DNA of 64,000 bases, taken from assembly GCF_000023325.1 (NCBI RefSeq), contig NC_012785.1:1984001-2048000 (forward strand), given 5' to 3'. The position numbers were made by a program, and so were the translations under genes. The number at the start of each line of letters is the position of its first letter. Position 1 is the stretch's first letter. The notes below the pieces were generated by a model. That model saw only the letters and a program-made list of their open reading frames with translations, had not been told where the DNA came from and ran no database searches. Below, one piece after another: positions 1 through 64,000 of the stretch. Source of the DNA: Kosmotoga olearia TBF 19.5.1. Lineage in GTDB: Bacteria > Thermotogota > Thermotogae > Petrotogales > Kosmotogaceae.

Positions 1-850
1 CATCTATTGCATAGTCTAAGTTATTTCTCGATTCGGACCATTCTTTCCAGAACTCGATAACCTCTGAGATATCGCTGACCAGCCTGGCATGTGGTTCAGT
101 TTTCATACCAATTTCTTTCAGAAACTGCAGAACCTCCCATTGAGTTTCTAATTCATAGTTCTCCGGGGAAACTATCTGATAGAAAAAGGCATCGAGATTT
201 CTTTTGGCTACTTCTTTTGGATCAAGTTGTCTTAGCGTTCCAGCGGCTGCATTTCGCGGATTGGCAAAGAGAGGCAATTCCTGTTCGGCCCTTTCGTCAT
301 TTATTTTTTTGAATTCGCTTTTGGGGAGATAAACTTCTCCTCTTATTTCTATCGTAAGTGGTTTTCTTAGTCTCAAGGGTATTGACTTTATCGTTCTGAT
401 ATTTTTTGTGACATTTTCTCCAACGGTACCATCGCCCCGGGTAGCTCCCAAAACGAGAATTCCTTCTTCATACCTTAGGGTAACGGAAAGCCCATCTATT
501 TTTAGTTCGCACACATAATCGAGCTGTTCGACATTGAGTAATTTTTTTATTCTTCTATCGAAGCCTTTGAGTTCTTCTTCAGAATAAGTATTGTCCAGGC
601 TGTAAAGCCTGGAAGAATGAATGACCTGTTCAAAGCCATTTAGGGGCTTAGCCCCAATCCTTTGGGTTGGAGAGTCAGGAGTAATTAGCTCCGGGTATTT
701 TTTTTCAAGTTCCTGGAGCTCCTTTAACATCCTGTCATATTCTTCGTCGGTGATTATTGGATCGTTCAGTACGTAATATCTATAGGCGTGGTAATTCAGT
801 TCTTCTCTCAATTTTTTTGCCCGTTCAATTACATCATGGGGGGCTCTCAT
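1..850 (-). CDS. ligA: NAD-dependent DNA ligase, N-terminal part (cut by window edge)
   Basis: Seals nicks in duplex DNA using NAD+ during replication and repair. About 283 N-terminal residues are visible and the frame runs open off position 1. The adenylation motif KIDG, holding the AMP-accepting lysine, sits in CELKIDGLSV about 110 residues in. The following LGATRGDGTVGENVT block is typical of bacterial LigA. The start is the ATG at 850, with AGGAGGG seven bases upstream. That SD lies inside the end of acpS, and the two genes overlap as ATGA, so they are probably translationally coupled. The OB-fold, zinc finger, helix-hairpin-helix and BRCT parts would lie outside the window. Confidence 0.95.
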   Translation of the reverse strand, partial: MRAPHDVIERAKKLREELNYHAYRYYVLNDPIITDEEYDRMLKELQELEKKYPELITPDSPTQRIGAKPLNGFEQVIHSSRLYSLDNTYSEEELKGFDRRIKKLLNVEQLDYVCELKIDGLSVTLRYEEGILVLGATRGDGTVGENVTKNIRTIKSIPLRLRKPLTIEIRGEVYLPKSEFKKINDERAEQELPLFANPRNAAAGTLRQLDPKEVAKRNLDAFFYQIVSPENYELETQWEVLQFLKEIGMKTEPHARLVSDISEVIEFWKEWSESRNNLDYAID

Positions 851-1200
851 TTTTCATCCCTCCTCAGTACAATTACAACCGCAATGGCATACTCTTTTTC
901 ATGGGATATGCTGACCTGTAATTCAATATCATTAAGTAGTTTTTTGAGTTTCTTTCCGGGGATAGGTTTCCCGTTTTCATCTTTTAGAAATTCTATTTTT
1001 TTGAAATCTAAATTTTTTTCACCATAAGCTTTTATAAAGGCTTCTTTGGCAGCGAATCTTCCAGCCACAAATTCCTTTTTTCGTTTTACGCTTTTGAAGC
1101 TGTTGTAGATCTTTTTTTCTTCTTCACTCAGAATTCTTTCCGCCAATTCTTCGGAAATTCTCGAGATGGCTACTATATCTGTCCCAACGCTGAACATCAT
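847..1200 (-). CDS. acpS: Holo-[acyl-carrier-protein] synthase
   Basis: Transfers the 4'-phosphopantetheine arm of CoA to apo-acyl carrier protein, activating it for fatty-acid synthesis. The product is about 117 residues, normal for AcpS. The conserved Mg2+-binding regions are visible: GTDIV near the N-terminus and GRFAAKEAFIKA in the middle. VSISHEKEYAIAV near the C-terminus is also typical. Two adjacent ATG codons (1200 and 1197) follow the GAGGTG SD; 1197 has the better spacing and 1200 overlaps the mutS2 stop by one base. Which is used cannot be decided here. It is sandwiched between mutS2 and ligA with overlaps on both sides, so it is part of one transcription unit. Confidence 0.93.
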   Translation of the reverse strand: MMFSVGTDIVAISRISEELAERILSEEEKKIYNSFKSVKRKKEFVAGRFAAKEAFIKAYGEKNLDFKKIEFLKDENGKPIPGKKLKKLLNDIELQVSISHEKEYAIAVVIVLRRDEK

Positions 1201-3518
1201 CACACCTCTATCACCGTTACACCGTGGCCACCCTCAGAAGGGGTTCCCACTCTGAAGGTTTTAATTTTCTTTGATTTTCTTAGATAACGCCAGACGGCTT
1301 CAGCTAGTTTTCCCGTGCCCTTCCCGTGGATTATATACCCTGTTCTGAGCTCTTCGTTAAGTAACTCATTGATGAATTTATCGAGGACGAATGGAACATC
1401 TTCAGTGACCATACCGCGAATGTCAATCTCCTTTGCGGTGAATCCACGGGATCCTGAAGGGGTGTAAGAATCGCTACTTATGTCGGTCAGATTTGTGGGG
1501 GTATCAGCGTGTTCAAGTTTTTCTAGAGGGAGATCCAGAGTCAATCGGCCGGATTTTACAATTGCCCGGTTCTCATCTATATCAATTATTTCTCCTGTTA
1601 AACCTGTTTCGATTATTTTCACCGTTTCACCTGTTTTGAATTTTTTGAAGGTTTTTTCTCGACTTATTAACTTCCCGGCGTCCATTTCCTTACGAACTTT
1701 CTGGAGTTTTTTCACAGCTTCGACCTTATCTTTTTCTCTGCTGGAACGCGAGAGGTTTATTGCATTTTCGATTTCACTCATGAGTCTGGTAACTTTCTCT
1801 TCAAGTTCCTTCAACTCTTCGCTAACCTCGGCGTATCGCTTTTTCTTCAGTAGCTCGAGTTTTTTCTCATAGGTTTTTTTCAGTTCTTTGAGATTTTGTT
1901 TTTCATTTAACAGTTCCCGCTTGAGTTTTTCTACCGTAGATCTTTCCCTATGCAGTTTGGAAATGAGTTTTTCAAAATCCACAGTTTCTGAGGTAAGGTA
2001 ACTTTGGGCTTTTTTAACCACCTCCTGTGAAAGCCCGAGCTTTCTGGAAATCTGGATTGCGTTCGAGCTCCCGGGGACACCTATAATCAAATGATAGGTA
2101 GGCTTCAGACTTTCTACATCGAATTCGACACTCGCGTTGAGGACTTTTTCTTTCTCCATGGCGTACATTTTCAGAGGGGATAGGTGAGTGGTTATTACGC
2201 TTTTGCATTTCTTTTCCAGAAGTTTATCTATTATAGCCATGGAAAGTCCCGCGCCTTCCACAGGGTCGGTTCCAGCGCCCAGCTCGTCGAGGAGAACCAG
2301 GGTATTTCTATCAGCATTTTCGAGTATTTTCACGATCCTGCTCATATGAGAAGAAAACGTACTGAGGCTTTGTTCAATTGATTGTTCATCTCCTATATCG
2401 GCGAAAAGTTTATCGAAGTATGGAATTTTTGATCCATTAGCTGCTTGAACTGGAAGGCCGCACATCGTTAATGCAACTGCAAGACCAATATTTTTCAATG
2501 CTACGGTTTTTCCGCCAGTATTTGGGCCTGTTATTATGACGGCACTTTTGTCAGGAGGAAGCTGAAAATCTATTGGTACAACTTTGTCAGAAGGGATCAA
2601 AGGATGTCTTAGATTTATCAGATCAAATTCAAATTCGGTATTGGGGAAGATAAAGATCGCTCGATTTTTCTTCGCATAGATTGCAGCTGCGTAGAGAACA
2701 TCCAATTCTGAGATAGCTGCAATGTTTTTTTTCAAGCGTTCCAGCGAAAGGAAGAATTTTTGGGTAAGGTTTCTAAGTATCCTGTGTATTTCTTCTTCTT
2801 CCATTGAGTAAAGGATTTTGAGCCTATCGTTTAGAGATACCAGCTCCTTTGGTTCAAAATAGACGGTAGCACCACTTGCGGACGCACCATGTATGATTCC
2901 TTCATAAAGGTTCTTTCTGGCAGCCAGCAGTGGCAGGACGTATCTTCCTTCACGGGTAACAAGGTTGCTGCTGGTCAGGTTTTCTTGATATTGCGAGATG
3001 AGGTTATCGAGTTTTGTTCTGAGGGTTTTTGTTAAGCTTGTCAGTTCCCTTCTTATTCCTTTTAATGCCGGAGAAGCGTTGTCTTTTACATTTCCATTTT
3101 CATCTATGGCTTTTTCTATTTCATTAACCAATCCGCGCTCACAATAAAGATTTTCAGCTATTTTCCAGACTTCCGGGTATTTTTCTTTAACAGCTTCGAT
3201 GAATTCCTTAATTCTACAAAGAGATTTAAGAGTGGAGGAGATTTTTCTCAGATCCTGTCCGCTTAAGATGCTCCCTGATGATGCTCTTTCTATCTCTATG
3301 CTCAAATCATGGATACCAGACGTTGGTGGTTCACCTTCGTAGAGCAGAAGTTCAAAGAATTCTTTTCCCCTTTCCAGCCTTTCGTAAGGTTTTTCAGCGG
3401 GGGAAAGAATTTTGAAAGCGTTTTTGCCGTAAGTGGAGAAACAATGAAGGGAAATCTTCTCCAGGACATGATCAAATTCGATAAGCCGGAGGGTTTCATC
3501 TAGCAGTGAAAAAACCAT
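1200..3518 (-). CDS. mutS2: MutS2 family protein with Smr endonuclease domain
   Basis: A MutS-like ATPase of the MutS2 branch. Family members suppress homologous recombination or act on branched DNA and stalled ribosomes rather than in mismatch repair. About 772 residues. The order is an N-terminal core/lever region, a Walker A motif GPNTGGKT near residue 330, a Walker B region VLLDELGAGTDP, a long charged coiled coil, and a C-terminal Smr domain (IDIRGM to IIHGKGTGKL). The open frame extends 35 codons further upstream. The ATG at 3518 is preferred because GGAAGGTGG lies just ahead of it and the family begins at about this point. It overlaps the 3' end of the RseC-like gene by 23 bases. Confidence 0.93.
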   Translation of the reverse strand: MVFSLLDETLRLIEFDHVLEKISLHCFSTYGKNAFKILSPAEKPYERLERGKEFFELLLYEGEPPTSGIHDLSIEIERASSGSILSGQDLRKISSTLKSLCRIKEFIEAVKEKYPEVWKIAENLYCERGLVNEIEKAIDENGNVKDNASPALKGIRRELTSLTKTLRTKLDNLISQYQENLTSSNLVTREGRYVLPLLAARKNLYEGIIHGASASGATVYFEPKELVSLNDRLKILYSMEEEEIHRILRNLTQKFFLSLERLKKNIAAISELDVLYAAAIYAKKNRAIFIFPNTEFEFDLINLRHPLIPSDKVVPIDFQLPPDKSAVIITGPNTGGKTVALKNIGLAVALTMCGLPVQAANGSKIPYFDKLFADIGDEQSIEQSLSTFSSHMSRIVKILENADRNTLVLLDELGAGTDPVEGAGLSMAIIDKLLEKKCKSVITTHLSPLKMYAMEKEKVLNASVEFDVESLKPTYHLIIGVPGSSNAIQISRKLGLSQEVVKKAQSYLTSETVDFEKLISKLHRERSTVEKLKRELLNEKQNLKELKKTYEKKLELLKKKRYAEVSEELKELEEKVTRLMSEIENAINLSRSSREKDKVEAVKKLQKVRKEMDAGKLISREKTFKKFKTGETVKIIETGLTGEIIDIDENRAIVKSGRLTLDLPLEKLEHADTPTNLTDISSDSYTPSGSRGFTAKEIDIRGMVTEDVPFVLDKFINELLNEELRTGYIIHGKGTGKLAEAVWRYLRKSKKIKTFRVGTPSEGGHGVTVIEV

Positions 3519-3939
3519 TGCTTTTACCCACCTTCCTGAGTATACGTGGCATGAGTTTTTCTCTGTTTTTTTTGTCATAGATCGATAATAACAGATAAAC
3601 TCCAGCAACAGCCAGCAGACCAACGATAACAGCGAATCCCTCCGAGATTCCCAGAGAAACCAATCCCATCATAGTAATGATAAATGCTATTAGGGGGAGT
3701 CCATAAAGAAGAAAGGCGAGTTTGGTTGCGGAAAAATTAGGAACCTCTATTTCTACAATATCACCGGGTTTAACATCGATACCGTTTTTCATAGCTCTAA
3801 TGGTCATTGTTTTTCCTGTGGTGCTATTGGATACGCTACACATATTCTTAGCTGCGCACATCGCACAGGCTTCTTCTCGTGATTTCGTTAATATCGCATA
3901 TTCTTGCTCTACCTTTTTTACAATCGCTTGTTCGGTCAT
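3496..3939 (-). CDS. RseC/MucC-family membrane protein
   Basis: About 147 residues. The N-terminal half carries a cysteine cluster (CAMCAAKNMC) followed by a beta-rich segment. Two hydrophobic segments then follow (about residues 73-93 and 98-118) before a basic tail. This matches the SoxR-reducing/RseC family, whose members link to sigma-E control or to Rnf-type electron transfer in other bacteria; the role here is unknown. The start is placed at the ATG at 3939, because the upstream in-frame GTG lies inside the SD GAGGTGATT. It precedes mutS2 with overlap. Confidence 0.75.
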   Translation of the reverse strand: MTEQAIVKKVEQEYAILTKSREEACAMCAAKNMCSVSNSTTGKTMTIRAMKNGIDVKPGDIVEIEVPNFSATKLAFLLYGLPLIAFIITMMGLVSLGISEGFAVIVGLLAVAGVYLLLSIYDKKNREKLMPRILRKVGKSNGFFTAR

Positions 3940-3949
3940 TTTAATCACC

Positions 3950-4453
3950 TCAGAAACTGTACATCGTTTCCATCGATACAGACCATAAACTAAGAGTGTT
4001 TCCGTCGAGAATCTGTGTTTCTATCCCAAAATTAAATGCGAAAGATAGATTGTTCAAATTAAAAGCAAGTCCCGGGGTTAGGCTTAAGAATGTCCCCATT
4101 TGTTTGAATCCTATAACTGAAAAGCCAGTTGCGAAGCAGAACCTTATGCTGAATATCTTTTCGGGAGATGATTCGTAAGCGGTGATATATAAAAATTTCA
4201 GAAACAAATTGATGGGATTCTCAAGAAATTCTTGAGAAGAACGAGATTCAATGAGTGCAAAGGTAAGACCGGCTCCGCTTGATAATTTTAGTGATGTTGG
4301 ACTGAAGTATTTTATTGTTATTCCATCATAATAAAGATTGAGATCGAGAGTATTTGGTATAGAATTAAAATGTCCGGCTTCGAATCCAAGTACAGGAGAA
4401 GCTGTTAAAAGGGTGGAGAAACTTAAAATCAGTATAATAACCAGGTATCTCAC
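3950..4453 (-). CDS. Small exported protein, possible outer-membrane beta-barrel
   Basis: Function not recognised. A signal peptide (RYLVIILILSFSTLLTASPVLG) is followed by about 140 residues of alternating polar/hydrophobic beta-strand-like sequence ending in METMYSF. A terminal phenylalanine is typical of outer-membrane barrels. At this size it could be a small barrel or part of one. The start is the GTG at 4453: a near-perfect SD, GGAGGTGATC, lies just upstream and itself covers the in-frame ATG at 4468, so that ATG cannot be the start. A TATAAT at 4477-4472 could be its -10, but this would leave almost no leader. Confidence 0.6.
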   Translation of the reverse strand: MRYLVIILILSFSTLLTASPVLGFEAGHFNSIPNTLDLNLYYDGITIKYFSPTSLKLSSGAGLTFALIESRSSQEFLENPINLFLKFLYITAYESSPEKIFSIRFCFATGFSVIGFKQMGTFLSLTPGLAFNLNNLSFAFNFGIETQILDGNTLSLWSVSMETMYSF

Positions 4454-4526
4454 CTGATCACCTCCCATTAAATTATATCATGTTAATTCTGCCGAAATCT
4501 GAAGAGATGCGGAAAGGAGGCAATAT

Positions 4527-5213
4527 TTGAAAGTACTGGTAGTTGAGGACGATGAAGGTTTGAGAAGGCTGCTAAATCTAGAATTAACTCACTATGGTTA
4601 TGAAGTGAAAACATCTGGAAAAGGAATAGATGCATTAAGGATGTACAGGGATTTCTGCCCGGATATAGTGTTGCTCGACATTTTATTGCCTCAACTTGAT
4701 GGCTTTGAATTGCTGGTGGCTTTTCGGGAGATCTTTCCGGGTGCCGGAATAATTATATTAAGTGTGATAAATGACAAAGAGAGCAAGCTTAAAGCCTTCA
4801 GGCTTGGTGTTGATGATTATGTGACTAAGCCTTTTGACATGGAGGAATTACTGGCGAGAATAGAAGCTCTTGCACGCAGGGCTTTTTTACATGAAAGGGT
4901 CAAGAATAATGAAAGGCTATCCGATATATCTTCCCGCATTGAGATAGATGATAAAAGCAGAACCCTGCGGAGTGGTGAAATCGAAGTCAGGTTGTCTTCC
5001 CTTGAATTCAGAATATTTAAAATACTTTATTCGAACACGGGAACCGTTGTCGAAAAAGATCAGATTATAGCAGTTCTTTGGGGACAGGAAAGAGCTCCAA
5101 GCGAGAGTACAATACCTGTTTATATAAAGTATCTCAGGGAAAAATTAGAACCTTTGAAGATAAAGATTGAGACTGTGAGAGGAGTTGGCTATGTACTCAA
5201 AGTTGAGGGCTAA
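4527..5213 (+). CDS. OmpR/PhoB-family response regulator
   Basis: DNA-binding partner of the histidine kinase that follows. 228 residues: a receiver domain at 1-115 with acidic pocket EDD (7-9), phospho-acceptor Asp51 and conserved Lys101 (TKPFD), a linker, then a winged-helix DNA-binding domain from about residue 130 (LSSLEFRIFKIL, GVGYVLK). The start is TTG at 4527 with AAAGGAGG six bases upstream. The kinase start lies inside the end of this gene. The target genes cannot be told from the sequence. Confidence 0.95.
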   Translation: MKVLVVEDDEGLRRLLNLELTHYGYEVKTSGKGIDALRMYRDFCPDIVLLDILLPQLDGFELLVAFREIFPGAGIIILSVINDKESKLKAFRLGVDDYVTKPFDMEELLARIEALARRAFLHERVKNNERLSDISSRIEIDDKSRTLRSGEIEVRLSSLEFRIFKILYSNTGTVVEKDQIIAVLWGQERAPSESTIPVYIKYLREKLEPLKIKIETVRGVGYVLKVEG

Positions 5214-6471
5214 TTTCTGGATGACGGTTATAAGTCTTATCGCGTCGCTGATAGTTGTTTTGCTGGCGTATGCGACCGTTTATCGCGTTGTTATTGTCAG
5301 TACCAGCAGGAATGCCCTTATCGCATTGAAACAGATTGATCGTGTTTATAATGAAAAAATTCTTCAAACGATTCCTCCAAAGATGTTTAATAGAATTCCC
5401 GCTACGGTTATTATCCTTAGGAATGATGAGTATAAGGTTATTCAGGATGCTCTTGGAATTGGAGAACAGGTTGAAAAGATTTTGGTGCTCTCTGCAGAAA
5501 AAAAGATATTCGATCTTAATGGTGAATACTTTTTAAAGACACAATTGAAAACAACACGTGGAATTATTGTTGCTATTCAACCTGCGAATCATATTGTCGA
5601 ACTTTTAAAACGTACAGCTGGATTGTTCTTCATCGTCTGGTTGATAGGTGCAGGTGTAATCCTTTTCTTTTCTTTCCTTTTCAGTTCACGGTTCATAAAG
5701 AGTATTGGAAGCATTATAAAGAGAGCCGAAAAGATATCGAGAGAGATGGAAGGATTACTTCCTGAAGAAGGATTGAGCGGAGAGATGCTGGAGCTGACGA
5801 AGAGTCTTAATAAAATGATTCTTAGATTAAGAAATGCTCTTGAAGATGAGAAAGCATTTTCTGTAAGTGCTGCTCATGAATTAAAAACCCCTCTGGCGAA
5901 TATTATTGGATATGTTGGAATGCTGAGGCGCTGGGGGTTGCAACATGAGGATATAGCCTATGAATCTCTAGAAAGAATTGAAAGAACCGCTATTGAACTG
6001 AATGATCTTGTATCGAAGTTTCTCAATCTTAACGAACCTATCGACCTTTCCAAGATGCTGGAAATACAGGCGAGTGATTTTCTTAATGACTATATTGATG
6101 AACTTAAAGGCAGATTACCGAATAGGAAGATAGAAGTTGATTGTAAAGCCGACCCGTTTTTGAAAATTCCCGATGGACTTTTAGAAAATATCCTCAATAT
6201 ACTTGTTGATAACGCAAACAAGTTTTCTCCGGAGAATCTGCCGATAAGGATTGTTGTTGAGAACAATAAAATAGGTGTTATGAGTTACGGTCCAAAGATA
6301 CTCGAGGAGTATAAAGAAAAAATATTTGAGCCGTTTTTCAGGCTGGATAAAGAAAAAAAAGGTCATGGACTTGGTTTAACCATCGCGAGACGATTGGCTA
6401 GAAAAGCGGGATGGGATGTTTACCTGGATATCTCAAAAGAAGGAAATATTTTCTGGATAAAATTTAACTGA
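5191..6471 (+). CDS. Sensor histidine kinase
   Basis: About 426 residues. A membrane segment near residues 9-31, an extracytoplasmic sensor region of about 110 residues and a second membrane segment near 144-170 are followed by a linker and the kinase core. The H-box histidine is about residue 229 (AAHELKTPLANI). The N-box is NILVDNANKFSPEN and the G-box is GHGLGLTIARRL. The start is the ATG at 5191, with AGAGGAG six bases upstream, overlapping the response-regulator gene by 23 bases. The 3' end overlaps the convergent MEMO1-family gene by 8 bases. The sensed signal is unknown. Confidence 0.94.
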   Translation: MYSKLRANFWMTVISLIASLIVVLLAYATVYRVVIVSTSRNALIALKQIDRVYNEKILQTIPPKMFNRIPATVIILRNDEYKVIQDALGIGEQVEKILVLSAEKKIFDLNGEYFLKTQLKTTRGIIVAIQPANHIVELLKRTAGLFFIVWLIGAGVILFFSFLFSSRFIKSIGSIIKRAEKISREMEGLLPEEGLSGEMLELTKSLNKMILRLRNALEDEKAFSVSAAHELKTPLANIIGYVGMLRRWGLQHEDIAYESLERIERTAIELNDLVSKFLNLNEPIDLSKMLEIQASDFLNDYIDELKGRLPNRKIEVDCKADPFLKIPDGLLENILNILVDNANKFSPENLPIRIVVENNKIGVMSYGPKILEEYKEKIFEPFFRLDKEKKGHGLGLTIARRLARKAGWDVYLDISKEGNIFWIKFN

Positions 6472-7297
6472 GGATGGCAGAAAGGTAGCCCACTGTATGA
6501 TATTTATCTCCAGAAACGTCGCCGCTCGTGGCATGCTTTAATATTTTCAGTTCGTCGAAAAGTTTCAGAACCACTGCTATTGGTCCCAATCCACATGCAG
6601 TTATTCGGTTTTCCCGGGCGACCTGATAAATTCTGTCAATATCTTTTGTTAGCAAAGCTTTTATGAGAAGTTCGTCTTTTCTAAGTGTTGTTTCGTGATT
6701 GTCATAATGGTTCATGTCTGAAGACGCGATAACAAATATCCCTTCTTCTTTTTTTAGAATGCTTGAAATGGCTTCTACCAAAGTTCTTACGGCGTTTATG
6801 CTTTGGTCTGTCATTATTATTGGAACGATTGTGGGATCGTTATCAAAGATGTGCTGGATGAATGGAAGCTGCACTTCAATGGAGTGTTCGTAAAGGTGAG
6901 CGGAAGTGTCCGGTTTCAATTCACCCTGGGAATTCCTTACTAGTTCACCAACAAGGGATTCGTCTATTCGTAATGTTCCAAGAGGAGTATGCCAGCTGCC
7001 TTCAGGCCATATGGACAGCCGCGCGCCATAACCTGTATGATTCGGGCCTATAATGATTATCTTTCTGGGTTTACCAATTTTCGACAGTTCCAGATAACCG
7101 TGGGCCGCAACAGGACCACTGTACATATAACCTGCGTGTGGAGTAATGAGTCCAGCATTTTTGAGCGCAAAAGAAAAAACTGGTCCGGGCAATTCACCCG
7201 GACCTACGGGGTGATCGTAACATGCAGTTATCTGCTTTTTCAATTCTTCAGCATTGGAAGCGTAAAATCTACCGGCAAAGACCGGGTTCCTATCCAT
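6464..7297 (-). CDS. MEMO1-family protein (AmmeMemoRadiSam protein B type)
   Basis: 277 residues of the MEMO1 fold, related to extradiol dioxygenases. Conserved histidine-bearing blocks are visible: LITPHAGYMYSGPVAAHG, GPNHTGYGA and SSDMNHYDNH. Bacterial members often occur with an AMMECR1 domain and a radical-SAM protein, but neither is nearby here. The biochemical function is not established. The ATG shares one base with the stop of the giant secretin (TAATG), so translation is probably coupled and it sits last in the pilus operon. Its 3' end overlaps the kinase gene, so no terminator fits between them. Confidence 0.85.
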   Translation of the reverse strand: MDRNPVFAGRFYASNAEELKKQITACYDHPVGPGELPGPVFSFALKNAGLITPHAGYMYSGPVAAHGYLELSKIGKPRKIIIIGPNHTGYGARLSIWPEGSWHTPLGTLRIDESLVGELVRNSQGELKPDTSAHLYEHSIEVQLPFIQHIFDNDPTIVPIIMTDQSINAVRTLVEAISSILKKEEGIFVIASSDMNHYDNHETTLRKDELLIKALLTKDIDRIYQVARENRITACGLGPIAVVLKLFDELKILKHATSGDVSGDKYHTVGYLSAILS

Positions 7298-10200
7298 TAT
7301 GGGGCCACCACCTTCGCCGTTATGAATATGACCATTTCCCTCTGTTCTTTCGTTGTCTTTTCGGCCCTGAAAAGTTTCCCAATGAACGGTAAATCGCCAA
7401 AGAAAGGCAACTTGGTAACGCTCACGTTTTCTCTTTCGCTTACAAGGCCACCTATCGTCAGGGTGTTACCATCGGAGATAACAAGTTTTGTTTTTGCTTC
7501 TCTGGTTTTTTCACCGTAGAGATCGTTGGCGTAGGGTTGGGGTTCACTGACCTTTATGTAGAGATCGAGCAATATGGTGCCGTCGTCTTTTACCGTTGGT
7601 GTTATCGTCATTTCAACACCGGTTTCAAGATATTGGAGTTCTTCAACAATGTTTCCCGTTGCTGGATCGATCTTCTTGAGCAATATAGGTATGGTGTCAC
7701 CTATATGGATTCTTGCTTCTTCACCACTCAAAGCTACGATAGATGGATTGGAGATTATGCTACCATCAACATTGGATTTTTCAAGTTGTGCTGTTATTGT
7801 GGCAGAACCAGTTATGAGATTTTTGAGCAGCTTTGCGAAATCCACACTATCAAGAATACTGAAGCTGAGGTTCAGAGACCCAGAGCTGAAAAGGATATTT
7901 GGCTGTTCAAAACCCAAACTGGTACTGAACTGCTTGGTGATATCATCCAGCAACGATTTATCTACGATCCTTGTTTCGATCTTCACCTGTTTTTTCGGTG
8001 ATGTAAAGGTCCCACTTACCTGCTCCATTAATTCCAGAACTCTGGATTTGGGTAATCCCTTCACAACCAAAATCCCATTGACGGAATCTGCATACACCGT
8101 GCCCCCGTAGAATTCAATAAGAGTTTTGAGTTCTTCGATGTTGTGATAAACGCGGTAAATTTGTTCTCCTGTTGCATCATCAGTTGGAGCTTCAGAAACT
8201 ATCTCTTTTTTTCTCACTATGTATATATCATTAACCTTTTCTACTTTTACGGGTTCACATTCCTGAATAGCAGCAACAAAGGTATCCCAGGTCACACCTT
8301 CCAACGTCAATGTGAAGGTTTCATCTAATTCTTCCGGGACCATGAGGGAGATACCGAGGCTCTTAGCAATGCGTTTCATGACAGCAATAAGATTCGCATT
8401 TTCAGCGTAAACGTAGATTAGTCCGTCTTTAACCATGAAGTTGTCTTCTGGCGAAATCTCTACATCTTTTGATTGAATTTGTTTGATTAGTTCCTCAGCT
8501 TTTGCCAGAGCTTCTTGGTCTTTAGATTTAAGTACTATGACACCAAGGTTTTTGAATACTCTTGTTTCAACCTGTGGGAAAGTTGCTTCCATGAAAAGCT
8601 CCAGTTCTGTCGAGACATTCGTTACGTTATAAATGTAGCTTTGGTAATCTTTCTCTTCAGTTAGAGCACCTTCTATTATTCCTTTGATTTTGTCAAGAGC
8701 ATTTTTATTTCCAATCAGCAGCCACGCGTTTTCCAGCTCTATGATGTTTACACTAACGTCCATGCTATCCACAACGTTTTTCAGTTGTTCTGCCGTTGCC
8801 AACGATTTTTCTATCTTTGTGAACTCAGTTTTTTGATCTTTCACAAGGAAATTCAGTAGTTCTTTGGCACGTTCGAGTTGTTCTGAAAAACCAATTCCTA
8901 TGACTTTATCGCCGTAGGAGAAAAGAGATCTCAGTGAAATATCTGCTGCTTTCAAATACTCAGTGATTTGTTCCAGAGTCCAACCTGGGAGTCTTGGCAA
9001 CTCGGAGATAACTATGTTAGTTTCAGTTGCCGCGGATGTATTGTACGTTGTCGTCAATTCTTCTATTAACTTGTTAGCCCTCTCGATATCATTTTCTTTG
9101 CCAATGATAACGAGATTTTGCTCTGTTTCAAGAAGTTTGACCCTCAAGTCCAAACCGCTAAAAATCTCTTCAAGCTGCTGAAGTTGAATACCTGGCTTTT
9201 TAATTATCCGATAAGCGAGAGTACCTGTTTTTAGAGAGTAAAGACCGGAGAGAGTCTCTTTGAACTTCAGAATTTGTTCGGTTTTACCGCTTATAAGGAA
9301 GGTATTCTCAGAGACTTTGGTTATTCCTATATCCACCATAAGTGAGTCAGCAAGGGTATTCAAAAGCTCTTCTGAGATGTTTTCAGGTACTTCTACAAAC
9401 TCGTAGGAACGTTTGGTACTATCAGCGAGGTAATTTGTCAGCTGTTGGGCCTGTTCAACAGCAGAATCACTTCCAAAGATTAGATAACCATTATCAACGT
9501 CAAAAACATCACTTACTGCTATCCCTTTACTCAACAGATATTTTTTGAGTGTATCAGCATCGATACCAGGCAATTTCTGTAAAAGTTTGACGTTCCTCTG
9601 ACCCTCAGGTTTTTCAGGTACTGCTGTTTTTTCTATTATGTCTTGAATATACTCTATCTCGTTGAGATCACCAGCGATGAGAACCTGGTTGCCTATCGGT
9701 TGAATTTTCAGTTTTAGTTCGAGAGTTTTAGCTATTAAGCTGAGTTCATCCAACGAACTTCCGGGTGGCAGAGTGATTAGTTTATAGCTCAGTTCGTTGC
9801 TGACCACCGTCGTTTCAGTGGCTTGAGCTGAATCGACAACCTTTTTAATGAGTCTTTCGGCATCTGCAAGGTTTGTTGCATCACCGGTGACTATCATGAA
9901 ATCGCCAAGTTGGAGAATTCTTGCGGATATCTGTAATACTTCGAGGACCTTCTCTAATTGGTCTGGATCGATATTTTCAGGTAATTCTACGATAGAGTAT
10001 TCGAGCTCTTGGTGACCTGTTTCCGCGCTATCTACCTTGAGAGAATCCAAAAGTTCAATGGCTTTTGAAATATTTGAATCTGTTCCTATCAGAACCAGCG
10101 AGTTACCAATTTCAATGGCTTTTACGTCGAGACCAACGGAGGTTAACAACTCCCTCAATGTAGCGAGAGCTATCTGCCCCGGGCGTTCAAAAACCTTGTA

Positions 10201-13200
10201 GCTGTATTCAACAAGTTCTGCAGGTTTCTTTCCCAGTGCTGACAAGGTGGAGATGACGCCTTTGGCGTCCGTTATGGCGCTCTCTCCACCTACCAGCAGG
10301 GCCGCCGTACCTGCCGGTATCGTCTCAACATCTATTCCGATTTTTCTTACAATGGTCTGGATATCTGTTGTTGTGAAACCTTCGGGGATGTTTACCAGTT
10401 CGTATACCTTCCTGGTTTCTGTCGCCTCAGGTGTATCTTTCTCGAATGCTACCAGGACTTCTTCCGCCTTCGTTATCTCTTCTTCCGGTCCAATGAGTAC
10501 AAATTTACCGGAAACTTCTATTCCTTCTGCAGCTATTCCTACCTTTTTGAGTAATTCGTTCAGCTCATTCACCGTCAGTGTCGTTTCACGTTCTTCTATT
10601 TTGTAACTGAGCTTCACCATTTCTTCTGGTTTCGTGCTCAGTTTTGCGAGCGTCGCTATGACGTTCTGGGCTTTCTGTATCTCTGTTTTGCTTCCTACAA
10701 CGAGTACAGTGTTGGCAGCTCCTACGAGCTCTGTCTTTATCCCTATCTTTCGTGTTATCGTCTGTAGTTGTTCTATACTGAGTCCTTCCGGCAGATTCAC
10801 CAGAGTGTATGTCTTCTCTTCTACTTTCGTTGCTTCTTCTGTTATCTCCGGCTTGAGCAGTTCTATCATGTTTTTGGTTTCTTCTATTTCGCCGCTCGTG
10901 CCGATCACTATGAGTTTGTCGTCTGTTTTGAGTATCTGTGCGGCCACGTTCAGTGCGTTGAGTGCTTCTTTCACCGTGTTGAGGTCAAGACCTATCGGGG
11001 CTTCCAGAACGGCGTATTCTATCTTGCTTATCTGTGGCCGTTTGTTCAGCCCGTGCAGTCTGGTTATGACCTCGGTGGCTTTGGCGAGGCTTTCTGCTTC
11101 GCCAACCATTACCACAACGTCACCGGCTACTGTTATATCTACCTCTATCCCTATCTTTCTCAGTACCGTTTGCAGGCTCTCAAGGGTAAAGCCCTCAGGT
11201 ACGGAGATAGTCGTGTATTCTTTCTTCACCGGTGTCGCTTCGGCTGTTTCTTTCGGTGCAAGCGCTTTGATAGCTTCTTCTCCTTTTGCTATGTCTTCGT
11301 CCGTTCCCACGAGTACGACGTAACCGGAGATTTCCAGCGTCTTCAGGTTGAGCCCTATGGTTTCGAAGAAGGTACTCAATTCCTGAGGGGTCACACCGAT
11401 CGGCAGCGTGATTATTTTGTAGCTGTATTCAACCAGTTCCGCTGGCTTCTTTCCCAGTGCGGACAGGGTGGAGATGACGCCTTTGGCATCTGTTATGGCG
11501 CTTTCTTCACCGACAAGCAGAGCTGCCGTACCTGCCGGTATGGTCTCCACGTTTATCCCTATCTTCCTAACAATGGTCTGGATATCTGTTGTTGTAAAGC
11601 CTTCGGGAATGTTGATCAATGAATAAGTTGTTTTTGTACCTTCTGCTGATTCTTGAGATGAGAATTGTATTTGTTCCAGGAAGGATTTGGCTTTTTTAAG
11701 ATCTGCACGGGAACCAATTAAAACGAGTGAGTCTGGTAATTCATGTACGGTTAGATTCAGTCCGAGACCTTCGAATATCTGTTCAAGATTTGTGATATCT
11801 ATACCTGGCCTGGATACCAGGGCGTAAGAAAATTCTTCTTCTTTTATCTGGGATTGAAGTCCGTTTATAAATTCAACCATGGATTCAACATCTTCTCGGG
11901 AACCTACAACAATGATTCCGTTTTCTTTGATAAACAGGAAGGTTACCTGTAAGTCCAGGGAAGTTGCTGCTGTTCTAAGGAATTCCTGATTCATGGGCTC
12001 AGTTGTTTCTATGTATTTGTAAACATTGGTTTTAAGAGATGGAAGACCGCTTAGATGCTGAACTATCTCTTTGGCTTTTTGTATTTCCTCCGGATAGCCT
12101 ATTATAGCGAGTCCGTTGTTGAAGGAATAGAGTTTTACATTGATTGACATATCATTCAATAAGGCTGAGAGTTTATCTGTTTCTATGTTTACGTTTGTCA
12201 GAACCGCTATATCTTTTTTTAGAGGCAATACGTCAGTTGTAGCAGGTTCTGTATCTTCTGGTGTCAGTTCTGAGACGAGGCGTTGAATTGCGGCAACGTC
12301 TTCTGGATTTCCAAAAACGATTATTTTATGCTGGGTCTCAACGATCGAAACAGAGAATCCAAGAGTCTTGATCACATTTTCGAGTTCAGAATATGCAACT
12401 TTTTTATCGAGTGTTAAGAGCTTTCCTTCACCGTCGCTTTCGAGTTCTTTATACACCGGTATGAAGTCTTCAACATCTTTTTGAGTGCCTATAACGATTA
12501 CTTTTCCTGCTGCCTCTATGATATTCAAATTGTATGAGAAACTTGAGGCTATGGTTTTCACAGTTCCAAGGTCCAGATTAGCGAGTTTTGGTAATATTGC
12601 ATATCCTTTGTTAACGGTTTTTTCAACTTCTTCTCTTCGCTTTGAAAGAACAGACTCAATTACTTCCGTGGCCCTTTTTACTTCATTTGGAGTTCCAATT
12701 AGTAGCGGACCTGTTGGAGATTTCATGATTTCTACATTGATTCCAAGCTTTGTGATGATGGCCTGAATGGCTTCTATCGAATCTTCAGGAATGTCGACGA
12801 AACTGAATACTATAGTTGATGTTGTTGTACCTTCCGTTGTTTCTGCTGGAATTCCCATCTCAATTTGATTTATAAGATTTCTTGCTTGCAAGACGTTATC
12901 TCTTGTTCCTGCAAGGATATATTTTGAATTTACAGGGAATATTTCAACGGTAATGCCCATTCGAAGTAACAGATCGTTGAATTGCTCGATCCGTGGGAGT
13001 CTTTCAACGATTAGATAATACGGATTCTCTAGCTCTCGTAAGCGTTCTATCTCATTTTCAACAACCTTAACGGTGGTTTCATCCCCGATAACAAGGTATC
13101 CACCGGTGGTTGGAATTATTTTGATTCTTTTGTAAGCCTCTTCCCCAAGGTAACTTTCAAGGTAGGTATTGAATTTTTCGTCGTCCCAACCGGGGAGTGA

Positions 13201-15183
13201 CTTTATGAGTTTGGAGATCTTGCGTTCTTCGATCGGGGAAGTTTTCAATCCGAGATGTGATTCTATCTTGGGTGTCATTTGTTTAATCAGGTTTTGTAAA
13301 CTGGTGAGATCATTCTTGTTTCCACGTACTATGAGGATTTCTATTGAAGGAATGTAGGTGTAATCGATTTTTCCTGTGTATAAGGTTGATATCAAATCCT
13401 TTATACCGCTTTCATAAACGTTCTCAGGAATTTCTATAAAGTATTCTCCTGTTTCCGGGAAGAAAACTTTCTCATATTTTCCCAATTCTTGAAGAGCGCG
13501 TTCAAGAGCTTCCTCAGGGGCAGAGATAAATACGAGTCTTTCAGCTATTGCGTCTATAGTATACTGTTCTGGTTTCAATCCTTCAGTGGCGAAGAAATGT
13601 TCAAGGAAGTTTTTAACGGAATCGAAAGCGTCTGCAGTTTTTATCTCTATAAATCTGCGCGCTATTTTTCCGTGTGATGCTTCTGTGAATTGTGAGATCA
13701 AATATTCTGCAATATCGAGCTTATTTTTCTCTCCCTTAATGATGTAACCATTATTTTCGCCCAGTGATTCGATGATTACTCCAGTTAAATCCTCGATTTG
13801 CATGATGATTTCATTGTCTATGGGAGCGGTATCCCGCAGTATTCTGTAACCAATTGTCTGTGAGCGCAGGGTGATGTCTCGCAATATTTCATTGACTATA
13901 TCCGTCATAGCTTCCGGGAAGGTTAAGGTTATTTTTCCGAGAGATTCAAAGGTACGGTCAACTTGTAGTTGCTCTCCGGGAATATAATTACTGAGCAAAC
14001 TTTCGATAAGACTTGCAAGAGTGATTTTCTCAGTTCTATTGCGGTTTATAACGTCCTCGACGATCTTAAAGTTGTCAGGAAGTTTTACGGTTAAGATCTT
14101 CGGTTTCGATTGTTCGAGATCTTTCTGCAAAGATTTTTTATAACTGTCCAGGTATGAGATGATGATGTTTACATCTCTGGCGCTTCCTGACAGAATCAGT
14201 TTATTAAATTCGGGTAAGGAGTCTATCTTTACAGAGCCATCACAGAGAAAATTGTTGACTTCAGAGGCGATTTTGTAAAAGTAATCAAGAGTTTTTTCTC
14301 CTGATGGAAGCTTCAAAAGCTCCACGTTATATTCTTTTTTTATGTAGGATGAGGTTAGAAGGTTGGAAAGTAGGAGATGGGTTTCGAGATCTCCGAAAGC
14401 TAATAAAGTGGATTCGTTTGGAATATATTCCAGAAAAGCTTCCACCGGTAAAGCTTTTCTAATGGCTTCGAGCTGGTTTTGCCCATCTTCTCCAACCTTT
14501 ATGTCGACGCCGATGTACGTTTTCCAGAACCTGTTAACAACATCTTTGACCTCTTCAGGGGTTCCTATATAAAACGTTCCATCTGTGAGATAGGCATAGG
14601 CAATCTGACTGCCGAGAGAAATGAGGATGTTCCGCAAAATATCTTCGGGGTGTGAGGAGGTGAATCCTACGGTTACCGGGAGTTTTCCAACCTTCTCGGT
14701 GATAACGTGGGAGAGATTCAGAACCTCGTCACTGAAAAGGTAGGTCAATACCGTCTGGAGGTTCATGCTGTAGGTGCTGAAACGGTCAACTGATACCTCG
14801 ATTGCTGATCGCCAGAAACGAAGGATGAGCGTATTATTTTTCAACAATACCTCGGGTTCTTTATTTGCCGGGATCAGTAATGCAACGCTAAGGGACATTC
14901 TGTCCCCAAGATCTCTCGTCCAGAGCCCTTCGACCGGTCCGGCTCTTAATGGAAGGTTCATGTTTTTTCCACTAACGCCGTAAAGCGTCAACGAGTACAC
15001 GGTTTTTGATGGGTTGGATTGGATATTGTAATCTAATTCGTTCAAAGCAGAGCTGAAGGTCATGGTTATCGTGACCGAGCGATCATCCAGAGTAGGTACA
15101 AGAGACTTTAATTGATTTGCATGAATCAGGATTGAAAAGAAAATCAAAAAAAGAAACAATAAAAGCAACGAAGATTTCTTCAT
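7297..15183 (-). CDS. Giant secretin (PilQ/GspD family) with a stack of about 29 periplasmic modules
   Basis: Outer-membrane pore subunit of a type IV pilus or type II secretion machine, about 2628 residues, several times longer than ordinary secretins. A signal peptide (KKSSLLLLFLFLIFFSILI) is followed by an AMIN-like beta domain (about 30-130) and a first STN/N-domain region. Then comes a long run of about 29 alpha/beta modules of about 65-90 residues, each ending in a strand-turn such as LVLIGTDSNI. A second STN-like domain lies near 2215-2300, and the C-terminal secretin domain follows, with VDGSIISNPSIVALSGEEA, ETGVEMTITPTV and GGLVSERE through PFFGDLPFIGKLF. The start is taken as the ATG at 15183; the in-frame GTG at 15192 lies inside the SD GGGGTGATC. 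It is the penultimate gene of the pil block. Confidence 0.92.
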   Translation of the reverse strand: MKKSSLLLLFLFLIFFSILIHANQLKSLVPTLDDRSVTITMTFSSALNELDYNIQSNPSKTVYSLTLYGVSGKNMNLPLRAGPVEGLWTRDLGDRMSLSVALLIPANKEPEVLLKNNTLILRFWRSAIEVSVDRFSTYSMNLQTVLTYLFSDEVLNLSHVITEKVGKLPVTVGFTSSHPEDILRNILISLGSQIAYAYLTDGTFYIGTPEEVKDVVNRFWKTYIGVDIKVGEDGQNQLEAIRKALPVEAFLEYIPNESTLLAFGDLETHLLLSNLLTSSYIKKEYNVELLKLPSGEKTLDYFYKIASEVNNFLCDGSVKIDSLPEFNKLILSGSARDVNIIISYLDSYKKSLQKDLEQSKPKILTVKLPDNFKIVEDVINRNRTEKITLASLIESLLSNYIPGEQLQVDRTFESLGKITLTFPEAMTDIVNEILRDITLRSQTIGYRILRDTAPIDNEIIMQIEDLTGVIIESLGENNGYIIKGEKNKLDIAEYLISQFTEASHGKIARRFIEIKTADAFDSVKNFLEHFFATEGLKPEQYTIDAIAERLVFISAPEEALERALQELGKYEKVFFPETGEYFIEIPENVYESGIKDLISTLYTGKIDYTYIPSIEILIVRGNKNDLTSLQNLIKQMTPKIESHLGLKTSPIEERKISKLIKSLPGWDDEKFNTYLESYLGEEAYKRIKIIPTTGGYLVIGDETTVKVVENEIERLRELENPYYLIVERLPRIEQFNDLLLRMGITVEIFPVNSKYILAGTRDNVLQARNLINQIEMGIPAETTEGTTTSTIVFSFVDIPEDSIEAIQAIITKLGINVEIMKSPTGPLLIGTPNEVKRATEVIESVLSKRREEVEKTVNKGYAILPKLANLDLGTVKTIASSFSYNLNIIEAAGKVIVIGTQKDVEDFIPVYKELESDGEGKLLTLDKKVAYSELENVIKTLGFSVSIVETQHKIIVFGNPEDVAAIQRLVSELTPEDTEPATTDVLPLKKDIAVLTNVNIETDKLSALLNDMSINVKLYSFNNGLAIIGYPEEIQKAKEIVQHLSGLPSLKTNVYKYIETTEPMNQEFLRTAATSLDLQVTFLFIKENGIIVVGSREDVESMVEFINGLQSQIKEEEFSYALVSRPGIDITNLEQIFEGLGLNLTVHELPDSLVLIGSRADLKKAKSFLEQIQFSSQESAEGTKTTYSLINIPEGFTTTDIQTIVRKIGINVETIPAGTAALLVGEESAITDAKGVISTLSALGKKPAELVEYSYKIITLPIGVTPQELSTFFETIGLNLKTLEISGYVVLVGTDEDIAKGEEAIKALAPKETAEATPVKKEYTTISVPEGFTLESLQTVLRKIGIEVDITVAGDVVVMVGEAESLAKATEVITRLHGLNKRPQISKIEYAVLEAPIGLDLNTVKEALNALNVAAQILKTDDKLIVIGTSGEIEETKNMIELLKPEITEEATKVEEKTYTLVNLPEGLSIEQLQTITRKIGIKTELVGAANTVLVVGSKTEIQKAQNVIATLAKLSTKPEEMVKLSYKIEERETTLTVNELNELLKKVGIAAEGIEVSGKFVLIGPEEEITKAEEVLVAFEKDTPEATETRKVYELVNIPEGFTTTDIQTIVRKIGIDVETIPAGTAALLVGGESAITDAKGVISTLSALGKKPAELVEYSYKVFERPGQIALATLRELLTSVGLDVKAIEIGNSLVLIGTDSNISKAIELLDSLKVDSAETGHQELEYSIVELPENIDPDQLEKVLEVLQISARILQLGDFMIVTGDATNLADAERLIKKVVDSAQATETTVVSNELSYKLITLPPGSSLDELSLIAKTLELKLKIQPIGNQVLIAGDLNEIEYIQDIIEKTAVPEKPEGQRNVKLLQKLPGIDADTLKKYLLSKGIAVSDVFDVDNGYLIFGSDSAVEQAQQLTNYLADSTKRSYEFVEVPENISEELLNTLADSLMVDIGITKVSENTFLISGKTEQILKFKETLSGLYSLKTGTLAYRIIKKPGIQLQQLEEIFSGLDLRVKLLETEQNLVIIGKENDIERANKLIEELTTTYNTSAATETNIVISELPRLPGWTLEQITEYLKAADISLRSLFSYGDKVIGIGFSEQLERAKELLNFLVKDQKTEFTKIEKSLATAEQLKNVVDSMDVSVNIIELENAWLLIGNKNALDKIKGIIEGALTEEKDYQSYIYNVTNVSTELELFMEATFPQVETRVFKNLGVIVLKSKDQEALAKAEELIKQIQSKDVEISPEDNFMVKDGLIYVYAENANLIAVMKRIAKSLGISLMVPEELDETFTLTLEGVTWDTFVAAIQECEPVKVEKVNDIYIVRKKEIVSEAPTDDATGEQIYRVYHNIEELKTLIEFYGGTVYADSVNGILVVKGLPKSRVLELMEQVSGTFTSPKKQVKIETRIVDKSLLDDITKQFSTSLGFEQPNILFSSGSLNLSFSILDSVDFAKLLKNLITGSATITAQLEKSNVDGSIISNPSIVALSGEEARIHIGDTIPILLKKIDPATGNIVEELQYLETGVEMTITPTVKDDGTILLDLYIKVSEPQPYANDLYGEKTREAKTKLVISDGNTLTIGGLVSERENVSVTKLPFFGDLPFIGKLFRAEKTTKEQREMVIFITAKVVAP
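9976..11604 (-). repeat. Four tandem copies of a 135-136-residue two-module unit inside the secretin
   Basis: Within the secretin, units begin at residues of about 1197, 1333, 1469 and 1604 (counted from the GTG at 15192) and are 136, 136, 135 and about 135 residues long. Each opens with PEG(F/L) then LQT or IQT then RKIGI, carries one VG turn, a K-P linker, then a second module with an IG turn and an acidic/Thr linker. The first 63 residues of units 1 and 4 differ at only two positions, although the DNA differs by roughly 14% by eye, mostly at silent sites. Confidence 0.85.
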
Positions 15184-15240
15184 GTTGATCACCCCGTATA
15201 ATTGCTATTTTTTTATTTTATTTTTCCTTTATTAATTTTC

Positions 15241-15684
15241 TTAATTTTCTGCCTGGAAAAACTTCACGATGGCAAAGGTGTTGCTTCGAGTATCATTCAG
15301 GAGCACCGCAAATTCTGTAATCCCGTACACAATATATGGAGCAATGAAATCCCCAACTCTGACGGTTTTAAGTTGGTTGTTGACTTCAATAACAGCGTAG
15401 TTGACATCATTTAGTTTTATGTAACTCTTATAAGCCAGTGATGTGGCTTCCACACCAATCTCCAGAAGTGATTGGATGACCTCTTCCGGCTTTGCGAATA
15501 GTGGTTGAAAATAATTTTCTAACTTCAAATTTTTTTCGAATAATGAAAGATCAATTTCTTCTTGTTTGTTATAAACAACACTCTCTTCTGTTATTGCAAG
15601 GGGTTGTATAAACAGAAGAGATAGCAACAGAAAAATACCTATTAGACTAAAAAATATAGAAAAAATAGCAATTTTTTCAAGCAT
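15241..15684 (-). CDS. PilP/GspC-like pilus assembly protein
   Basis: 147 residues with an N-terminal membrane anchor (about residues 3-27), an extended linker, and a C-terminal small beta domain. That domain (VNYAVIEVNNQL, VRVGDFI, VYGITEFAVLL) resembles the homology region of GspC or PilP, which contacts secretin N-domains. Its place directly before the secretin gene fits the pilM-N-O-P-Q gene order. The start is the second in-frame ATG (15684), because the first ATG abuts the AAGGG SD. Family assignment rests on layout and weak similarity, so it is tentative. Between it and the secretin are 57 AT-rich bases. Confidence 0.6.
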   Translation of the reverse strand: MLEKIAIFSIFFSLIGIFLLLSLLFIQPLAITEESVVYNKQEEIDLSLFEKNLKLENYFQPLFAKPEEVIQSLLEIGVEATSLAYKSYIKLNDVNYAVIEVNNQLKTVRVGDFIAPYIVYGITEFAVLLNDTRSNTFAIVKFFQAEN

Positions 15685-15696
15685 AATATACATCCC

Positions 15697-16338
15697 TTAG
15701 AAAAGATCAGTAACATAGAGATCCAATGTCAATTCTACCACAACATTTGTCGGTAAGTCCGTTTTAGGAAGTATTGGGAACCCCAGATTAGACTTTATGG
15801 ATATTTTTTTCATGATAACTTTGGGATCATTAGTTAGCCTTTCCATTATTTTCAAGGTATCCTCTGCGCTACTCGCTATATAGATTCCTTCTAACGCTTT
15901 TCCCTTCGTATTGGTAGAAATGCCCAGTAATTTTGCCAGCTCTTCAAAATTACTTTTTGAAGATAGGAAAGCGACAGTTTCATTTGCTACCTTCGATAAT
16001 TTTTGAACCTGATAATAAGTTTGTTCCAGCTCTTCTATCTCGGTGGTAAGCCTTGAAACGTCTCTGAAGGCGTTAAACATGTAAAAACCCACGAAGAGAA
16101 GAAACGCAGTTATTGTGGTTAAAATTATCAAAATACCAGCGACTCTTGTAGGAATTCCTTTTCTGTGGAGAGGGGTAACTTTTCTTTTTATCCTGTTCTT
16201 GTACTTTTCAGAAACGAATAGCAATTCCCGATTTTGCCCGGATCCAAGGAGGCTTTCTCCCAGAAAGAAGGCGTCTTCGCTAAAATTTTCCATAAAACCT
16301 TTGTTTATTTCATTATCTCCGTTGTTAATCAATTTCAT
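15697..16338 (-). CDS. PilO-like pilus assembly protein
   Basis: About 213 residues. A cytoplasmic N-terminal stretch of about 65 residues with a basic end is followed by one membrane helix (GILIILTTITAFLLFVGFYM), a coiled coil (LTTEIEELEQTYYQVQKLSKV) and a C-terminal alpha/beta domain. This is the architecture of PilN/PilO proteins that form the inner-membrane alignment complex. No strong family signature is seen, and the call comes from topology and gene order. Three in-frame starts lie together (TTG 16344, GTG 16341, ATG 16338), all overlapping the end of the PilN-like gene. The cytoplasmic extension is longer than usual. Confidence 0.55.
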   Translation of the reverse strand: MKLINNGDNEINKGFMENFSEDAFFLGESLLGSGQNRELLFVSEKYKNRIKRKVTPLHRKGIPTRVAGILIILTTITAFLLFVGFYMFNAFRDVSRLTTEIEELEQTYYQVQKLSKVANETVAFLSSKSNFEELAKLLGISTNTKGKALEGIYIASSAEDTLKIMERLTNDPKVIMKKISIKSNLGFPILPKTDLPTNVVVELTLDLYVTDLF

Positions 16339-16897
16339 CACCAACTTTTAGTTCGTAAAGCTTTAGTGTGTAAAGATTGGAAAATTCCATCTCGCCTTTT
16401 AAATTTAACTGATATGGGGTAGAAGGTTTAAGCGCCGGTGAAGGTACAGTGGTTTTTGAGTCTCTATCGTAGATTAAGTAATAGTAAGCTACCCCTGTTC
16501 CACCCTCATAATCTAGCCTGGTCACAATTGATCTGATGGCGTTTTGGTCTTCAAGAAATGCTTCAAGGGTTTTAAAAAAAAGAATTTCTTTTTCTTTGCT
16601 TCGTATATGTTTTTTCAATTCAGAAACACGCCGGGCCAATTTCGCCTGTTCTACTACTAACTCATTTCGTTTTGTGCTTATTGCGCTGGCGTCAATTTTT
16701 GGGACCCCTGTTAGAATGATGCCTACACTGTCCAGCAGGTACCCTTTTATGTATGCAATCTGGTTCAATCGGCTTTCAAAACCTTTAGCAAGAATGAATT
16801 TTCCCATAAGTATTATTCCCAGTGATATTCCTATTACAACAAAGAAGGTGAAAAGGCTATAGACTCTCTTCTTTGAATGCAAGTTTACGTTTACCAA
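16325..16897 (-). CDS. PilN-like pilus assembly protein
   Basis: About 190 residues. A short basic cytoplasmic N-terminus (NVNLHSKKRVYS) is followed by one membrane helix (LFTFFVVIGISLGIILMG), a coiled coil and a C-terminal domain. The short N-terminal tail before the helix is how PilN binds PilM. The start is placed at TTG 16897 because GGGGGTGA lies five bases ahead, the same spacing as at the secretin and RseC-like genes; GTG 16906 sits inside that SD. It overlaps the PilM-like gene by 41 bases. Identification is by layout rather than motif. Confidence 0.55.
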   Translation of the reverse strand: MVNVNLHSKKRVYSLFTFFVVIGISLGIILMGKFILAKGFESRLNQIAYIKGYLLDSVGIILTGVPKIDASAISTKRNELVVEQAKLARRVSELKKHIRSKEKEILFFKTLEAFLEDQNAIRSIVTRLDYEGGTGVAYYYLIYDRDSKTTVPSPALKPSTPYQLNLKGEMEFSNLYTLKLYELKVGDEID

Positions 16898-17888
16898 GAA
16901 TCTCACCCCCTCTTACAAGCAATCCCGCAACGTTGTATGAAAACTGGGGCGAAGCGTCCATACGTAAGGGTAGAGCTAAAACATTTTTTTCATCACCAAG
17001 TATTCTCTTAAAGGTTTCAACATAGATCTTTGTTGAAAGATCACTTTGAGCTACTACAAAAACCGTATCAAAGTAAGGTTCATCGCTGATTGAGGTGTTG
17101 GGAGAGCTGGAGAATGTATTTGATATGTACATCCTTAACTGGTAACCAATAGTCTGAGAAAGATAGTTGGAGGCTTCATCAACAAGGTCCGTATCGACAG
17201 CTTCTTGACAGGTCAAAAAATTTTTTAAGAAATCAAATTTACTTTCATCTGGCTTGGTTAGGTGGTCTATGATAGCATTAAAACCTTCACCTATGTAGTT
17301 GATTCCAATTATTTCGGAGTCTTTGATAATGTACAAAATAGAGTAGTCCAGATCAACAGAAAAGAGTATTCTGGAACCAGCAAAAATTTCTCGAGGTGGA
17401 AGCTTCAAAATCGGGAGAGGATTGATATCCACAATATCAGGTTCGGGGAAACCAACTTCTTTAATCTTTTCAAGAAAATTTTTTAAAAATCTGTCCCTTG
17501 TCACAGCAAAAATTGGTATAACAGAGTTCTTAATTGCTTTTAAGCTGTTTAAAGGGCTTGGAATGACTTCAGCTGGCGGAAGAGAGAACTGAGTTGCTAT
17601 CTTGAAATTGGCCACGTTCATGAGGCTCTTCTCGTTTTTTACCTTCGGAACCTCAACATGTTGAAAAACAACGTTTGATGGGTGGATGGCTGTGGTGATA
17701 ACTTCATCTACATCTAGGACGTTGTATTCGAAATAGCGTTCTGCAGCCTTCTTTAAAGCGTTCTCTCCATATTCGAGGACACTAAAGACCGGTATTATGT
17801 ATTTTTTCTTGACGAGTACTCTCGAAATCTCAGCAAGATCTTCCCAGAAATTTATGGCAGTTACGAACTTTTCGAACAACCCTTTCAC
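16857..17888 (-). CDS. PilM-like actin-fold pilus assembly protein (divergent)
   Basis: About 343 residues, soluble, with no membrane helix. The segment FSVDLDYSILYIIKDSEIIGINYIGEG resembles the second phosphate-binding half of the actin fold, and PEPDIVDINPLPIL resembles the region before it in PilM. The usual N-terminal phosphate-binding loop is not clear, so ATP binding is uncertain. In type IV pili, PilM is the cytoplasmic anchor for PilN. The start is GTG 17888 or TTG 17879; the latter has better spacing from AGGAGTGA. It lies between the pseudopilin and PilN-like genes. Confidence 0.55.
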   Translation of the reverse strand: MKGLFEKFVTAINFWEDLAEISRVLVKKKYIIPVFSVLEYGENALKKAAERYFEYNVLDVDEVITTAIHPSNVVFQHVEVPKVKNEKSLMNVANFKIATQFSLPPAEVIPSPLNSLKAIKNSVIPIFAVTRDRFLKNFLEKIKEVGFPEPDIVDINPLPILKLPPREIFAGSRILFSVDLDYSILYIIKDSEIIGINYIGEGFNAIIDHLTKPDESKFDFLKNFLTCQEAVDTDLVDEASNYLSQTIGYQLRMYISNTFSSSPNTSISDEPYFDTVFVVAQSDLSTKIYVETFKRILGDEKNVLALPLRMDASPQFSYNVAGLLVRGGEILGKRKLAFKEESL

Positions 17889-17893
17889 TCCTA

Positions 17894-18274
17894 TTAATAA
17901 ACTACTCTACCGGTTACTGGCATGATAACCAGCGAAGAACCATCTTCAAATGAAAAAGTAGTGGAACCTTTCTCTATAAAGAAAGAACCATCATCTTCAA
18001 ATCCAAAGATACAATCTTGAGAAGCTGTACCGGGAAAATCTTCAAATTTTCCTCCGGTAGATACTATAAATATCCCTGTTGTATGGTTGTAAAAGATTTT
18101 TCTTCGCTTTGAACTCTGTATTGCTTCCTGCTTTACATCTTCCAGAAAGATATCAAATTGTATTTTCGAAAGTTTTATATTATAACTCCCAAAGAAATTT
18201 ATAATCGGGAAAGAGATTAAGAACATTCCCAATGAGATTAAAAGAATATACAGTACTGTTTCCGTGAGATTCAT
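17894..18274 (-). CDS. GspH/FimT-like pseudopilin lacking a leader peptide
   Basis: 126 residues. An N-terminal hydrophobic helix (TVLYILLISLGMFLISFPII) has a glutamate at position 5, as in mature pilins, followed by a beta-rich globular domain ending SSLVIMPVTGRVVY, which resembles GspH/FimT pseudopilins. There is no basic leader or Gly-cleavage site ahead of the helix, and an in-frame TAA lies three codons upstream of the ATG, so no longer form is possible. The GGGAGG SD is 13 bases from the ATG, longer than usual. It follows the platform gene by nine bases. Confidence 0.6.
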   Translation of the reverse strand: MNLTETVLYILLISLGMFLISFPIINFFGSYNIKLSKIQFDIFLEDVKQEAIQSSKRRKIFYNHTTGIFIVSTGGKFEDFPGTASQDCIFGFEDDGSFFIEKGSTTFSFEDGSSLVIMPVTGRVVY

Positions 18275-18283
18275 GGCTATAAG

Positions 18284-19486
18284 TTATCCTCCCATTGCTT
18301 GTTCCATCGAGAAAATTGTGTTGTACATTGTGTAAGCAAGGAAGCCAATAAATCCACCGATAAACATGATCATAATTGGTTCAACCAAGGAAACGAGTTT
18401 CTTGAGAGAGGTAGTTACCTGCGCATGGTAAAAATCCGCTACTTTGAACATAACTTCATCTAATTTACCTGTTTCCTCACCTGTTGAAACCATGCTTATA
18501 ACGATGGAAGGGAATATCTTCTGCTTTTCTAGCGAAACGTGTATAGGTTCCCCGGCTCTGATCATATCTACAGCTAATGAAATTCCGTTCATTATTTTGG
18601 TGCTTTCCGAAACCTCGGCGGCGAGTTCAAGGGATGTTGGAAGATCCACACCACTTGCCACCAGAACCGCTAGAGTACGTGTGAAACGCTCAAGGGCTGT
18701 TGTTTCTCGTAACTTTCTTACAGGTGGAATGATAGATCCAAAAAAATTTTTTACGATCAGACCGTATTTTGTCATCATGAAGATTTTGGCTCCTATAAAG
18801 AACATTACCACTGCAATGGCAACCACTACTCCATGATTTGTCAGCAGCGAATTCATCCACAGGAGGAATCCCATAACTCCGCCAGGTTCAAATCCAGTAC
18901 CAAAGGCACTCATTAGATTTGGTAGTATGAAGAAGGAAATAACTCCAACGATACCAACGGCAAAAGCCATCATGAACAATGGATAAGACATTGCTGATTT
19001 TACCTGGTTTTGAAGGTCAACCATTCCTTCGTAGAATTCGGCAACCCTTTGTAAGGCCTCATCGAGTACGCCGCCAGTTTCGCCAGCTCTGACAAGATTC
19101 ACAAAGAGTTCATCAAAGACGCGTGTTTTTTCAAGGGCATCGCTGAATCCTTCACCTGATTCAATTAAAAGAACGACTTCAACCAAAATTTTTCTGAATC
19201 TACGAGAAAACATAGTTTGTTTTGAAAGTACCTGTAGTGCGTCTCTAATCCTAACTCCTGACGATACCATCGTTGCCAGCTGTCTTGAAAAGAGGCTAAG
19301 TTCTTTAGGTTGTATAGGGAACAATGACCTTTTTCTTTTCCGGGTCTTTGAAATTGGCTTGATGGATGTAACCACGAATCCCTGGCTATTCAATAGTTGC
19401 AACGCTTCAAGTTGGGAAGCTGCGCTAATTTTTCCTCTTTCTGTTTTTCCATCTTTGGTGATTATTTCGTACCTATATTCCGGCAT
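18284..19486 (-). CDS. pilC: Type IV pilus/type II secretion inner-membrane platform protein (PilC/GspF)
   Basis: 400 residues with two T2SSF domains. The N-terminal segment (PEYRYEIITKDGKTERGKI) is typical of GspF/PilC. The first domain (FSRQLATMVSSGV, then ESGEGFSDAL and RAGETGGVLDEAL) is followed by two membrane helices. The second domain repeats the pattern (FTRTLAVLVASGVDLP, then VSTGEETGKLDEVM), with a final membrane helix (VEPIMIMFIGGFIGFLAY). The protein couples an assembly ATPase to pilin polymerisation; no PilB/PilT ATPase is in the window. The ATG sits two bases after the ispF stop, with its SD inside ispF. Confidence 0.93.
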   Translation of the reverse strand: MPEYRYEIITKDGKTERGKISAASQLEALQLLNSQGFVVTSIKPISKTRKRKRSLFPIQPKELSLFSRQLATMVSSGVRIRDALQVLSKQTMFSRRFRKILVEVVLLIESGEGFSDALEKTRVFDELFVNLVRAGETGGVLDEALQRVAEFYEGMVDLQNQVKSAMSYPLFMMAFAVGIVGVISFFILPNLMSAFGTGFEPGGVMGFLLWMNSLLTNHGVVVAIAVVMFFIGAKIFMMTKYGLIVKNFFGSIIPPVRKLRETTALERFTRTLAVLVASGVDLPTSLELAAEVSESTKIMNGISLAVDMIRAGEPIHVSLEKQKIFPSIVISMVSTGEETGKLDEVMFKVADFYHAQVTTSLKKLVSLVEPIMIMFIGGFIGFLAYTMYNTIFSMEQAMGG

Positions 19487-19487
19487 A

Positions 19488-19958
19488 CTATGTCCCCACC
19501 TTTTTTAACATACACACAGCATATACAGACACTGAATTTCCATACAAAGTATTTCCAGATTTTGGTTTCACATTTATATTCCCTTTACTTATGCCAAGAA
19601 TTCTTGCAAGTTTTAGTCGTATGTTTTCTATATGAGGATTCATTCTGACTTTGTCTATAATAATCACAGAATCGATATTCAGTATCTCGTATTTTCCTGC
19701 TAATATCTTTTTTCGTATTATTTCAAGGAACTCAGTACTTCTCCTTCCGCGATTTTCTTCATTTTCCGGAAACCAGATACCTATATTGCCGGCATTCGTG
19801 GCTCCTAATATTGCATCTACAATGGCATGAATCAATGCATCGCCATCGGAATGGCCAATTGAGGAATATTCCTCAGATACTTTTACACCCCCAAGATATA
19901 ATCCTTTTTTGTTTGCTTCTAAAGGGTGAGCATCGAATCCAATTCCTACCCGATACAT
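19488..19958 (-). CDS. ispF: 2-C-methyl-D-erythritol 2,4-cyclodiphosphate synthase
   Basis: Makes the cyclic diphosphate of methylerythritol in the MEP isoprenoid pathway. 156 residues, the normal length. Metal ligands Asp9 and His11 lie in GIGFDAH, and the GHSDGDALIHAI block holds the next histidine. DKVRMNPHIENIR and the C-terminal NVKPKSGNTLYG region fit the family. It starts one base after the dnaN stop and ends two bases before the pilus platform gene, so a housekeeping enzyme links dnaN to the pilus block. Confidence 0.96.
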   Translation of the reverse strand: MYRVGIGFDAHPLEANKKGLYLGGVKVSEEYSSIGHSDGDALIHAIVDAILGATNAGNIGIWFPENEENRGRRSTEFLEIIRKKILAGKYEILNIDSVIIIDKVRMNPHIENIRLKLARILGISKGNINVKPKSGNTLYGNSVSVYAVCMLKKVGT

Positions 19959-21062
19959 TTAGATCAGCCTTATTGGCATTATAATGTATAGATATCCTTC
20001 AACATCTACAGGATTCATCTGCAACGGACTGTTAGAATCCACAAAGTTGAGTTCCACTTCTTCTGTATCTATCTTCTTTGTTGCTTCCAGCAAGAATTTT
20101 GGATTGAAAGCAATGATAAGGTCTTCTCCGTCTTTCTTTATTTCAAGCTCTTCAGAGGATTCACCGTGATCTGGGCTCTTAGCAATGAGTTTCATGTTAT
20201 CCTCTTTGATCTCGATCTTAATAGAATCACTTCCGAGCCTGGCGGCGATAGAAGCGCGTCTGATAGCATCAGATAATGATGAGGTGTTAGCTACAACACG
20301 TGTTTTGAAGGCTTTAGGAAGCACTTTTTTATAATCCGGGAAATCGGCTTCAACAACTCTCGCCACCATCTCTGTGCCATCAAAATAGAATCCTACCCGG
20401 GTGCCATCATAAACGATCTTCATGTCATCTGATCCAGCTGTTTTTATGCTTGATTGCAAGTCTTTCATACTTTTAAGTGTCAACAGAAAATGATCTTCGA
20501 GGTTTTGATTTGTTTTTTCCTCAGCGAGTGCCAGTCTGAATCCATCTGCGGCTACGAGCCGGAGATAACCACCTTCGAGTTCCCAGTACACACCGTTGAG
20601 ATTTCTCATAAATTCATCTTTTGCCGCACAAAAGAGCACCCTATCTATCATTATTTCAAGCGCGGTAACGGAAGTTTCCAGTTCCCATCCACCCTGAGCG
20701 GGTTCTACCTCTGGAAATTCTTCGCCAGACATTGTGGGTAGAACGAAACGACTCTTTTCCATTCTTATGACGAGGTTCGTGTCCTGAAACTCAAAGAAAA
20801 CCTTTCCATCCGGTAAATTACGCATTATTTCAAGCAAAACCTTCGCGTCAACGACAAATTGCCCGGTTCCGGAGATTTCGCTTGGTTGAACATAAGTCTT
20901 TATAGAGGTCTCCAGGTCAGTTGCGATAAGTTCTAACTTGCTGTCTTCTGCTGTTCTGAAGAGTATACCAGAAAGAATAGGCTTAACGGTCTTTGAAGCA
21001 ACAGCGGTTGACACGGATTCGAGGCGTGTCAAAAATTCATTCCTTGGTATTGAAAATCTCAT
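19959..21062 (-). CDS. dnaN: DNA polymerase III sliding clamp (beta subunit)
   Basis: Ring-shaped dimer that holds the replicative polymerase on DNA. 367 residues, full length, with three clamp domains and the C-terminal IMPIRLI. SGTGQFVVDAKVLLEIMRNLPDG in domain I is characteristic. It is not next to dnaA or recF here; instead it heads the ispF-pilus unit. The ATG at 21062 follows TTTGGAGGTG, and a promoter lies in the 89-base gap shared with the divergent endonuclease V gene. Confidence 0.97.
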   Translation of the reverse strand: MRFSIPRNEFLTRLESVSTAVASKTVKPILSGILFRTAEDSKLELIATDLETSIKTYVQPSEISGTGQFVVDAKVLLEIMRNLPDGKVFFEFQDTNLVIRMEKSRFVLPTMSGEEFPEVEPAQGGWELETSVTALEIMIDRVLFCAAKDEFMRNLNGVYWELEGGYLRLVAADGFRLALAEEKTNQNLEDHFLLTLKSMKDLQSSIKTAGSDDMKIVYDGTRVGFYFDGTEMVARVVEADFPDYKKVLPKAFKTRVVANTSSLSDAIRRASIAARLGSDSIKIEIKEDNMKLIAKSPDHGESSEELEIKKDGEDLIIAFNPKFLLEATKKIDTEEVELNFVDSNSPLQMNPVDVEGYLYIIMPIRLI

Positions 21063-21097
21063 TTAGACACCTCCAAACGTCCATCTTCTACCTTTAT

Positions 21098-21127
21098 ATT
21101 TTAACCTAACAGAGGGTATAATTCCAA
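21098..21127 (-). promoter_or_regulatory. Putative dnaN promoter
   Basis: -35 TTGGAA at 21127-21122 and -10 TAAAAT at 21103-21098, with an 18-base spacer. It would start transcription about 30 bases before the dnaN ATG and overlaps the divergent -10 of endonuclease V. Confidence 0.5.
21117..21122 (+). promoter_or_regulatory. Putative -10 box for endonuclease V
   Basis: A perfect TATAAT, 30 bases before the endonuclease V ATG. Only a weak -35 (TTTATA, 21093-21098) fits. The two promoters overlap, so the divergent genes may compete for polymerase. Confidence 0.5.
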
Positions 21128-21151
21128 CGAACCCTTATAAAGGAGGTTAGC

Positions 21152-21832
21152 ATGAAAATTCGGTGCTTACACGATTGGAATGTTTCTCTGGAAGAAGCCG
21201 CTGATATCCAGAGAACCCTGAAAGGAATGTTATCCTTTGAATTTCCTGCGAAAAAGGTTTCAATCGTTGCAGGTGTGGATGTTTCTTTTCCTCAGAAGAA
21301 TCTAGGGCTCTGTGTGATAGTAGTGATGGATGATACTTTGAAAGTGATTGAAAGTGTCTATCACACCCAGGAAGTTCATATTCCTTATGTGTCGGGGTTC
21401 CTTTCCTTTCGAGAAGGCCCAATATTCATTGAAACAGTGAAAAAATTGAAAATAGTTCCTGACCTTTTCTTTTTTGATGGTCAGGGAATAGCGCATCCTC
21501 GAGGCCTTGGCATTGCTGCTCATATGGGATTGTTATTGGAAAAGCCATCTTTAGGTGTTGCAAAAAGTCATTTGTTTGGTAGCTACAACGAACCAGGTAG
21601 AAATAAAGGAGATTTCTCTTATATGTATAATAAAACCGGGGAGATAATTGGAACAGTTTTAAGAACCAAAAAAAATACAAAACCTGTTTTTGTTTCACCG
21701 GGCCATATGATGGATGTTGATACCGCTATGTCATTAACCCTAAAATATACAGGAAAATATAGGTTACCAGAACCAACAAGGCAGGCTCACATACTTACCC
21801 AGCGTTTGAGAAAAAATCACCTCTTGCGATAG
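21152..21832 (+). CDS. nfi: Endonuclease V (deoxyinosine 3' endonuclease)
   Basis: Nicks DNA one base 3' of deoxyinosine, starting repair of deaminated adenine. 226 residues, almost the length of the well-studied Thermotoga enzyme. Catalytic residues Asp43 (AGVDVSF), Glu88 (SFREGP) and Asp109 (FFFDGQGIAHPRG) are present, along with the wedge motif PYVSG. The ATG follows AAGGAGGT. It is the only plus-strand gene between 6.5 and 63 kb. It runs into the convergent ROK kinase with a 16-base overlap and no room for a terminator. Confidence 0.95.
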   Translation: MKIRCLHDWNVSLEEAADIQRTLKGMLSFEFPAKKVSIVAGVDVSFPQKNLGLCVIVVMDDTLKVIESVYHTQEVHIPYVSGFLSFREGPIFIETVKKLKIVPDLFFFDGQGIAHPRGLGIAAHMGLLLEKPSLGVAKSHLFGSYNEPGRNKGDFSYMYNKTGEIIGTVLRTKKNTKPVFVSPGHMMDVDTAMSLTLKYTGKYRLPEPTRQAHILTQRLRKNHLLR

Positions 21833-22761
21833 AAAACGATGGAAGCGGCCCCTTTTATTCCGGCATCTTCCACCAGATCACTTAGATCTACTTTGGCCGT
21901 TCCCTTGAATGAAGTCATTACGTATCTATCAACCCGTTCTCTAAGGTTTTTTAGTAGAAAGTCTCCCGCTTTACTCACACCTCCGCCGACTATTACTACT
22001 TCCGGGTTGAACGTGTGAATGAATCCACCTATTCCACGTGCAAGAGCATCAATAAACCTATCAAAAATAATTTTTCCAAGTTCATCTCCGCTTTTTGCGG
22101 CATCTATAACGGTTTTTGCCTCTATTTTTTCAGATGAGAAAATCGCAGAATCAGGAAAACGCTTTCTATATTCGTGAGCAAAACGCACAATTGCCGTTGC
22201 GGATGCTACTGCTTCCAAACAGCCATGTGAACCACAGCCACAGAGTGGACCGTTTGGCTCCACAATAATATGTCCGAGTTCCACAGCATAACCGTTGTGG
22301 CCGGTTATTAGTTGACCGTGAGAAATGACTCCGCTACCAATTCCTGTTCCGATAGTGAGTCCTATCATATGTTTACTACCTTTATATTTCCCAAAAGCCC
22401 ATTCACCAAGGATAAAAGCGTTGGCATCGTTTTCAATAAAAGTTTCCAATCCTGTATGTTTTCTTATCATAGAAGCAAGGGGAAAATCTCTCCAATCCGG
22501 AAAATTCGGTGAAAATAAGACCTTTCCGCTATCTCTGTCTATTGATCCAGGGGAACCAATTCCTATGGCAAGCACTTTGTCCTTCTCGTTTGCGATGTCT
22601 AGAATATTATGTATACTATTGGCAATACGTGCCACCACATCTTCTCGGCCTCTGGAAACCAGGGTGGGAATAGTTGTTTTGTTCAGAATCTTTCCATGTT
22701 CATCTACCAAACCTATTTTAGTTTCTGTACCTCCAAGATCGATGCCAATAACTAATCCCAT
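21817..22761 (-). CDS. ROK-family glucokinase
   Basis: Phosphorylates glucose or a related sugar with ATP. 314 residues. The phosphate-1 motif is GIDLGGTETKIGLVD. FIENDANAFILGEW holds the catalytic aspartate, IGTGIGSGVI is present, and the ROK zinc motif CGCGSHGCLEA is intact, preceded by the conserved ELGHI. An N-terminal repressor domain is absent, so this is an enzyme rather than a regulator. The exact sugar cannot be told. It lies 13 bases after rho, and its 3' end overlaps endonuclease V. Confidence 0.88.
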   Translation of the reverse strand: MGLVIGIDLGGTETKIGLVDEHGKILNKTTIPTLVSRGREDVVARIANSIHNILDIANEKDKVLAIGIGSPGSIDRDSGKVLFSPNFPDWRDFPLASMIRKHTGLETFIENDANAFILGEWAFGKYKGSKHMIGLTIGTGIGSGVISHGQLITGHNGYAVELGHIIVEPNGPLCGCGSHGCLEAVASATAIVRFAHEYRKRFPDSAIFSSEKIEAKTVIDAAKSGDELGKIIFDRFIDALARGIGGFIHTFNPEVVIVGGGVSKAGDFLLKNLRERVDRYVMTSFKGTAKVDLSDLVEDAGIKGAASIVFYRKR

Positions 22762-22774
22762 TTCATCCTACCTT

Positions 22775-24250
22775 TCAATATCTGCTTTTTTCGAGATCTA
22801 TCAGATCAAGAAATTCCTCGTTGGATTTAGTGGTTTTCATTTTATCTACAATGACTTTTAATCCTTCCTCTTCACTGATTCCCGCAAGCATTCTTCTGAG
22901 AACCCAAACTTTCCTTAGAATTTCAGGCGGAAGCAGGAGTTCTTCCTTCCTTGTTCCGGAAAGGTTTAGATTTATTGCAGGGAATATTCGTTTGTTGGCG
23001 AGTTGTCTAGAGAGAACCAATTCCATATTTCCAGTGCCTTTGAATTCTTCAAAAATAACTTCATCCATCTTGCTTCCAGTTTCAACCAACGCGGTGGATA
23101 TTATGGTCAAACTTCCTCCGTCTTCAATATTCCTGGCAGCACCAAAGAAATGCTTTGGATGATACAGTGCAGATGGGTCGACACCACCACTGAGAAGTTT
23201 TCCACTTGGGGGAACGTAGAGGTTGTATGCCCTTGCAAGACGAGTGATACTGTCCAGCAATATCACGACGTCGTAGCCAAACTCGACCAGACGCTTGGCC
23301 ATTTCCAGTGTCAACTCTGCAACTCTTATCTGTTTGTCAGGTGACATATCAAATGGGGCAGCTATTACGTGAGCATCAGTTGACCTTCGTAAGTCGGTAA
23401 CCTCTTCTGGGCGTTCATCTATCAAAAGAATAATTCGTATTGTGTTTGGATGATTTTCCGCGATTCCATTGGCGATCTCTTTGAGCAGAGTGGTTTTTCC
23501 AGCTTTAGGTGGTGCGACGATAAGCCCTCTCTGGCCTTTGCCGATTGGAGAAAACAAATCAATTATCCTTGTGCTAACAATATATGGTTCCGTTTCGAGA
23601 ATGAACTTTTCATCCGGATAAACAGGAACAAGATTCTGGAAACTTATTCTCTCTTCAGCGTAAGACACGGGTTTTTGATTGATTGCTTCGATTCTCAACA
23701 GTGCAAAATACTTTTCTCCTTCTTTGGGAGAACGGACCTGACCCGCAACCCAATCACCCGTATTCAGGTTGAATCTGCGAATCTGAGATTGACTGACGTA
23801 TATATCGTTAGAACTTGGTAAGAGATTGTTATCAAGGGTTCTAAGAAACCCATAGCCCCCGTCAGTTATCTCAAGCACACCTTCAGCAAAGAAGTATCCA
23901 TAAGATTCGGTTTGTGCTTTGAGCACAGCAAAGATAAGATCTTTCTTTGCCATTTGTGTATAACCGGTGATGGAGTATTTTCTCGCGAGTTTGTAGAGTT
24001 CACGTATGGGCATTTTGAGAAGCTGGGAAATGTCGATTTCCACTTCCCTGATAGTATCCTTGACCTTGTTGTTCTGGTCTTTTTCGTTGTCAGTTTTATC
24101 TGTTGTGGAAGAATCTTTGTTGGCGGAAGTTTCAGGAGTTTTGTTTACCTTCTCAGAATGATTCTGCTCGGAAGAGCTCACACTTTCGACTTCCTTAACT
24201 TCCTTTTCTTCAGAAGATTTTTCAACACTTTTTTTCCTTCTTGGGCTCAA
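22775..24250 (-). CDS. rho: Transcription termination factor Rho
   Basis: Hexameric RNA helicase that ends transcription. 491 residues. A charged Ser/Glu/Lys-rich N-terminal extension (about 1-70) is followed by the Rho N-domain (LLKMPIRELYKLARKYSI), an RNA-binding cold-shock-like domain (VLEITDGGYGFLR, NDIYVSQSQIRRFNLNTGD), Walker A APPKAGKTTLLK, Walker B VVILLDSITRLARAYN and the Q/R loops. The start codon is TTG 24250, directly after an in-frame TGA and AAA. It has no good SD of its own; the strong SD lies 40 bases upstream, in front of a short frame. This raises the leader-peptide question treated in the findings. Confidence 0.93.
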   Translation of the reverse strand: MSPRRKKSVEKSSEEKEVKEVESVSSSEQNHSEKVNKTPETSANKDSSTTDKTDNEKDQNNKVKDTIREVEIDISQLLKMPIRELYKLARKYSITGYTQMAKKDLIFAVLKAQTESYGYFFAEGVLEITDGGYGFLRTLDNNLLPSSNDIYVSQSQIRRFNLNTGDWVAGQVRSPKEGEKYFALLRIEAINQKPVSYAEERISFQNLVPVYPDEKFILETEPYIVSTRIIDLFSPIGKGQRGLIVAPPKAGKTTLLKEIANGIAENHPNTIRIILLIDERPEEVTDLRRSTDAHVIAAPFDMSPDKQIRVAELTLEMAKRLVEFGYDVVILLDSITRLARAYNLYVPPSGKLLSGGVDPSALYHPKHFFGAARNIEDGGSLTIISTALVETGSKMDEVIFEEFKGTGNMELVLSRQLANKRIFPAINLNLSGTRKEELLLPPEILRKVWVLRRMLAGISEEEGLKVIVDKMKTTKSNEEFLDLIDLEKSRY

Positions 24251-24253
24251 TTT

Positions 24254-24286
24254 TCACGGTGCAATCCCCAGAATAAACGGATGCAC
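24254..24286 (-). CDS. Possible 10-codon leader peptide ahead of rho
   Basis: GTG at 24286 stands four bases after GGAAGGAGG and reads ten codons (VHPFILGIAP, with formyl-Met at the GTG) to a TGA at 24256-24254. The frame is the same as rho, whose TTG follows after one AAA codon. It could be a leader peptide controlling rho by reinitiation, an occasionally read-through start of Rho, or chance. Only the strength and placement of the SD support it. Confidence 0.4.
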   Translation of the reverse strand: MHPFILGIAP

Positions 24287-24388
24287 CAACCCTCCTTCCA
24301 AAAAGAAGATTATTTATGAATTAACACTGGTGCAGTTTTACGAAGGGAAAAACAAGTAAGAGGGGAAGTACAAACTTTCCTCGCATTA

Positions 24389-24417
24389 AATATAACACAC
24401 CTCTATTCAAAAATCAA
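24389..24417 (-). promoter_or_regulatory. Putative rho promoter
   Basis: -35 TTGATT at 24417-24412, a 17-base spacer, and -10 TATATT at 24394-24389. It begins inside the last codons of the transaldolase gene and would give a leader of about 130 bases before the rho TTG. An imperfect hairpin (24382-24360) followed by a T-run lies in that leader. Confidence 0.55.
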
Positions 24418-25070
24418 AGGCCTGTACCTTTTCTGTATTCTTCCCAGTCATTTAAGAACCTTTCAATTCCTTTGTCAGTTAGGGGGTGATGAAAGAGTTT
24501 TTCGAGAACATTAAAGGGCATAGTTACAATGTCTACGCCGATTGTAGCGAGTTCCAGCACGTGCATCGGATGGCGTATACTCGCTGCGAGAACGTTTGTT
24601 TGAAAACCATAATTTGAGAATATAGCAACGATATCCTCAACAAGCCTCAAGCCATCAGAGGAGATATCGTCCACACGCCCGATAAACGGGCTTACATACG
24701 TTGCGCCCGCTTTTGCTGCCAGAAGAGCTTGAACCGCACTGAAAACAAGAGTAACATTTGTTTTAATTCCTTCAGATGAAAGGGTTTTTACCGCTTTGAT
24801 TCCTTCAGGAGTCATTGGAATTTTGATAACGACGTGTTCATCGAGCATTGCAAGATCCCGTGCTTCTTTCACCATTCCTTCATAATCCAGTGCAACGACC
24901 TCCGCACTGACAGGGCCCTTCACTGTTTCGCAGATTTCTTTTATTCTCTCTGTGAAAGGGGCTTTTTCGCGAGCTATCAATGTTGGATTTGTAGTAACTC
25001 CATCGATTACTCCCCAGGCCACAGCTTTCTTAATCTCTTCAATATTAGCGGTGTCCAGGAATATTCGCAT
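24414..25070 (-). CDS. tal: Transaldolase, small TalC/MipB type
   Basis: Moves a dihydroxyacetone unit between sugar phosphates in the pentose phosphate pathway. Family members may instead be fructose-6-phosphate aldolases. 218 residues, the length of the short decameric type. The Schiff-base lysine is in HVVIKIPMT, and the N-terminal [14 protein letters not shown] and TTNPTLI blocks are typical. The ATG follows AAGGAGGT. It sits just past the terminator of the ribosomal cluster; no clear promoter of its own is visible, so some read-through may supply it. Confidence 0.92.
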
Positions 25071-25093
25071 ATTTTACCTCCTTGGATGACGCA

Positions 25094-25129
25094 GATAAAA
25101 AAGATGGCTACCGCGGGTAGCCATCTTTA
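25094..25129 (-). terminator. Rho-independent terminator of the ribosomal super-cluster
   Basis: A perfect 12-base-pair stem (25127-25116 with 25112-25101) with a three-base loop, followed on the minus strand by TTTTTT including the stem end. The rplQ stop codon overlaps the first stem base. Confidence 0.93.
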
Positions 25130-25576
25130 GTTTTCAACGTTTTCTTCGCTTTTTGTTTCTACGAGTTGAAGAATAGAGAGTTCAGCGGCGTCTCCTCTTC
25201 TTCTACCTACCTTGATAATTCTCGTGTAACCACCGTTTCTGTCGATGTAATTAACAGCGATCTCATCACAGATTTTTTTAACAAGTTTTCTGTCATTGAA
25301 ATGCCTGTTGATTTCTCTTCTTAGAGCGACGTTTTTTGATCGCAAAGCCTGGATTTCAGGATCACCGTTGGATCTTTCATTGATTTCTTTTGCGTAAAGG
25401 GCCGCTTTCTTAGCTTTGGTTATTATTGATTCGACAAAGGGTTTTACCGCTTTTGCTTTAGCTGTGGTGGTGATAATTGTTCCATGCTCGAAAAGCTCCC
25501 TCGCAAGACCTCGCATTAATGCGAGCCTTTGGCTGTGAGGTCTGTTGAGCTTTTTCTTCTTGACTCTATGTCTCAT
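25127..25576 (-). CDS. rplQ: 50S ribosomal protein L17
   Basis: Last gene of the alpha operon. 149 residues. It opens MRHRVKKKKLNRPHSQRLA (usually MRHR...LNR...HR in this family) and contains the TTAKAKAVKPFVE block. A Glu-rich C-terminal tail of about 15 residues extends beyond the core. It follows rpoA by 23 bases, and its stop codon touches the terminator stem. Confidence 0.96.
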   Translation of the reverse strand: MRHRVKKKKLNRPHSQRLALMRGLARELFEHGTIITTTAKAKAVKPFVESIITKAKKAALYAKEINERSNGDPEIQALRSKNVALRREINRHFNDRKLVKKICDEIAVNYIDRNGGYTRIIKVGRRRGDAAELSILQLVETKSEENVEN

Positions 25577-25599
25577 GGGGCAACCTCCTTAACCTTCTT

Positions 25600-26616
25600 T
25601 TACTGTTCTTTCTTTAGTGAGAGGTTGAACTTCTCCTTCAATTTTTTCTTGACTTCTTCCATTGATTTATCACCAAAGTTCCTTATTTTAAGAAGATCAG
25701 CCTCTGTTCTGCTTATAAGGTCACCAATTGTGTTGATTTTATCGCGCTTCAGACAGTTAAGCGACCTTACGGATAGTTCCAGTTCTTCTATACGTCTTGA
25801 AAGCACGGAATCCTCTTCTGAGATGGGTTCTTCAACAGGTTCTTCTTCCGGTTGGGGTTCTTCGGGTTCAAAAATCGAAGCGCTGTTTACTAAAATTCCT
25901 GAATTATCAAGTACCTGATTCAGACTTGATGTGGTAACCTCAAAATGCTTTATCAATATATCTGTTGCCTTTAAAAGCGCTTCTGTTGGTTTTATAGATT
26001 TCTTTGTCCAGACTTCCAGAATGAGTTTGTCGTAGTCGGTTTTCTTTCCTACACGAACATTTTCGGAAATGAAATTGACTTTAAGAACCGGACTGAATAT
26101 ACCATCTATATAGATCATTTCCACATCCTGTTCCAGCTCCATTTCCGAGACTGGAACGAAACCCTTACCAATTTCAGCAAAGAGCTCCATGTAAACAGCA
26201 GCATCTTCATTTAAGGTGGCTATATATTGGGAAGGGTTAACCACTTCGACTCCTGTAGGAGCTTTTATATCTCCAGCAGTTAAAATAGCTGGGCCCTTTT
26301 TCTCTATGCTTAGCTTAACAGGATCAGAAAACTCTAGGGCAGGTTTAAGCTGCACTTTTTTTAAATTCAGGATTATTTCAAGGATGTCCTCTTTAACCCC
26401 ATCGATTGTATCATACTCATGATATTTCCCCGGGATTTTCAATCTGGTTATTGCCATACTTGGAATTGAGGAGAGGAGAACTCTTCTGAGCGCATTTCCT
26501 ATGGTTACAGCGTATCCTCTTTCCATTGGTGAAAGGACAAACTTTGCGTAATAACTGTTCTGTTCCTCTCTCTCCTCTTCAATCTTTAGAGATTTTGGCA
26601 TTACAAATCCAACCAT
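25600..26616 (-). CDS. rpoA: RNA polymerase alpha subunit
   Basis: Assembles RNA polymerase and contacts promoter UP elements and activators. About 338 residues. N-terminal dimerisation domain with YAVTIGNALRRVLLSSIPS, then an acidic Pro/Glu-rich linker (FEPEEPQPEEEPVEEP), and a C-terminal helix-hairpin-helix domain (LNCLKRDKINTIGDLI, LLKIRNFGDKSMEEV). The family start fits the ATG at 26616. Oddly, the strong SD AAAGGAGGT lies 24 or more bases upstream, with a small hairpin (TGCCC/GGGCA) between. The other candidate, GTG 26640, is only three bases from the SD and would add eight residues. Confidence 0.96.
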   Translation of the reverse strand: MVGFVMPKSLKIEEEREEQNSYYAKFVLSPMERGYAVTIGNALRRVLLSSIPSMAITRLKIPGKYHEYDTIDGVKEDILEIILNLKKVQLKPALEFSDPVKLSIEKKGPAILTAGDIKAPTGVEVVNPSQYIATLNEDAAVYMELFAEIGKGFVPVSEMELEQDVEMIYIDGIFSPVLKVNFISENVRVGKKTDYDKLILEVWTKKSIKPTEALLKATDILIKHFEVTTSSLNQVLDNSGILVNSASIFEPEEPQPEEEPVEEPISEEDSVLSRRIEELELSVRSLNCLKRDKINTIGDLISRTEADLLKIRNFGDKSMEEVKKKLKEKFNLSLKKEQ

Positions 26617-26667
26617 TGTGACTGCCCAAGTATCGGGCACACACCTCCTTTCAAGAAGGTAACAACA

Positions 26668-27294
26668 TTACTTCGAGTAGAGCTCGATGATGGATTGCAG
26701 ATCGACAGGAATATCTACTTCTTCTCTCTCAGGGAATCTAACAAATGTTCCTCTAGCCGCATCGAAATCGATTTCCAGCCATGGAGGTGTGGTTCGATTC
26801 CTGGAAGCCTCGATCGCTTCTTTAACAGGAACTTTTGCTTTGCTCTTTTCTTTGATCTCGATAATATCACCCGGTCTCACACTGTAAGATGCCTTGTTGA
26901 CTTTTCTGCCATTTACGAGAACGTGACCATGACTGACAAGCTGGCGAGCCTGTTTTCTGCTGGAAGCAAAGCCCATTCTGTAAACCACATTGTCCAGTCT
27001 GCTTTCCAGTACTTTAATGAGAGCTGTACCGGTTTCTTCAGACTTTCTGGATGCAATTTCAAAATACCTTCTGAACTGTTTTTCAAGAACACCGTACATT
27101 CTTTTGAGCGCCTGTTTGGATCTAAGCTGCATACCATATTGTGTAAGTTTGCGTGTTGCGCTGCCGTGTTGTCCAGGAGCAAAAGGACGTTTGACAACAG
27201 CACATTTGGGAGTGAAGCATCTTTCTCCCTTCAAATACAGTTTGAACCCTTCACGTCTGCAAAGCTTGCAAACAGGTCCAGTGTATCTGGCCAT
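26668..27294 (-). CDS. rpsD: 30S ribosomal protein S4
   Basis: Primary 16S rRNA-binding assembly protein. 208 residues, with the S4 domain ([26 protein letters not shown]). The N-terminus keeps the zinc-binding cysteines (CKLCRREG, then CFTPKCAV), so this is the C+ form. In other bacteria S4 represses the alpha operon; no such site was identified here. Confidence 0.97.
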
Positions 27295-27310
27295 TCATTT
27301 CCCTCCTCGT

Positions 27311-27703
27311 TTATACTCTGCGTCTTCTTCTGGGTCTGCACCCATTGTGCGGGATTGGGGTGATATCCTTTATAGAGTCCACAACAAGACCGGCTGCCTG
27401 AATGGTTCTAATAGCAGCTTCTCTTCCCGCACCGGGACCCTTAACCTCAATTGAGACTCTTGTAAGTCCAAGTTTCAAGGCTTCCTTGGCTATCTTGTCG
27501 GCAGCCAGTTGGGCTGCGTAAGGGGTTGATTTTTTTGATCCAGAATAACCAACGGTACCTCCGGATGCCCAGAGGATCGTATTCCCATCTAAATCCGACA
27601 GAGTGATGATCGTGTTATTGAACGTGGATTTGATATGGACAACACCACGATCAATATTTAACTTTTTTCTTTTTTTGGTTCTTGATGACCTATTCCTTGC
27701 CAT
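27311..27703 (-). CDS. rpsK: 30S ribosomal protein S11
   Basis: Platform protein of the small subunit. 130 residues. [21 protein letters not shown], then [11 protein letters not shown], and the basic C-terminus [12 protein letters not shown] are all standard. It lies between rpsM and rpsD in the usual alpha-operon order. Confidence 0.97.
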
Positions 27704-27728
27704 TCATCTTACCTCCTCGGAGACCCAA

Positions 27729-28094
27729 CTATTTCTTCTTAATCCTGCTGGCCCTTGGACCTTTTCTTGTTCTCGCGTTGGAATGGGTCTTCTGGCCTCT
27801 AACAGGTAGTCCAATCTTGTGCCTTATGCCGCGGTAACATCCTATCTCTATCAATCTCTTGATATTGCGCTCTACTTCCTGACGAAGTTCACCTTCAACC
27901 TTGTAATGGTCGGTTATATACTTGGAAATTCTACTGATCTCTTCGTCTGTGAGATCTTTAACCCTCTTATCACCGTCTATGTTTGTGTTTTTCAGGATTT
28001 CTTTTGCCCTGGCAGGACCTATTCCATATATGTATGTTAGAGCAACAAAGGTCTTCTTGTTGTTTGGCAATTCAACACCAACGATACGTGCCAT
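27729..28094 (-). CDS. rpsM: 30S ribosomal protein S13
   Basis: Head protein contacting the P-site tRNA and the bridge to the large subunit. 121 residues. [13 protein letters not shown] at the start, the helix-hairpin-helix [14 protein letters not shown], and [18 protein letters not shown] near the end. The C-terminal basic tail is a few residues shorter than in many bacteria. Confidence 0.97.
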
Positions 28095-28108
28095 TCAGCG
28101 TTCCCTCC

Positions 28109-28225
28109 TTAACCCTGGCGCTGGTTGTGCCTTGGATTTTTCGAACACACAACCATAACTCTTCCTTTTCTTTTTATGAGCTTGCAGTGTTCGCAACGTT
28201 TTTTTACCGACGCTCTTACTTTCAC
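28109..28225 (-). CDS. rpmJ: 50S ribosomal protein L36
   Basis: 38 residues from GTG 28225: [20 protein letters not shown] with the Met start, then a second part with one Cys and His ([14 protein letters not shown]). The CxxC...C...H zinc set is intact, so this is the C+ form. AGGAGG lies nine bases upstream. It is shorter than the usual gene-calling cut-off but sits in the expected place between infA and rpsM. Confidence 0.95.
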
Positions 28226-28227
28226 TG

Positions 28228-28467
28228 TTATGCTCCTCCTTTGTTTATTTTCTTTCGAAAAACTATTCTTCCTTTGCTTAGATCGTAAATGGATACTTCT
28301 ACGATAACGCGGTCACCCGGAATCAAACGTATGAAATTTTTCCTCATTCTTCCGGAAATGTGTGCCAGTACGATATGGTCATTGTCGAGTTTCACCTTAA
28401 ATGTGGCATTGGGCATTGATTCAATTACCACACCTTCCATTTTAATTACATCGCTTTTATCAGCCAT
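28228..28467 (-). CDS. infA: Translation initiation factor IF-1
   Basis: Blocks the A site during initiation. 79 residues, an OB-fold with [17 protein letters not shown] and [20 protein letters not shown]. There is a C-terminal extension (KKINKGGA) of about seven residues beyond the usual end. It ends three bases before the L36 start. Confidence 0.96.
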
Positions 28468-28479
28468 GACGTCACTCCC

Positions 28480-29232
28480 TCACAAGCTTGAGAGAATACG
28501 CGAACCATTCTTCTCGATGACGATTGTATGCTCAAAATGAGCTGCCTTCGAACGATCAATGGTAACAGCAGTCCATCCATCATTGAGAACCTCTACCCTG
28601 TAACTGCCACTGGATATCATTGGTTCGATTGCTATAGTCATTCCTGCACGTAACAAAGCACCCATTCCTTTTTTACCATAATTGGGTATTTGCGGATCTT
28701 CGTGCAGTGCAATCCCAACTCCATGGCCTACGTAATCTCTTATTACAGAAAACCCATTTGCTTCGACGAAATTTTGGATCGTGTACCCTATATCACCAAC
28801 ACGGTTACCTGGAACAGCTACGTCGATAGCCATATAAAGGGCACGTTCGGTGATTTCCATCAGTTTCCTGTCTCTTTCACTATTGAAGTTGTCAACAACG
28901 AATGTCCGTGCTGCATCACCGTAATATCCATCCTTAATTACACCACAGTCAACCGTGACAAGGTCTCCCTTTTTGAAGATCTTGTCCTTCAAAGGAAATC
29001 CATGAACAATTTCTTCGTTCACAGAAACACAAAGTACATAAGGATATCCGTTGTATCCTTTAAATGCTGGCTTTGCCCCGGCGTTAAGGATGAATTCTTC
29101 AGCTATCCTTTCCAGATCATATGCGGTTGCACCGTTTAGTATGTTTTCACTTATCAATTCTAGGACTTCCGCAACAATTTTAGCAGCATATTCGATTTTA
29201 CGGATTTCTTCAGGAGATTTCAACCTTATCAT
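28480..29232 (-). CDS. map: Methionine aminopeptidase, type I
   Basis: Removes the initiator methionine from new proteins. 250 residues, with no N-terminal extension. The metal ligands are visible: VDCGVIKDGYYGDAAR (two Asp), GHGVGIALHEDP (His), IEPMI (Glu) and the final FEHTIVI (Glu). EEIVHGFP supplies the substrate histidine. It lies between adk and infA, the common order in this operon. Confidence 0.96.
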   Translation of the reverse strand: MIRLKSPEEIRKIEYAAKIVAEVLELISENILNGATAYDLERIAEEFILNAGAKPAFKGYNGYPYVLCVSVNEEIVHGFPLKDKIFKKGDLVTVDCGVIKDGYYGDAARTFVVDNFNSERDRKLMEITERALYMAIDVAVPGNRVGDIGYTIQNFVEANGFSVIRDYVGHGVGIALHEDPQIPNYGKKGMGALLRAGMTIAIEPMISSGSYRVEVLNDGWTAVTIDRSKAAHFEHTIVIEKNGSRILSSL

Positions 29233-29233
29233 A

Positions 29234-29881
29234 TTACAAATTCTCCAAATTTTTAAATATTTCTTCAGTTACAGCTTCGATGTCTAAAGAACCGTCAATG
29301 GTTATCAGAGAGCCATGTTCGCTGTAGTAATTAATCACCGGCGCTGTTTTTTCCATGTAAACTCTGTAACGTTCGCGAACTGTTGCTGGTTTGTCATCCT
29401 CTCTCTGAATCAATCCGATATTACAATCATCGCAAAGCATATCGTTTTTTGGTTTAATCGTGAGAAGGTTATACACCTTTCCACACGAGGGGCAAACACG
29501 TCTGCTTGATATCCTCTCAACTACAACTTCTTCGGGAGCATCAATGAGTATAACAGCGTCAAGTTCCTTCCCAAGATTACCCAAAATCCCCGACAGACTT
29601 TCCGCTTGCTGGACAGTTCTTGGAAATCCATCAAGGATGAATCCCTTAGCGCTGTCGGGTTTCTTCAAGCGGTCTTCAACAATAGCAACCATAAGGTCAT
29701 CAGGTACGAGCAATCCTTTTTCAATGATCTCTTTCACTTTCTTTCCCAGTTCTGTGCCAGCAGCCACGGCTTCCCTGAGCATATCCCCCGTCGATATATG
29801 AGGGATTCCATATCTCATAGCAATTTTTTTTGCCTGGGTTCCTTTACCCGCACCGGGAGGACCGAGCAAAATAATGTTCAT
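29234..29881 (-). CDS. adk: Adenylate kinase
   Basis: Interconverts AMP, ADP and ATP. About 215 residues, the long-lid form. Walker loop LLGPPGAGKGTQ, AMP-binding HISTGDMLR, then FPRTVQQAE. The lid carries four cysteines (CPSCGKVY, CDDC), a zinc site common in thermophiles. The start is the ATG at 29881. The ATG at 29890 overlaps the secY stop as ATGA but lies only two bases from the SD GGGAGGAG. Confidence 0.96.
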   Translation of the reverse strand: MNIILLGPPGAGKGTQAKKIAMRYGIPHISTGDMLREAVAAGTELGKKVKEIIEKGLLVPDDLMVAIVEDRLKKPDSAKGFILDGFPRTVQQAESLSGILGNLGKELDAVILIDAPEEVVVERISSRRVCPSCGKVYNLLTIKPKNDMLCDDCNIGLIQREDDKPATVRERYRVYMEKTAPVINYYSEHGSLITIDGSLDIEAVTEEIFKNLENL

Positions 29882-29886
29882 TTGTA

Positions 29887-31173
29887 TCATCTCCTCCCGC
29901 GCAGTCTACCCTTTTTGATGAATCCTTCGTAGTGTCTAACGATAAGGTGGGATTCTATCTGCTGAAGGATGTCTAAAGCGACACCAACAGCGATCAGCGT
30001 GGATGTACCTCCAATGACTATCTGAATTCCTATGAATCCCTGAACGATAGACGGCAGCAGGGCAATGATAACAAGGAAAATAGCCCCCATAAAGGTAACC
30101 CGTGTTAAAACCCTGCTTATGTATCGTTCGGTTGGATATCCAGGTCTAATTCCCGGAATATAACCACCGTAGTTCTTTATGTTATTCGAAACATCTTTAA
30201 CATCAAAGACCAACGTGCTATAGAAATAAGTGAAGAAGAACACCAACAGACCGTATAGTGTCAGGTACAACGGTGAGGAATAAGCAAACAGTCTGCCAAG
30301 CAGGTTCCCTTCTGGTAGGACACTGGAAATCATCTGGGGTAGCGTCATTATTGCTGCCGCAAAGATTATCGGGATAACGCCTCCCTGATTTACTTTTATC
30401 GGAATATGTGTTGAAACGCCGCCGAAAACACGCCTTCCAGATACACGCCTTGCATACTGTATTTCGATTCTTCTTTCACCCATTTGTACATAGATAACGG
30501 CAACAACTGTTAATACGGCGATAGCTATAAGGACAATCCACTGCAGCGGAGTAAGGGACACTGCTGCCTGAGCGATGTATTGAGGATACCTGGCAACTAT
30601 ACCAGCAAATATCAGCACAGAGATACCGTTACCTATACCCTTTTCTGTTATACGTTCACCGAGCCAGAGCAGGAACATTGTACCACCCAGGAGAGACACC
30701 GTTCCGAGTAGTACAAAAATTGCTCTGTTTGGTGTTGCGATGAGCCCTTGGTTGTTGGAAAGGGCAAGTGTAAGAAGGAAAGCCTGGAGCGAGCCCAAAA
30801 ACACGGTCAAACGCCTTGTAAGCCGGGCATATTTTTTCCTTCCTTCTTCTCCCTCTTTCAACATCTCTTTGAGACTTGGAACGACAGAAGCGAGTAACTG
30901 TAACATGATTGATGCGTTTATGTATGGTGTAACACTGAGAGCGAAAAGCGAGAAATTCTTAAGAGCACCTCCGGTGAAAACATCGAAGAATCCGATGAAG
31001 CCTCCGGCAGCTCCTTCAGAAAGACCAGAAAAGTAGCTAGCCCAGGCATTGATGTTAATGCCTGGGATTGGTATATATATACCCAAACGAAAGATGGCCA
31101 ACGCAAAGAGTGTGAAAAAAATCCTATCCCTGAGTTCAGGGATTTTGAAGGCGTTCTTAAGCGCATTCCACAC
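29887..31173 (-). CDS. secY: Protein translocase subunit SecY
   Basis: Channel of the Sec machine in the inner membrane; its motor SecA is encoded at 50-52.6 kb. 428 residues with ten membrane helices. The first helix region is RIFFTLFALAIFRLGIYIPIPGI. The plug region has FFDVFTGGALKNFSLFALSVTPY, and cytoplasmic loops carry RRIEIQYARR and GIRPG. It lies in the spc operon after rplO, two bases apart. Confidence 0.97.
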   Translation of the reverse strand: MWNALKNAFKIPELRDRIFFTLFALAIFRLGIYIPIPGININAWASYFSGLSEGAAGGFIGFFDVFTGGALKNFSLFALSVTPYINASIMLQLLASVVPSLKEMLKEGEEGRKKYARLTRRLTVFLGSLQAFLLTLALSNNQGLIATPNRAIFVLLGTVSLLGGTMFLLWLGERITEKGIGNGISVLIFAGIVARYPQYIAQAAVSLTPLQWIVLIAIAVLTVVAVIYVQMGERRIEIQYARRVSGRRVFGGVSTHIPIKVNQGGVIPIIFAAAIMTLPQMISSVLPEGNLLGRLFAYSSPLYLTLYGLLVFFFTYFYSTLVFDVKDVSNNIKNYGGYIPGIRPGYPTERYISRVLTRVTFMGAIFLVIIALLPSIVQGFIGIQIVIGGTSTLIAVGVALDILQQIESHLIVRHYEGFIKKGRLRGRR

Positions 31174-31174
31174 G

Positions 31175-31621
31175 TCAAATCACCTCAGCCTTGCCACCTA
31201 CAGCTTCGATCTTCTCTTTCGCGGTCCTGCTGAAAGCATGAGCTTTAACGACCAACGCTTTGGTAAGTTCTCCTTTGCCAAGTATCTTTACGCCATCTTT
31301 CAAATTCTTAATTATCTTTTTCTCCAGAAGGATTTCTGGGGTGATCACGTTTCCCTCTTCAAATACTTCTTCAAGGGTAGAGAGGTTGATAATCACATAC
31401 TCTTTTGCATTTCTATTCTTGAAACCTTTTATCGGGATTCTACGAAACAGAGGTGTCTGACCACCTTCGAAGAACATCCTGACTTTTCCTGTGCCTCTTC
31501 CCTGTCCCTTGTGACCACGAGATGAGGTTTTTCCTTTTCCGGAACTGGAACCCCTACCAACTCGTTTACTCTTTGGTCGCGAACCAGGTGCAGGGCGAAG
31601 GTTTTCGAGACTGAATGCCAT
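31175..31621 (-). CDS. rplO: 50S ribosomal protein L15
   Basis: Late-assembly large-subunit protein. 148 residues. The basic glycine-rich start ([20 protein letters not shown]) and [11 protein letters not shown] with [13 protein letters not shown] are standard. It lies between rpmD and secY. Confidence 0.97.
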
Positions 31622-31635
31622 CGACTATACCCCCT

Positions 31636-31824
31636 TCAATTTTCTATCTCTTTTACTTCTAGCATGTGAATAACAGCGTTGATCATGCCCCTTATCTGAG
31701 GGGAATCATCATGCACAACCTCATCGCTGATTTTTCTTAGGCCCAACGCTTTGAGTGTGGCACGCTGCCTTCGATTGTATCCAATAGGGCTTTTAACAAG
31801 CTTTATCTTCAGCTTCTTGGCCAT
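31636..31824 (-). CDS. rpmD: 50S ribosomal protein L30
   Basis: 62 residues. [21 protein letters not shown] followed by [16 protein letters not shown] is the L30 signature. It overlaps the rpsE stop region by 16 bases, so the two are probably coupled. Confidence 0.96.
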
Positions 31825-32372
31825 GATTCACCCTCCTCGGAAACACCGTTGAATACTTCTTTAACGGAAACATTTCTGAGCTTGGCATATTCAGCTGGTG
31901 ATTTCAGCTGAAGGAGACCGTTTATTGTCGCTCTTGCCAGATTGATTGGATTGGTTGATCCGAGAGATTTTGTGAGTATGTTCTTTATACCGGCAAGTTC
32001 AACAACGGCTCTTACGGGTGTGTTAGCTATGATACCAGTACCGGGACCAGCGGGTTTGAGGAGGACTCTGGACGCGTCCTGCCTGCCGAGAACTTCATGA
32101 GGGATCGTGTCTCTGAGAACCGGTACATCTATAAGGTTCTTTTTTGCGGCAATTATAGCTTTCCTGATGGCTGTTGGAACCTCTCTGGCGCTTCCAACAC
32201 CAAGACCAACCTTACCGTTTTTATTGCCAACAATAGCTACCGCACGGAAAGAAAGATTCTTACCTCCAGCGACGACTTTTGTGACACGGCGAATCTCTAT
32301 TATTCTTTCTTCGAATTCTTTTTCTTCAACCTGTTTCTGGATTGAGATACCTGGTTTTCTTGCTTCGGGCAT
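31809..32372 (-). CDS. rpsE: 30S ribosomal protein S5
   Basis: Decoding-fidelity protein near the mRNA entry. 187 residues. The double-stranded RNA-binding part ([20 protein letters not shown]) and the C-terminal domain ([19 protein letters not shown]) are present. Standard position between rplR and rpmD. Confidence 0.97.
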
Positions 32373-32385
32373 TCAAAGCACCTCC

Positions 32386-32754
32386 TCAGAACTCGAGGCC
32401 GGCTTCTCTTGCGGCATCGGCCAATGATTTGATTCTACCATGAAATTTAAAACCGCCTCTGTCAAAGACAATTTTTTTGATGCCTTTTTCAGCCGCTCGT
32501 TTGGCGATTAGCTTACCGACCTCTTTTGCCGCTTCCTGATTCCAAGTTTTTGTGAGTTTTTCTCGGAGTTCTTTATCAACCGTCGAAGCGGAAACGATGG
32601 TACGACCTGCAATATCGTCTATGATCTGTGCGTATATATGTCTTTCACTCCTGTAAACGGCCAACCTTGGCCTTTCAGGAGTTCCCTTTATTTTAGACCT
32701 GACGCGCAAATGGCGTTTTCTTCTTAGTTCTTTTCTATCTCTGCGCTTTATCAC
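32386..32754 (-). CDS. rplR: 50S ribosomal protein L18
   Basis: Binds 5S rRNA. 122 residues. The basic start ([19 protein letters not shown]), [19 protein letters not shown] and the C-terminal [20 protein letters not shown] are typical. Confidence 0.97.
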
Positions 32755-32777
32755 AGGAACTGTCCTCCTTTCACCGA

Positions 32778-33332
32778 TCAGACTTTCTTACCGACCTTGG
32801 TTCTGACATATTCACCCTTGTATCTGATACCCTTACCGGAGTAAACGATTGGTTCTCTCCAGCGTCTGATGTTTGCAGCAACCTGTCCCACAAGATACTT
32901 GTCAATTCCTTTTACAATTATTGAAGTGGGATTGGGAACCTCAATTGTGATTCCTTCTGGTGGCTCGATTTCAACAGGGTGAGCGTAACCAAGGTTGAGC
33001 ACAAGCTTCTTCCCTTGTAACTGGGCACGATATCCTACACCTTTGATCTCAAGTTCTTTTTGATAACCCTGTGTGACGCCGATAATCATGTTTCTTACCA
33101 ATGCCCAGTAGGTTCCAGAGAACATGGCGAGTTTCCTGCGGTCACTCTGCCTTCTAACCATTTCCTCATTTGGTGTAACCCAGATACCGTCTTCTTTCTG
33201 TTCTATTTTAACGTATGGAAGGTATTCCTGAGACAGTTCACCTTTAGGGCCTTTAACCTTGATGATGTTTTCCTTAATTTCAACCTGGACTCCATTGGGA
33301 ACTGGTATTGGTTTTTTTATGAGCCTTGACAT
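32778..33332 (-). CDS. rplF: 50S ribosomal protein L6
   Basis: 184 residues with two L6 repeats; [23 protein letters not shown] and the C-terminal [18 protein letters not shown] are recognised. The open frame begins ten codons earlier, but AGGAGGG lies six bases before the ATG at 33332 and the family begins SRLIKKPI here. The SD lies just inside the 3' flank of rpsH. Confidence 0.97.
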
Positions 33333-33346
33333 CACTATCCCTCCTG

Positions 33347-33751
33347 TTACCAGACGTAGCAAATAACTTCACCGCCGACATTTTTCTTGCGGGCTTCCTT
33401 GTCCGTTATGATGCCTTTTGATGTGCTGATAACGGCAATTCCCATCCCGGATTTTACTTTCGGCAGTTCGTCTTTGCTGACGTAAATTCTTCTTCCGGGT
33501 TTAGAAACCCTGACGATTCCACTGATAACTCTCTGTCTGTTTCTTCGATCTCCTTTGTACTTCAGAAATACCTTCAGAATCCCTTGTTTTCCGTCTTCGA
33601 TGTATTTGTAATCTTCAATATATCCTTCTTTCTTCAGGATTTCCAGTATTGCTCGCTTCATGTTAGAAGCTGGGAGATCTACGCTTTCTTTAAAAGCTGC
33701 ATTTGCATTTCTAATCCTTGTGAGCATGTCAGCTATGGGGTCGCTCCACAT
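33347..33751 (-). CDS. rpsH: 30S ribosomal protein S8
   Basis: Binds the centre of 16S rRNA; in some bacteria it represses the spc operon. 134 residues. [17 protein letters not shown] at the start, then [17 protein letters not shown] and [21 protein letters not shown] with the final GGEVICYVW. Confidence 0.97.
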
Positions 33752-33764
33752 TTTACTTCCCTCC

Positions 33765-33950
33765 TCACCAGCTTGCCTTCTTCACGCCAGGGAGTTTTCC
33801 CTCTGAGGCGAGTTTTCTAAAACAAACTCTACAAAGGCCAAACTCCCTATAAACGGCTCTTGGTCTTCCACATATATGGCAGCGATTATACTTCCTGACT
33901 TTGTATTTAGATCCTCTTTTCCACTTAGCAACCATCGATTTTTTTGCCAT
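33765..33950 (-). CDS. rpsZ: 30S ribosomal protein S14, zinc type
   Basis: 61 residues, the short zinc-binding form: CHICGRPR and CRVCFRKLA supply four cysteines. The N-terminus is [18 protein letters not shown]. No zinc-free copy is in the window. Confidence 0.96.
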
Positions 33951-33967
33951 AATCTACCTCCTTACCC

Positions 33968-34519
33968 TCATCTTTTGAAGGGCATGCCCAGAAGTGCTAA
34001 GAGCTTACGAGCTTCTTCATCTGTTTTTGCAGTGGTTACGATGATTACGTCCATTCCCTGAATTCTTTTGACCTGATCAGGAGCTATCTCGGGGAATATT
34101 AATTGTTCTGGTAAACCGAGAGCGTAATTACCTTTTCCGTCGAAACTATCAGGATTGACTCCCCTGAAGTCTCTCAGTTTGGGTAGAACGATGTTTATCA
34201 GTTTGTACAGGAAATTGTACATCCTTGCGCCTCTGAGCGTTACTTTGAGTCCAAGAGGCATGCCTTTCCTGATTTTGAAGTTTGCAATACTCTTCTTTGC
34301 CTTTGTAACAACGGGTTTCTGTCCCGCTATTGCCATCAATTCCCTCGCGTGAATTTCGATGAGGTCAGCATTTCTTGATCCTTCACCAATTCCCATGTTA
34401 ATGACTATTTTTTCGAGTCTGGGAACCTGAAGCTTGTTCTTGTAGCCAAATTCTTTCATCATCGAGGGAACGACTTCTTTTTCGTATTTTTCTTTTAGTG
34501 GTACGTAGTCGTATGTCAT
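33968..34519 (-). CDS. rplE: 50S ribosomal protein L5
   Basis: Binds 5S rRNA and contacts the P-site tRNA. 183 residues; [33 protein letters not shown] and the C-terminal [16 protein letters not shown] are standard. Confidence 0.97.
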
Positions 34520-34539
34520 TCTTTATTCCTCCCCCTCGT

Positions 34540-34863
34540 TCATACCTTGTCAATTATCTCGCCACATTTTTTGCAGACACGAACTTTCTCTCCGCTTTCT
34601 AACTTTTTGTGGCCAACCCTGGTTGGTTTATCACAATTAGGGCAAACAACCATCACTTTACAGGCATAGATTGGGGCTTCACGCTCAATTATTCCGCCTT
34701 CCCGGTACTGGTTCGTTGGGCGCTGATGACGTTTTGTGAAGTTAACGCCCTCAATGATGACCTTCCCTTCTTTCGGGAGGGTTTTCAGAACCTTCCCGAT
34801 TTTTCCTTTGTATTCTCCGGATATAACCTTTACGGTATCGTCTTTCTTTATTCTCATACCCAT
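34540..34863 (-). CDS. rplX: 50S ribosomal protein L24
   Basis: Assembly initiator protein. 107 residues with a KOW motif ([17 protein letters not shown]). The C-terminal half carries [11 protein letters not shown] and CKKCGEIID, a four-cysteine ribbon seen in L24 of many bacteria. Confidence 0.96.
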
Positions 34864-34877
34864 CTACACACCACTCC

Positions 34878-35246
34878 TTACCAAACCTCTTGTGCAAGAG
34901 AGGCGATCTTGGAGAACCCTTTTTCTCTCAACTCTCTTGCAACAGGTCCAAAAACACGGGTACCTTTGGGCTGATTCTGTTTGTCGATAATAACCGCTGC
35001 GTTGTCATCGAAACGGATGTATGTTCCATCCGGTCTACGTATTTCCTTTTTTGTTCGAACGACTACCGCACGAACGATATCACCTTTTTTGATATCGGTG
35101 TTCGGAACAGCCTCCCTAACAGAAGCCACTACGATATCACCAATGGAACCTGTTTTCCTTTTGGATCCTCCAGAAACCTGGATAACCTTGATGACCTTTG
35201 CACCGGAGTTATCGGCAACTCTCAGATAAGATTCAAGCTGTATCAT
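34878..35246 (-). CDS. rplN: 50S ribosomal protein L14
   Basis: 122 residues, opening [18 protein letters not shown], with the basic loops and [18 protein letters not shown] near the end. Its ATG overlaps the rpsQ stop as ATGA. Confidence 0.97.
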
Positions 35247-35548
35247 TTCTCTTCACCTCCGAGCATTTCCACGTTCTCGGGAGTTTCGAGTTTTTCTTCA
35301 CCAAAAACACTCTTTTTAACTATTCTAACGACTTTGAACTTTTTTGTTTTGCTCAATGGTCTGCATTCTTCGATTTCGACGATGTCGCCGATTCCGCAGG
35401 AGTTGTCTTCATCATGAGCGTGATACTTTTTTGCTCTCTTAACAGTTTTCTTGTAGAGAGGGTGAGCAAAAGTTCTTTCAACTCTGACTACTACAGTTTT
35501 ATCCATTTTATTGCTTACAACGGTTCCGACTAATTTTTTCCTTGGCAT
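35243..35548 (-). CDS. rpsQ: 30S ribosomal protein S17
   Basis: 101 residues. The OB-fold core [21 protein letters not shown] (split: KKLVGTVVS and KMDKTVVV) and the [20 protein letters not shown] block identify it. The C-terminal tail is longer than in E. coli ([15 protein letters not shown]). Confidence 0.96.
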
Positions 35549-35553
35549 AGCTG

Positions 35554-35754
35554 TTACCTCCTTACCCCAAGCTCGCGACCGCGGAGGATTGTCTTTATTC
35601 TTGCTATATCTCTTTTAACAAACTTTATCTGAGAAGTGTTGGTTAATTTGTTCATCTCGAGCTGAAACCTGAGATCCATCAACTTTCTTTTCAAATCGTC
35701 AAGCATCTGCTTGAGCTCCTCGTCTGTGAACTTCTGAAGTTCTGTTGCTTTCAT
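35554..35754 (-). CDS. rpmC: 50S ribosomal protein L29
   Basis: 66 residues, two helices; [20 protein letters not shown] and [13 protein letters not shown] are typical. It overlaps the rplP stop by one base (TGATG). Confidence 0.96.
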
Positions 35755-36179
35755 CAGAGCTCACCCCCTATTTCGTATCTTGGAACAATCTTTGTCTTGA
35801 TTGGGAGCTTGGTAGCGGCGTAAGCAAGGGCTTCTTTGGCTAGTTCATCGTTAATACCGCCGATTTCAAAAAGTATCTTACCAGGTTTGACAACTGCAAC
35901 CCAACCTTCAACGTCTCCTTTACCTTTTCCCATTCTCACGCCGATACCTTTTGAGGTTATCGGTTTATCTGGGAAAACTCTGATCCAGACTTTTCCATTT
36001 CTTTTAAGCGTTCTCATTATCGCGATACGACAAGCTTCGATTTGCTGTGCCGTGATCCAGTGTGGCTCAAGAGCTTTAAGACCCCAATCACCGAAGTGAA
36101 CGAGGGTACCACCCTTGGCTTTTCCACGCATTTTGCCACGTTGTTGTTTTCTATACTTAACACGTTTGGGCATCAGCAT
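35754..36179 (-). CDS. rplP: 50S ribosomal protein L16
   Basis: Lies near the A-site tRNA and the peptidyl-transferase centre. 141 residues; [34 protein letters not shown] and [11 protein letters not shown] are standard. ATG 36179 has the better SD spacing; ATG 36173 would drop two residues. Confidence 0.97.
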
Positions 36180-36210
36180 CTTGTTTACCTCCCCTCAAAC
36201 TTCTAGCGGC

Positions 36211-36858
36211 TCAAGCCTCAGTTGCTTTTTTCTGGGCAACGTCTCCCTTATAAATCCAGACTCTGACGCCAATGATACCCATTTTTGTAAGGGCTGTGGT
36301 GTAGCCGTAGTCGATGTCTGATTTTAATGTCTGAAGAGGGAGTCGTCCTTCGAGATACCATTCAGTTCTTGCAATTTCTGCACCGTTCAAACGTCCGGAA
36401 ACCATTATCTTGATTCCTTTGGCTCCTTTGCGCATTGCGGTGAAAATTGCCCTTTTCATAGCACGTTTATAAGAAGCTCTCTTTTCAATTCTTGAAGCGA
36501 TATCTTCGGCTACCAGTAAAGCATCGGTCTCGGGTGTTTTCACTTCTTCAATGTTTAACTGGAATTTTCTGTTTATGAGCCTTTCGAGACCAGCTCTCAG
36601 CTTCTTGACTTCAGAACCCTTTCTGCCGATGATGACACCAGGACGAGCACATTTAATGGTTATTGAGACCTTTCCAGGTTCAGGTCTTTCAATAAAGATG
36701 TCGGAAACACCGGCAGAATGGTACGTTTTTTTGATGTAATCACGTATTTTTAAATCTTCAAGTAGATACTCTTTGTAGTTTTTCTCGTTTATCCAGCGAG
36801 CTTTCCAATCTTTGCTTATTCCAAGCCTGAATCCATATGGATGTACCTTCTGACCCAC
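36211..36858 (-). CDS. rpsC: 30S ribosomal protein S3
   Basis: Forms the mRNA entry helicase with S4 and S5. 215 residues: [18 protein letters not shown] start, KH domain with [16 protein letters not shown], and the C-terminal domain with [13 protein letters not shown] and [10 protein letters not shown]. Confidence 0.97.
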
Positions 36859-36868
36859 CTATGTCACC

Positions 36869-37330
36869 TCACTCCTGAGGATTGTTATTTGATTCCATGT
36901 TGTTGTCTTGTGTCTCTTTTTCACTGTCTCTCACAACAATGGTTATGTGGCTGAAACGCTTCTGGAGTATGTCAGCTCTTCCTCTTCCGCGCGGCCACAA
37001 TCTTTTCATTCTTGGACCATCATCGACGACGGCGTGACTTACATAGAGCGTGTCAACATTGAGACCAAAATTGTTTTCAGCATTTGCCACAGCAGATCTT
37101 AAGACTTTGGATACGATTCTTGCTGCTTTCTTGGGAGAGAATTCCAGTATCTGGAAAGCCTCTCCAACGCTCTTACCTCTGATAGCGTTAACGACGGCTC
37201 TTGCCTTTCTGGGAGAAATTCTGATATATCTTGCAACTGCTCTAGCTTCGATCTTTGGTTGCGCCTGTTCCTGTTCTTTCCTGTTTCTATGAAAGACAGA
37301 TCGTTTTGGCCTTGTTGGAACTTCGGGCAT
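36869..37330 (-). CDS. rplV: 50S ribosomal protein L22
   Basis: Lines the exit tunnel. About 153 residues. The core ([36 protein letters not shown]) is preceded by an N-terminal extension of about 32 residues ([17 protein letters not shown]), which I recall for Thermotoga L22. The start is the ATG at 37330, eight bases after GGAGGG. The first in-frame ATG (37348) overlaps the rpsS stop but precedes the SD. Confidence 0.95.
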
Positions 37331-37344
37331 AACGAGATCCCTCC

Positions 37345-37629
37345 TCATTTGACTTGACCTTTCTTGGACTTCTTATCGGCATGCCCACCGAAACGTCTGG
37401 TGGGGGAGAATTCTCCAAGCCTATGACCGATCATATTTTCCGTGATGTAAACCGGTATGTGTTTCATACCGTTATAAACAGCTATTGTATGACCAATCAT
37501 CTCTGGAACCACCATGGATGCACGGCTCCACGTCTTTATGGGTTTCTTTTCACCTTTTTCATTCATTTCCTTTATTTTCTTTAAGAGTTTAGGGTGTACG
37601 TAAGGACCCTTTTTCTTAGACCGAGACAT
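37345..37629 (-). CDS. rpsS: 30S ribosomal protein S19
   Basis: 94 residues; [18 protein letters not shown] start and [16 protein letters not shown] are the S19 signature. Confidence 0.97.
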
Positions 37630-37645
37630 TCATTGCACCCCCTGC

Positions 37646-38473
37646 TTATTTCTGTTTCCTTCGCTTGACGATTAACTTGTCGGAAGGTTTCTTTGATTTT
37701 CTGGTTTTGTACCCTTTGGCAGGAATACCCCAGGGGCTTTGAGGAATATGACCTTTCGATCTTCCTTCACCACCACCCATTGGATGGTCGACCGGGTTCA
37801 TGGTCATACCCCTTACGGTAGGACGAATTCCAAGCCATCTTTTGCGACCGGCCTTACCGTGTACCTCATTGGAATGATCTTCGTTTCCTACCATACCAAT
37901 GGTCGCCATACAGGTTACAAGTACTTTCCTGAGTTCACCTGAGGGCATTCTCAAGAGAGCATAGCGACCTTCCTTTGCCATGAGCTGGGCGTAGGTGCCG
38001 GCAGACCTGGCAATCTGACCGCCTTTACCGGGTATAAACTCTATGTTGTGAACAATAGTCCCAACAGGAATATTGGCAAGAGGTAGAGCGTTGCCAACGG
38101 TTATTTCGGCATCAGGTCCATTCATTATAGTGTCGCCAACTTTCAGCCCTTTGGGTGCGAGAATATATCTTTTTTCACCATCAGCATAAACAAGAAGAGC
38201 TATTCTCGCTGTTCTGTTGGGGTCATATTCTATTGAAGCAACGCGTGCTGGAATACCAAATTTATTTCTCTTGAAATCAATGATTCGATACATTCTCTTA
38301 TGACCGCCACCCTGATGTCTTACGGTTACGTGGCCGTGATGGTTGCGTCCTGCCTTCTTCTTAAGAGGAACGAGAAGAGACTTTTCGGGTTCGGTTTTTG
38401 TTATTTCACTGTAATCAGGGATCAGCATGAATCTTCTTCCCGGGGTGACTGGTTTGAACTTCTTGAGACCCAT
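37646..38473 (-). CDS. rplB: 50S ribosomal protein L2
   Basis: Core large-subunit protein needed for peptidyl transfer. 275 residues; [13 protein letters not shown] start, [15 protein letters not shown], and the C-terminal GGGEGR and basic tail ([20 protein letters not shown]). Confidence 0.98.
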
Positions 38474-38489
38474 TATCTATCACCTCTCA

Positions 38490-38792
38490 TCAGTGTTGCC
38501 CTTCAAGTTCTTTTATTCGGTAACCTTCTACGAGTGTTACCACAGCTTTTTTCCAGGATCTCGTTCTGCCAACAGCGATACCTCTTCTTTTTGGTTTGGG
38601 CTTAACGTTTATGACATTGATCTTTTCTACCTTAACATTGAAGATCTTTTCAATGGCTTCTTTTATGAGGTGCTTGCTGGCATCCCTGTGAACTTCAAAG
38701 GTGTACTTGTTGTATTCTTCTCCGGAGAAAGACTTCTCCGTTATTATTGGCCTTATAAGGACATCGTTAAGAGTAAGTTTAGGATTAGCCAT
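38490..38792 (-). CDS. rplW: 50S ribosomal protein L23
   Basis: Exit-tunnel rim protein that docks trigger factor and SRP. 100 residues; RPIITEKSFSGEEYNKYTF and KINVINVKPKPKRRG identify it. The ATG at 38792 overlaps the rplD stop by one base (TGATG). Confidence 0.97.
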   Translation of the reverse strand: MANPKLTLNDVLIRPIITEKSFSGEEYNKYTFEVHRDASKHLIKEAIEKIFNVKVEKINVINVKPKPKRRGIAVGRTRSWKKAVVTLVEGYRIKELEGQH

Positions 38793-39472
38793 CAACCAAG
38801 CACCTCCTCGATCTTGCGGACAAGATCAACGGTAAAAACAATCTTCTCGTGGTTAAGAATGTCGAAGACATTCAGCCCATCTATATTAGACGATCTACCG
38901 TTCACAAGGTTACCGGGGTTGTCAGCGATGATGACTTTCACTCCGGGTATGTTTCTTCCCGAGAGTTTAACGTTTTCGTACTCGTCGCGCTTCCATGGAA
39001 GGATGAAAAGAACTTTCTTAGCGTCGCTGAGTCCAAGATTTTTCACTATCTCTCTCATTTGTTTTGTCTTTGGTCTATCTAATTTAATGTCATCAACGAC
39101 TACAAGATTACCTTCCTTGAACCTTAGGCTCAGGGCTGATTTCAAAGCTAGCTTTTTCATCTTTTTGTTCAGCTTCTTTGACCAGTCTTTAGGTTTTGGA
39201 CCATGAATTACTCCACCGTGCCTCCAGAGTGGATTTCTGATCGAGCCAGTTCTAGCTCTCCCAGTGTGCTTCTGTGGCCACGGTTTCCTTCCACCACCGC
39301 TTACCTCTGATCTTGTCTTTGCTTTCGCTGTTCCGGCACGTCTGTTTGCCAGTTGCATATCAACGTACCTGAACATAACATCGTAATTCGGTTCGATATT
39401 GAAGATAGAATCTTTCAACTCAACGGTCCCGATTTTGTTTCCCGTAACATTCAGGACATCTGTCTGGGCCAT
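38792..39472 (-). CDS. rplD: 50S ribosomal protein L4
   Basis: 226 residues. The tunnel loop ([20 protein letters not shown]) and the globular domain ([17 protein letters not shown]) are present. In E. coli it also represses the S10 operon; nothing here shows that. Confidence 0.97.
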
Positions 39473-39495
39473 TTCTCAAAAACCTCCTTCTGGCT

Positions 39496-40137
39496 TCATT
39501 TTCGGGGCCTTTTAGCGGCTCTTATAATCACAAGCCCGCCCCTCGCTCCTGGGACTGCGCCATGAATGGCAATGAGCCCATTTTCTGCATCGACTTTTAC
39601 CACTTTCACATTGAGAACAGTAACTCTCTCGTTTCCGTAACGTCCTGGCATCTTTTTACCTTTCCAGATCTTAGCGGGTTCGGTATGGTTACCAACAGAA
39701 CCGAGTTCTCTGTGGAATTTAGATCCGTGTGTGACTTCACCGCCTCCAAAGTTCCAGCGTTTCATAGCACCGGTGAAGCCTCTACCTTTGGTCCAACCTG
39801 TAACATCGACGAGTTCACCTTCTTTGAATATTCCAGCATCGATGACGTCTCCAACGTTGTACTCATCCGGATTTTCCACTCTTATTTCTTTGAGTATTCT
39901 GTGGGGTTTGACTTTAGCTGCCTCGAATTTTTTGAGTATAGGTTTCGTTAAGAGTTTCTTTGCTCTCTCGGGTGAGAGCTCTTCAAAACCGAGCTGGATA
40001 GCGTTGTACTCTCCACCAGCGGCAGTTTTCTTCTGAACGACCGTACAGGGTCCCGCCTTTATTACTGTAACACCGAGTGCTTTTCCATCTTCGTAAATAG
40101 TGGTCATTCCAAGTTTTCTGCCGATTATTCCTTTCAT
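39496..40137 (-). CDS. rplC: 50S ribosomal protein L3
   Basis: 213 residues; IIGRKLGMTTIYEDGKALGVT start and the loop around FGGGEVTHGSKFHRELGSVG near the peptidyl-transferase centre. Confidence 0.97.
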   Translation of the reverse strand: MKGIIGRKLGMTTIYEDGKALGVTVIKAGPCTVVQKKTAAGGEYNAIQLGFEELSPERAKKLLTKPILKKFEAAKVKPHRILKEIRVENPDEYNVGDVIDAGIFKEGELVDVTGWTKGRGFTGAMKRWNFGGGEVTHGSKFHRELGSVGNHTEPAKIWKGKKMPGRYGNERVTVLNVKVVKVDAENGLIAIHGAVPGARGGLVIIRAAKRPRK

Positions 40138-40160
40138 CTAATACACCTCCAAGAACCTTA

Positions 40161-40469
40161 TCAAAGCTTGATCTCTACGTCCACTCCTGCGGGAAGGTCC
40201 ACTTTCATAAGAGAATCAATTGTTTTGGGAGTGGGATCGATTATTTCTATAAGTCTCTTATGCACAAGTTTTTCGAACTGTTCCCTTGCGTCTTTGTATT
40301 TATGCGGCGACGTGAGAACAGTGTAGAGTGTTCTTTCCGTCGGCAATGGAATAGGCCCTGAGACCTTCGCATTGGTCATTTTTACAGCTTCAACAATTTT
40401 TTTAGCGGACGCGTCCAGGAGTCTATGGTCATAAGCCTTGAGGCGAATCCTGATTTTTTGTTTGGCCAT
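40161..40469 (-). CDS. rpsJ: 30S ribosomal protein S10
   Basis: Also NusE in antitermination complexes. 102 residues; [40 protein letters not shown] and [10 protein letters not shown] are standard. It is separated from tuf by 59 bases holding a GC-rich hairpin, so its expression may be set apart from the str genes. Confidence 0.97.
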
Positions 40470-40492
40470 GCCTTTTGATTCCCTCCTTCACA

Positions 40493-40517
40493 GATAAAGG
40501 GAGGGAAGTTCCCTCCC
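40493..40517 (-). terminator. Hairpin between tuf and rpsJ, possible weak terminator or attenuator
   Basis: On the minus strand GGGAGGGAA pairs perfectly with TTCCCTCCC around a single base (in practice seven pairs and a five-base loop), followed by TTTATC. The T-run is short, so full termination is doubtful; partial termination or RNA processing is possible. Confidence 0.5.
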
Positions 40518-40528
40518 CTCAACTTAGA

Positions 40529-41728
40529 TTACTCGATAATTTCGCTGACAACACCAGCGCCGACGGTTCTTCCGCCTTCACGAACAGCAAATCTCATACC
40601 TTTTTCGATAGCGACAGGGTAAATGAGCTCAACTGTCATAACGACGTTATCACCAGGCATAACCATTTCGACACCCTCTGGGAGATCAACGAGTTCACCA
40701 GTGACGTCAGCCGTTCTGATGTAGAACTGCGGTCTGTATCCTTTGGTGAAAGGAGTATGCCTTCCGCCTTCTTCTTTCTTCAAAACGTAAATGTTAGCCT
40801 TGAATTTCTTATGTGGAGTGATTGAACCAGGTTTTGCAAGAACCTGACCTCTTTTGACCTCGTCTTTACCAACGCCTCTGAGCAGACATCCAACGTTGTC
40901 ACCTGCAACACCTTCGTCGAGGAGTTTTCTGAACATTTCAACACCGGTAACAACCGTTTTTCTAACCTCGTAGGAAAGTCCAACTATTTCAACTTCATCA
41001 CCGACATGGATTACGCCACGTTCGATTCTTCCGGTAACAACTGTACCTCTTCCGGTGATGGAGAAGATATCTTCGATAGGCATGAGGAATGGTTTGTCGG
41101 TTTCTCTCTGGGGCTCAGGAACGTAATTGTCAACAGCGTCCATGAGTTCGTAGATTTTCTGGACCCATGGGTCATCAGGATTATCAGCTTCAAGAGCCAT
41201 GAGAGCAGATCCTTTTATAACAGGGACCTCGTCACCAGGGAACTCGTATTTGCTGAGAAGGTCTCTAACTTCTTCTTCAACGAGTTCAACGAGTTCTTCG
41301 TCGTCAACCATGTCAACTTTGTTTATGAAGACGACCATGGCAGGAACATTAACCTGTCTAGCGAGAAGAACATGCTCTCTGGTCTGTGGCATGACACCGT
41401 CGGTAGCTGCAACAACAAGAATAGCACCATCCATCTGAGCAGCACCGGTGATCATGTTCTTAATGTAGTCGGCGTGCCCAGGACAGTCAATGTGGGCGTA
41501 ATGTCTCTTTTCGGTTTCATACTCAACATGAGTAACGTTGATTGTGATACCTCTGGCCTTTTCTTCAGGAGCCTTGTCGATAGCATCGAATGGTGTGAAA
41601 TCAGCAAACCCCTTATAGGCGAGAGCTTTTGTTATGGCTGCTGTCAATGTGGTTTTACCGTGGTCAATGTGTCCGATTGTACCAATGTTAAGATGTGGTT
41701 TTGTTCGTTCAAATTTTTCCTTAGCCAT
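40529..41728 (-). CDS. tuf: Elongation factor Tu
   Basis: Delivers aminoacyl-tRNA to the ribosome. 399 residues. G1 [10 protein letters not shown]3 DCPGHADY, G4 NKVD, and the effector loop ARGITI are present. Domains 2 and 3 are complete ([25 protein letters not shown]). Only one copy is in the window. Confidence 0.98.
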
Positions 41729-41760
41729 TTCTTTCCCTCCTTTTGGAAGTGGTTATAGGT

Positions 41761-43830
41761 TTATTCTCCAAAGATTTTTTTCACTATTTTTTCCGGTACT
41801 TCAGCGTAATGCGAGAACTGGATTACGTAACTTGCCCTACCTTGCGACAGTGACCTTATAACTGTTGCATATCCAAAGAGCTCTGAGAGCGGAACATGTG
41901 CTCTTATTACTCTCAAGCCCGCACGAGTCTCAAAACCTTCTATACGCGCCCTTCTGGAATTCAGATCGGCTACGATGTCACCTGTGTACTCTTCCGGTGT
42001 TGTGATCTCGACTTCCATTATAGGTTCGAGAAGTACCGGGGCTCCTTTTCTTGCCGCCTCTTTAAAAGCCATAGAAGCGGCTATTTTGAAAGCCATCTCC
42101 GATGAATCAACCTCGTGGAATGAACCATCGAGAAGCTCCGCCTTGATATTTACCATAGGATAACCCGCCAGGACTCCGGACTGCATAGCTTCTTTTATGC
42201 CGCTTTCGATGGCCGGAATGAATTCTTTCGGTATTACACCACCGGCTGTTTTGTCTTCAAAAACGAGACCTTTAGCTGATTCAACCGGACTGACTTTAAT
42301 CACAACATGTCCGTACTGTCCTCTACCTCCGGATTGCCTGATGTACTTTCCTTCAGCTATTGATTCATTGCGTATTGTTTCACGGTACGCAACCTGCGGG
42401 TGACCAACCCTAACATGAACCCCAAACTCTCTCTTTATTCTTTCAACGATAACCTCCAAATGCAATTCACCCATACCGGAGATTATCGTCTCGTTGGTTT
42501 CAGGATCTATGTTTACCTTTAGTGATGGGTCTTCTTCTGTGAGTGCCTGCAATGCTTTAGAAAGTTTCGCTAAATCATCTTTTGTCATCGCTTCTACAGC
42601 TAGAGAAATAACCGGCTCGGGGAATTCTATGTTTTCAAGTAATACCTTGAAACCTTCAGAAGCTATGGTTTCACCGGTCATGGTGTTTTTAAGGCCTACC
42701 ATAGCAACAATATCACCGGTTCGAACATAGTCCACTTCCTCACGCTGATCAGCATGCATAAAGAGTAATCTTGCGACACGTTCCCTTTTTCCTTTGTTGA
42801 CATTATAGATGTAGCTTCCTTTTTGGAGTGAACCTGAATAAACTCTAACAAAGGTTACTTTTCCAACGAAAGGATCCACCATGATTTTAAAAGCAAGACC
42901 AACAAAGGGTCCGCTTTCGTCGGGGTTGATAGCTACTTTCTCATTTGTGTCTGGATTCCAGCCTTCGACAGGCGGGAGATCCAGCGGTGATGGAAGATAG
43001 TCAACGATCGCATCCAGGAGAGGCTGAACCCCTTTGTTTCTAAATGCAGACCCACAGAGTACGGGAACTATTTTGTTGTTGAGAGTTCCCTTTCTTATCG
43101 CTTTTACTATTCGCTCGGGAGGGATTTCTTCACCTTGAATATAAAGCTCCATGAGTTCTTCATCGAACTCAGCGACGTGCATAATAAGTTCTTCCCGAGC
43201 CTCTTCAGCTTTATCAATGAGCTCTTCCGGGATATCTTCAAACCCGTATTCTGTACCATCCTCGTTGTACCAGCGGACCGTTTTCATACGGACGAGATCA
43301 ATTACGCCAGCAAATTCAGATTCAGCACCGATAGGTAGCTGTACAGGAACAGGATTGGCGTTGAGTTTGTCGATCATGCTTTGTACGGCTGCCTCAAAGT
43401 TGGCACCTATTTTGTCCATTTTGTTCATGAACGCAATTCTCGGGACACCGTACTTGTCGGCTTGTCGCCATACAGTCTCCGATTGGGGTTCAACGCCTGC
43501 TGAGACGTCAAAGACCGCAACAGCACCGTCAAGAACTCTGAGGGAGCGTTCAACCTCGACGGTAAAGTCAACGTGCCCGGGTGTATCAATGATGTTTATT
43601 CTGTGGTCGCGCCAGAAACAGGTAGTGGCAGCCGATGTGATAGTAATGCCTCGCTCTTTTTCCTGGTCCATCCAATCCATTGTAGCGGTACCTTCATCGA
43701 CGCTGCCTAACTTGTACTTTCGCCCGGTATAGTACAGAATACGCTCGGTTGTGGTCGTTTTTCCCGCATCAATGTGAGCCATTATTCCTATGTTTCTAAC
43801 TGCGTCTAATCTTGTTAGCCTCTCCTTCAC
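41761..43830 (-). CDS. fusA: Elongation factor G
   Basis: Drives translocation. 689 residues. G1 [11 protein letters not shown]3 DTPGHVDF, G4 NKMD, with all five domains (domain [21 protein letters not shown]). The start is GTG 43830 preceded by AGGAGGAT. It lies between rpsG and tuf in the str order. Confidence 0.97.
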
Positions 43831-43855
43831 GATCTATCCTCCTGTAAAACTAAGC

Positions 43856-44323
43856 TCACCACCTGAAGTGAGCGTAAGCCTTTCCGGCTTCAGCCATTCT
43901 GTGAACGTCTTCTCTCTTTTTGACAGCAACACCGGTACCGTTGTAAGCGTCAATCAGTTCAAGAGCCAGACGTTCGCTTGTTGGCCTCCCAGACTTTGCA
44001 CGTGCGGCAGCTACAATCCATCTAAGGGCAAGAGAAAGTGCTCTGTCTTCAGGAACCTCAAAGGGGATCTGGTATGTAGCACCACCGACACGTCTTGGCC
44101 TAACCTCAAGCAAGGGTTTAACGTTGTTAATAGCCTTTTTGAATGCTTCCATTGGTGGTTGTTTTGTTTTTTCAGAAAGCATTTCAAGAGCCTTATAAAC
44201 TATCTTCTCCGCTTTGCTCTTTTTTCCATCTTTCATTACTCTGTTGATTAACTTGGTAACAAGGACATCATTGTATATTGGGTCTGGAGCGACTTCACGT
44301 TTGACTGCCCTTCTTCTCCTCAT
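43856..44323 (-). CDS. rpsG: 30S ribosomal protein S7
   Basis: Head assembly protein near the exit site. 155 residues; [18 protein letters not shown] start, [14 protein letters not shown] and [14 protein letters not shown] are standard. In E. coli it represses the str operon. Confidence 0.97.
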
Positions 44324-44338
44324 ATCACGGTTACCTCC

Positions 44339-44713
44339 TTATTTCTTTGGCTTCTTCGCTCCATAGCGGCTTCGGGATTGTCTTCTGTTTGCGACACCTT
44401 CAGCATCAAGAGCGCCTCTGATGATCTTGTACCTAACACCGGGTAAGTCTTTAACTCTTCCGCCTCTAACGAGAACAACAGAGTGTTCCTGAAGGTTATG
44501 TCCCTCACCCGGAATATAGGCGGTAACCTCAGTACCATTTGACAGTCTTACCCTTGCGATCTTTCTGAGAGCTGAGTTGGGTTTTTTCGGGGTCATTGTA
44601 GAGACCCTAACACACACCCCACGCTTCTGTGGGTTGTTCTCCAAAGCTGGGGATTTGGACTTCTTTTTAAGTCTCTTTCTACCGTGTCTGATTAATTGAT
44701 TGATTGTCGGCAT
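44339..44713 (-). CDS. rpsL: 30S ribosomal protein S12
   Basis: Decoding-centre protein. 124 residues. [13 protein letters not shown] start, the [20 protein letters not shown] segment (lysine at the classic streptomycin position) and [10 protein letters not shown] are present. First gene of the 19.6-kb ribosomal cluster; its promoter lies 42-70 bases upstream. Confidence 0.97.
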
Positions 44714-44754
44714 TAGGTCTTAGTTCCCCTCCTTTCAAGGATATGCCAAAGCCA

Positions 44755-44783
44755 ATTTTACAATGGACTTCCGTTGCTGTCAA
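44755..44783 (-). promoter_or_regulatory. Main promoter of the ribosomal super-cluster
   Basis: A perfect -35 TTGACA at 44783-44778, a 17-base spacer, and -10 TAAAAT at 44760-44755. It is the best promoter in the window and lies just ahead of rpsL. The rest of the 179-base gap (44714-44892) holds no gene; small inverted repeats at about 44822-44880 have no T-run. Confidence 0.85.
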
Positions 44784-44892
44784 TCGTAAGAACATTACCG
44801 GGACGTAAGTGATGAGAATTTTACAGGAAGTTCACAGAACTGCCATCGGAAAGTTTCTCTACTTCCGGATGGTTTCACTAAGTCGCAGGAAG

Positions 44893-45828
44893 TCAATTGC
44901 CGGTTTGAAAAATGTGGAGAAGTTCCAAAAAAACGAAGCTTTGATCCGAATTCCCGGTCTTGAGTTTCTCATCAAGCTTTTGAAGCTCTATAAGAACTTT
45001 GTTGAGCTTTTTGGAAGAGAAATATTTAAGAGTGTTTACAGATGTTTCAGTGGAACCTGAAAAGGAGAATCCCATAAGCCTCGCGGTTCTTCCTAAAGCA
45101 ATACCGGTGGTTTTTGAAATCGATTGTATTTCTTTCCAATCAGGAGTATGTATGCTGGAAGTTTCTTCTTTCAATCTGCCTATATCAATCAATATACCAG
45201 TAACAACGCTTAAAAAAATAGAAAAGTTGACCGCTAAATCTTGTAGCTTCTCGAATAATCCATTATGCTGGCCGGTAATGGTTTTTATTGCGAGTAGTTC
45301 GAGGTTTATTCTGTTTGATACAAAAGAGTATTTGAGAATATCTTCGTGAGTGATGGTTTTGCCGAGGGATTTTAACTTTTTAAGCTCTGAATATATCAAC
45401 ATCTCATCGGGACCACTATTTTGGAATAATGTTGATATAGCTCTTTTTTCAATCATCACACCTAGTTTGCGGGCAATTTTGTCAATATGGGTGTGCCAAT
45501 CCTTCGGTTTCCATGGTTGAGGACGGGAAAAATTCAGAGTCTTACATTCAAGATCGTAAGTTTTATTGGTTTCCAGGAAAACCTCGCTTTTAATCTGGAT
45601 TCTTTTAAGCAAATCAATAACCATTTCTTTTTCAGGTTTTCTCCATTTATCGAAATCTATTATACGAACCGCTTCAATCCCTCCGAAAAGGGAGTTTGAA
45701 GAGAATAAACGTTTCAATTTTTCGAGTTTATCATCGTCCTGTGGCCAGAGCACTACATGTTTTTTTGCTTTTTCTTCAATGAATAGCCTTTTCAATACTT
45801 CGCTATTACCTTTAAGACAATACAGCAA
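44893..45828 (-). CDS. holA: DNA polymerase III delta subunit (HolA-like)
   Basis: Clamp-loader arm that opens the sliding clamp (encoded by dnaN at 20-21 kb). 311 residues and divergent. The clearest family sign is QNSGPDEMLIYSELKKLKSLG in the middle, where HolA has a similar (L)G.D...L..EL.KL block. The C-terminal segment (KKLNKVLIELQKLDEKLKTGN, then FVFLELLHIF) matches the collar domain. No Walker motifs are seen, as expected for delta. It starts three bases after the transpeptidase gene. Short length and low similarity keep it below certainty. Confidence 0.75.
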   Translation of the reverse strand: MLYCLKGNSEVLKRLFIEEKAKKHVVLWPQDDDKLEKLKRLFSSNSLFGGIEAVRIIDFDKWRKPEKEMVIDLLKRIQIKSEVFLETNKTYDLECKTLNFSRPQPWKPKDWHTHIDKIARKLGVMIEKRAISTLFQNSGPDEMLIYSELKKLKSLGKTITHEDILKYSFVSNRINLELLAIKTITGQHNGLFEKLQDLAVNFSIFLSVVTGILIDIGRLKEETSSIHTPDWKEIQSISKTTGIALGRTARLMGFSFSGSTETSVNTLKYFSSKKLNKVLIELQKLDEKLKTGNSDQSFVFLELLHIFQTGN

Positions 45829-45831
45829 TTA

Positions 45832-47667
45832 TCATTCACTCTCCCTTACTGAAAGCCAGACCTCCATTTTATATGGAGGATCTATGAATTTTTCTCCGGG
45901 GGCTGGTATTTGTGAAACAACTTTTCCCGTGCCGTGAACCTCTACCTTGCTTATGCCAAAGAGCCTGGATATTTCCATTACATCATGTAAAGTATAACCT
46001 AAAAGATTCGGCATCTTCCACGGGTATATGGGAACGATCTTATTCTTTTCGTTATCGGGGAAGTATAATTTTTTAACTATTGAGGAAAACACAGGACCTG
46101 CTACGGTACCACCGTAATACTCACCAGCTTTAGGGTTTTCAATTAGTACTAACAAAGAATATTTCGGATCATCTGCCGGAAAATATCCCCAGAAAAGCGA
46201 ATTAAACTCAGTTGAACTGTATCCTTCTGAAGTAGCTCTTTGGGCAGTTCCAGTTTTGCCAGCCACCTTTATTCCTTCAACCTGTGCCCTTATCCCGGTA
46301 CCGCTTGCGACAACTGATTCCAGAACAGGGCGTATCATTTCGACTATATAAGGCGGAAAAAGAGACTTTTCTATCTTTGGTTCAATTTTTACTATCTCGT
46401 GTTCTTCACCAAGCGCCTTAACGAAAGAGGGAACCAACAGGTACCCACCCGAAGGATATACATTCAATGCTCTAATAAGTTGAAAAGCGTTTACTGCAAT
46501 ACCCTGTCCTATTGCAAACTGGTAGGGTGATATAAGTGACCATTTGTTTGGTTTGGGAAGAATTCCTTTTGTTTCGCCAGGAAGATCGATGCCGGTTGGT
46601 CTTCCAAAACCTGCCTCCAGAAGTTTGTTATATATTTCATATTTTCCGAGGTTATCAAGCAAGCGTTGTGCTACCTGAACGGTTGCGACGTTACAGGAGT
46701 TTCTTATGGCATCCTTAAAAGTTTCGATACCGTGTTTTTCACCTTCTGTATCCCTGATTATTATATCTAATCCTTCTACTGGTTGGATTTTTCCCTCGCA
46801 CAAGAAGGTTGATTCTTCGGTGATAGATTCAGTGCTCAAAGCGAGGCCGTATATTATAGGTTTCACCGTTGAACCAGGCTCGAAGATCCCGAGGAGTCCC
46901 CTATCCCATTGATATGTCTGAGCGTAGGCGATGATCCTTCCAGTTTTCGCTTCCATCAGGATAACAAGGCCGCCATCGGCTTTGTTTTTTCTGACTGCCT
47001 CTTTGAGTTCCTGATATACAAGCTTTTGCACATCTATATCTATTGATAAGAAGACATCGTTTCCGTTTACAGGAGAAAATTTTTCAGATCCATAGAACGT
47101 TCTGAGTATGTAGCCATCTTTCTTTCCTTTCAATACGTGGTCATATTTTTTCTCTATTCCATTAATTGGACTTTTGCCACTGTCTAATTTTCCGATAATT
47201 TTGTCGAGACCGAACTCCCCGAAATAGTGGCGTTCTGTTGAAATCTCTATTGAAATAAATTTTCTGGTTCTTTGATTGAATTTGCGCGAAAGTTCTTTTA
47301 GTGTTGGTGATTTTTCTACGAGGAAAAATCGCTCCGAAGAATCCAGAAGGGAAGACAACTTTTCCGGAGGAATATCAAAATTTTCAGATAGCGAAGAGAG
47401 AACTTCAGAGATTTCTCTTTCAGATGCAGTCTCTTTCAAATAACCAAGGTCAAGCCAGGCTTCGTAGATCAAAGAATCGCTGGCTAACAATCTTCCTTTG
47501 GCATCATAAATGGAACCTCTTAATGCAGGCAAACGATTAACTTTAACAACGGTTGGAATATCTGCATTTGAGAGCAACGCACACTTTATAACTCTGATGC
47601 TGAAAATCAGAGTTACCAGCAGAACCGCTATAAAGACAATAATAGTTCGTCTAACGAGATTGTTGAT
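45832..47667 (-). CDS. Penicillin-binding protein / transpeptidase (FtsI/PBP2-like) with PASTA-like tail
   Basis: Cross-links peptidoglycan, most likely at the division septum given its rsmH-ftsL neighbours. About 611 residues if read from ATC 47667. A basic N-terminus and membrane helix (IIVFIAVLLVTLIFSIRVI) are followed by a dimerisation domain (PALRGSIYDAKGRLLA) and the transpeptidase domain, with Ser266 in STVK, SCN and Lys471 in KTGTA. A C-terminal PASTA-like domain (MPNLLGYTLHDVMEI, VVSQIPAPGEKF) ends it. The first usual start, TTG 47577, comes after the helix and would leave the enzyme without its anchor. Upstream in the same frame to the TAG at 47685 there is no ATG, GTG or TTG; ATC 47667 lies eight bases after GAGGTG. 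Confidence 0.85.
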   Translation of the reverse strand: MNNLVRRTIIVFIAVLLVTLIFSIRVIKCALLSNADIPTVVKVNRLPALRGSIYDAKGRLLASDSLIYEAWLDLGYLKETASEREISEVLSSLSENFDIPPEKLSSLLDSSERFFLVEKSPTLKELSRKFNQRTRKFISIEISTERHYFGEFGLDKIIGKLDSGKSPINGIEKKYDHVLKGKKDGYILRTFYGSEKFSPVNGNDVFLSIDIDVQKLVYQELKEAVRKNKADGGLVILMEAKTGRIIAYAQTYQWDRGLLGIFEPGSTVKPIIYGLALSTESITEESTFLCEGKIQPVEGLDIIIRDTEGEKHGIETFKDAIRNSCNVATVQVAQRLLDNLGKYEIYNKLLEAGFGRPTGIDLPGETKGILPKPNKWSLISPYQFAIGQGIAVNAFQLIRALNVYPSGGYLLVPSFVKALGEEHEIVKIEPKIEKSLFPPYIVEMIRPVLESVVASGTGIRAQVEGIKVAGKTGTAQRATSEGYSSTEFNSLFWGYFPADDPKYSLLVLIENPKAGEYYGGTVAGPVFSSIVKKLYFPDNEKNKIVPIYPWKMPNLLGYTLHDVMEISRLFGISKVEVHGTGKVVSQIPAPGEKFIDPPYKMEVWLSVRESE

Positions 47668-47695
47668 TTTGCCAGCACCTCGCTACCGGGGATAT

Positions 47696-47986
47696 TTACT
47701 TTTCCGCTTTCATTCCCGCAACAGTTTCCAGAAAAGCAATTTCTCTCGTCATATCTTCCAGACGAGATTCTAAGAACACTGTTTTGTGTTCTTTTATAGA
47801 TGCGATTTCACCGAGCTTATCAGCTTCGTTACCGAAATAGAGAGGTAATGCGATGGAAACCGCTACGGAAAGAAAAATAACAAAAACTTCCAGTGCCAGC
47901 AGAAGACTCCTGACACCACTGATTTCCAGCGTTCTTTCATGAACACTGGCCCTTACCGCTCTCCGCTTCGCTGTAATGCTTTGCAC
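47696..47986 (-). CDS. FtsL/DivIC-like division protein
   Basis: 96 residues: a basic cytoplasmic N-terminus, one membrane helix (ALEVFVIFLSVAVSIALPLYF) and a short extracytoplasmic coiled coil (FLESRLEDMTREIAFLETV). This topology, and the place between rsmH and the transpeptidase gene, are those of ftsL in the division cluster. The sequence itself is not distinctive. GTG start 47986 with GGGAGG eight bases upstream. Confidence 0.65.
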   Translation of the reverse strand: MQSITAKRRAVRASVHERTLEISGVRSLLLALEVFVIFLSVAVSIALPLYFGNEADKLGEIASIKEHKTVFLESRLEDMTREIAFLETVAGMKAEK

Positions 47987-48001
47987 GAGATGTTCCTCCC
48001 T

Positions 48002-48913
<912 letters not shown>

Positions 48914-48922
48914 TCAATCAAA

Positions 48923-48952
48923 ATGATATCATTTTTATGTCTTCAATGTCAA
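48923..48952 (-). promoter_or_regulatory. Putative promoter of the rsmH division unit
   Basis: -35 TTGACA (perfect) at 48952-48947, an 18-base spacer, and -10 TATCAT at 48928-48923, in the 74-base gap after prfB. Transcription would start about 20 bases before the rsmH TTG. Confidence 0.7.
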
Positions 48953-48972
48953 ATTTTGAGAAAAAATTCTTG

Positions 48973-50085
48973 CTATTCTTTGTCTTCATCAATTGACGCA
49001 AAAAACAGAAGTTCTTTTTCAATGAAATCATCTATGTATCCATCCATGACAGCCTGGACGTCTCCTGTTTCGTAATTGGTTCTGTGGTCTTTTACCATGG
49101 TATAAGGCTGGAAAACATAGGACCGTATCTGATTGCCCCACGCGATGTCTTTTTGCTCACCCATCAATTTCATTTTTTCTTGACGCTTCTTTTCTAATTC
49201 CAGCTCAAACAATTTTGCTTTAAGAATTTTCATTGCGGTTGCTTTGTTCTGATGCTGTGAGCGTTCGTTTTGACAGGTAACAACTATTCCCGTTGGAATA
49301 TGGGTAATTCTCACCGCGGATTCCGTTCGATTGACATGTTGCCCGCCGGCTCCACCAGCACGATAGGTATCGATTTTGAGATCCTCAGGTCTGATATCTA
49401 TCTCCACATCGTCGTCCATTTCAGGGAAGACACTCACAGAAGCGAATGAAGTGTGTCTTCTGTGGTTAGCGTCAAAGGGTGATATCCTTACGAGCCTGTG
49501 AACTCCCGCTTCATATTTCAATTTTCCATAAGCATAAGGGCCGGCTATATTTATAGTGGCACTCTTTATTCCAGCTTCTTCGCCTGGCTGTTCTTCTATA
49601 GTAGTTACTTTGTAATTATTACGCTCAGCCCAGCGTATGTACATTCTTAATAGCATGGAAGCCCAATCCTGAGATTCTGTTCCACCAGCTCCCGGATGAA
49701 CTGACAAATAAGCATTGTAAGCATCATAAGGACTACTCAATAAGATATTTAGTTCGAACTCTTTTACCATATCTTCAGCTTCTTTCAGAAGCTCGTTGAG
49801 GTTTTCAAGATAGCTTTCGTCTTCTTCTGAGAGTTCAACGGCGATATCTATGTTTTCAAACAGTTCCTGGACTTTATTGAGTAAATCGAGCTGACTTCTT
49901 AAAGCTTGAGCCTGTTGTCCGAGTTTTCCTGCACGCCGCTGGTCCGACCAAACGGACGGGTCGGAAAGCTCTTTTTCTATCCGGGAAAGCTTTTCTTTTA
50001 TCTTATCCACGTCAACGGTTGTTTTTATATTTTCAAATTTGTCTCTCAGTTCCTGGATTCTGGCGTTTGTTTCATAACTTAACAT
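48973..50085 (-). CDS. prfB: Peptide chain release factor 2
   Basis: Ends translation at UGA and UAA. 370 residues in one uninterrupted frame. The catalytic GGQ is in YRAGGAGGQHVNRTES and the codon-recognition SPF in RISPFDANHRRHTSF. Many bacteria need a programmed +1 frameshift near codon 25; here the N-terminus (EIKxKL-type coiled coil, then LSDPSVWSDQRRAGKL) reads straight through. ATG with GGTGGG eight bases upstream. Last gene of the 13-gene unit. Confidence 0.96.
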   Translation of the reverse strand: MLSYETNARIQELRDKFENIKTTVDVDKIKEKLSRIEKELSDPSVWSDQRRAGKLGQQAQALRSQLDLLNKVQELFENIDIAVELSEEDESYLENLNELLKEAEDMVKEFELNILLSSPYDAYNAYLSVHPGAGGTESQDWASMLLRMYIRWAERNNYKVTTIEEQPGEEAGIKSATINIAGPYAYGKLKYEAGVHRLVRISPFDANHRRHTSFASVSVFPEMDDDVEIDIRPEDLKIDTYRAGGAGGQHVNRTESAVRITHIPTGIVVTCQNERSQHQNKATAMKILKAKLFELELEKKRQEKMKLMGEQKDIAWGNQIRSYVFQPYTMVKDHRTNYETGDVQAVMDGYIDDFIEKELLFFASIDEDKE

Positions 50086-50104
50086 TGTTGGTTCCCACCA
50101 TCCT

Positions 50105-52567
50105 TCAACGTTTTACTTTGAATCTTCTGCTATGAGTACCGTGCTTTTTCTCTTTAGAACGTTTACCGCCATCTTTTTTGAGGGCAGAAAATTCATTATG
50201 AACGAAATTCAACTTTTGTAGCTCTTTCTGCGCTTTCTCTCTTGTTTTTTCGCTATCTATTCTGATCAATCTTACCAGTACGCTGACAATGTCATCGTAC
50301 AACGAATCGACCATTTCTTCAAACAATATATAGGATTCTTTTTTGAATTCTATCACAGGATCCTTTTGTCCGTAAGCCCTTAAACCCACCGAGTCCTTCA
50401 AATGTTCTATTGCTTCCAGGTGTTTTCTCCAGCGTTCATCTATCATGCGAAGCATTAAATATTTCAGCACATTGGGGAACTCATCGCCAAAGGCTTTTTT
50501 CTTTTCTTCATACTCTTTTTTCAGGTTTTCTATGAGTATATTGGTTAACTCTTCAGGTTTTTTGCAGCTTTTAACACCTTCCAGGATTCGTTCAGGTAGA
50601 AAGCCGAAGGAAGTTTTTATCTCTTCATATGCGGGAACAGTTTCCCAATTTTCTGTTCTGCGAGTAACCGTATCCTCTATGATTTCATGGATATGTTTAT
50701 CGATGTCTTCACCTCTAAGGAGCCAATCCCTGTGGGCGTAAATAGCACTCCTTTGTTTATCTACAACAGAGTCTAGCTCGTAAAGGCGTTTTCGTATTGA
50801 GAAATGAATACCTTCGATTTTTTTCTGAGCGGAGTTGATTATTCTACTCAGCAATGGATGTTCGATTGGTTCACCTTTTTCTATTTTGAGGGTGTCCATA
50901 ATACCTTTGAGCTTTTCTCCGCCAAAAAGACGAATCAAGTCATCTTCGAGGGATAGGAAGAACCTCGATTCTCCGGGATCCCCTTGCCTTCCGGAACGAC
51001 CGATGAGCTGGTTGTCTATTCTTCGACTTTCATGACGCTCCGTTCCAAGAACGAATAATCCGCCAAGTTCTTTGACACCCTCACCAAGCTTTATATCGGT
51101 TCCTCTACCGGCCATATTCGTAGCGATGGTTACAGTACCTTTTTCACCAGCTTTGGCTACTATTTCTGCTTCTCTTTCGTGGTGCTTGGCATTTAAGACT
51201 TCATGTGGAATGCCTTTTTTTCTAAGCAAAGAGCTCAGATATTCACTCTTTTCTATAGAAGTTGTTCCAACAAGAACAGGTTGGCCTTTCTTATAGCGTT
51301 TTTCTATTTCCTCAACAATAGCAGCGTATTTTTCTTCTACAGTACGGAAGACGAGATCATCTTTGTCTTTTCTGAGAACTGGTTTGTTTGTCGGTATAAC
51401 CACTACCTCACAACCGTATATTGATACGAATTCGGCTTCTTCGGTAGCAGCCGTTCCTGTCATCCCCGCGAGTTTTTCATACATCTTGAAGTAGTTCTGG
51501 AAGGTGATAGTGGCATAAGTAATGCTTTCTTCTTTTATCTTGACATTTTCTTTTGCTTCGATGGCTTGGTGCAATCCTTCACTGTAACGTCTTCCTGGAA
51601 GAAGTCTTCCGGTGAATTCGTCGACGATAATGACTTCCCCGTTGGATACGATGTAATCCACATCTTTTTTAAAAAGAGTTCGGGCTTTTAAGGCATTCAA
51701 AAGATGGAAAAGGTAAGTATAATTATTTGGGTCGTAGAGATTATCAATCCCGAAGAGTCTCTCGGCTTTTTCTATTCCTTTATCGGTAAGACTGACCGTT
51801 TTTTCTTTTTCATTTACGATAAAATCTTCATTTTCCACAAAGCGTCTGGCATAGAAGGCGGATTTTCTGTATAGTTCTGAAGATGCCTCTGCTGGTCCCG
51901 AAATGATCAGAGGTGTTCTGGCTTCGTCTATCAAGATGCTATCAGCTTCGTCAACGATAACGTAGTAGTGGTCTCTTTGCACTTTTTGTTCTAATGAGTA
52001 GACAAGATTATCGCGCAAATAATCGAATCCAAATTCGTTGGCAGTACCGTAAGTTACATCGGATTGATAGGCTTTTTTTCGATCTGATGTATCCATGGAT
52101 GATTGTATGTATCCAACGGTTAATCCTAGATATTCATAGACTGGTCCCATCCACGCCGCATCTCTTCTTGCCAGGTAGTCGTTGACTGTGGCGAGTTGAA
52201 CGTTTTTCCCGGTCAAGGCGTTCAGATAGAGGGGCATGGTTGCTACCAGGGTTTTTCCTTCTCCGGTTTTCATTTCGGCTATCTTTCCCTCGTGGAGAGC
52301 TATGGCGCCCATTACCTGGACGTCAAAATGCCTCATACCAACCGTTCTTCTGGCACTTTCACGAACAAGAGCAAAAGCTTCAGGCAAAAGATTATCCAAT
52401 GGTTCTCCCTTTTTTATCCTCTCTTTTAATTCACGGGTCTTCTGAGGAAATTTTTCTGCCGGGTATTCCCTGACTTCTTTTTCCAGAGCATTCACTTTTT
52501 TTACAATGGAATCGTATCTTTTCAAAGTTCTTTTGTTCTTGTCGAAAAGCTTTCCTAAAATTTTCAT
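50105..52567 (-). CDS. secA: Preprotein translocase ATPase SecA
   Basis: Motor that pushes preproteins through SecY. 820 residues. Walker A AEMKTGEGKTLV, DEAD-like VIVDEADSILIDEART, and the second motor domain (TIATNMAGRGTDIKLGEGV, RRIDNQLIGRSGRQGDPG). The crosslinking, scaffold and wing regions follow (MIDERWRKHLEAIEHLKDSVGLRAYGQ, split here: MIDERWRKHL and LKDSVGLRAYGQKDP). The C-terminus is short and basic (KHGTHSRRFKVKR) and lacks the zinc-binding tail CxC...CH of many SecA proteins. GAGGTG precedes the ATG. Confidence 0.97.
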   Translation of the reverse strand: MKILGKLFDKNKRTLKRYDSIVKKVNALEKEVREYPAEKFPQKTRELKERIKKGEPLDNLLPEAFALVRESARRTVGMRHFDVQVMGAIALHEGKIAEMKTGEGKTLVATMPLYLNALTGKNVQLATVNDYLARRDAAWMGPVYEYLGLTVGYIQSSMDTSDRKKAYQSDVTYGTANEFGFDYLRDNLVYSLEQKVQRDHYYVIVDEADSILIDEARTPLIISGPAEASSELYRKSAFYARRFVENEDFIVNEKEKTVSLTDKGIEKAERLFGIDNLYDPNNYTYLFHLLNALKARTLFKKDVDYIVSNGEVIIVDEFTGRLLPGRRYSEGLHQAIEAKENVKIKEESITYATITFQNYFKMYEKLAGMTGTAATEEAEFVSIYGCEVVVIPTNKPVLRKDKDDLVFRTVEEKYAAIVEEIEKRYKKGQPVLVGTTSIEKSEYLSSLLRKKGIPHEVLNAKHHEREAEIVAKAGEKGTVTIATNMAGRGTDIKLGEGVKELGGLFVLGTERHESRRIDNQLIGRSGRQGDPGESRFFLSLEDDLIRLFGGEKLKGIMDTLKIEKGEPIEHPLLSRIINSAQKKIEGIHFSIRKRLYELDSVVDKQRSAIYAHRDWLLRGEDIDKHIHEIIEDTVTRRTENWETVPAYEEIKTSFGFLPERILEGVKSCKKPEELTNILIENLKKEYEEKKKAFGDEFPNVLKYLMLRMIDERWRKHLEAIEHLKDSVGLRAYGQKDPVIEFKKESYILFEEMVDSLYDDIVSVLVRLIRIDSEKTREKAQKELQKLNFVHNEFSALKKDGGKRSKEKKHGTHSRRFKVKR

Positions 52568-52575
52568 AATTCACC

Positions 52576-54027
52576 TCAATATATTCTCAGCGTGTGTATG
52601 AATGTTCCAGAAGAATCCACAGTTTCCTGATAGAGTATAGCTGAATCAACATTTAGACCGAGAATGTAGCTAAAGAGTTCCCCGAGATTCACGAAGATCT
52701 CAGCTATGTCTTCTGTCATGCCAAGATGTTTTAAAAAGGTATACTGTGGATCTTTAGTAAGGACTTTCCCGTTTTCTAGTCTTGAGAAATACTCGTTGGA
52801 ATCCAGGGTTGTAACCACCAATTTTGAAGGTTGGAATATAAAATACAGTGTTTCGAAGAAATTTTCGAGCTTGAAGATTTCGATTTCATTATCTTCGAAT
52901 CTTTCAGCTCCCCACTCCAGCAAGCGTTCCTTCTCTTTTTCCAGTTGTTCTGAGATGTTGAATTCCAGATTAATAACCGGGGAAGATTCCTCTGTGATAA
53001 GATCACCGTAAACTCTGACATAGCCGGTGCTCTTCATTGCGATGTCCCCCATAAGTTCTGCGAGTTCTCTATAGGATTCAAGATCCATTTCAAACCAATG
53101 GGAAAGTTCTCTTCTCAGGGTTTTAATGCTGTCGTGTGGAAAGGTTACAATAAAGTCTCCAAAAAACGGAGTGTCCAGTCCTTCTTTTCCATCAATTGAG
53201 CTTCTAAGGCTATCGAGATCTTCTGGATTTATAAAAAGGGTACTTTGTGAAATCGTAGCGGTCAGGGTGTGTCCTTCAGGTCTTGCAAAAAGAGTGGTGT
53301 CTTTTGTTTTGAAAGGTAAATGTAGACCGAAATTTATGTCGAATTTGTCGCTCTGGAAGTACCCGGTTATCCAGTACTGCGTACTCTTTTCTTGAAGTTC
53401 TTTAACTTTTTCTGAGACATCCACAAGTCTTTCAACTTTGCCATCATAAGCATCTAAAGCTTTCTTCAGTGATTCGCTGTTGTTCCCAAGAAGCAAGTAT
53501 TCGTCCTTTATAGAATAAAAGAGTGTGCCTCCATTGCTTCTCAGTTCCCCTATTTTTTCACCAGGTTGTATGATTTTACTTGTATTGCTTAGCTTGGAGA
53601 TTACCTCCAGAAGGACTTCTGGTTCGCTGCACTTCCAGACGACATAGAAGATCATTCCGTCAGATTTCAAAGTGCTTATAAGATAGAAGGGATCGAAGGT
53701 GAGAAGGTCTTCTAAATTCAGAGAGAAGCTTTCGCCAGCTATTAAAACTTCATCGCTTAGAGCCTGGTTAAATACCTGTTCACCGGAAACTCCGGAATCG
53801 AGAATGCCTTCGATGGTGCTGGTCATAAGACTTTCAATACCGGCTCCTTCATCTGCAAGATAGGTATAGAAAAAATTTGTGTTTTCTTTCAGAATATCTA
53901 GATTTCCTCGAGTGTCCCTCAATAGGAAAAAATATCCTGCACTGGATGGAACGAAATCCAGCGTTTCCTGAGCGATAGTAAAAATTCCAAGGAAAGCGAT
54001 GAAAATAAAGACCAGGCTTTTTTTCAT
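52576..54027 (-). CDS. Exported protein of unknown function
   Basis: Not recognised with confidence. About 483 residues with a signal peptide (KKSLVFIFIAFLGIFTIAQ) and no other membrane helix. The rest is a mixed alpha/beta protein whose regions look loosely repeated (FVPSSAGYFFLLRDTRG; IKDEYLLLGNNSESLKKAL; QPSKLVVTTLDSNEYFSRL), a layout reminiscent of DUF3352-type exported proteins, though this is only a resemblance. It could be cleaved to the periplasm; there is no lipobox cysteine. ATG 54027 is used because GGGTG lies six bases upstream. It sits between tlyA and secA in the operon. Confidence 0.6.
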   Translation of the reverse strand: MKKSLVFIFIAFLGIFTIAQETLDFVPSSAGYFFLLRDTRGNLDILKENTNFFYTYLADEGAGIESLMTSTIEGILDSGVSGEQVFNQALSDEVLIAGESFSLNLEDLLTFDPFYLISTLKSDGMIFYVVWKCSEPEVLLEVISKLSNTSKIIQPGEKIGELRSNGGTLFYSIKDEYLLLGNNSESLKKALDAYDGKVERLVDVSEKVKELQEKSTQYWITGYFQSDKFDINFGLHLPFKTKDTTLFARPEGHTLTATISQSTLFINPEDLDSLRSSIDGKEGLDTPFFGDFIVTFPHDSIKTLRRELSHWFEMDLESYRELAELMGDIAMKSTGYVRVYGDLITEESSPVINLEFNISEQLEKEKERLLEWGAERFEDNEIEIFKLENFFETLYFIFQPSKLVVTTLDSNEYFSRLENGKVLTKDPQYTFLKHLGMTEDIAEIFVNLGELFSYILGLNVDSAILYQETVDSSGTFIHTLRIY

Positions 54028-54039
54028 TTTATTCACCCA

Positions 54040-54846
54040 TCATCTATCTAATATTTTGTTAAATGCTTCCGAAACAACCTCACTTACGATATTTAATTCA
54101 AATGAACTATCATTAGTTTTCCATTTACAGTACAGGAGATACTCTATATTCCCGCTTTTCCCTGCTATTGGTGAATAATCAAGCCCACAAACAGAAAAAC
54201 CAGCATGTTCAAAAGTTTTGATAACTCTTTCGAGGATTTTATCATGAATCTCAGGATCTTTTACTGTTCCTTTTTGTACAAAAGCTGGTCCCGCTTCAAA
54301 CTGAGGTTTCACAAGTGCAATACATTCTCCTTTTTCACACAACAGTTTTCCGAAAATCTCAACCACTTTTGTCAGCGAGATAAAAGATAGGTCGGCTGTT
54401 ATCATATCTACATAACCATTCAGCATTTCAACAGATAGGTTTCTTACGTCTGTACCTTCCATTATCTTGACTCTCGGGTTGTTTCTGAGCGAGGCGTGGA
54501 GTTGGTTTTTTCCAACGTCAACAGCATACACAATCTTAGCACCTTTTTCCAGAAGCAACTGGGTGAAACCACCGGTTGATGCACCTATGTCACACACGCG
54601 CTTCTCTTCAGGATTTACCTGAAAAACCTTTAATGCTTTTTCAAGTTTCAGATAACCTCTCCCAACATAATCTTTGAGGTCATTGATTTCTATTTTGATA
54701 TCTAAAGGCACTTTTTTCCCGGGTTTCTTAACAATCTTGCCGTTAATCGAAACCTTCCCCTGTTTGATTATATCGCTGGCTCTCGAACGGCTCGAGAAAA
54801 AGTTTCTTGCTACAAGCAATTCATCAAGTCTAAGTTTCAAACTCAT
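54040..54846 (-). CDS. tlyA: TlyA-family rRNA 2'-O-methyltransferase
   Basis: Methylates the 2'-OH of cytidines in rRNA in the studied members. About 268 residues. An N-terminal S4 RNA-binding domain ([20 protein letters not shown]) is followed by an FtsJ-like domain with SAM site [28 protein letters not shown] and VKPQFEAG. The ATG at 54846 lies inside the end of truA, overlapping by 17 bases. The old name haemolysin A does not describe the role. Confidence 0.92.
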
Positions 54847-55582
54847 CAAAAATCACCTTGTGAAGCACCAAGCCATGAGCAGGAGCTGAACTAGGAAGTT
54901 TTGATCTGTCCCGTGCTTCAAGGATTTCTTTTGTTTTTTTCGGTTCAATTCCACCAGTTCCAACTCTCATTAAAAGACCTACTATATTTCTCACCATTCT
55001 CCTGAGGAAGGAAATACCTTCAACTCTTATTAAAATGATGTTTTTCTGTAGCCTTAAAATCCTTATTCCTGTTATTGTTCTTATGGTGCTTCTGTCGTCA
55101 TGACCGGTTCTGAAGGATGTAAAATCATGTTCACCGATCAGATATCTTGACGCCTGACGCATACGATTTAAGTCTACCTCATACGGAAACCACCAGAAAT
55201 ACTTCCTTCGAAAAAGATCCGGTTCTTTCGTATTCAGTATGTAATAGTGGTAAATCCTCTTTTTTGCCGCGAACCTTGGACTGAAGTTCGACGGGACTTC
55301 ATGAATTCTCCGTACATATATGTCATCTGGAAGATTAGCATTTAAAGCATCTTTCATATGTTTGGGGGTTAGCCGGTCAAGGTTCGAGGTGAAGGCTATT
55401 ACCTGACCGTAAGCATGTACGCCCGTATCGGTTCTACCTGCACCATCAGTTGGAATTTTTGCTTTATGTATTCGCTCAAGGGCTTCTTCAAAAACCCCTT
55501 GAACTGTCCTTTTGTTTGGTTGAATCTGGTATCCGAAAAAGTTACTGCCATCGTAAACTACAACCGCTGCAAATCGCTTCAT
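54830..55582 (-). CDS. truA: tRNA pseudouridine synthase A
   Basis: Makes pseudouridine at positions 38-40 of the tRNA anticodon arm. 250 residues. The catalytic aspartate is in [14 protein letters not shown], with [12 protein letters not shown] at the start and [14 protein letters not shown] in the C-terminal half. Confidence 0.96.
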
Positions 55583-55591
55583 GACTTCACC

Positions 55592-56194
55592 TCAGACCCC
55601 TTCAAAGAAATCCTTCATTTCGGTATAGGTGTAAACTATGGCGGATAAATCCTTTCTCAAACGGTTCAAATCCCCTCCGTAGGTGTTCCACAGTATTTTG
55701 GTTACAAAAATCTCCACATACCTCATGAGAAAAACTTCAAGGGATTTCCGATCTCCCTCGACTTCTGACTCTTCAAAGATTTTGATGAGCCAGTTACTGA
55801 AAAAATGTTCCTCGAAAGTCATGATGCCCCTTTCGTATTCTTTCAGCATCGTATAAACATCTTCTGTTATTTGTCTTAAAGAGAAAAACTTAGATATTGT
55901 CTCGATCGTTTCGAAATCGAAATACGATTCAACCGATTCGGGAAGTTCTGTTGAATATTTGAAATACAACAGATTGACATCACTGTGTTTCCTTTCAAAA
56001 GTAATCTTTCTTCTTATAGAACATTCGAGAGAATATGCGCTAAGGCATGTCCAGTACTTCTTTTCTAAAAGCTCCTGTGCCTGTTCTTTAGACCAGGTTG
56101 TCATCAGGCCCGTTTTGGTTCGAAAGTCAAAGGTGGCTCTTTTCGGTGAACAATAGGAATTATCATCGTATAGAATGTGTGCGTATCTGTTCAT
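55592..56194 (-). CDS. Protein of unknown function, 200 residues
   Basis: Not recognised. Soluble and mostly helical by eye, rich in aromatic and acidic residues, with no signal peptide or membrane helix. Notable stretches are CSPKRATFDFRTKTGLMTTW near the N-terminus and RYVEIFVTKILWNTYGGDLN near the C-terminus. No cysteine pairs or nucleotide-binding loops are seen. Its ATG overlaps the phosphohexomutase stop as ATGA, and truA follows ten bases later, so it is translated within the operon. The overlap and its intact frame support a real gene. Confidence 0.7.
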   Translation of the reverse strand: MNRYAHILYDDNSYCSPKRATFDFRTKTGLMTTWSKEQAQELLEKKYWTCLSAYSLECSIRRKITFERKHSDVNLLYFKYSTELPESVESYFDFETIETISKFFSLRQITEDVYTMLKEYERGIMTFEEHFFSNWLIKIFEESEVEGDRKSLEVFLMRYVEIFVTKILWNTYGGDLNRLRKDLSAIVYTYTEMKDFFEGV

Positions 56195-57840
56195 CTTCCA
56201 ACAATCCTCTCTACCAGATCTGTGAGCTTCTGGAGTTTTTGAGTGCTTTCCTGTTTAGAATTTCCTCTAGTCATCAGATAAAATTTTATTTTTGGTTCTG
56301 TTCCAGAAGGTCTGACGATTAGTTTCAAATCTTCTTCAAAGGTTAAGGATATTACGTTGGATTTGGGTAACCCTTTAATCCCTTCTAAGTAATCCTCAAA
56401 TTTCAGGAGCCTGTGTCCCGCCACTTCTGACGGAGTTTTCTCCCGTAAAGAGTTCATTATGTTCGATATCTTTTCAAGCCCTTCAATTCCTTCGTAAGTG
56501 AAATTGAGGAGTTTCTCGTCGTAATAGCCATATTGCCTATAGAGCTCCTCAAGATACTGCCATAGGGTGATCCCGCGTTTTTTTAGAACTGCTGCGACGG
56601 TTACAACCAATGCGGAAGCGACAACAGCATCCTTGTCTCTTGCATGCATTCCATAGAGGTAACCATAGCTTTCTTCAAATCCAAAGATAAAGTTCCCGGT
56701 TTTCTTTATTATAGATTCCTCAATAAGTTCTCCTATGAATTTGAATCCTGTGAGTGTTTCACGGGTTTCAACGTTGTAGTTAGAAGCTATTGTTTTGGCC
56801 ATATCAGTGGTAACAATGGTTTTCACTATAAAGGGTTTTTCAGGTAATTTGTTCTTGAGAGTTTCCAGCAGATAGGCGGTGAAAATGACCCCCACCTGAT
56901 TTCCAGTCAAAGCTTTGTAACCTTCCCGTGTTTTGCATACAACACCCATTCTATCAGCATCTGGATCGGTTGCAATTACAAGGTCTGCGCCTTCTTTTCC
57001 GGCATACCTTAGCGCTAACTTAAAAGCCTCAGGATCCTCCGGGTTGGGGTACTTCACCGTTGGAAAATTCCCATCGTGAGTGAACTGTTCTTCCACTTTG
57101 ATAACCTCGTGTCCTAATTTTTCAAGAACTTTTGTTACGTAATCGCGTCCCGTACCGTGCAAAGGGGTGTAAACAACCTTAAGACTTTCTTTTGCACTGA
57201 AAAGTTCTTCCATTAGGTTAATTATATGAGCAGTGTATGAAGATATAACATCTTCAGGTACTGGAGAGATCAATGATGAGTCTTTTTGTATATCATTGAA
57301 GAAGTCATTGGCATTGACTTTCGTTATTATCTGATTAGCATATCTGGGAACAGCCTGTGTACCGTCATGGGTATAAACTTTGTATCCATTGTATTCCGGT
57401 GGGTTGTGACTCGCGGTTATAACGATTCCTCCACTACATTTTAAAGTTCTCACAGAGTAACTCAGGAGAGGGGTGGGAGCCGGGGCTTCAAATAGATACA
57501 CCTGAATTTTCTTACCTGAAAGAATATTTGCTGCGGTTTCTGCAAATTCTTTCGACATTTTTCTTGTATCGTACGCGATAACAACGGATGGATCACTGTA
57601 TTGAGATAGCAACCAATCTGCAAAACCTAAAGTAGCACGAGAAACGGTATGAACGTTCATCCTGTTGGTTCCAGCTCCGATTTTTCCGCGCATACCTCCT
57701 GTGCCAAATTCCAGATCTTTGAAAAAGCGTTCTTTAATTTCGTTTTCTGGAAGGCTCTTTAATTCCTGAACAAGTTCAGCCGAAGCATTTTCTAGCCAAC
57801 GCTGGTATTCCTGAAGTATTTCCTTTTCTGTTCGTATCAT
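56191..57840 (-). CDS. Phosphoglucomutase/phosphomannomutase
   Basis: Interconverts hexose 1- and 6-phosphates. About 549 residues. The phosphoserine is in VITASHNPPEYNGYK, the metal loop is DPDADRMGV, the sugar loop is GFEESYGY, and the phosphate-binding end is RPSGTEPKIKFYL. The length and the N-terminal GTGGMRGKIGAGTNRMN block suggest the PgcA/phosphopentomutase-like branch. Start ATG 57840 with GGAAGGTGG upstream; the frame opens seven codons earlier. With glgA and the GalT-like gene close by, glucose 1-phosphate for glycogen is a likely substrate. Confidence 0.9.
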   Translation of the reverse strand: MIRTEKEILQEYQRWLENASAELVQELKSLPENEIKERFFKDLEFGTGGMRGKIGAGTNRMNVHTVSRATLGFADWLLSQYSDPSVVIAYDTRKMSKEFAETAANILSGKKIQVYLFEAPAPTPLLSYSVRTLKCSGGIVITASHNPPEYNGYKVYTHDGTQAVPRYANQIITKVNANDFFNDIQKDSSLISPVPEDVISSYTAHIINLMEELFSAKESLKVVYTPLHGTGRDYVTKVLEKLGHEVIKVEEQFTHDGNFPTVKYPNPEDPEAFKLALRYAGKEGADLVIATDPDADRMGVVCKTREGYKALTGNQVGVIFTAYLLETLKNKLPEKPFIVKTIVTTDMAKTIASNYNVETRETLTGFKFIGELIEESIIKKTGNFIFGFEESYGYLYGMHARDKDAVVASALVVTVAAVLKKRGITLWQYLEELYRQYGYYDEKLLNFTYEGIEGLEKISNIMNSLREKTPSEVAGHRLLKFEDYLEGIKGLPKSNVISLTFEEDLKLIVRPSGTEPKIKFYLMTRGNSKQESTQKLQKLTDLVERIVGR

Positions 57841-57844
57841 ATTA

Positions 57845-58192
57845 CTACCACCTTCCAACACCTTTTAGATGATTTATCTCGCCGTTGGATAAAACCTCTA
57901 TCACGTCAAGACGGGATTCTTCGAATTTTGGTGAAAAGTCTTTTATGTATTTGTAAGCTGCAAGTTCCAGACGCCTTAACTTTGCGCGGTCAACCCTCAT
58001 TCGTGGTGGAAAATCCGGATTGCCGCCCTTAACTTCCACAAATACTAGTGTCTTTCCTTTCCTTGCGACTATGTCCAGCTCTCCAAAAGAATAGCGAACA
58101 TTTCTTGCGAGTATTTTGTAACCCTGCTTTTTGAGAAACTTGCTTGCTCTTTCCTCAAATTCTTTTCCTTTTTTAAGAGACATGTCGTCCAT
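57845..58192 (-). CDS. YraN/UPF0102 family protein
   Basis: 115 residues with an endonuclease-like fold: KGKEFEERASKFLKKQGY, NVRYSFGELDIVARKGKTLVFVEVK holds the E...D...ExK set. The cellular role is not established. Its ATG overlaps the gatC stop (TAATG). Confidence 0.88.
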   Translation of the reverse strand: MDDMSLKKGKEFEERASKFLKKQGYKILARNVRYSFGELDIVARKGKTLVFVEVKGGNPDFPPRMRVDRAKLRRLELAAYKYIKDFSPKFEESRLDVIEVLSNGEINHLKGVGRW

Positions 58193-58482
58193 TAGTAGAT
58201 TTTGGGTACCTTAAGGTATCGCCCTTCTTTTTTCGGGAAGAGCTCGATCAGGGAATCAATGTGTTCGAATTTTCTTGCTCTATCTTCCCGAGGAGTCATT
58301 GAGTTTTCTATAGGAGATACCATTTCTTCGATATCATCAACATTCACTTCATCGAGAGTCGACATATAGTTTAGGATCTTTTCCAGTTCTTCCATGAGTT
58401 TTTTTCGTTCCTCATCCGTTAGTTCAAGTTTTGCAAGATTTTCCAGGTGAGAAATCAGTTTTTTATCAACTTTGATCTTCAT
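58192..58482 (-). CDS. gatC: Asp/Glu-tRNA amidotransferase subunit C
   Basis: Small subunit of GatCAB, which converts misacylated Glu-tRNA(Gln) or Asp-tRNA(Asn). 96 residues; HLENLAKLELTDEERKKLMEEL, ILNYMSTLDEVNVD and ENSMTPREDRA are typical. The open frame runs 29 codons further upstream, but GAGGAGGA lies ahead of the ATG at 58482 and the family starts there. gatA and gatB are not in the window. Confidence 0.93.
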   Translation of the reverse strand: MKIKVDKKLISHLENLAKLELTDEERKKLMEELEKILNYMSTLDEVNVDDIEEMVSPIENSMTPREDRARKFEHIDSLIELFPKKEGRYLKVPKIY

Positions 58483-58484
58483 TT

Positions 58485-59495
58485 CTATTCCTCCTCGATG
58501 GAGACTTCTCGAAGGTATTTTGCCGCGTGTTCTGGCGGAACGGGATTTATATAGAATCCGGAACCCCATTCGAATCCGGCAACCCGGGTCAATCGTGGAA
58601 CTATTTCAAGGTGCCAATGATAGTAATTCTTTCCTTCTATACCGGAAAATCCTGAGTGGAGCATAAAATTATAAGGCGGGTTGTCCAGAGCCTTATAGAT
58701 TCTATAAAGCACTCTTTTTAGCATAGAAGCAAAGCTTTCAACTTCTTTTTCATCTATATCTCCAAAATTATATTGGTGTTTTTTGGGAAGTATCCAGGTT
58801 TCGAATGGAAATCTTGCTGCGAAGGGTTCAAAAGCCACAAAATCATCATTCTCTTCCACAAGACGGGTTCCTTCGAGCAGTTCTTGATTAACAATATCAC
58901 AAAAAACACAGCGTTCCTTGAACCCGAAATAGTCGCGAGCTCCCTCCAGCTCCTCGACAACCCGTTTGGGAATTATCGGGGTTGCTATAAGTTGGCTATG
59001 AGGGTGCTGGAGAGAAGCTCCGGCTTCTTTACCGTGGTTTTTGAAGATCAAGACATAACGTATGCGAGGATCATTTTCAAGGGCCTTGAACCTTTCCAGG
59101 TATGCCCAGATAACTTCCTGAACCTGTTTTTCAGGCATTAACGCCATACTGGTATCGTGTTCTGGTGTTTCTATAATTACTTCGTGTGCACCAAATCCTC
59201 TCATGACATCATACATGCCGTGACCGAATTTTTCCGGTTTTAAGTTAGGATCGAGAGCCGGAAATTTATTTGAAACCACTCTCACCCACCATCCAGGTGA
59301 ATCTTTTTCAGTGTTTGCGGGACGAAAAGCCATTATTTCCGGTGGAGTGGTGTGTTCGTTACCGTAATCAAAGGGGCAAAAAACGGATTCGGTTTTCTGA
59401 TCCTGTTGTTTTTTAAAATCGTTTGGTCTTTTGGATCTTTCTGTTGCTATAATTACCCATCTTTTTATTATTGGATCTTTCCTGAGCTCAGGCAT
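58485..59495 (-). CDS. galT: Galactose-1-phosphate uridylyltransferase family protein
   Basis: HIT-superfamily nucleotidyltransferase, 336 residues. FCPFDYGNE near the start, SLQHPHSQLIATP in the middle, CVFCDIV, and the active-site NYYHWHLEIVPR are visible. The family exchanges UDP (sometimes ADP) between sugar phosphates. Its gene overlaps glgA by eight bases and no galK or galE is nearby, so an ADP-glucose-related role is possible as well as the usual galactose role. Confidence 0.85.
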   Translation of the reverse strand: MPELRKDPIIKRWVIIATERSKRPNDFKKQQDQKTESVFCPFDYGNEHTTPPEIMAFRPANTEKDSPGWWVRVVSNKFPALDPNLKPEKFGHGMYDVMRGFGAHEVIIETPEHDTSMALMPEKQVQEVIWAYLERFKALENDPRIRYVLIFKNHGKEAGASLQHPHSQLIATPIIPKRVVEELEGARDYFGFKERCVFCDIVNQELLEGTRLVEENDDFVAFEPFAARFPFETWILPKKHQYNFGDIDEKEVESFASMLKRVLYRIYKALDNPPYNFMLHSGFSGIEGKNYYHWHLEIVPRLTRVAGFEWGSGFYINPVPPEHAAKYLREVSIEEE

Positions 59496-60915
59496 TCAAG
59501 ATATCCCTCCCGGAATTCAACACATGTTTGTATAGTTTTATGTATTCTCTTGCGGATTTATCCCAGGAACAATCGGTATTCATTGCATTCAGCATCAGTT
59601 GGTTCCACAGGGTTTTGTTTTCGTAAATCTTGATAGCTTTTTCAACAGCCTCTAAGAGTTTGTCTGGGTTGTATTCCTCAAAACCAAATCCGTTTCCTTC
59701 GAGCGTTTCGGGGTTGAATTCTTTTACAGTGTCGCGAAGCCCACCGGTAAAGCGAACTACGGGAATCGTTCCGTATCTCATGGCGAACATCTGCCCCAGG
59801 CCACAGGGTTCATAGCGTGACGGCATCAAAAACATATCACTTCCAGCGTAGATCTTTTGAGCAAGATCTACATTGAAGGTAATGTTTGCAGAGACCTTTT
59901 CGGGGAACCTTTCACCCAGGGATTTGAACAGTCTTTCGTATCTTTCCTCACCTGTTCCCAATACAACGAATTGAAGATCGTTGCTTAGAATCTTTTCAGC
60001 AGCGGCTTCAATAAGATCGAATCCCTTTTGCTCGACCAATCTGGAGATCAAACCAATGACAGGAACATCGATTACGGGAAGCCCGAGTTCTTTCTGTAAG
60101 GCTATCTTGTTTTCTTTTTTCTTTTCCAGTGAATTTATATCAAAGTTCACGGGTATTCTCTTATCAGTGGCGGGATTGTATTCTGAATAATCGATCCCAT
60201 TCAAAATACCGAATAACCTGTCGCTTAAGGCTCTCAAGGTTTCGTCCAATCCAGCACCATATTCCGGAGTTTGAATTTCTTTCGCATAAGTTGGACTAAC
60301 TGTACTGATAGCGGTTGCGGTAACGATTCCGGTTTTCAGAAAATTAAAAGCACCGTTTTTTACAGCTTTCCCTTCTTGCCAGAGTTTTTCCGGCAAGCCG
60401 GTTTTGTAGAAATAACTTTTATCGAATTCTCCCTGATAACCAAGATTGTGGATGGTTAGCAGCGTTTTTGGTTTTCCGTTGTAAAATGCAGAGATGTAAG
60501 CTGGAATTAAAGCCGGTTGCCAGTCGTTAACATGCAACAGGTCAGGTTCCAGGGTTTCAGCGAATTTCACCACAGCATCGGAGAAAGCGATGGCTTGAAG
60601 TGCCAGATCTGTTCCTTCATAAACTTCGTCGGAATCTATAAGCTGGTCGTTTTTGAAAAGGAAAACAGGAACGCCGCTTCCAGGAAGAGGGGTTTTGTAA
60701 ATTTCAAAACTGTATTTCTCCGGCAGGTGTTTTGTAGTTATTACAATTCCTGTGTTTTCTATATTGTCAGCTTTCACTTTTTTGTGGAAGGGCATAGCTA
60801 TCTGTACACTTACACCTTCTTTTTCCAGATACTTAGGCAATGAGCCTGCAACATCAGCAAGTCCGCCAACTTTAGCTAAAGGATAGACCTCGTATGAAAC
60901 GAACAGGATTTTCAC
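59488..60915 (-). CDS. glgA: Glycogen synthase (GT5)
   Basis: Builds alpha-1,4-glucan from ADP-glucose. 475 residues. KVGGLADVAGSLPKYL binds the nucleotide sugar near residues 15-30; HVNDWQPALIP and the C-terminal MPSRYEPCGLGQMFAMRYGT are standard. GTG start 60915 shares one base with the stop of the MBL-fold gene (TAGTG), with GGAGTGATG as SD. Confidence 0.96.
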   Translation of the reverse strand: MKILFVSYEVYPLAKVGGLADVAGSLPKYLEKEGVSVQIAMPFHKKVKADNIENTGIVITTKHLPEKYSFEIYKTPLPGSGVPVFLFKNDQLIDSDEVYEGTDLALQAIAFSDAVVKFAETLEPDLLHVNDWQPALIPAYISAFYNGKPKTLLTIHNLGYQGEFDKSYFYKTGLPEKLWQEGKAVKNGAFNFLKTGIVTATAISTVSPTYAKEIQTPEYGAGLDETLRALSDRLFGILNGIDYSEYNPATDKRIPVNFDINSLEKKKENKIALQKELGLPVIDVPVIGLISRLVEQKGFDLIEAAAEKILSNDLQFVVLGTGEERYERLFKSLGERFPEKVSANITFNVDLAQKIYAGSDMFLMPSRYEPCGLGQMFAMRYGTIPVVRFTGGLRDTVKEFNPETLEGNGFGFEEYNPDKLLEAVEKAIKIYENKTLWNQLMLNAMNTDCSWDKSAREYIKLYKHVLNSGRDILNA

Positions 60916-61544
60916 TATCCATCACTCCTATTCTTGAATAAAGGAAAATCATGCGAGAAGACAACCACATCGGCTTTTTCAAATAACTCAAGCATTATCT
61001 TAGCGGCTTCATCTTTTCGCATGCCTTTTCGCATTTCGTGATAATGGAACTGTCTATCACAGATATCGCCAGTGAATAAGACGGTACCTGCATTATCAGT
61101 CTCAACAAGTAAAGAAACATGCTCTCTTGAGTGGTACGGTGTCTCAATGATCTCTATACAGTCCCAAAGTTTGCCAGATTCAAAGGTGGAAACCCTCTTC
61201 CAGCTTTTCATGACTTTATCGTACATCCTTCCGATTATCGTTCCAAAAGCGATGTATTTTCTTGTGGCGTAATTTTTGTGAAGGTGAACGGTGGCATTTG
61301 GGAAGAAAATCGAATTAAAAGCGTGATCGAGATGAAAATGTGTGAGTATTATGTCAGTAACCTCATCGGGAGACACTCCAAGTCTGTTTAGTGCGGTTTC
61401 AAGCTCTTTCAGAGAAGGATAACCACCTGGATCGACTATCACTGTTTTTTCATCATCGCGCAGCAATGCGGCAGAACTAGATGGTGCATCGATCTTACCG
61501 GGAACATAGACGGAACTCCCAGCAAACAGTAAATCGAAGCGCAC
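60915..61544 (-). CDS. MBL-fold metallo-hydrolase
   Basis: 209 residues. The metal motif is THFHLDHAF (His69, His71, Asp73, His74), followed by later ligands in HSREHVSLL, FTGDICDR and SHDFPLF. The substrate cannot be predicted; similar single-domain proteins include hydrolases of thioesters and lactones. It lies between uppP and glgA with no spacing. Confidence 0.88.
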   Translation of the reverse strand: MRFDLLFAGSSVYVPGKIDAPSSSAALLRDDEKTVIVDPGGYPSLKELETALNRLGVSPDEVTDIILTHFHLDHAFNSIFFPNATVHLHKNYATRKYIAFGTIIGRMYDKVMKSWKRVSTFESGKLWDCIEIIETPYHSREHVSLLVETDNAGTVLFTGDICDRQFHYHEMRKGMRKDEAAKIMLELFEKADVVVFSHDFPLFKNRSDG

Positions 61545-62333
61545 CTAAATCCCTCCCGATATTGATAAAACAATCAACGAAACAATTATACAGTAAAAGG
61601 CAAAACCTCGCAGTTTCCCGTGTAGAACGAATTTTTTCAGAAGCCATAATCCTACAATGCCCGCAAAGAAAGCGGCAATGAATCCAGAGATTGCGTAGGG
61701 AGTTTCAGTTGATACCTTTGAAAGTTCAATAATTCCTGCCCCAAAGGTTACAGGCAGGCTCATAAGAAAAGAAAACCTTACAGAATCTTCTCTTGAAAGT
61801 CCAAAAAGAAGGGCTGCGAAAACGGTCATACCACTTCTGGATATTCCGGGAAGAATAGCAACTGCTTGAAAAAGACCTATCATCAATGCGGTGTAAATCG
61901 TTAAATCGAGGATCTTTTTGTTGCCGTTGAATCTGTCAGCTAATATAAGGAAAAAGGCAGTTACCAGAAGCATCAATGCCGGAAAGACGATACCAGAAAA
62001 AGCTTTGTCGATCTGACTTTCGAAACCTAATCCCACAACAACCGCCGGAAGTGTGGCAAACAACAGCAATGCGATCATTTTCCAGGCAGTACGTTGTTCA
62101 TTTTTCTTGAATACACCACTGATTATTTTCCAGACATCTTTGTATGTGAAAAACAAAACAGCAAAAAAAGTGGCGAGATGTAGTAGTGCAAAAAAAGCTT
62201 TGAGAGTTTCCGTTTCTAAATTAAGATTCATCAGTTTTGAAATGACTGTAAGATGACCAGAAGAAGAAACGGGCAAAAACTCGGTGAGCCCTTGAACGAT
62301 ACCGAGGAATGTATATTTCCATAACTCAAGCAC
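61545..62333 (-). CDS. uppP: Undecaprenyl-diphosphatase
   Basis: Recycles the lipid carrier of peptidoglycan synthesis. 262 residues, multi-pass. [20 protein letters not shown] holds the Glu and Ser/Gly set, and [15 protein letters not shown] the second motif. It overlaps the CBS-ACT gene by eight bases. Confidence 0.95.
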
Positions 62334-62937
62334 AGAATCCCTCCTCTTCTGTTACCGTTTCGAAGCTTATATTGTTGCTTTGAAGAACTTCAACTATCTC
62401 TTTCAAATTTGTTTCATCGGTTCGAATTATGACTCTTTTCTTAGATTCGCCTTCTGGAGAGGTAACTATGGACAAGATGTTGATCTCTTTTTCAGCCAGA
62501 ACATCAACAACTTTTTTCAAAACCCCTGGTTTGTCGTCAAGGAGGAGGGAGATTCTTGATCCTTTTTGATCCATTGCAGTGAACTCCATTAAGGCTTCAA
62601 GAATATCGAAAACAGTGAGGACCCCCTTCAGTTTCATATCATGTGAAACAACTGGAATCACGAAATCGTGGCTCTCAATTAGCAGCAAGATAGCATCTTC
62701 GATGTAGTCTTCAGCGTAACAGTAATAAGCTGGTTCTTCAAGAAGTTCCTTTATTGGTTTTCCAGGGTCTTCATTCATTAGTTTACTGGCCCTGGTCATT
62801 CCCGCGAGTTTTCCTTCGTCATCGTGAGCAACAACGACGGCAACCTCGTAAGTTTCGCATTCTTCAAGAACTTTACCGACAGTATCCTTCTTGTTAAAGG
62901 TTGGGTATGCACGATTTATCCATTTCTTCACAAACAT
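62326..62937 (-). CDS. CBS-pair plus ACT domain protein
   Basis: 203 residues. Two CBS repeats at about 1-120 ([41 protein letters not shown]) are followed by an ACT domain at about 130-200 ([20 protein letters not shown]). Such proteins sense adenylates and small ligands; the AcuB-like architecture is similar, but the ligand here is unknown. First gene of the minus-strand unit that runs to prfB. Confidence 0.88.
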
Positions 62938-63028
62938 ATTCTCGCCTCTTTTCCTTTATATTTCTTTGATATGATACAATAATCCAGTAGCGGGGTTCAA
63001 GGAAAAAACGGAAGGAAGGGTTAAAAAC
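62938..63028. promoter_or_regulatory. Divergent promoter region
   Basis: An AT-rich 91-base gap between the CBS-ACT gene (minus) and the HD gene (plus). TATGAT (62970-62975) and TACAAT (62975-62980) are -10-like on plus, and TATAAA reads on minus. No clear -35 fits any of them. Confidence 0.35.
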
Positions 63029-64000
63029 ATGTATCAGTGGATAGTAAAACTATTAGAACTTTCGACCAACTTATTTACAATGTATCGCTGGAACAATCTA
63101 CCAACGATAATGAGAACCAACGAGGCCCAGAATGCCTTCATTTCTGCTCAGTTCTCCCTTCTGATGTCAGAACTCGCCAACCTTGGCGGTGAAAAAATCA
63201 ACGAACAAAACCTTTTAAAAAGGATTCTTTTAAAAGAACTTCCTAAATGTGTGCTCTCGGATATTTCTGTGGATACGAAAGTTCTTATAAAGGAATTTGC
63301 TCCAGAAAAATGGGACGCTGTTTTCAGCACCGCTGTTGAAGAGGTCGTTTCTATTTTACCAGAAAAAACAAAAAAAGATTTTTCAGAGACAATTCTGAAC
63401 GCCAGGGACGAATCTCCTGAAGGCAGGATAATCACCGTGGCAGATTTGTTATCTGCAAAGCTCGAAGCGGAGATTCACTCGCGTTTCTTCCCTGAATTTT
63501 ATGAAGAACCTTTGAGAAGGCTAAAAGAAACACTGAAAGAATTCAATGATTTCCAGCCGTATAAGGCATTGGTAAACAGTGACTGGTTCGAGAATTATAG
63601 ACGTGCGTTGATTGTGTTACTGAGTGCTGTTAGGTGGAACAGGCTCAACAGAAACGTGAAAACAACCGTTGCGGGACATTCTTTCTATGTGGCAATTTCA
63701 GGTTTTCTGCTTGCTTACACGGAGAACCAGAACGGAAATTCGGTGGACCTGGTTGAGGTGGTTAAAAGGACGTTGTTTCATGATATTCCTGAAAGTGTTA
63801 CCGGCGACATCATAACTCCAACGAAGAAAAAAGTTCCAGGATTTGAGGAAGTTATATCCAGGGTTGAGGAACATATGGTTAATCAAAGGATCTTTGATTC
63901 AATGGATTCTGAACTTGTGAAAAAACTAAAGCCCAGAATATTAGATCCTTTTGCTGGAAAAGAGGGAGAAATGGTAAGATCAGCGGATCTGCTGGCAGCC
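63029..64000 (+). CDS. HD-domain phosphohydrolase, C-terminus cut by window edge
   Basis: 324 codons visible and still open at the end. It carries YfbR-like HD motifs in the second half: His217 (GHSFYVA), His251-Asp252 (LFHDIPESVTGD) and Asp320 (SADLLAA). The N-terminal half (TNLFTMYRWNNLPTIMRTNE, NAFISAQFSLLM) resembles the start of a first HD-like domain. It may hydrolyse a nucleotide. The ATG at 63029 follows GGAAGGAAGGG by eight bases. Confidence 0.8.
   Translation, partial: MYQWIVKLLELSTNLFTMYRWNNLPTIMRTNEAQNAFISAQFSLLMSELANLGGEKINEQNLLKRILLKELPKCVLSDISVDTKVLIKEFAPEKWDAVFSTAVEEVVSILPEKTKKDFSETILNARDESPEGRIITVADLLSAKLEAEIHSRFFPEFYEEPLRRLKETLKEFNDFQPYKALVNSDWFENYRRALIVLLSAVRWNRLNRNVKTTVAGHSFYVAISGFLLAYTENQNGNSVDLVEVVKRTLFHDIPESVTGDIITPTKKKVPGFEEVISRVEEHMVNQRIFDSMDSELVKKLKPRILDPFAGKEGEMVRSADLLAA

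Follow-up and report, generated by a model that had tools for sequence, protein, structure and literature searches.

A giant PilQ-type secretin with about 30 predicted N-domain modules at the pilus locus of Kosmotoga olearia

Results

A giant secretin gene at the end of a pilus operon

We analyzed 64,000 nucleotides (positions 1984001-2048000, hereafter the window) of the genome of Kosmotoga olearia TBF 19.5.1, which is a single contig of 2,302,126 bases. The window contains an unusually long secretin gene, a single open frame at 7297-15192 on the minus strand with 2,631 codons and a GTG start. An in-frame ATG lies 3 codons inside the GTG, and starting there would give a protein of 2,628 amino acids; the stop is at 7297 in either case. 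A search of the genome found no other secretin match. A reading of the DNA sequence by itself (the sequence-only reading) had described this 7.9 kb gene as undecayed, and indeed the frame is uninterrupted in K. olearia and in at least five relatives whose genes could be read at full length.

The secretin is the last gene of a conserved seven-gene operon, behind genes for a PilC platform protein, a pilin-like protein, and four PilM/N/O/P-like proteins (Table 1). The top NCBIfam match of the platform protein is PilC, although the score is under the curated cut-off. Because the PilM/N/O/P-like proteins have no significant Pfam matches, their names rest on gene order, size, and conservation. The PilO-like protein is the sole operon partner of the secretin with a clear change in length: it has 200-215 amino acids in the Kosmotogaceae versus about 130-160 in most other families. 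A Memo gene lies downstream of the secretin in K. olearia. PilC and Memo flank the secretin at most of the Thermotogota loci that we examined; at some loci one of these flanks was found, and two short contigs showed neither. By synteny, the K. olearia secretin corresponds to TM0088 of Thermotoga, and in naturally competent Thermotoga, TM0088 is listed as pilQ and TM0094 as pilC (PMC5637354).

Elsewhere, the genome encodes two T2SSE proteins, so that ATPases for both extension and retraction are represented; of these, PilT is over its cut-off. The second T2SSE protein is of the PilB/GspE type: it is below both equivalog cut-offs and is scored alike by the GspE and PilB models. Neither family model is passed by the secretin itself, which scores 121.9 bits with the PilQ model (TIGR02515, cut-off 284.35) and 132.1 bits with the GspD model (TIGR02517, cut-off 351.35). 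The Thermotoga orthologue also fails TIGR02515 (182.6 bits), yet PilQ is its best-scoring model. Our conclusion is that the K. olearia protein is a PilQ-type secretin, as distinct from a model-defined PilQ, of a type IV pilus/DNA-uptake machine.

Table 1. Features of the secretin gene and its operon. Positions are in the 64,000-nt window.
Feature	Position	Strand	Residues or size	Basis
Giant PilQ-type secretin gene	7297..15183	-		Open frame; Pfam Secretin and Secretin_N; sole secretin of the genome
Putative signal peptide MKKSSLLLLFLFLIFFSILIHA	15118..15183	-		By eye from sequence
AMIN-like beta-sandwich	14803..15114	-	~27-130	All-beta in AlphaFold2 model; Foldseek match
N-terminal STN/N0-like domain	14548..14790	-	~135-215	Helix/strand order in model
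Six irregular beta-alpha-beta-beta-alpha modules	13252..14529	-	~222-647	Model; weak module-HMM matches
23 regular N-domain modules, ~67 aa each	8638..13239	-	652-2185	Module HMM, shuffle control, Secretin_N, hhalign
DNA repeat copy 1	11417..11613	-	1194-1258	86.8% nucleotide identity to copy 2
DNA repeat copy 2	10196..10392	-	1601-1665	86.8% nucleotide identity to copy 1
Last array module	8464..8637	-	~2183-2243	Beta-alpha-beta-beta-alpha in C-terminal model
Second N0/STN-like domain, PilQ-type	8197..8445	-	~2250-2332	Strand/helix order in model
N1 domain adjoining pore	7993..8175	-	~2340-2400	Beta-alpha-beta-beta-alpha in model
Secretin pore domain	7306..7776	-	2473-2629	Pfam Secretin; Foldseek GspD/PilQ
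PilP-position gene	15241..15693	-	150 aa	Position; uniform length among orthologous operons; no Pfam match
PilO-like gene	15697..16344	-	215 aa	Position, size; no significant Pfam match
PilN-like gene	16325..16906	-	193 aa	Position, size; no Pfam match
PilM-like gene	16857..17888	-	343 aa	Position, size, conservation across families; no Pfam match
Pilin-like protein	17894..18274	-		Weak ComGD match, below cut-off
PilC/GspF platform protein	18284..19486	-		T2SSF, E 3.5e-55

Most of the protein is an array of predicted N-domains

Read from its N-terminus, the protein begins with a putative signal peptide, an AMIN-like domain, and an N0-like domain; the array of about 30 N-domain modules comes next, followed by another N0-like domain, N1, and the pore. 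The pore domain is clear (PF00263, 137.6 bits versus a cut-off of 27.5, E 4e-40), and Secretin_N is also over its Pfam cut-off (E 1.5e-15). An AMIN-like part near the N-terminus had been proposed before. Pfam's AMIN family does not match the K. olearia secretin, but the modeled beta-sandwich matches the AMIN-type B2 domain of Neisseria PilQ (4aqz; Foldseek probability 1.00, rmsd 2.9 over 113 columns). Neither of the two N0/STN-like domains has a Pfam match in the K. olearia protein itself. In the Thermotoga orthologue, the N-terminal STN reaches 27.1 bits (cut-off 28.4), and the second STN has a weak match at the corresponding place (E 0.036). Since N0, N1, and the pore follow each other at the C-terminal end, the arrangement near the pore is that of an ordinary PilQ, with the array on its periplasmic side.

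To delimit the modules, we used an HMM that was seeded by eye in the middle of the array and iterated on the K. olearia protein and its orthologues. With this HMM, 23 modules in a row are significant, and the lowest-scoring of them has 29 bits; over 200 shuffles of this stretch, the best domain had 6.8 bits. Of the six irregular modules that come before, five are clear in the N-terminal structural model and the sixth (residues 222-285) was read from the sequence; the irregular stretch has a weak match to Secretin_N (23.2 bits versus a cut-off of 28.2). With the one module after the regular ones, the array has about 30 modules (6+23+1), or 31 if N1 is counted. The sequence-only reading had about 29 modules before the pore, so the HMM, the models, and our own reading of the sequence agree with it closely.

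The same reading took the modules for secretin N-domains, and both profile comparison and fold matches of the predicted structure favor this. Five of the 23 regular modules individually match Secretin_N, which is more than match any other Pfam family. When the profile of the 23 modules was aligned to a Secretin_N profile that we built from secretins outside the Thermotogota, hhalign gave a probability of 93.6% (E 2.2e-7), while the best of 60 column-shuffled profiles reached 0.4%. A plain search of PDB sequences with the module profile (hmmsearch) gave chance matches only and no secretin, so the resemblance in sequence is remote. We also obtained AlphaFold2 models for residues 24-860 (from a 17-sequence alignment; mean pLDDT 75.9) and residues 1794-2631 (28 sequences; 72.5). 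In both models, the order beta-alpha-beta-beta-alpha recurs along the chain. The model of residues 24-860 does not include the pore, and all 15 of its Foldseek matches in the PDB with E < 0.001 are secretins: PilQ of Neisseria and of Myxococcus, the Deinococcus secretin, PulD, GspD, and InvG. The model of residues 1794-2631 matches GspD and PilQ, with E down to 1e-19. The pTM values are low (0.40 and 0.31, respectively), so the models do not fix the geometry from module to module, and the linkers between modules have low model confidence, which is compatible with flexibility. Sequence profiles and predicted structures together support a secretin N-domain fold for the modules. In the orthologues, too, the region at the same syntenic place is homologous to the secretin stack.

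The length of the secretin varies greatly across the Thermotogota

A PF00263 match turned up in 96 of the 103 Thermotogota genomes. In many of them, there is a second, short secretin (frames of ~370-430 amino acids); K. olearia and the Mesotoga-type genomes that we searched have one match each. The syntenic secretin has 657-910 amino acids in the Petrotogaceae, 938-1,105 in Mesoaciditogaceae-like genomes, and about 995-1,620 in most other families (~1,285 in Thermotoga). The K. olearia secretin has 2,631 amino acids; four Mesotoga-type genomes, M. prima among them, encode secretins of 3,888-3,914 amino acids, and another encodes one of 4,560. A comparison of module number across orthologues had been proposed as a check on the sequence-only reading. 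By arithmetic from secretin length and domain borders, the array at this one locus has about 1 module in the Petrotogaceae, 10 in Thermotoga, 30 in K. olearia, 49 in M. prima, and 59 in the longest Mesotoga-type secretin. Over the operons that we compared, the secretin ranges from 938 to 4,560 amino acids and the remaining proteins are nearly constant in length.

If we compare the modules of K. olearia and Mesotoga by their best matches to each other, then the seven pore-proximal modules largely keep their corresponding order. In Mesotoga, a block that matches modules 2-5 of K. olearia is repeated with a period of four to five; the repeated unit of K. olearia is a central pair of modules. Because the repeated blocks differ, both lineages lengthened the array, and at different places. 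These comparisons show expansion by duplication, independent in Kosmotoga and Mesotoga. The two repeat copies in Table 1 are the sole strong DNA repeat remaining in the K. olearia gene.

In Mesotoga, the module number is held rather than drifting, as the secretins of two species align without a single gap column over 3,888 residues and dN/dS between them is low (0.11 for the array, 0.02 for the end with N0, N1, and the pore). The module number is constant in four Mesotoga species.

The orthologue in K. pacifica (L072:10480-11755) is interrupted: about 1 kb of the array is inverted, and a frame change follows. No inverted repeats flank this inversion that are long enough to explain a programmed switch. 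Either the lesion is real or a repetitive gene was misassembled. The contigs of two relatives of K. pacifica also end within the module array.

Secretin length and the toga spacer

In Thermotoga, Omp-alpha (an SLH domain, a coiled coil, and a C-terminal anchor) holds toga and inner membrane about 50 nm apart, and the toga balloons at the poles (PMC3387000). Using homologues of Omp-alpha from 18 genomes in 15 genera, we found that spacer length rises with secretin length (Spearman 0.83 across genomes; 0.77, p 0.0008, across genera). The relationship also appears in contrasts computed on a tree built from the pore region of the secretin (r=0.66, p=0.004). Across genera, the correlation is 0.62 (p 0.03) without the Kosmotogaceae and 0.50 (p 0.12, not significant) if the Petrotogaceae are left out as well. 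The trend is real, but it leans on the extreme families. Also, a regression of log spacer length on log secretin length has a slope of 0.31 rather than 1. The two Omp-alpha proteins of K. olearia have 414 and 466 amino acids, as compared with about 522 predicted by the regression (z -1.9), and would form rods of ~49 nm on average.

Some Mesotoga-type genomes have SLH proteins of 688-700 amino acids (L080 and L083) that do not have a coiled-coil composition; we dropped these as candidates for Omp-alpha, and the correlation held. Mesotoga-type genomes, M. prima included, also have two SLH proteins of the size of Omp-alpha (562-587 amino acids), at two loci each (L079, L081, L082, and G024:C1:1099721-1099855), although a single ompA was reported for M. 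prima (PMC3387000); the second M. prima protein was judged by its frame length only. We found no member of the TamB family in the Thermotogota that could serve as a second ruler of the envelope.

How long would these secretins be if every module were stacked? In solved secretins, each ring adds a rise of 2.5-3 nm, and we assumed this value throughout. For Thermotoga, about 13 rings plus the pore would then measure 41-48 nm, which is close to the reported toga spacing of ~50 nm (PMC3387000). A fully stacked tube would measure ~91-107 nm in K. olearia and 138-193 nm in Mesotoga, or about twice or more the length of their spacer rods. The idea that a long channel suits the wide periplasm under the toga, which was part of the sequence-only reading, therefore fares in two ways: the correlation with the toga spacer supports it indirectly, but a one-to-one match to the width of the side wall is unsupported, because the spacer of K. 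olearia is ordinary in length. Either the giant secretins are placed where the toga lies farther out, such as the poles, or not all of the modules stack end to end.

Discussion

A proposed lengthened pilus channel

What is the array for? We favor the view, with a probability of roughly 0.6, that this is a lengthened, ring-stacked PilQ-type channel of a type IV pilus/DNA-uptake machine and that its module number is fitted to the distance under the toga. If the subunits assemble as in other secretins, then N1 and most of the array modules should form coaxial rings. These rings would make a much lengthened channel that starts at the outer membrane and reaches towards the PilMNOP platform, and the tube would guide the pilus across the gap under the toga. 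Evolution could then adjust the number of modules to the distance that the pilus must cross, and selection on secretin length would amount to selection on envelope width. A bolder version, which we offer tentatively and would not bet on, is that the array has evolved as a gauge of length. It would form a coaxial tube that measures some 100-190 nm, with about 30 N-rings in Kosmotoga and 50-60 in Mesotoga, and envelope width would set the module number, along with the coiled-coil spacer. This would be by far the longest secretin channel known.

Some of our results would fit a flexible tether instead. Rings might be limited to the vicinity of the pore and maybe also to the N-terminus. The rest of the modules would then be beads on a chain by which the pore stays linked to the inner-membrane platform even as the loose toga balloons outward. 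Low confidence in the linkers, low pTM, a predicted stack that is about twice the spacer rod in both K. olearia and Mesotoga, and the ballooning of the toga at the poles (PMC3387000) are all as this explanation would have it. On the other hand, the array retains over its whole length a fold that makes rings in solved secretins, the array is under purifying selection, and independent domains on a string would not guide a pilus. We consider the tether unlikely, but it is the most serious of the rivals. It is less probable still that the modules merely duplicate readily in a repetitive gene and that the extras are tolerated, with no selection on length. The gene is repetitive, one duplication or gene conversion looks recent (87% nucleotide identity), and the K. 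pacifica copy is rearranged. Against this are the constant module number in four Mesotoga species with an array dN/dS of 0.11, the intact arrays of both Kosmotoga and Mesotoga, the correlation of secretin length with the spacer, and the fact that a single strong DNA repeat is left in the gene.

The machine could also be something other than a pilus, but we would be surprised if so. A type II secretin that exports enzymes to the toga surface might account for the slightly higher score with GspD than with PilQ (132 versus 122 bits, both below cut-off) and for an ATPase that the GspE and PilB models score alike. But the PilM/N/O/P-like gene order, a PilT retraction ATPase over its cut-off, and an AMIN-like N-terminus that matches the B2 domain of PilQ all speak against such a system. 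Also, the Thermotoga orthologue scores best with the PilQ model, and TM0088 is listed as pilQ in naturally competent Thermotoga (PMC5637354). Finally, the modules have weak matches to KH families in Pfam, which might bring to mind an array that binds nucleic acid or cell wall and, for example, holds incoming DNA. We give this hardly any credence: Secretin_N is the commonest family match, the structure matches are to secretins, and the module alignment conserves neither a GxxG loop nor a basic signature, just a structural glycine. The KH matches reflect a shared fold.

The Thermotogota offer a natural experiment: at one locus, the same pilus secretin has anywhere from about 1 to about 59 array modules while its inner-membrane partners stay nearly constant in size. 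The comparison bears on how envelope-spanning machines adapt to the width of the envelope and on the way in which a pilus gets across a loose toga. Because the extreme forms are in two culturable and sequenced genera, they could be imaged directly.

Comparison with known secretins

The closest known parallel is PilQ of Thermus thermophilus. This too is a type IV pilus/DNA-uptake secretin; its beta-alpha-beta-beta-alpha N-rings form a lengthened stack, and the host has a wide periplasm, most of which is spanned by the six rings (PMC5745081). The wide periplasm of Thermus is put at ~70 nm (PMC13039148). This PilQ has been described as exceptionally long and as one of the largest secretion systems characterized. 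Yet it has six rings and 757 amino acids, as opposed to about 30 array modules and 2,631 amino acids in K. olearia, and the available part of the report (PMC5745081) does not mention an AMIN domain, while K. olearia has an AMIN-like fold.

The Thermotoga TM0088 family shares its syntenic place, operon, and domain order with the K. olearia secretin, but with 1,285 amino acids and about 10 array modules, or a third as many. The AMIN-like and N0-like domains, N1, the pore, and the PilM/N/O/P-like genes of K. olearia have their parallels in the PilQ of Neisseria, Myxococcus, and Pseudomonas (AMIN-type domain, N0, N1, pore; PilM/N/O/P operon), which has one N1 and no array. The type II secretins GspD and PulD have N0, repeated N-domains, and the pore; they differ in having three N-domains after N0 and no AMIN, and the K. 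olearia protein is below the cut-off for the GspD family. We found no description of the giant secretins of Kosmotoga or Mesotoga in the open-access papers that we searched. The K. olearia protein is an extreme and newly seen form of PilQ-type secretin.

Our survey of secretins outside the Thermotogota was small, and it turned up a secretin from a metagenome-assembled genome of the Bacillota (L165:2-5170) with a long run of N-domains of its own. This protein has 14 Secretin_N matches in at least 1,723 amino acids (the contig ends there). Unlike those of K. olearia, its modules are classical Secretin_N domains with long loops. The other members of its order that we searched have short secretins only. 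So long arrays of N-domains arose in another phylum as well.
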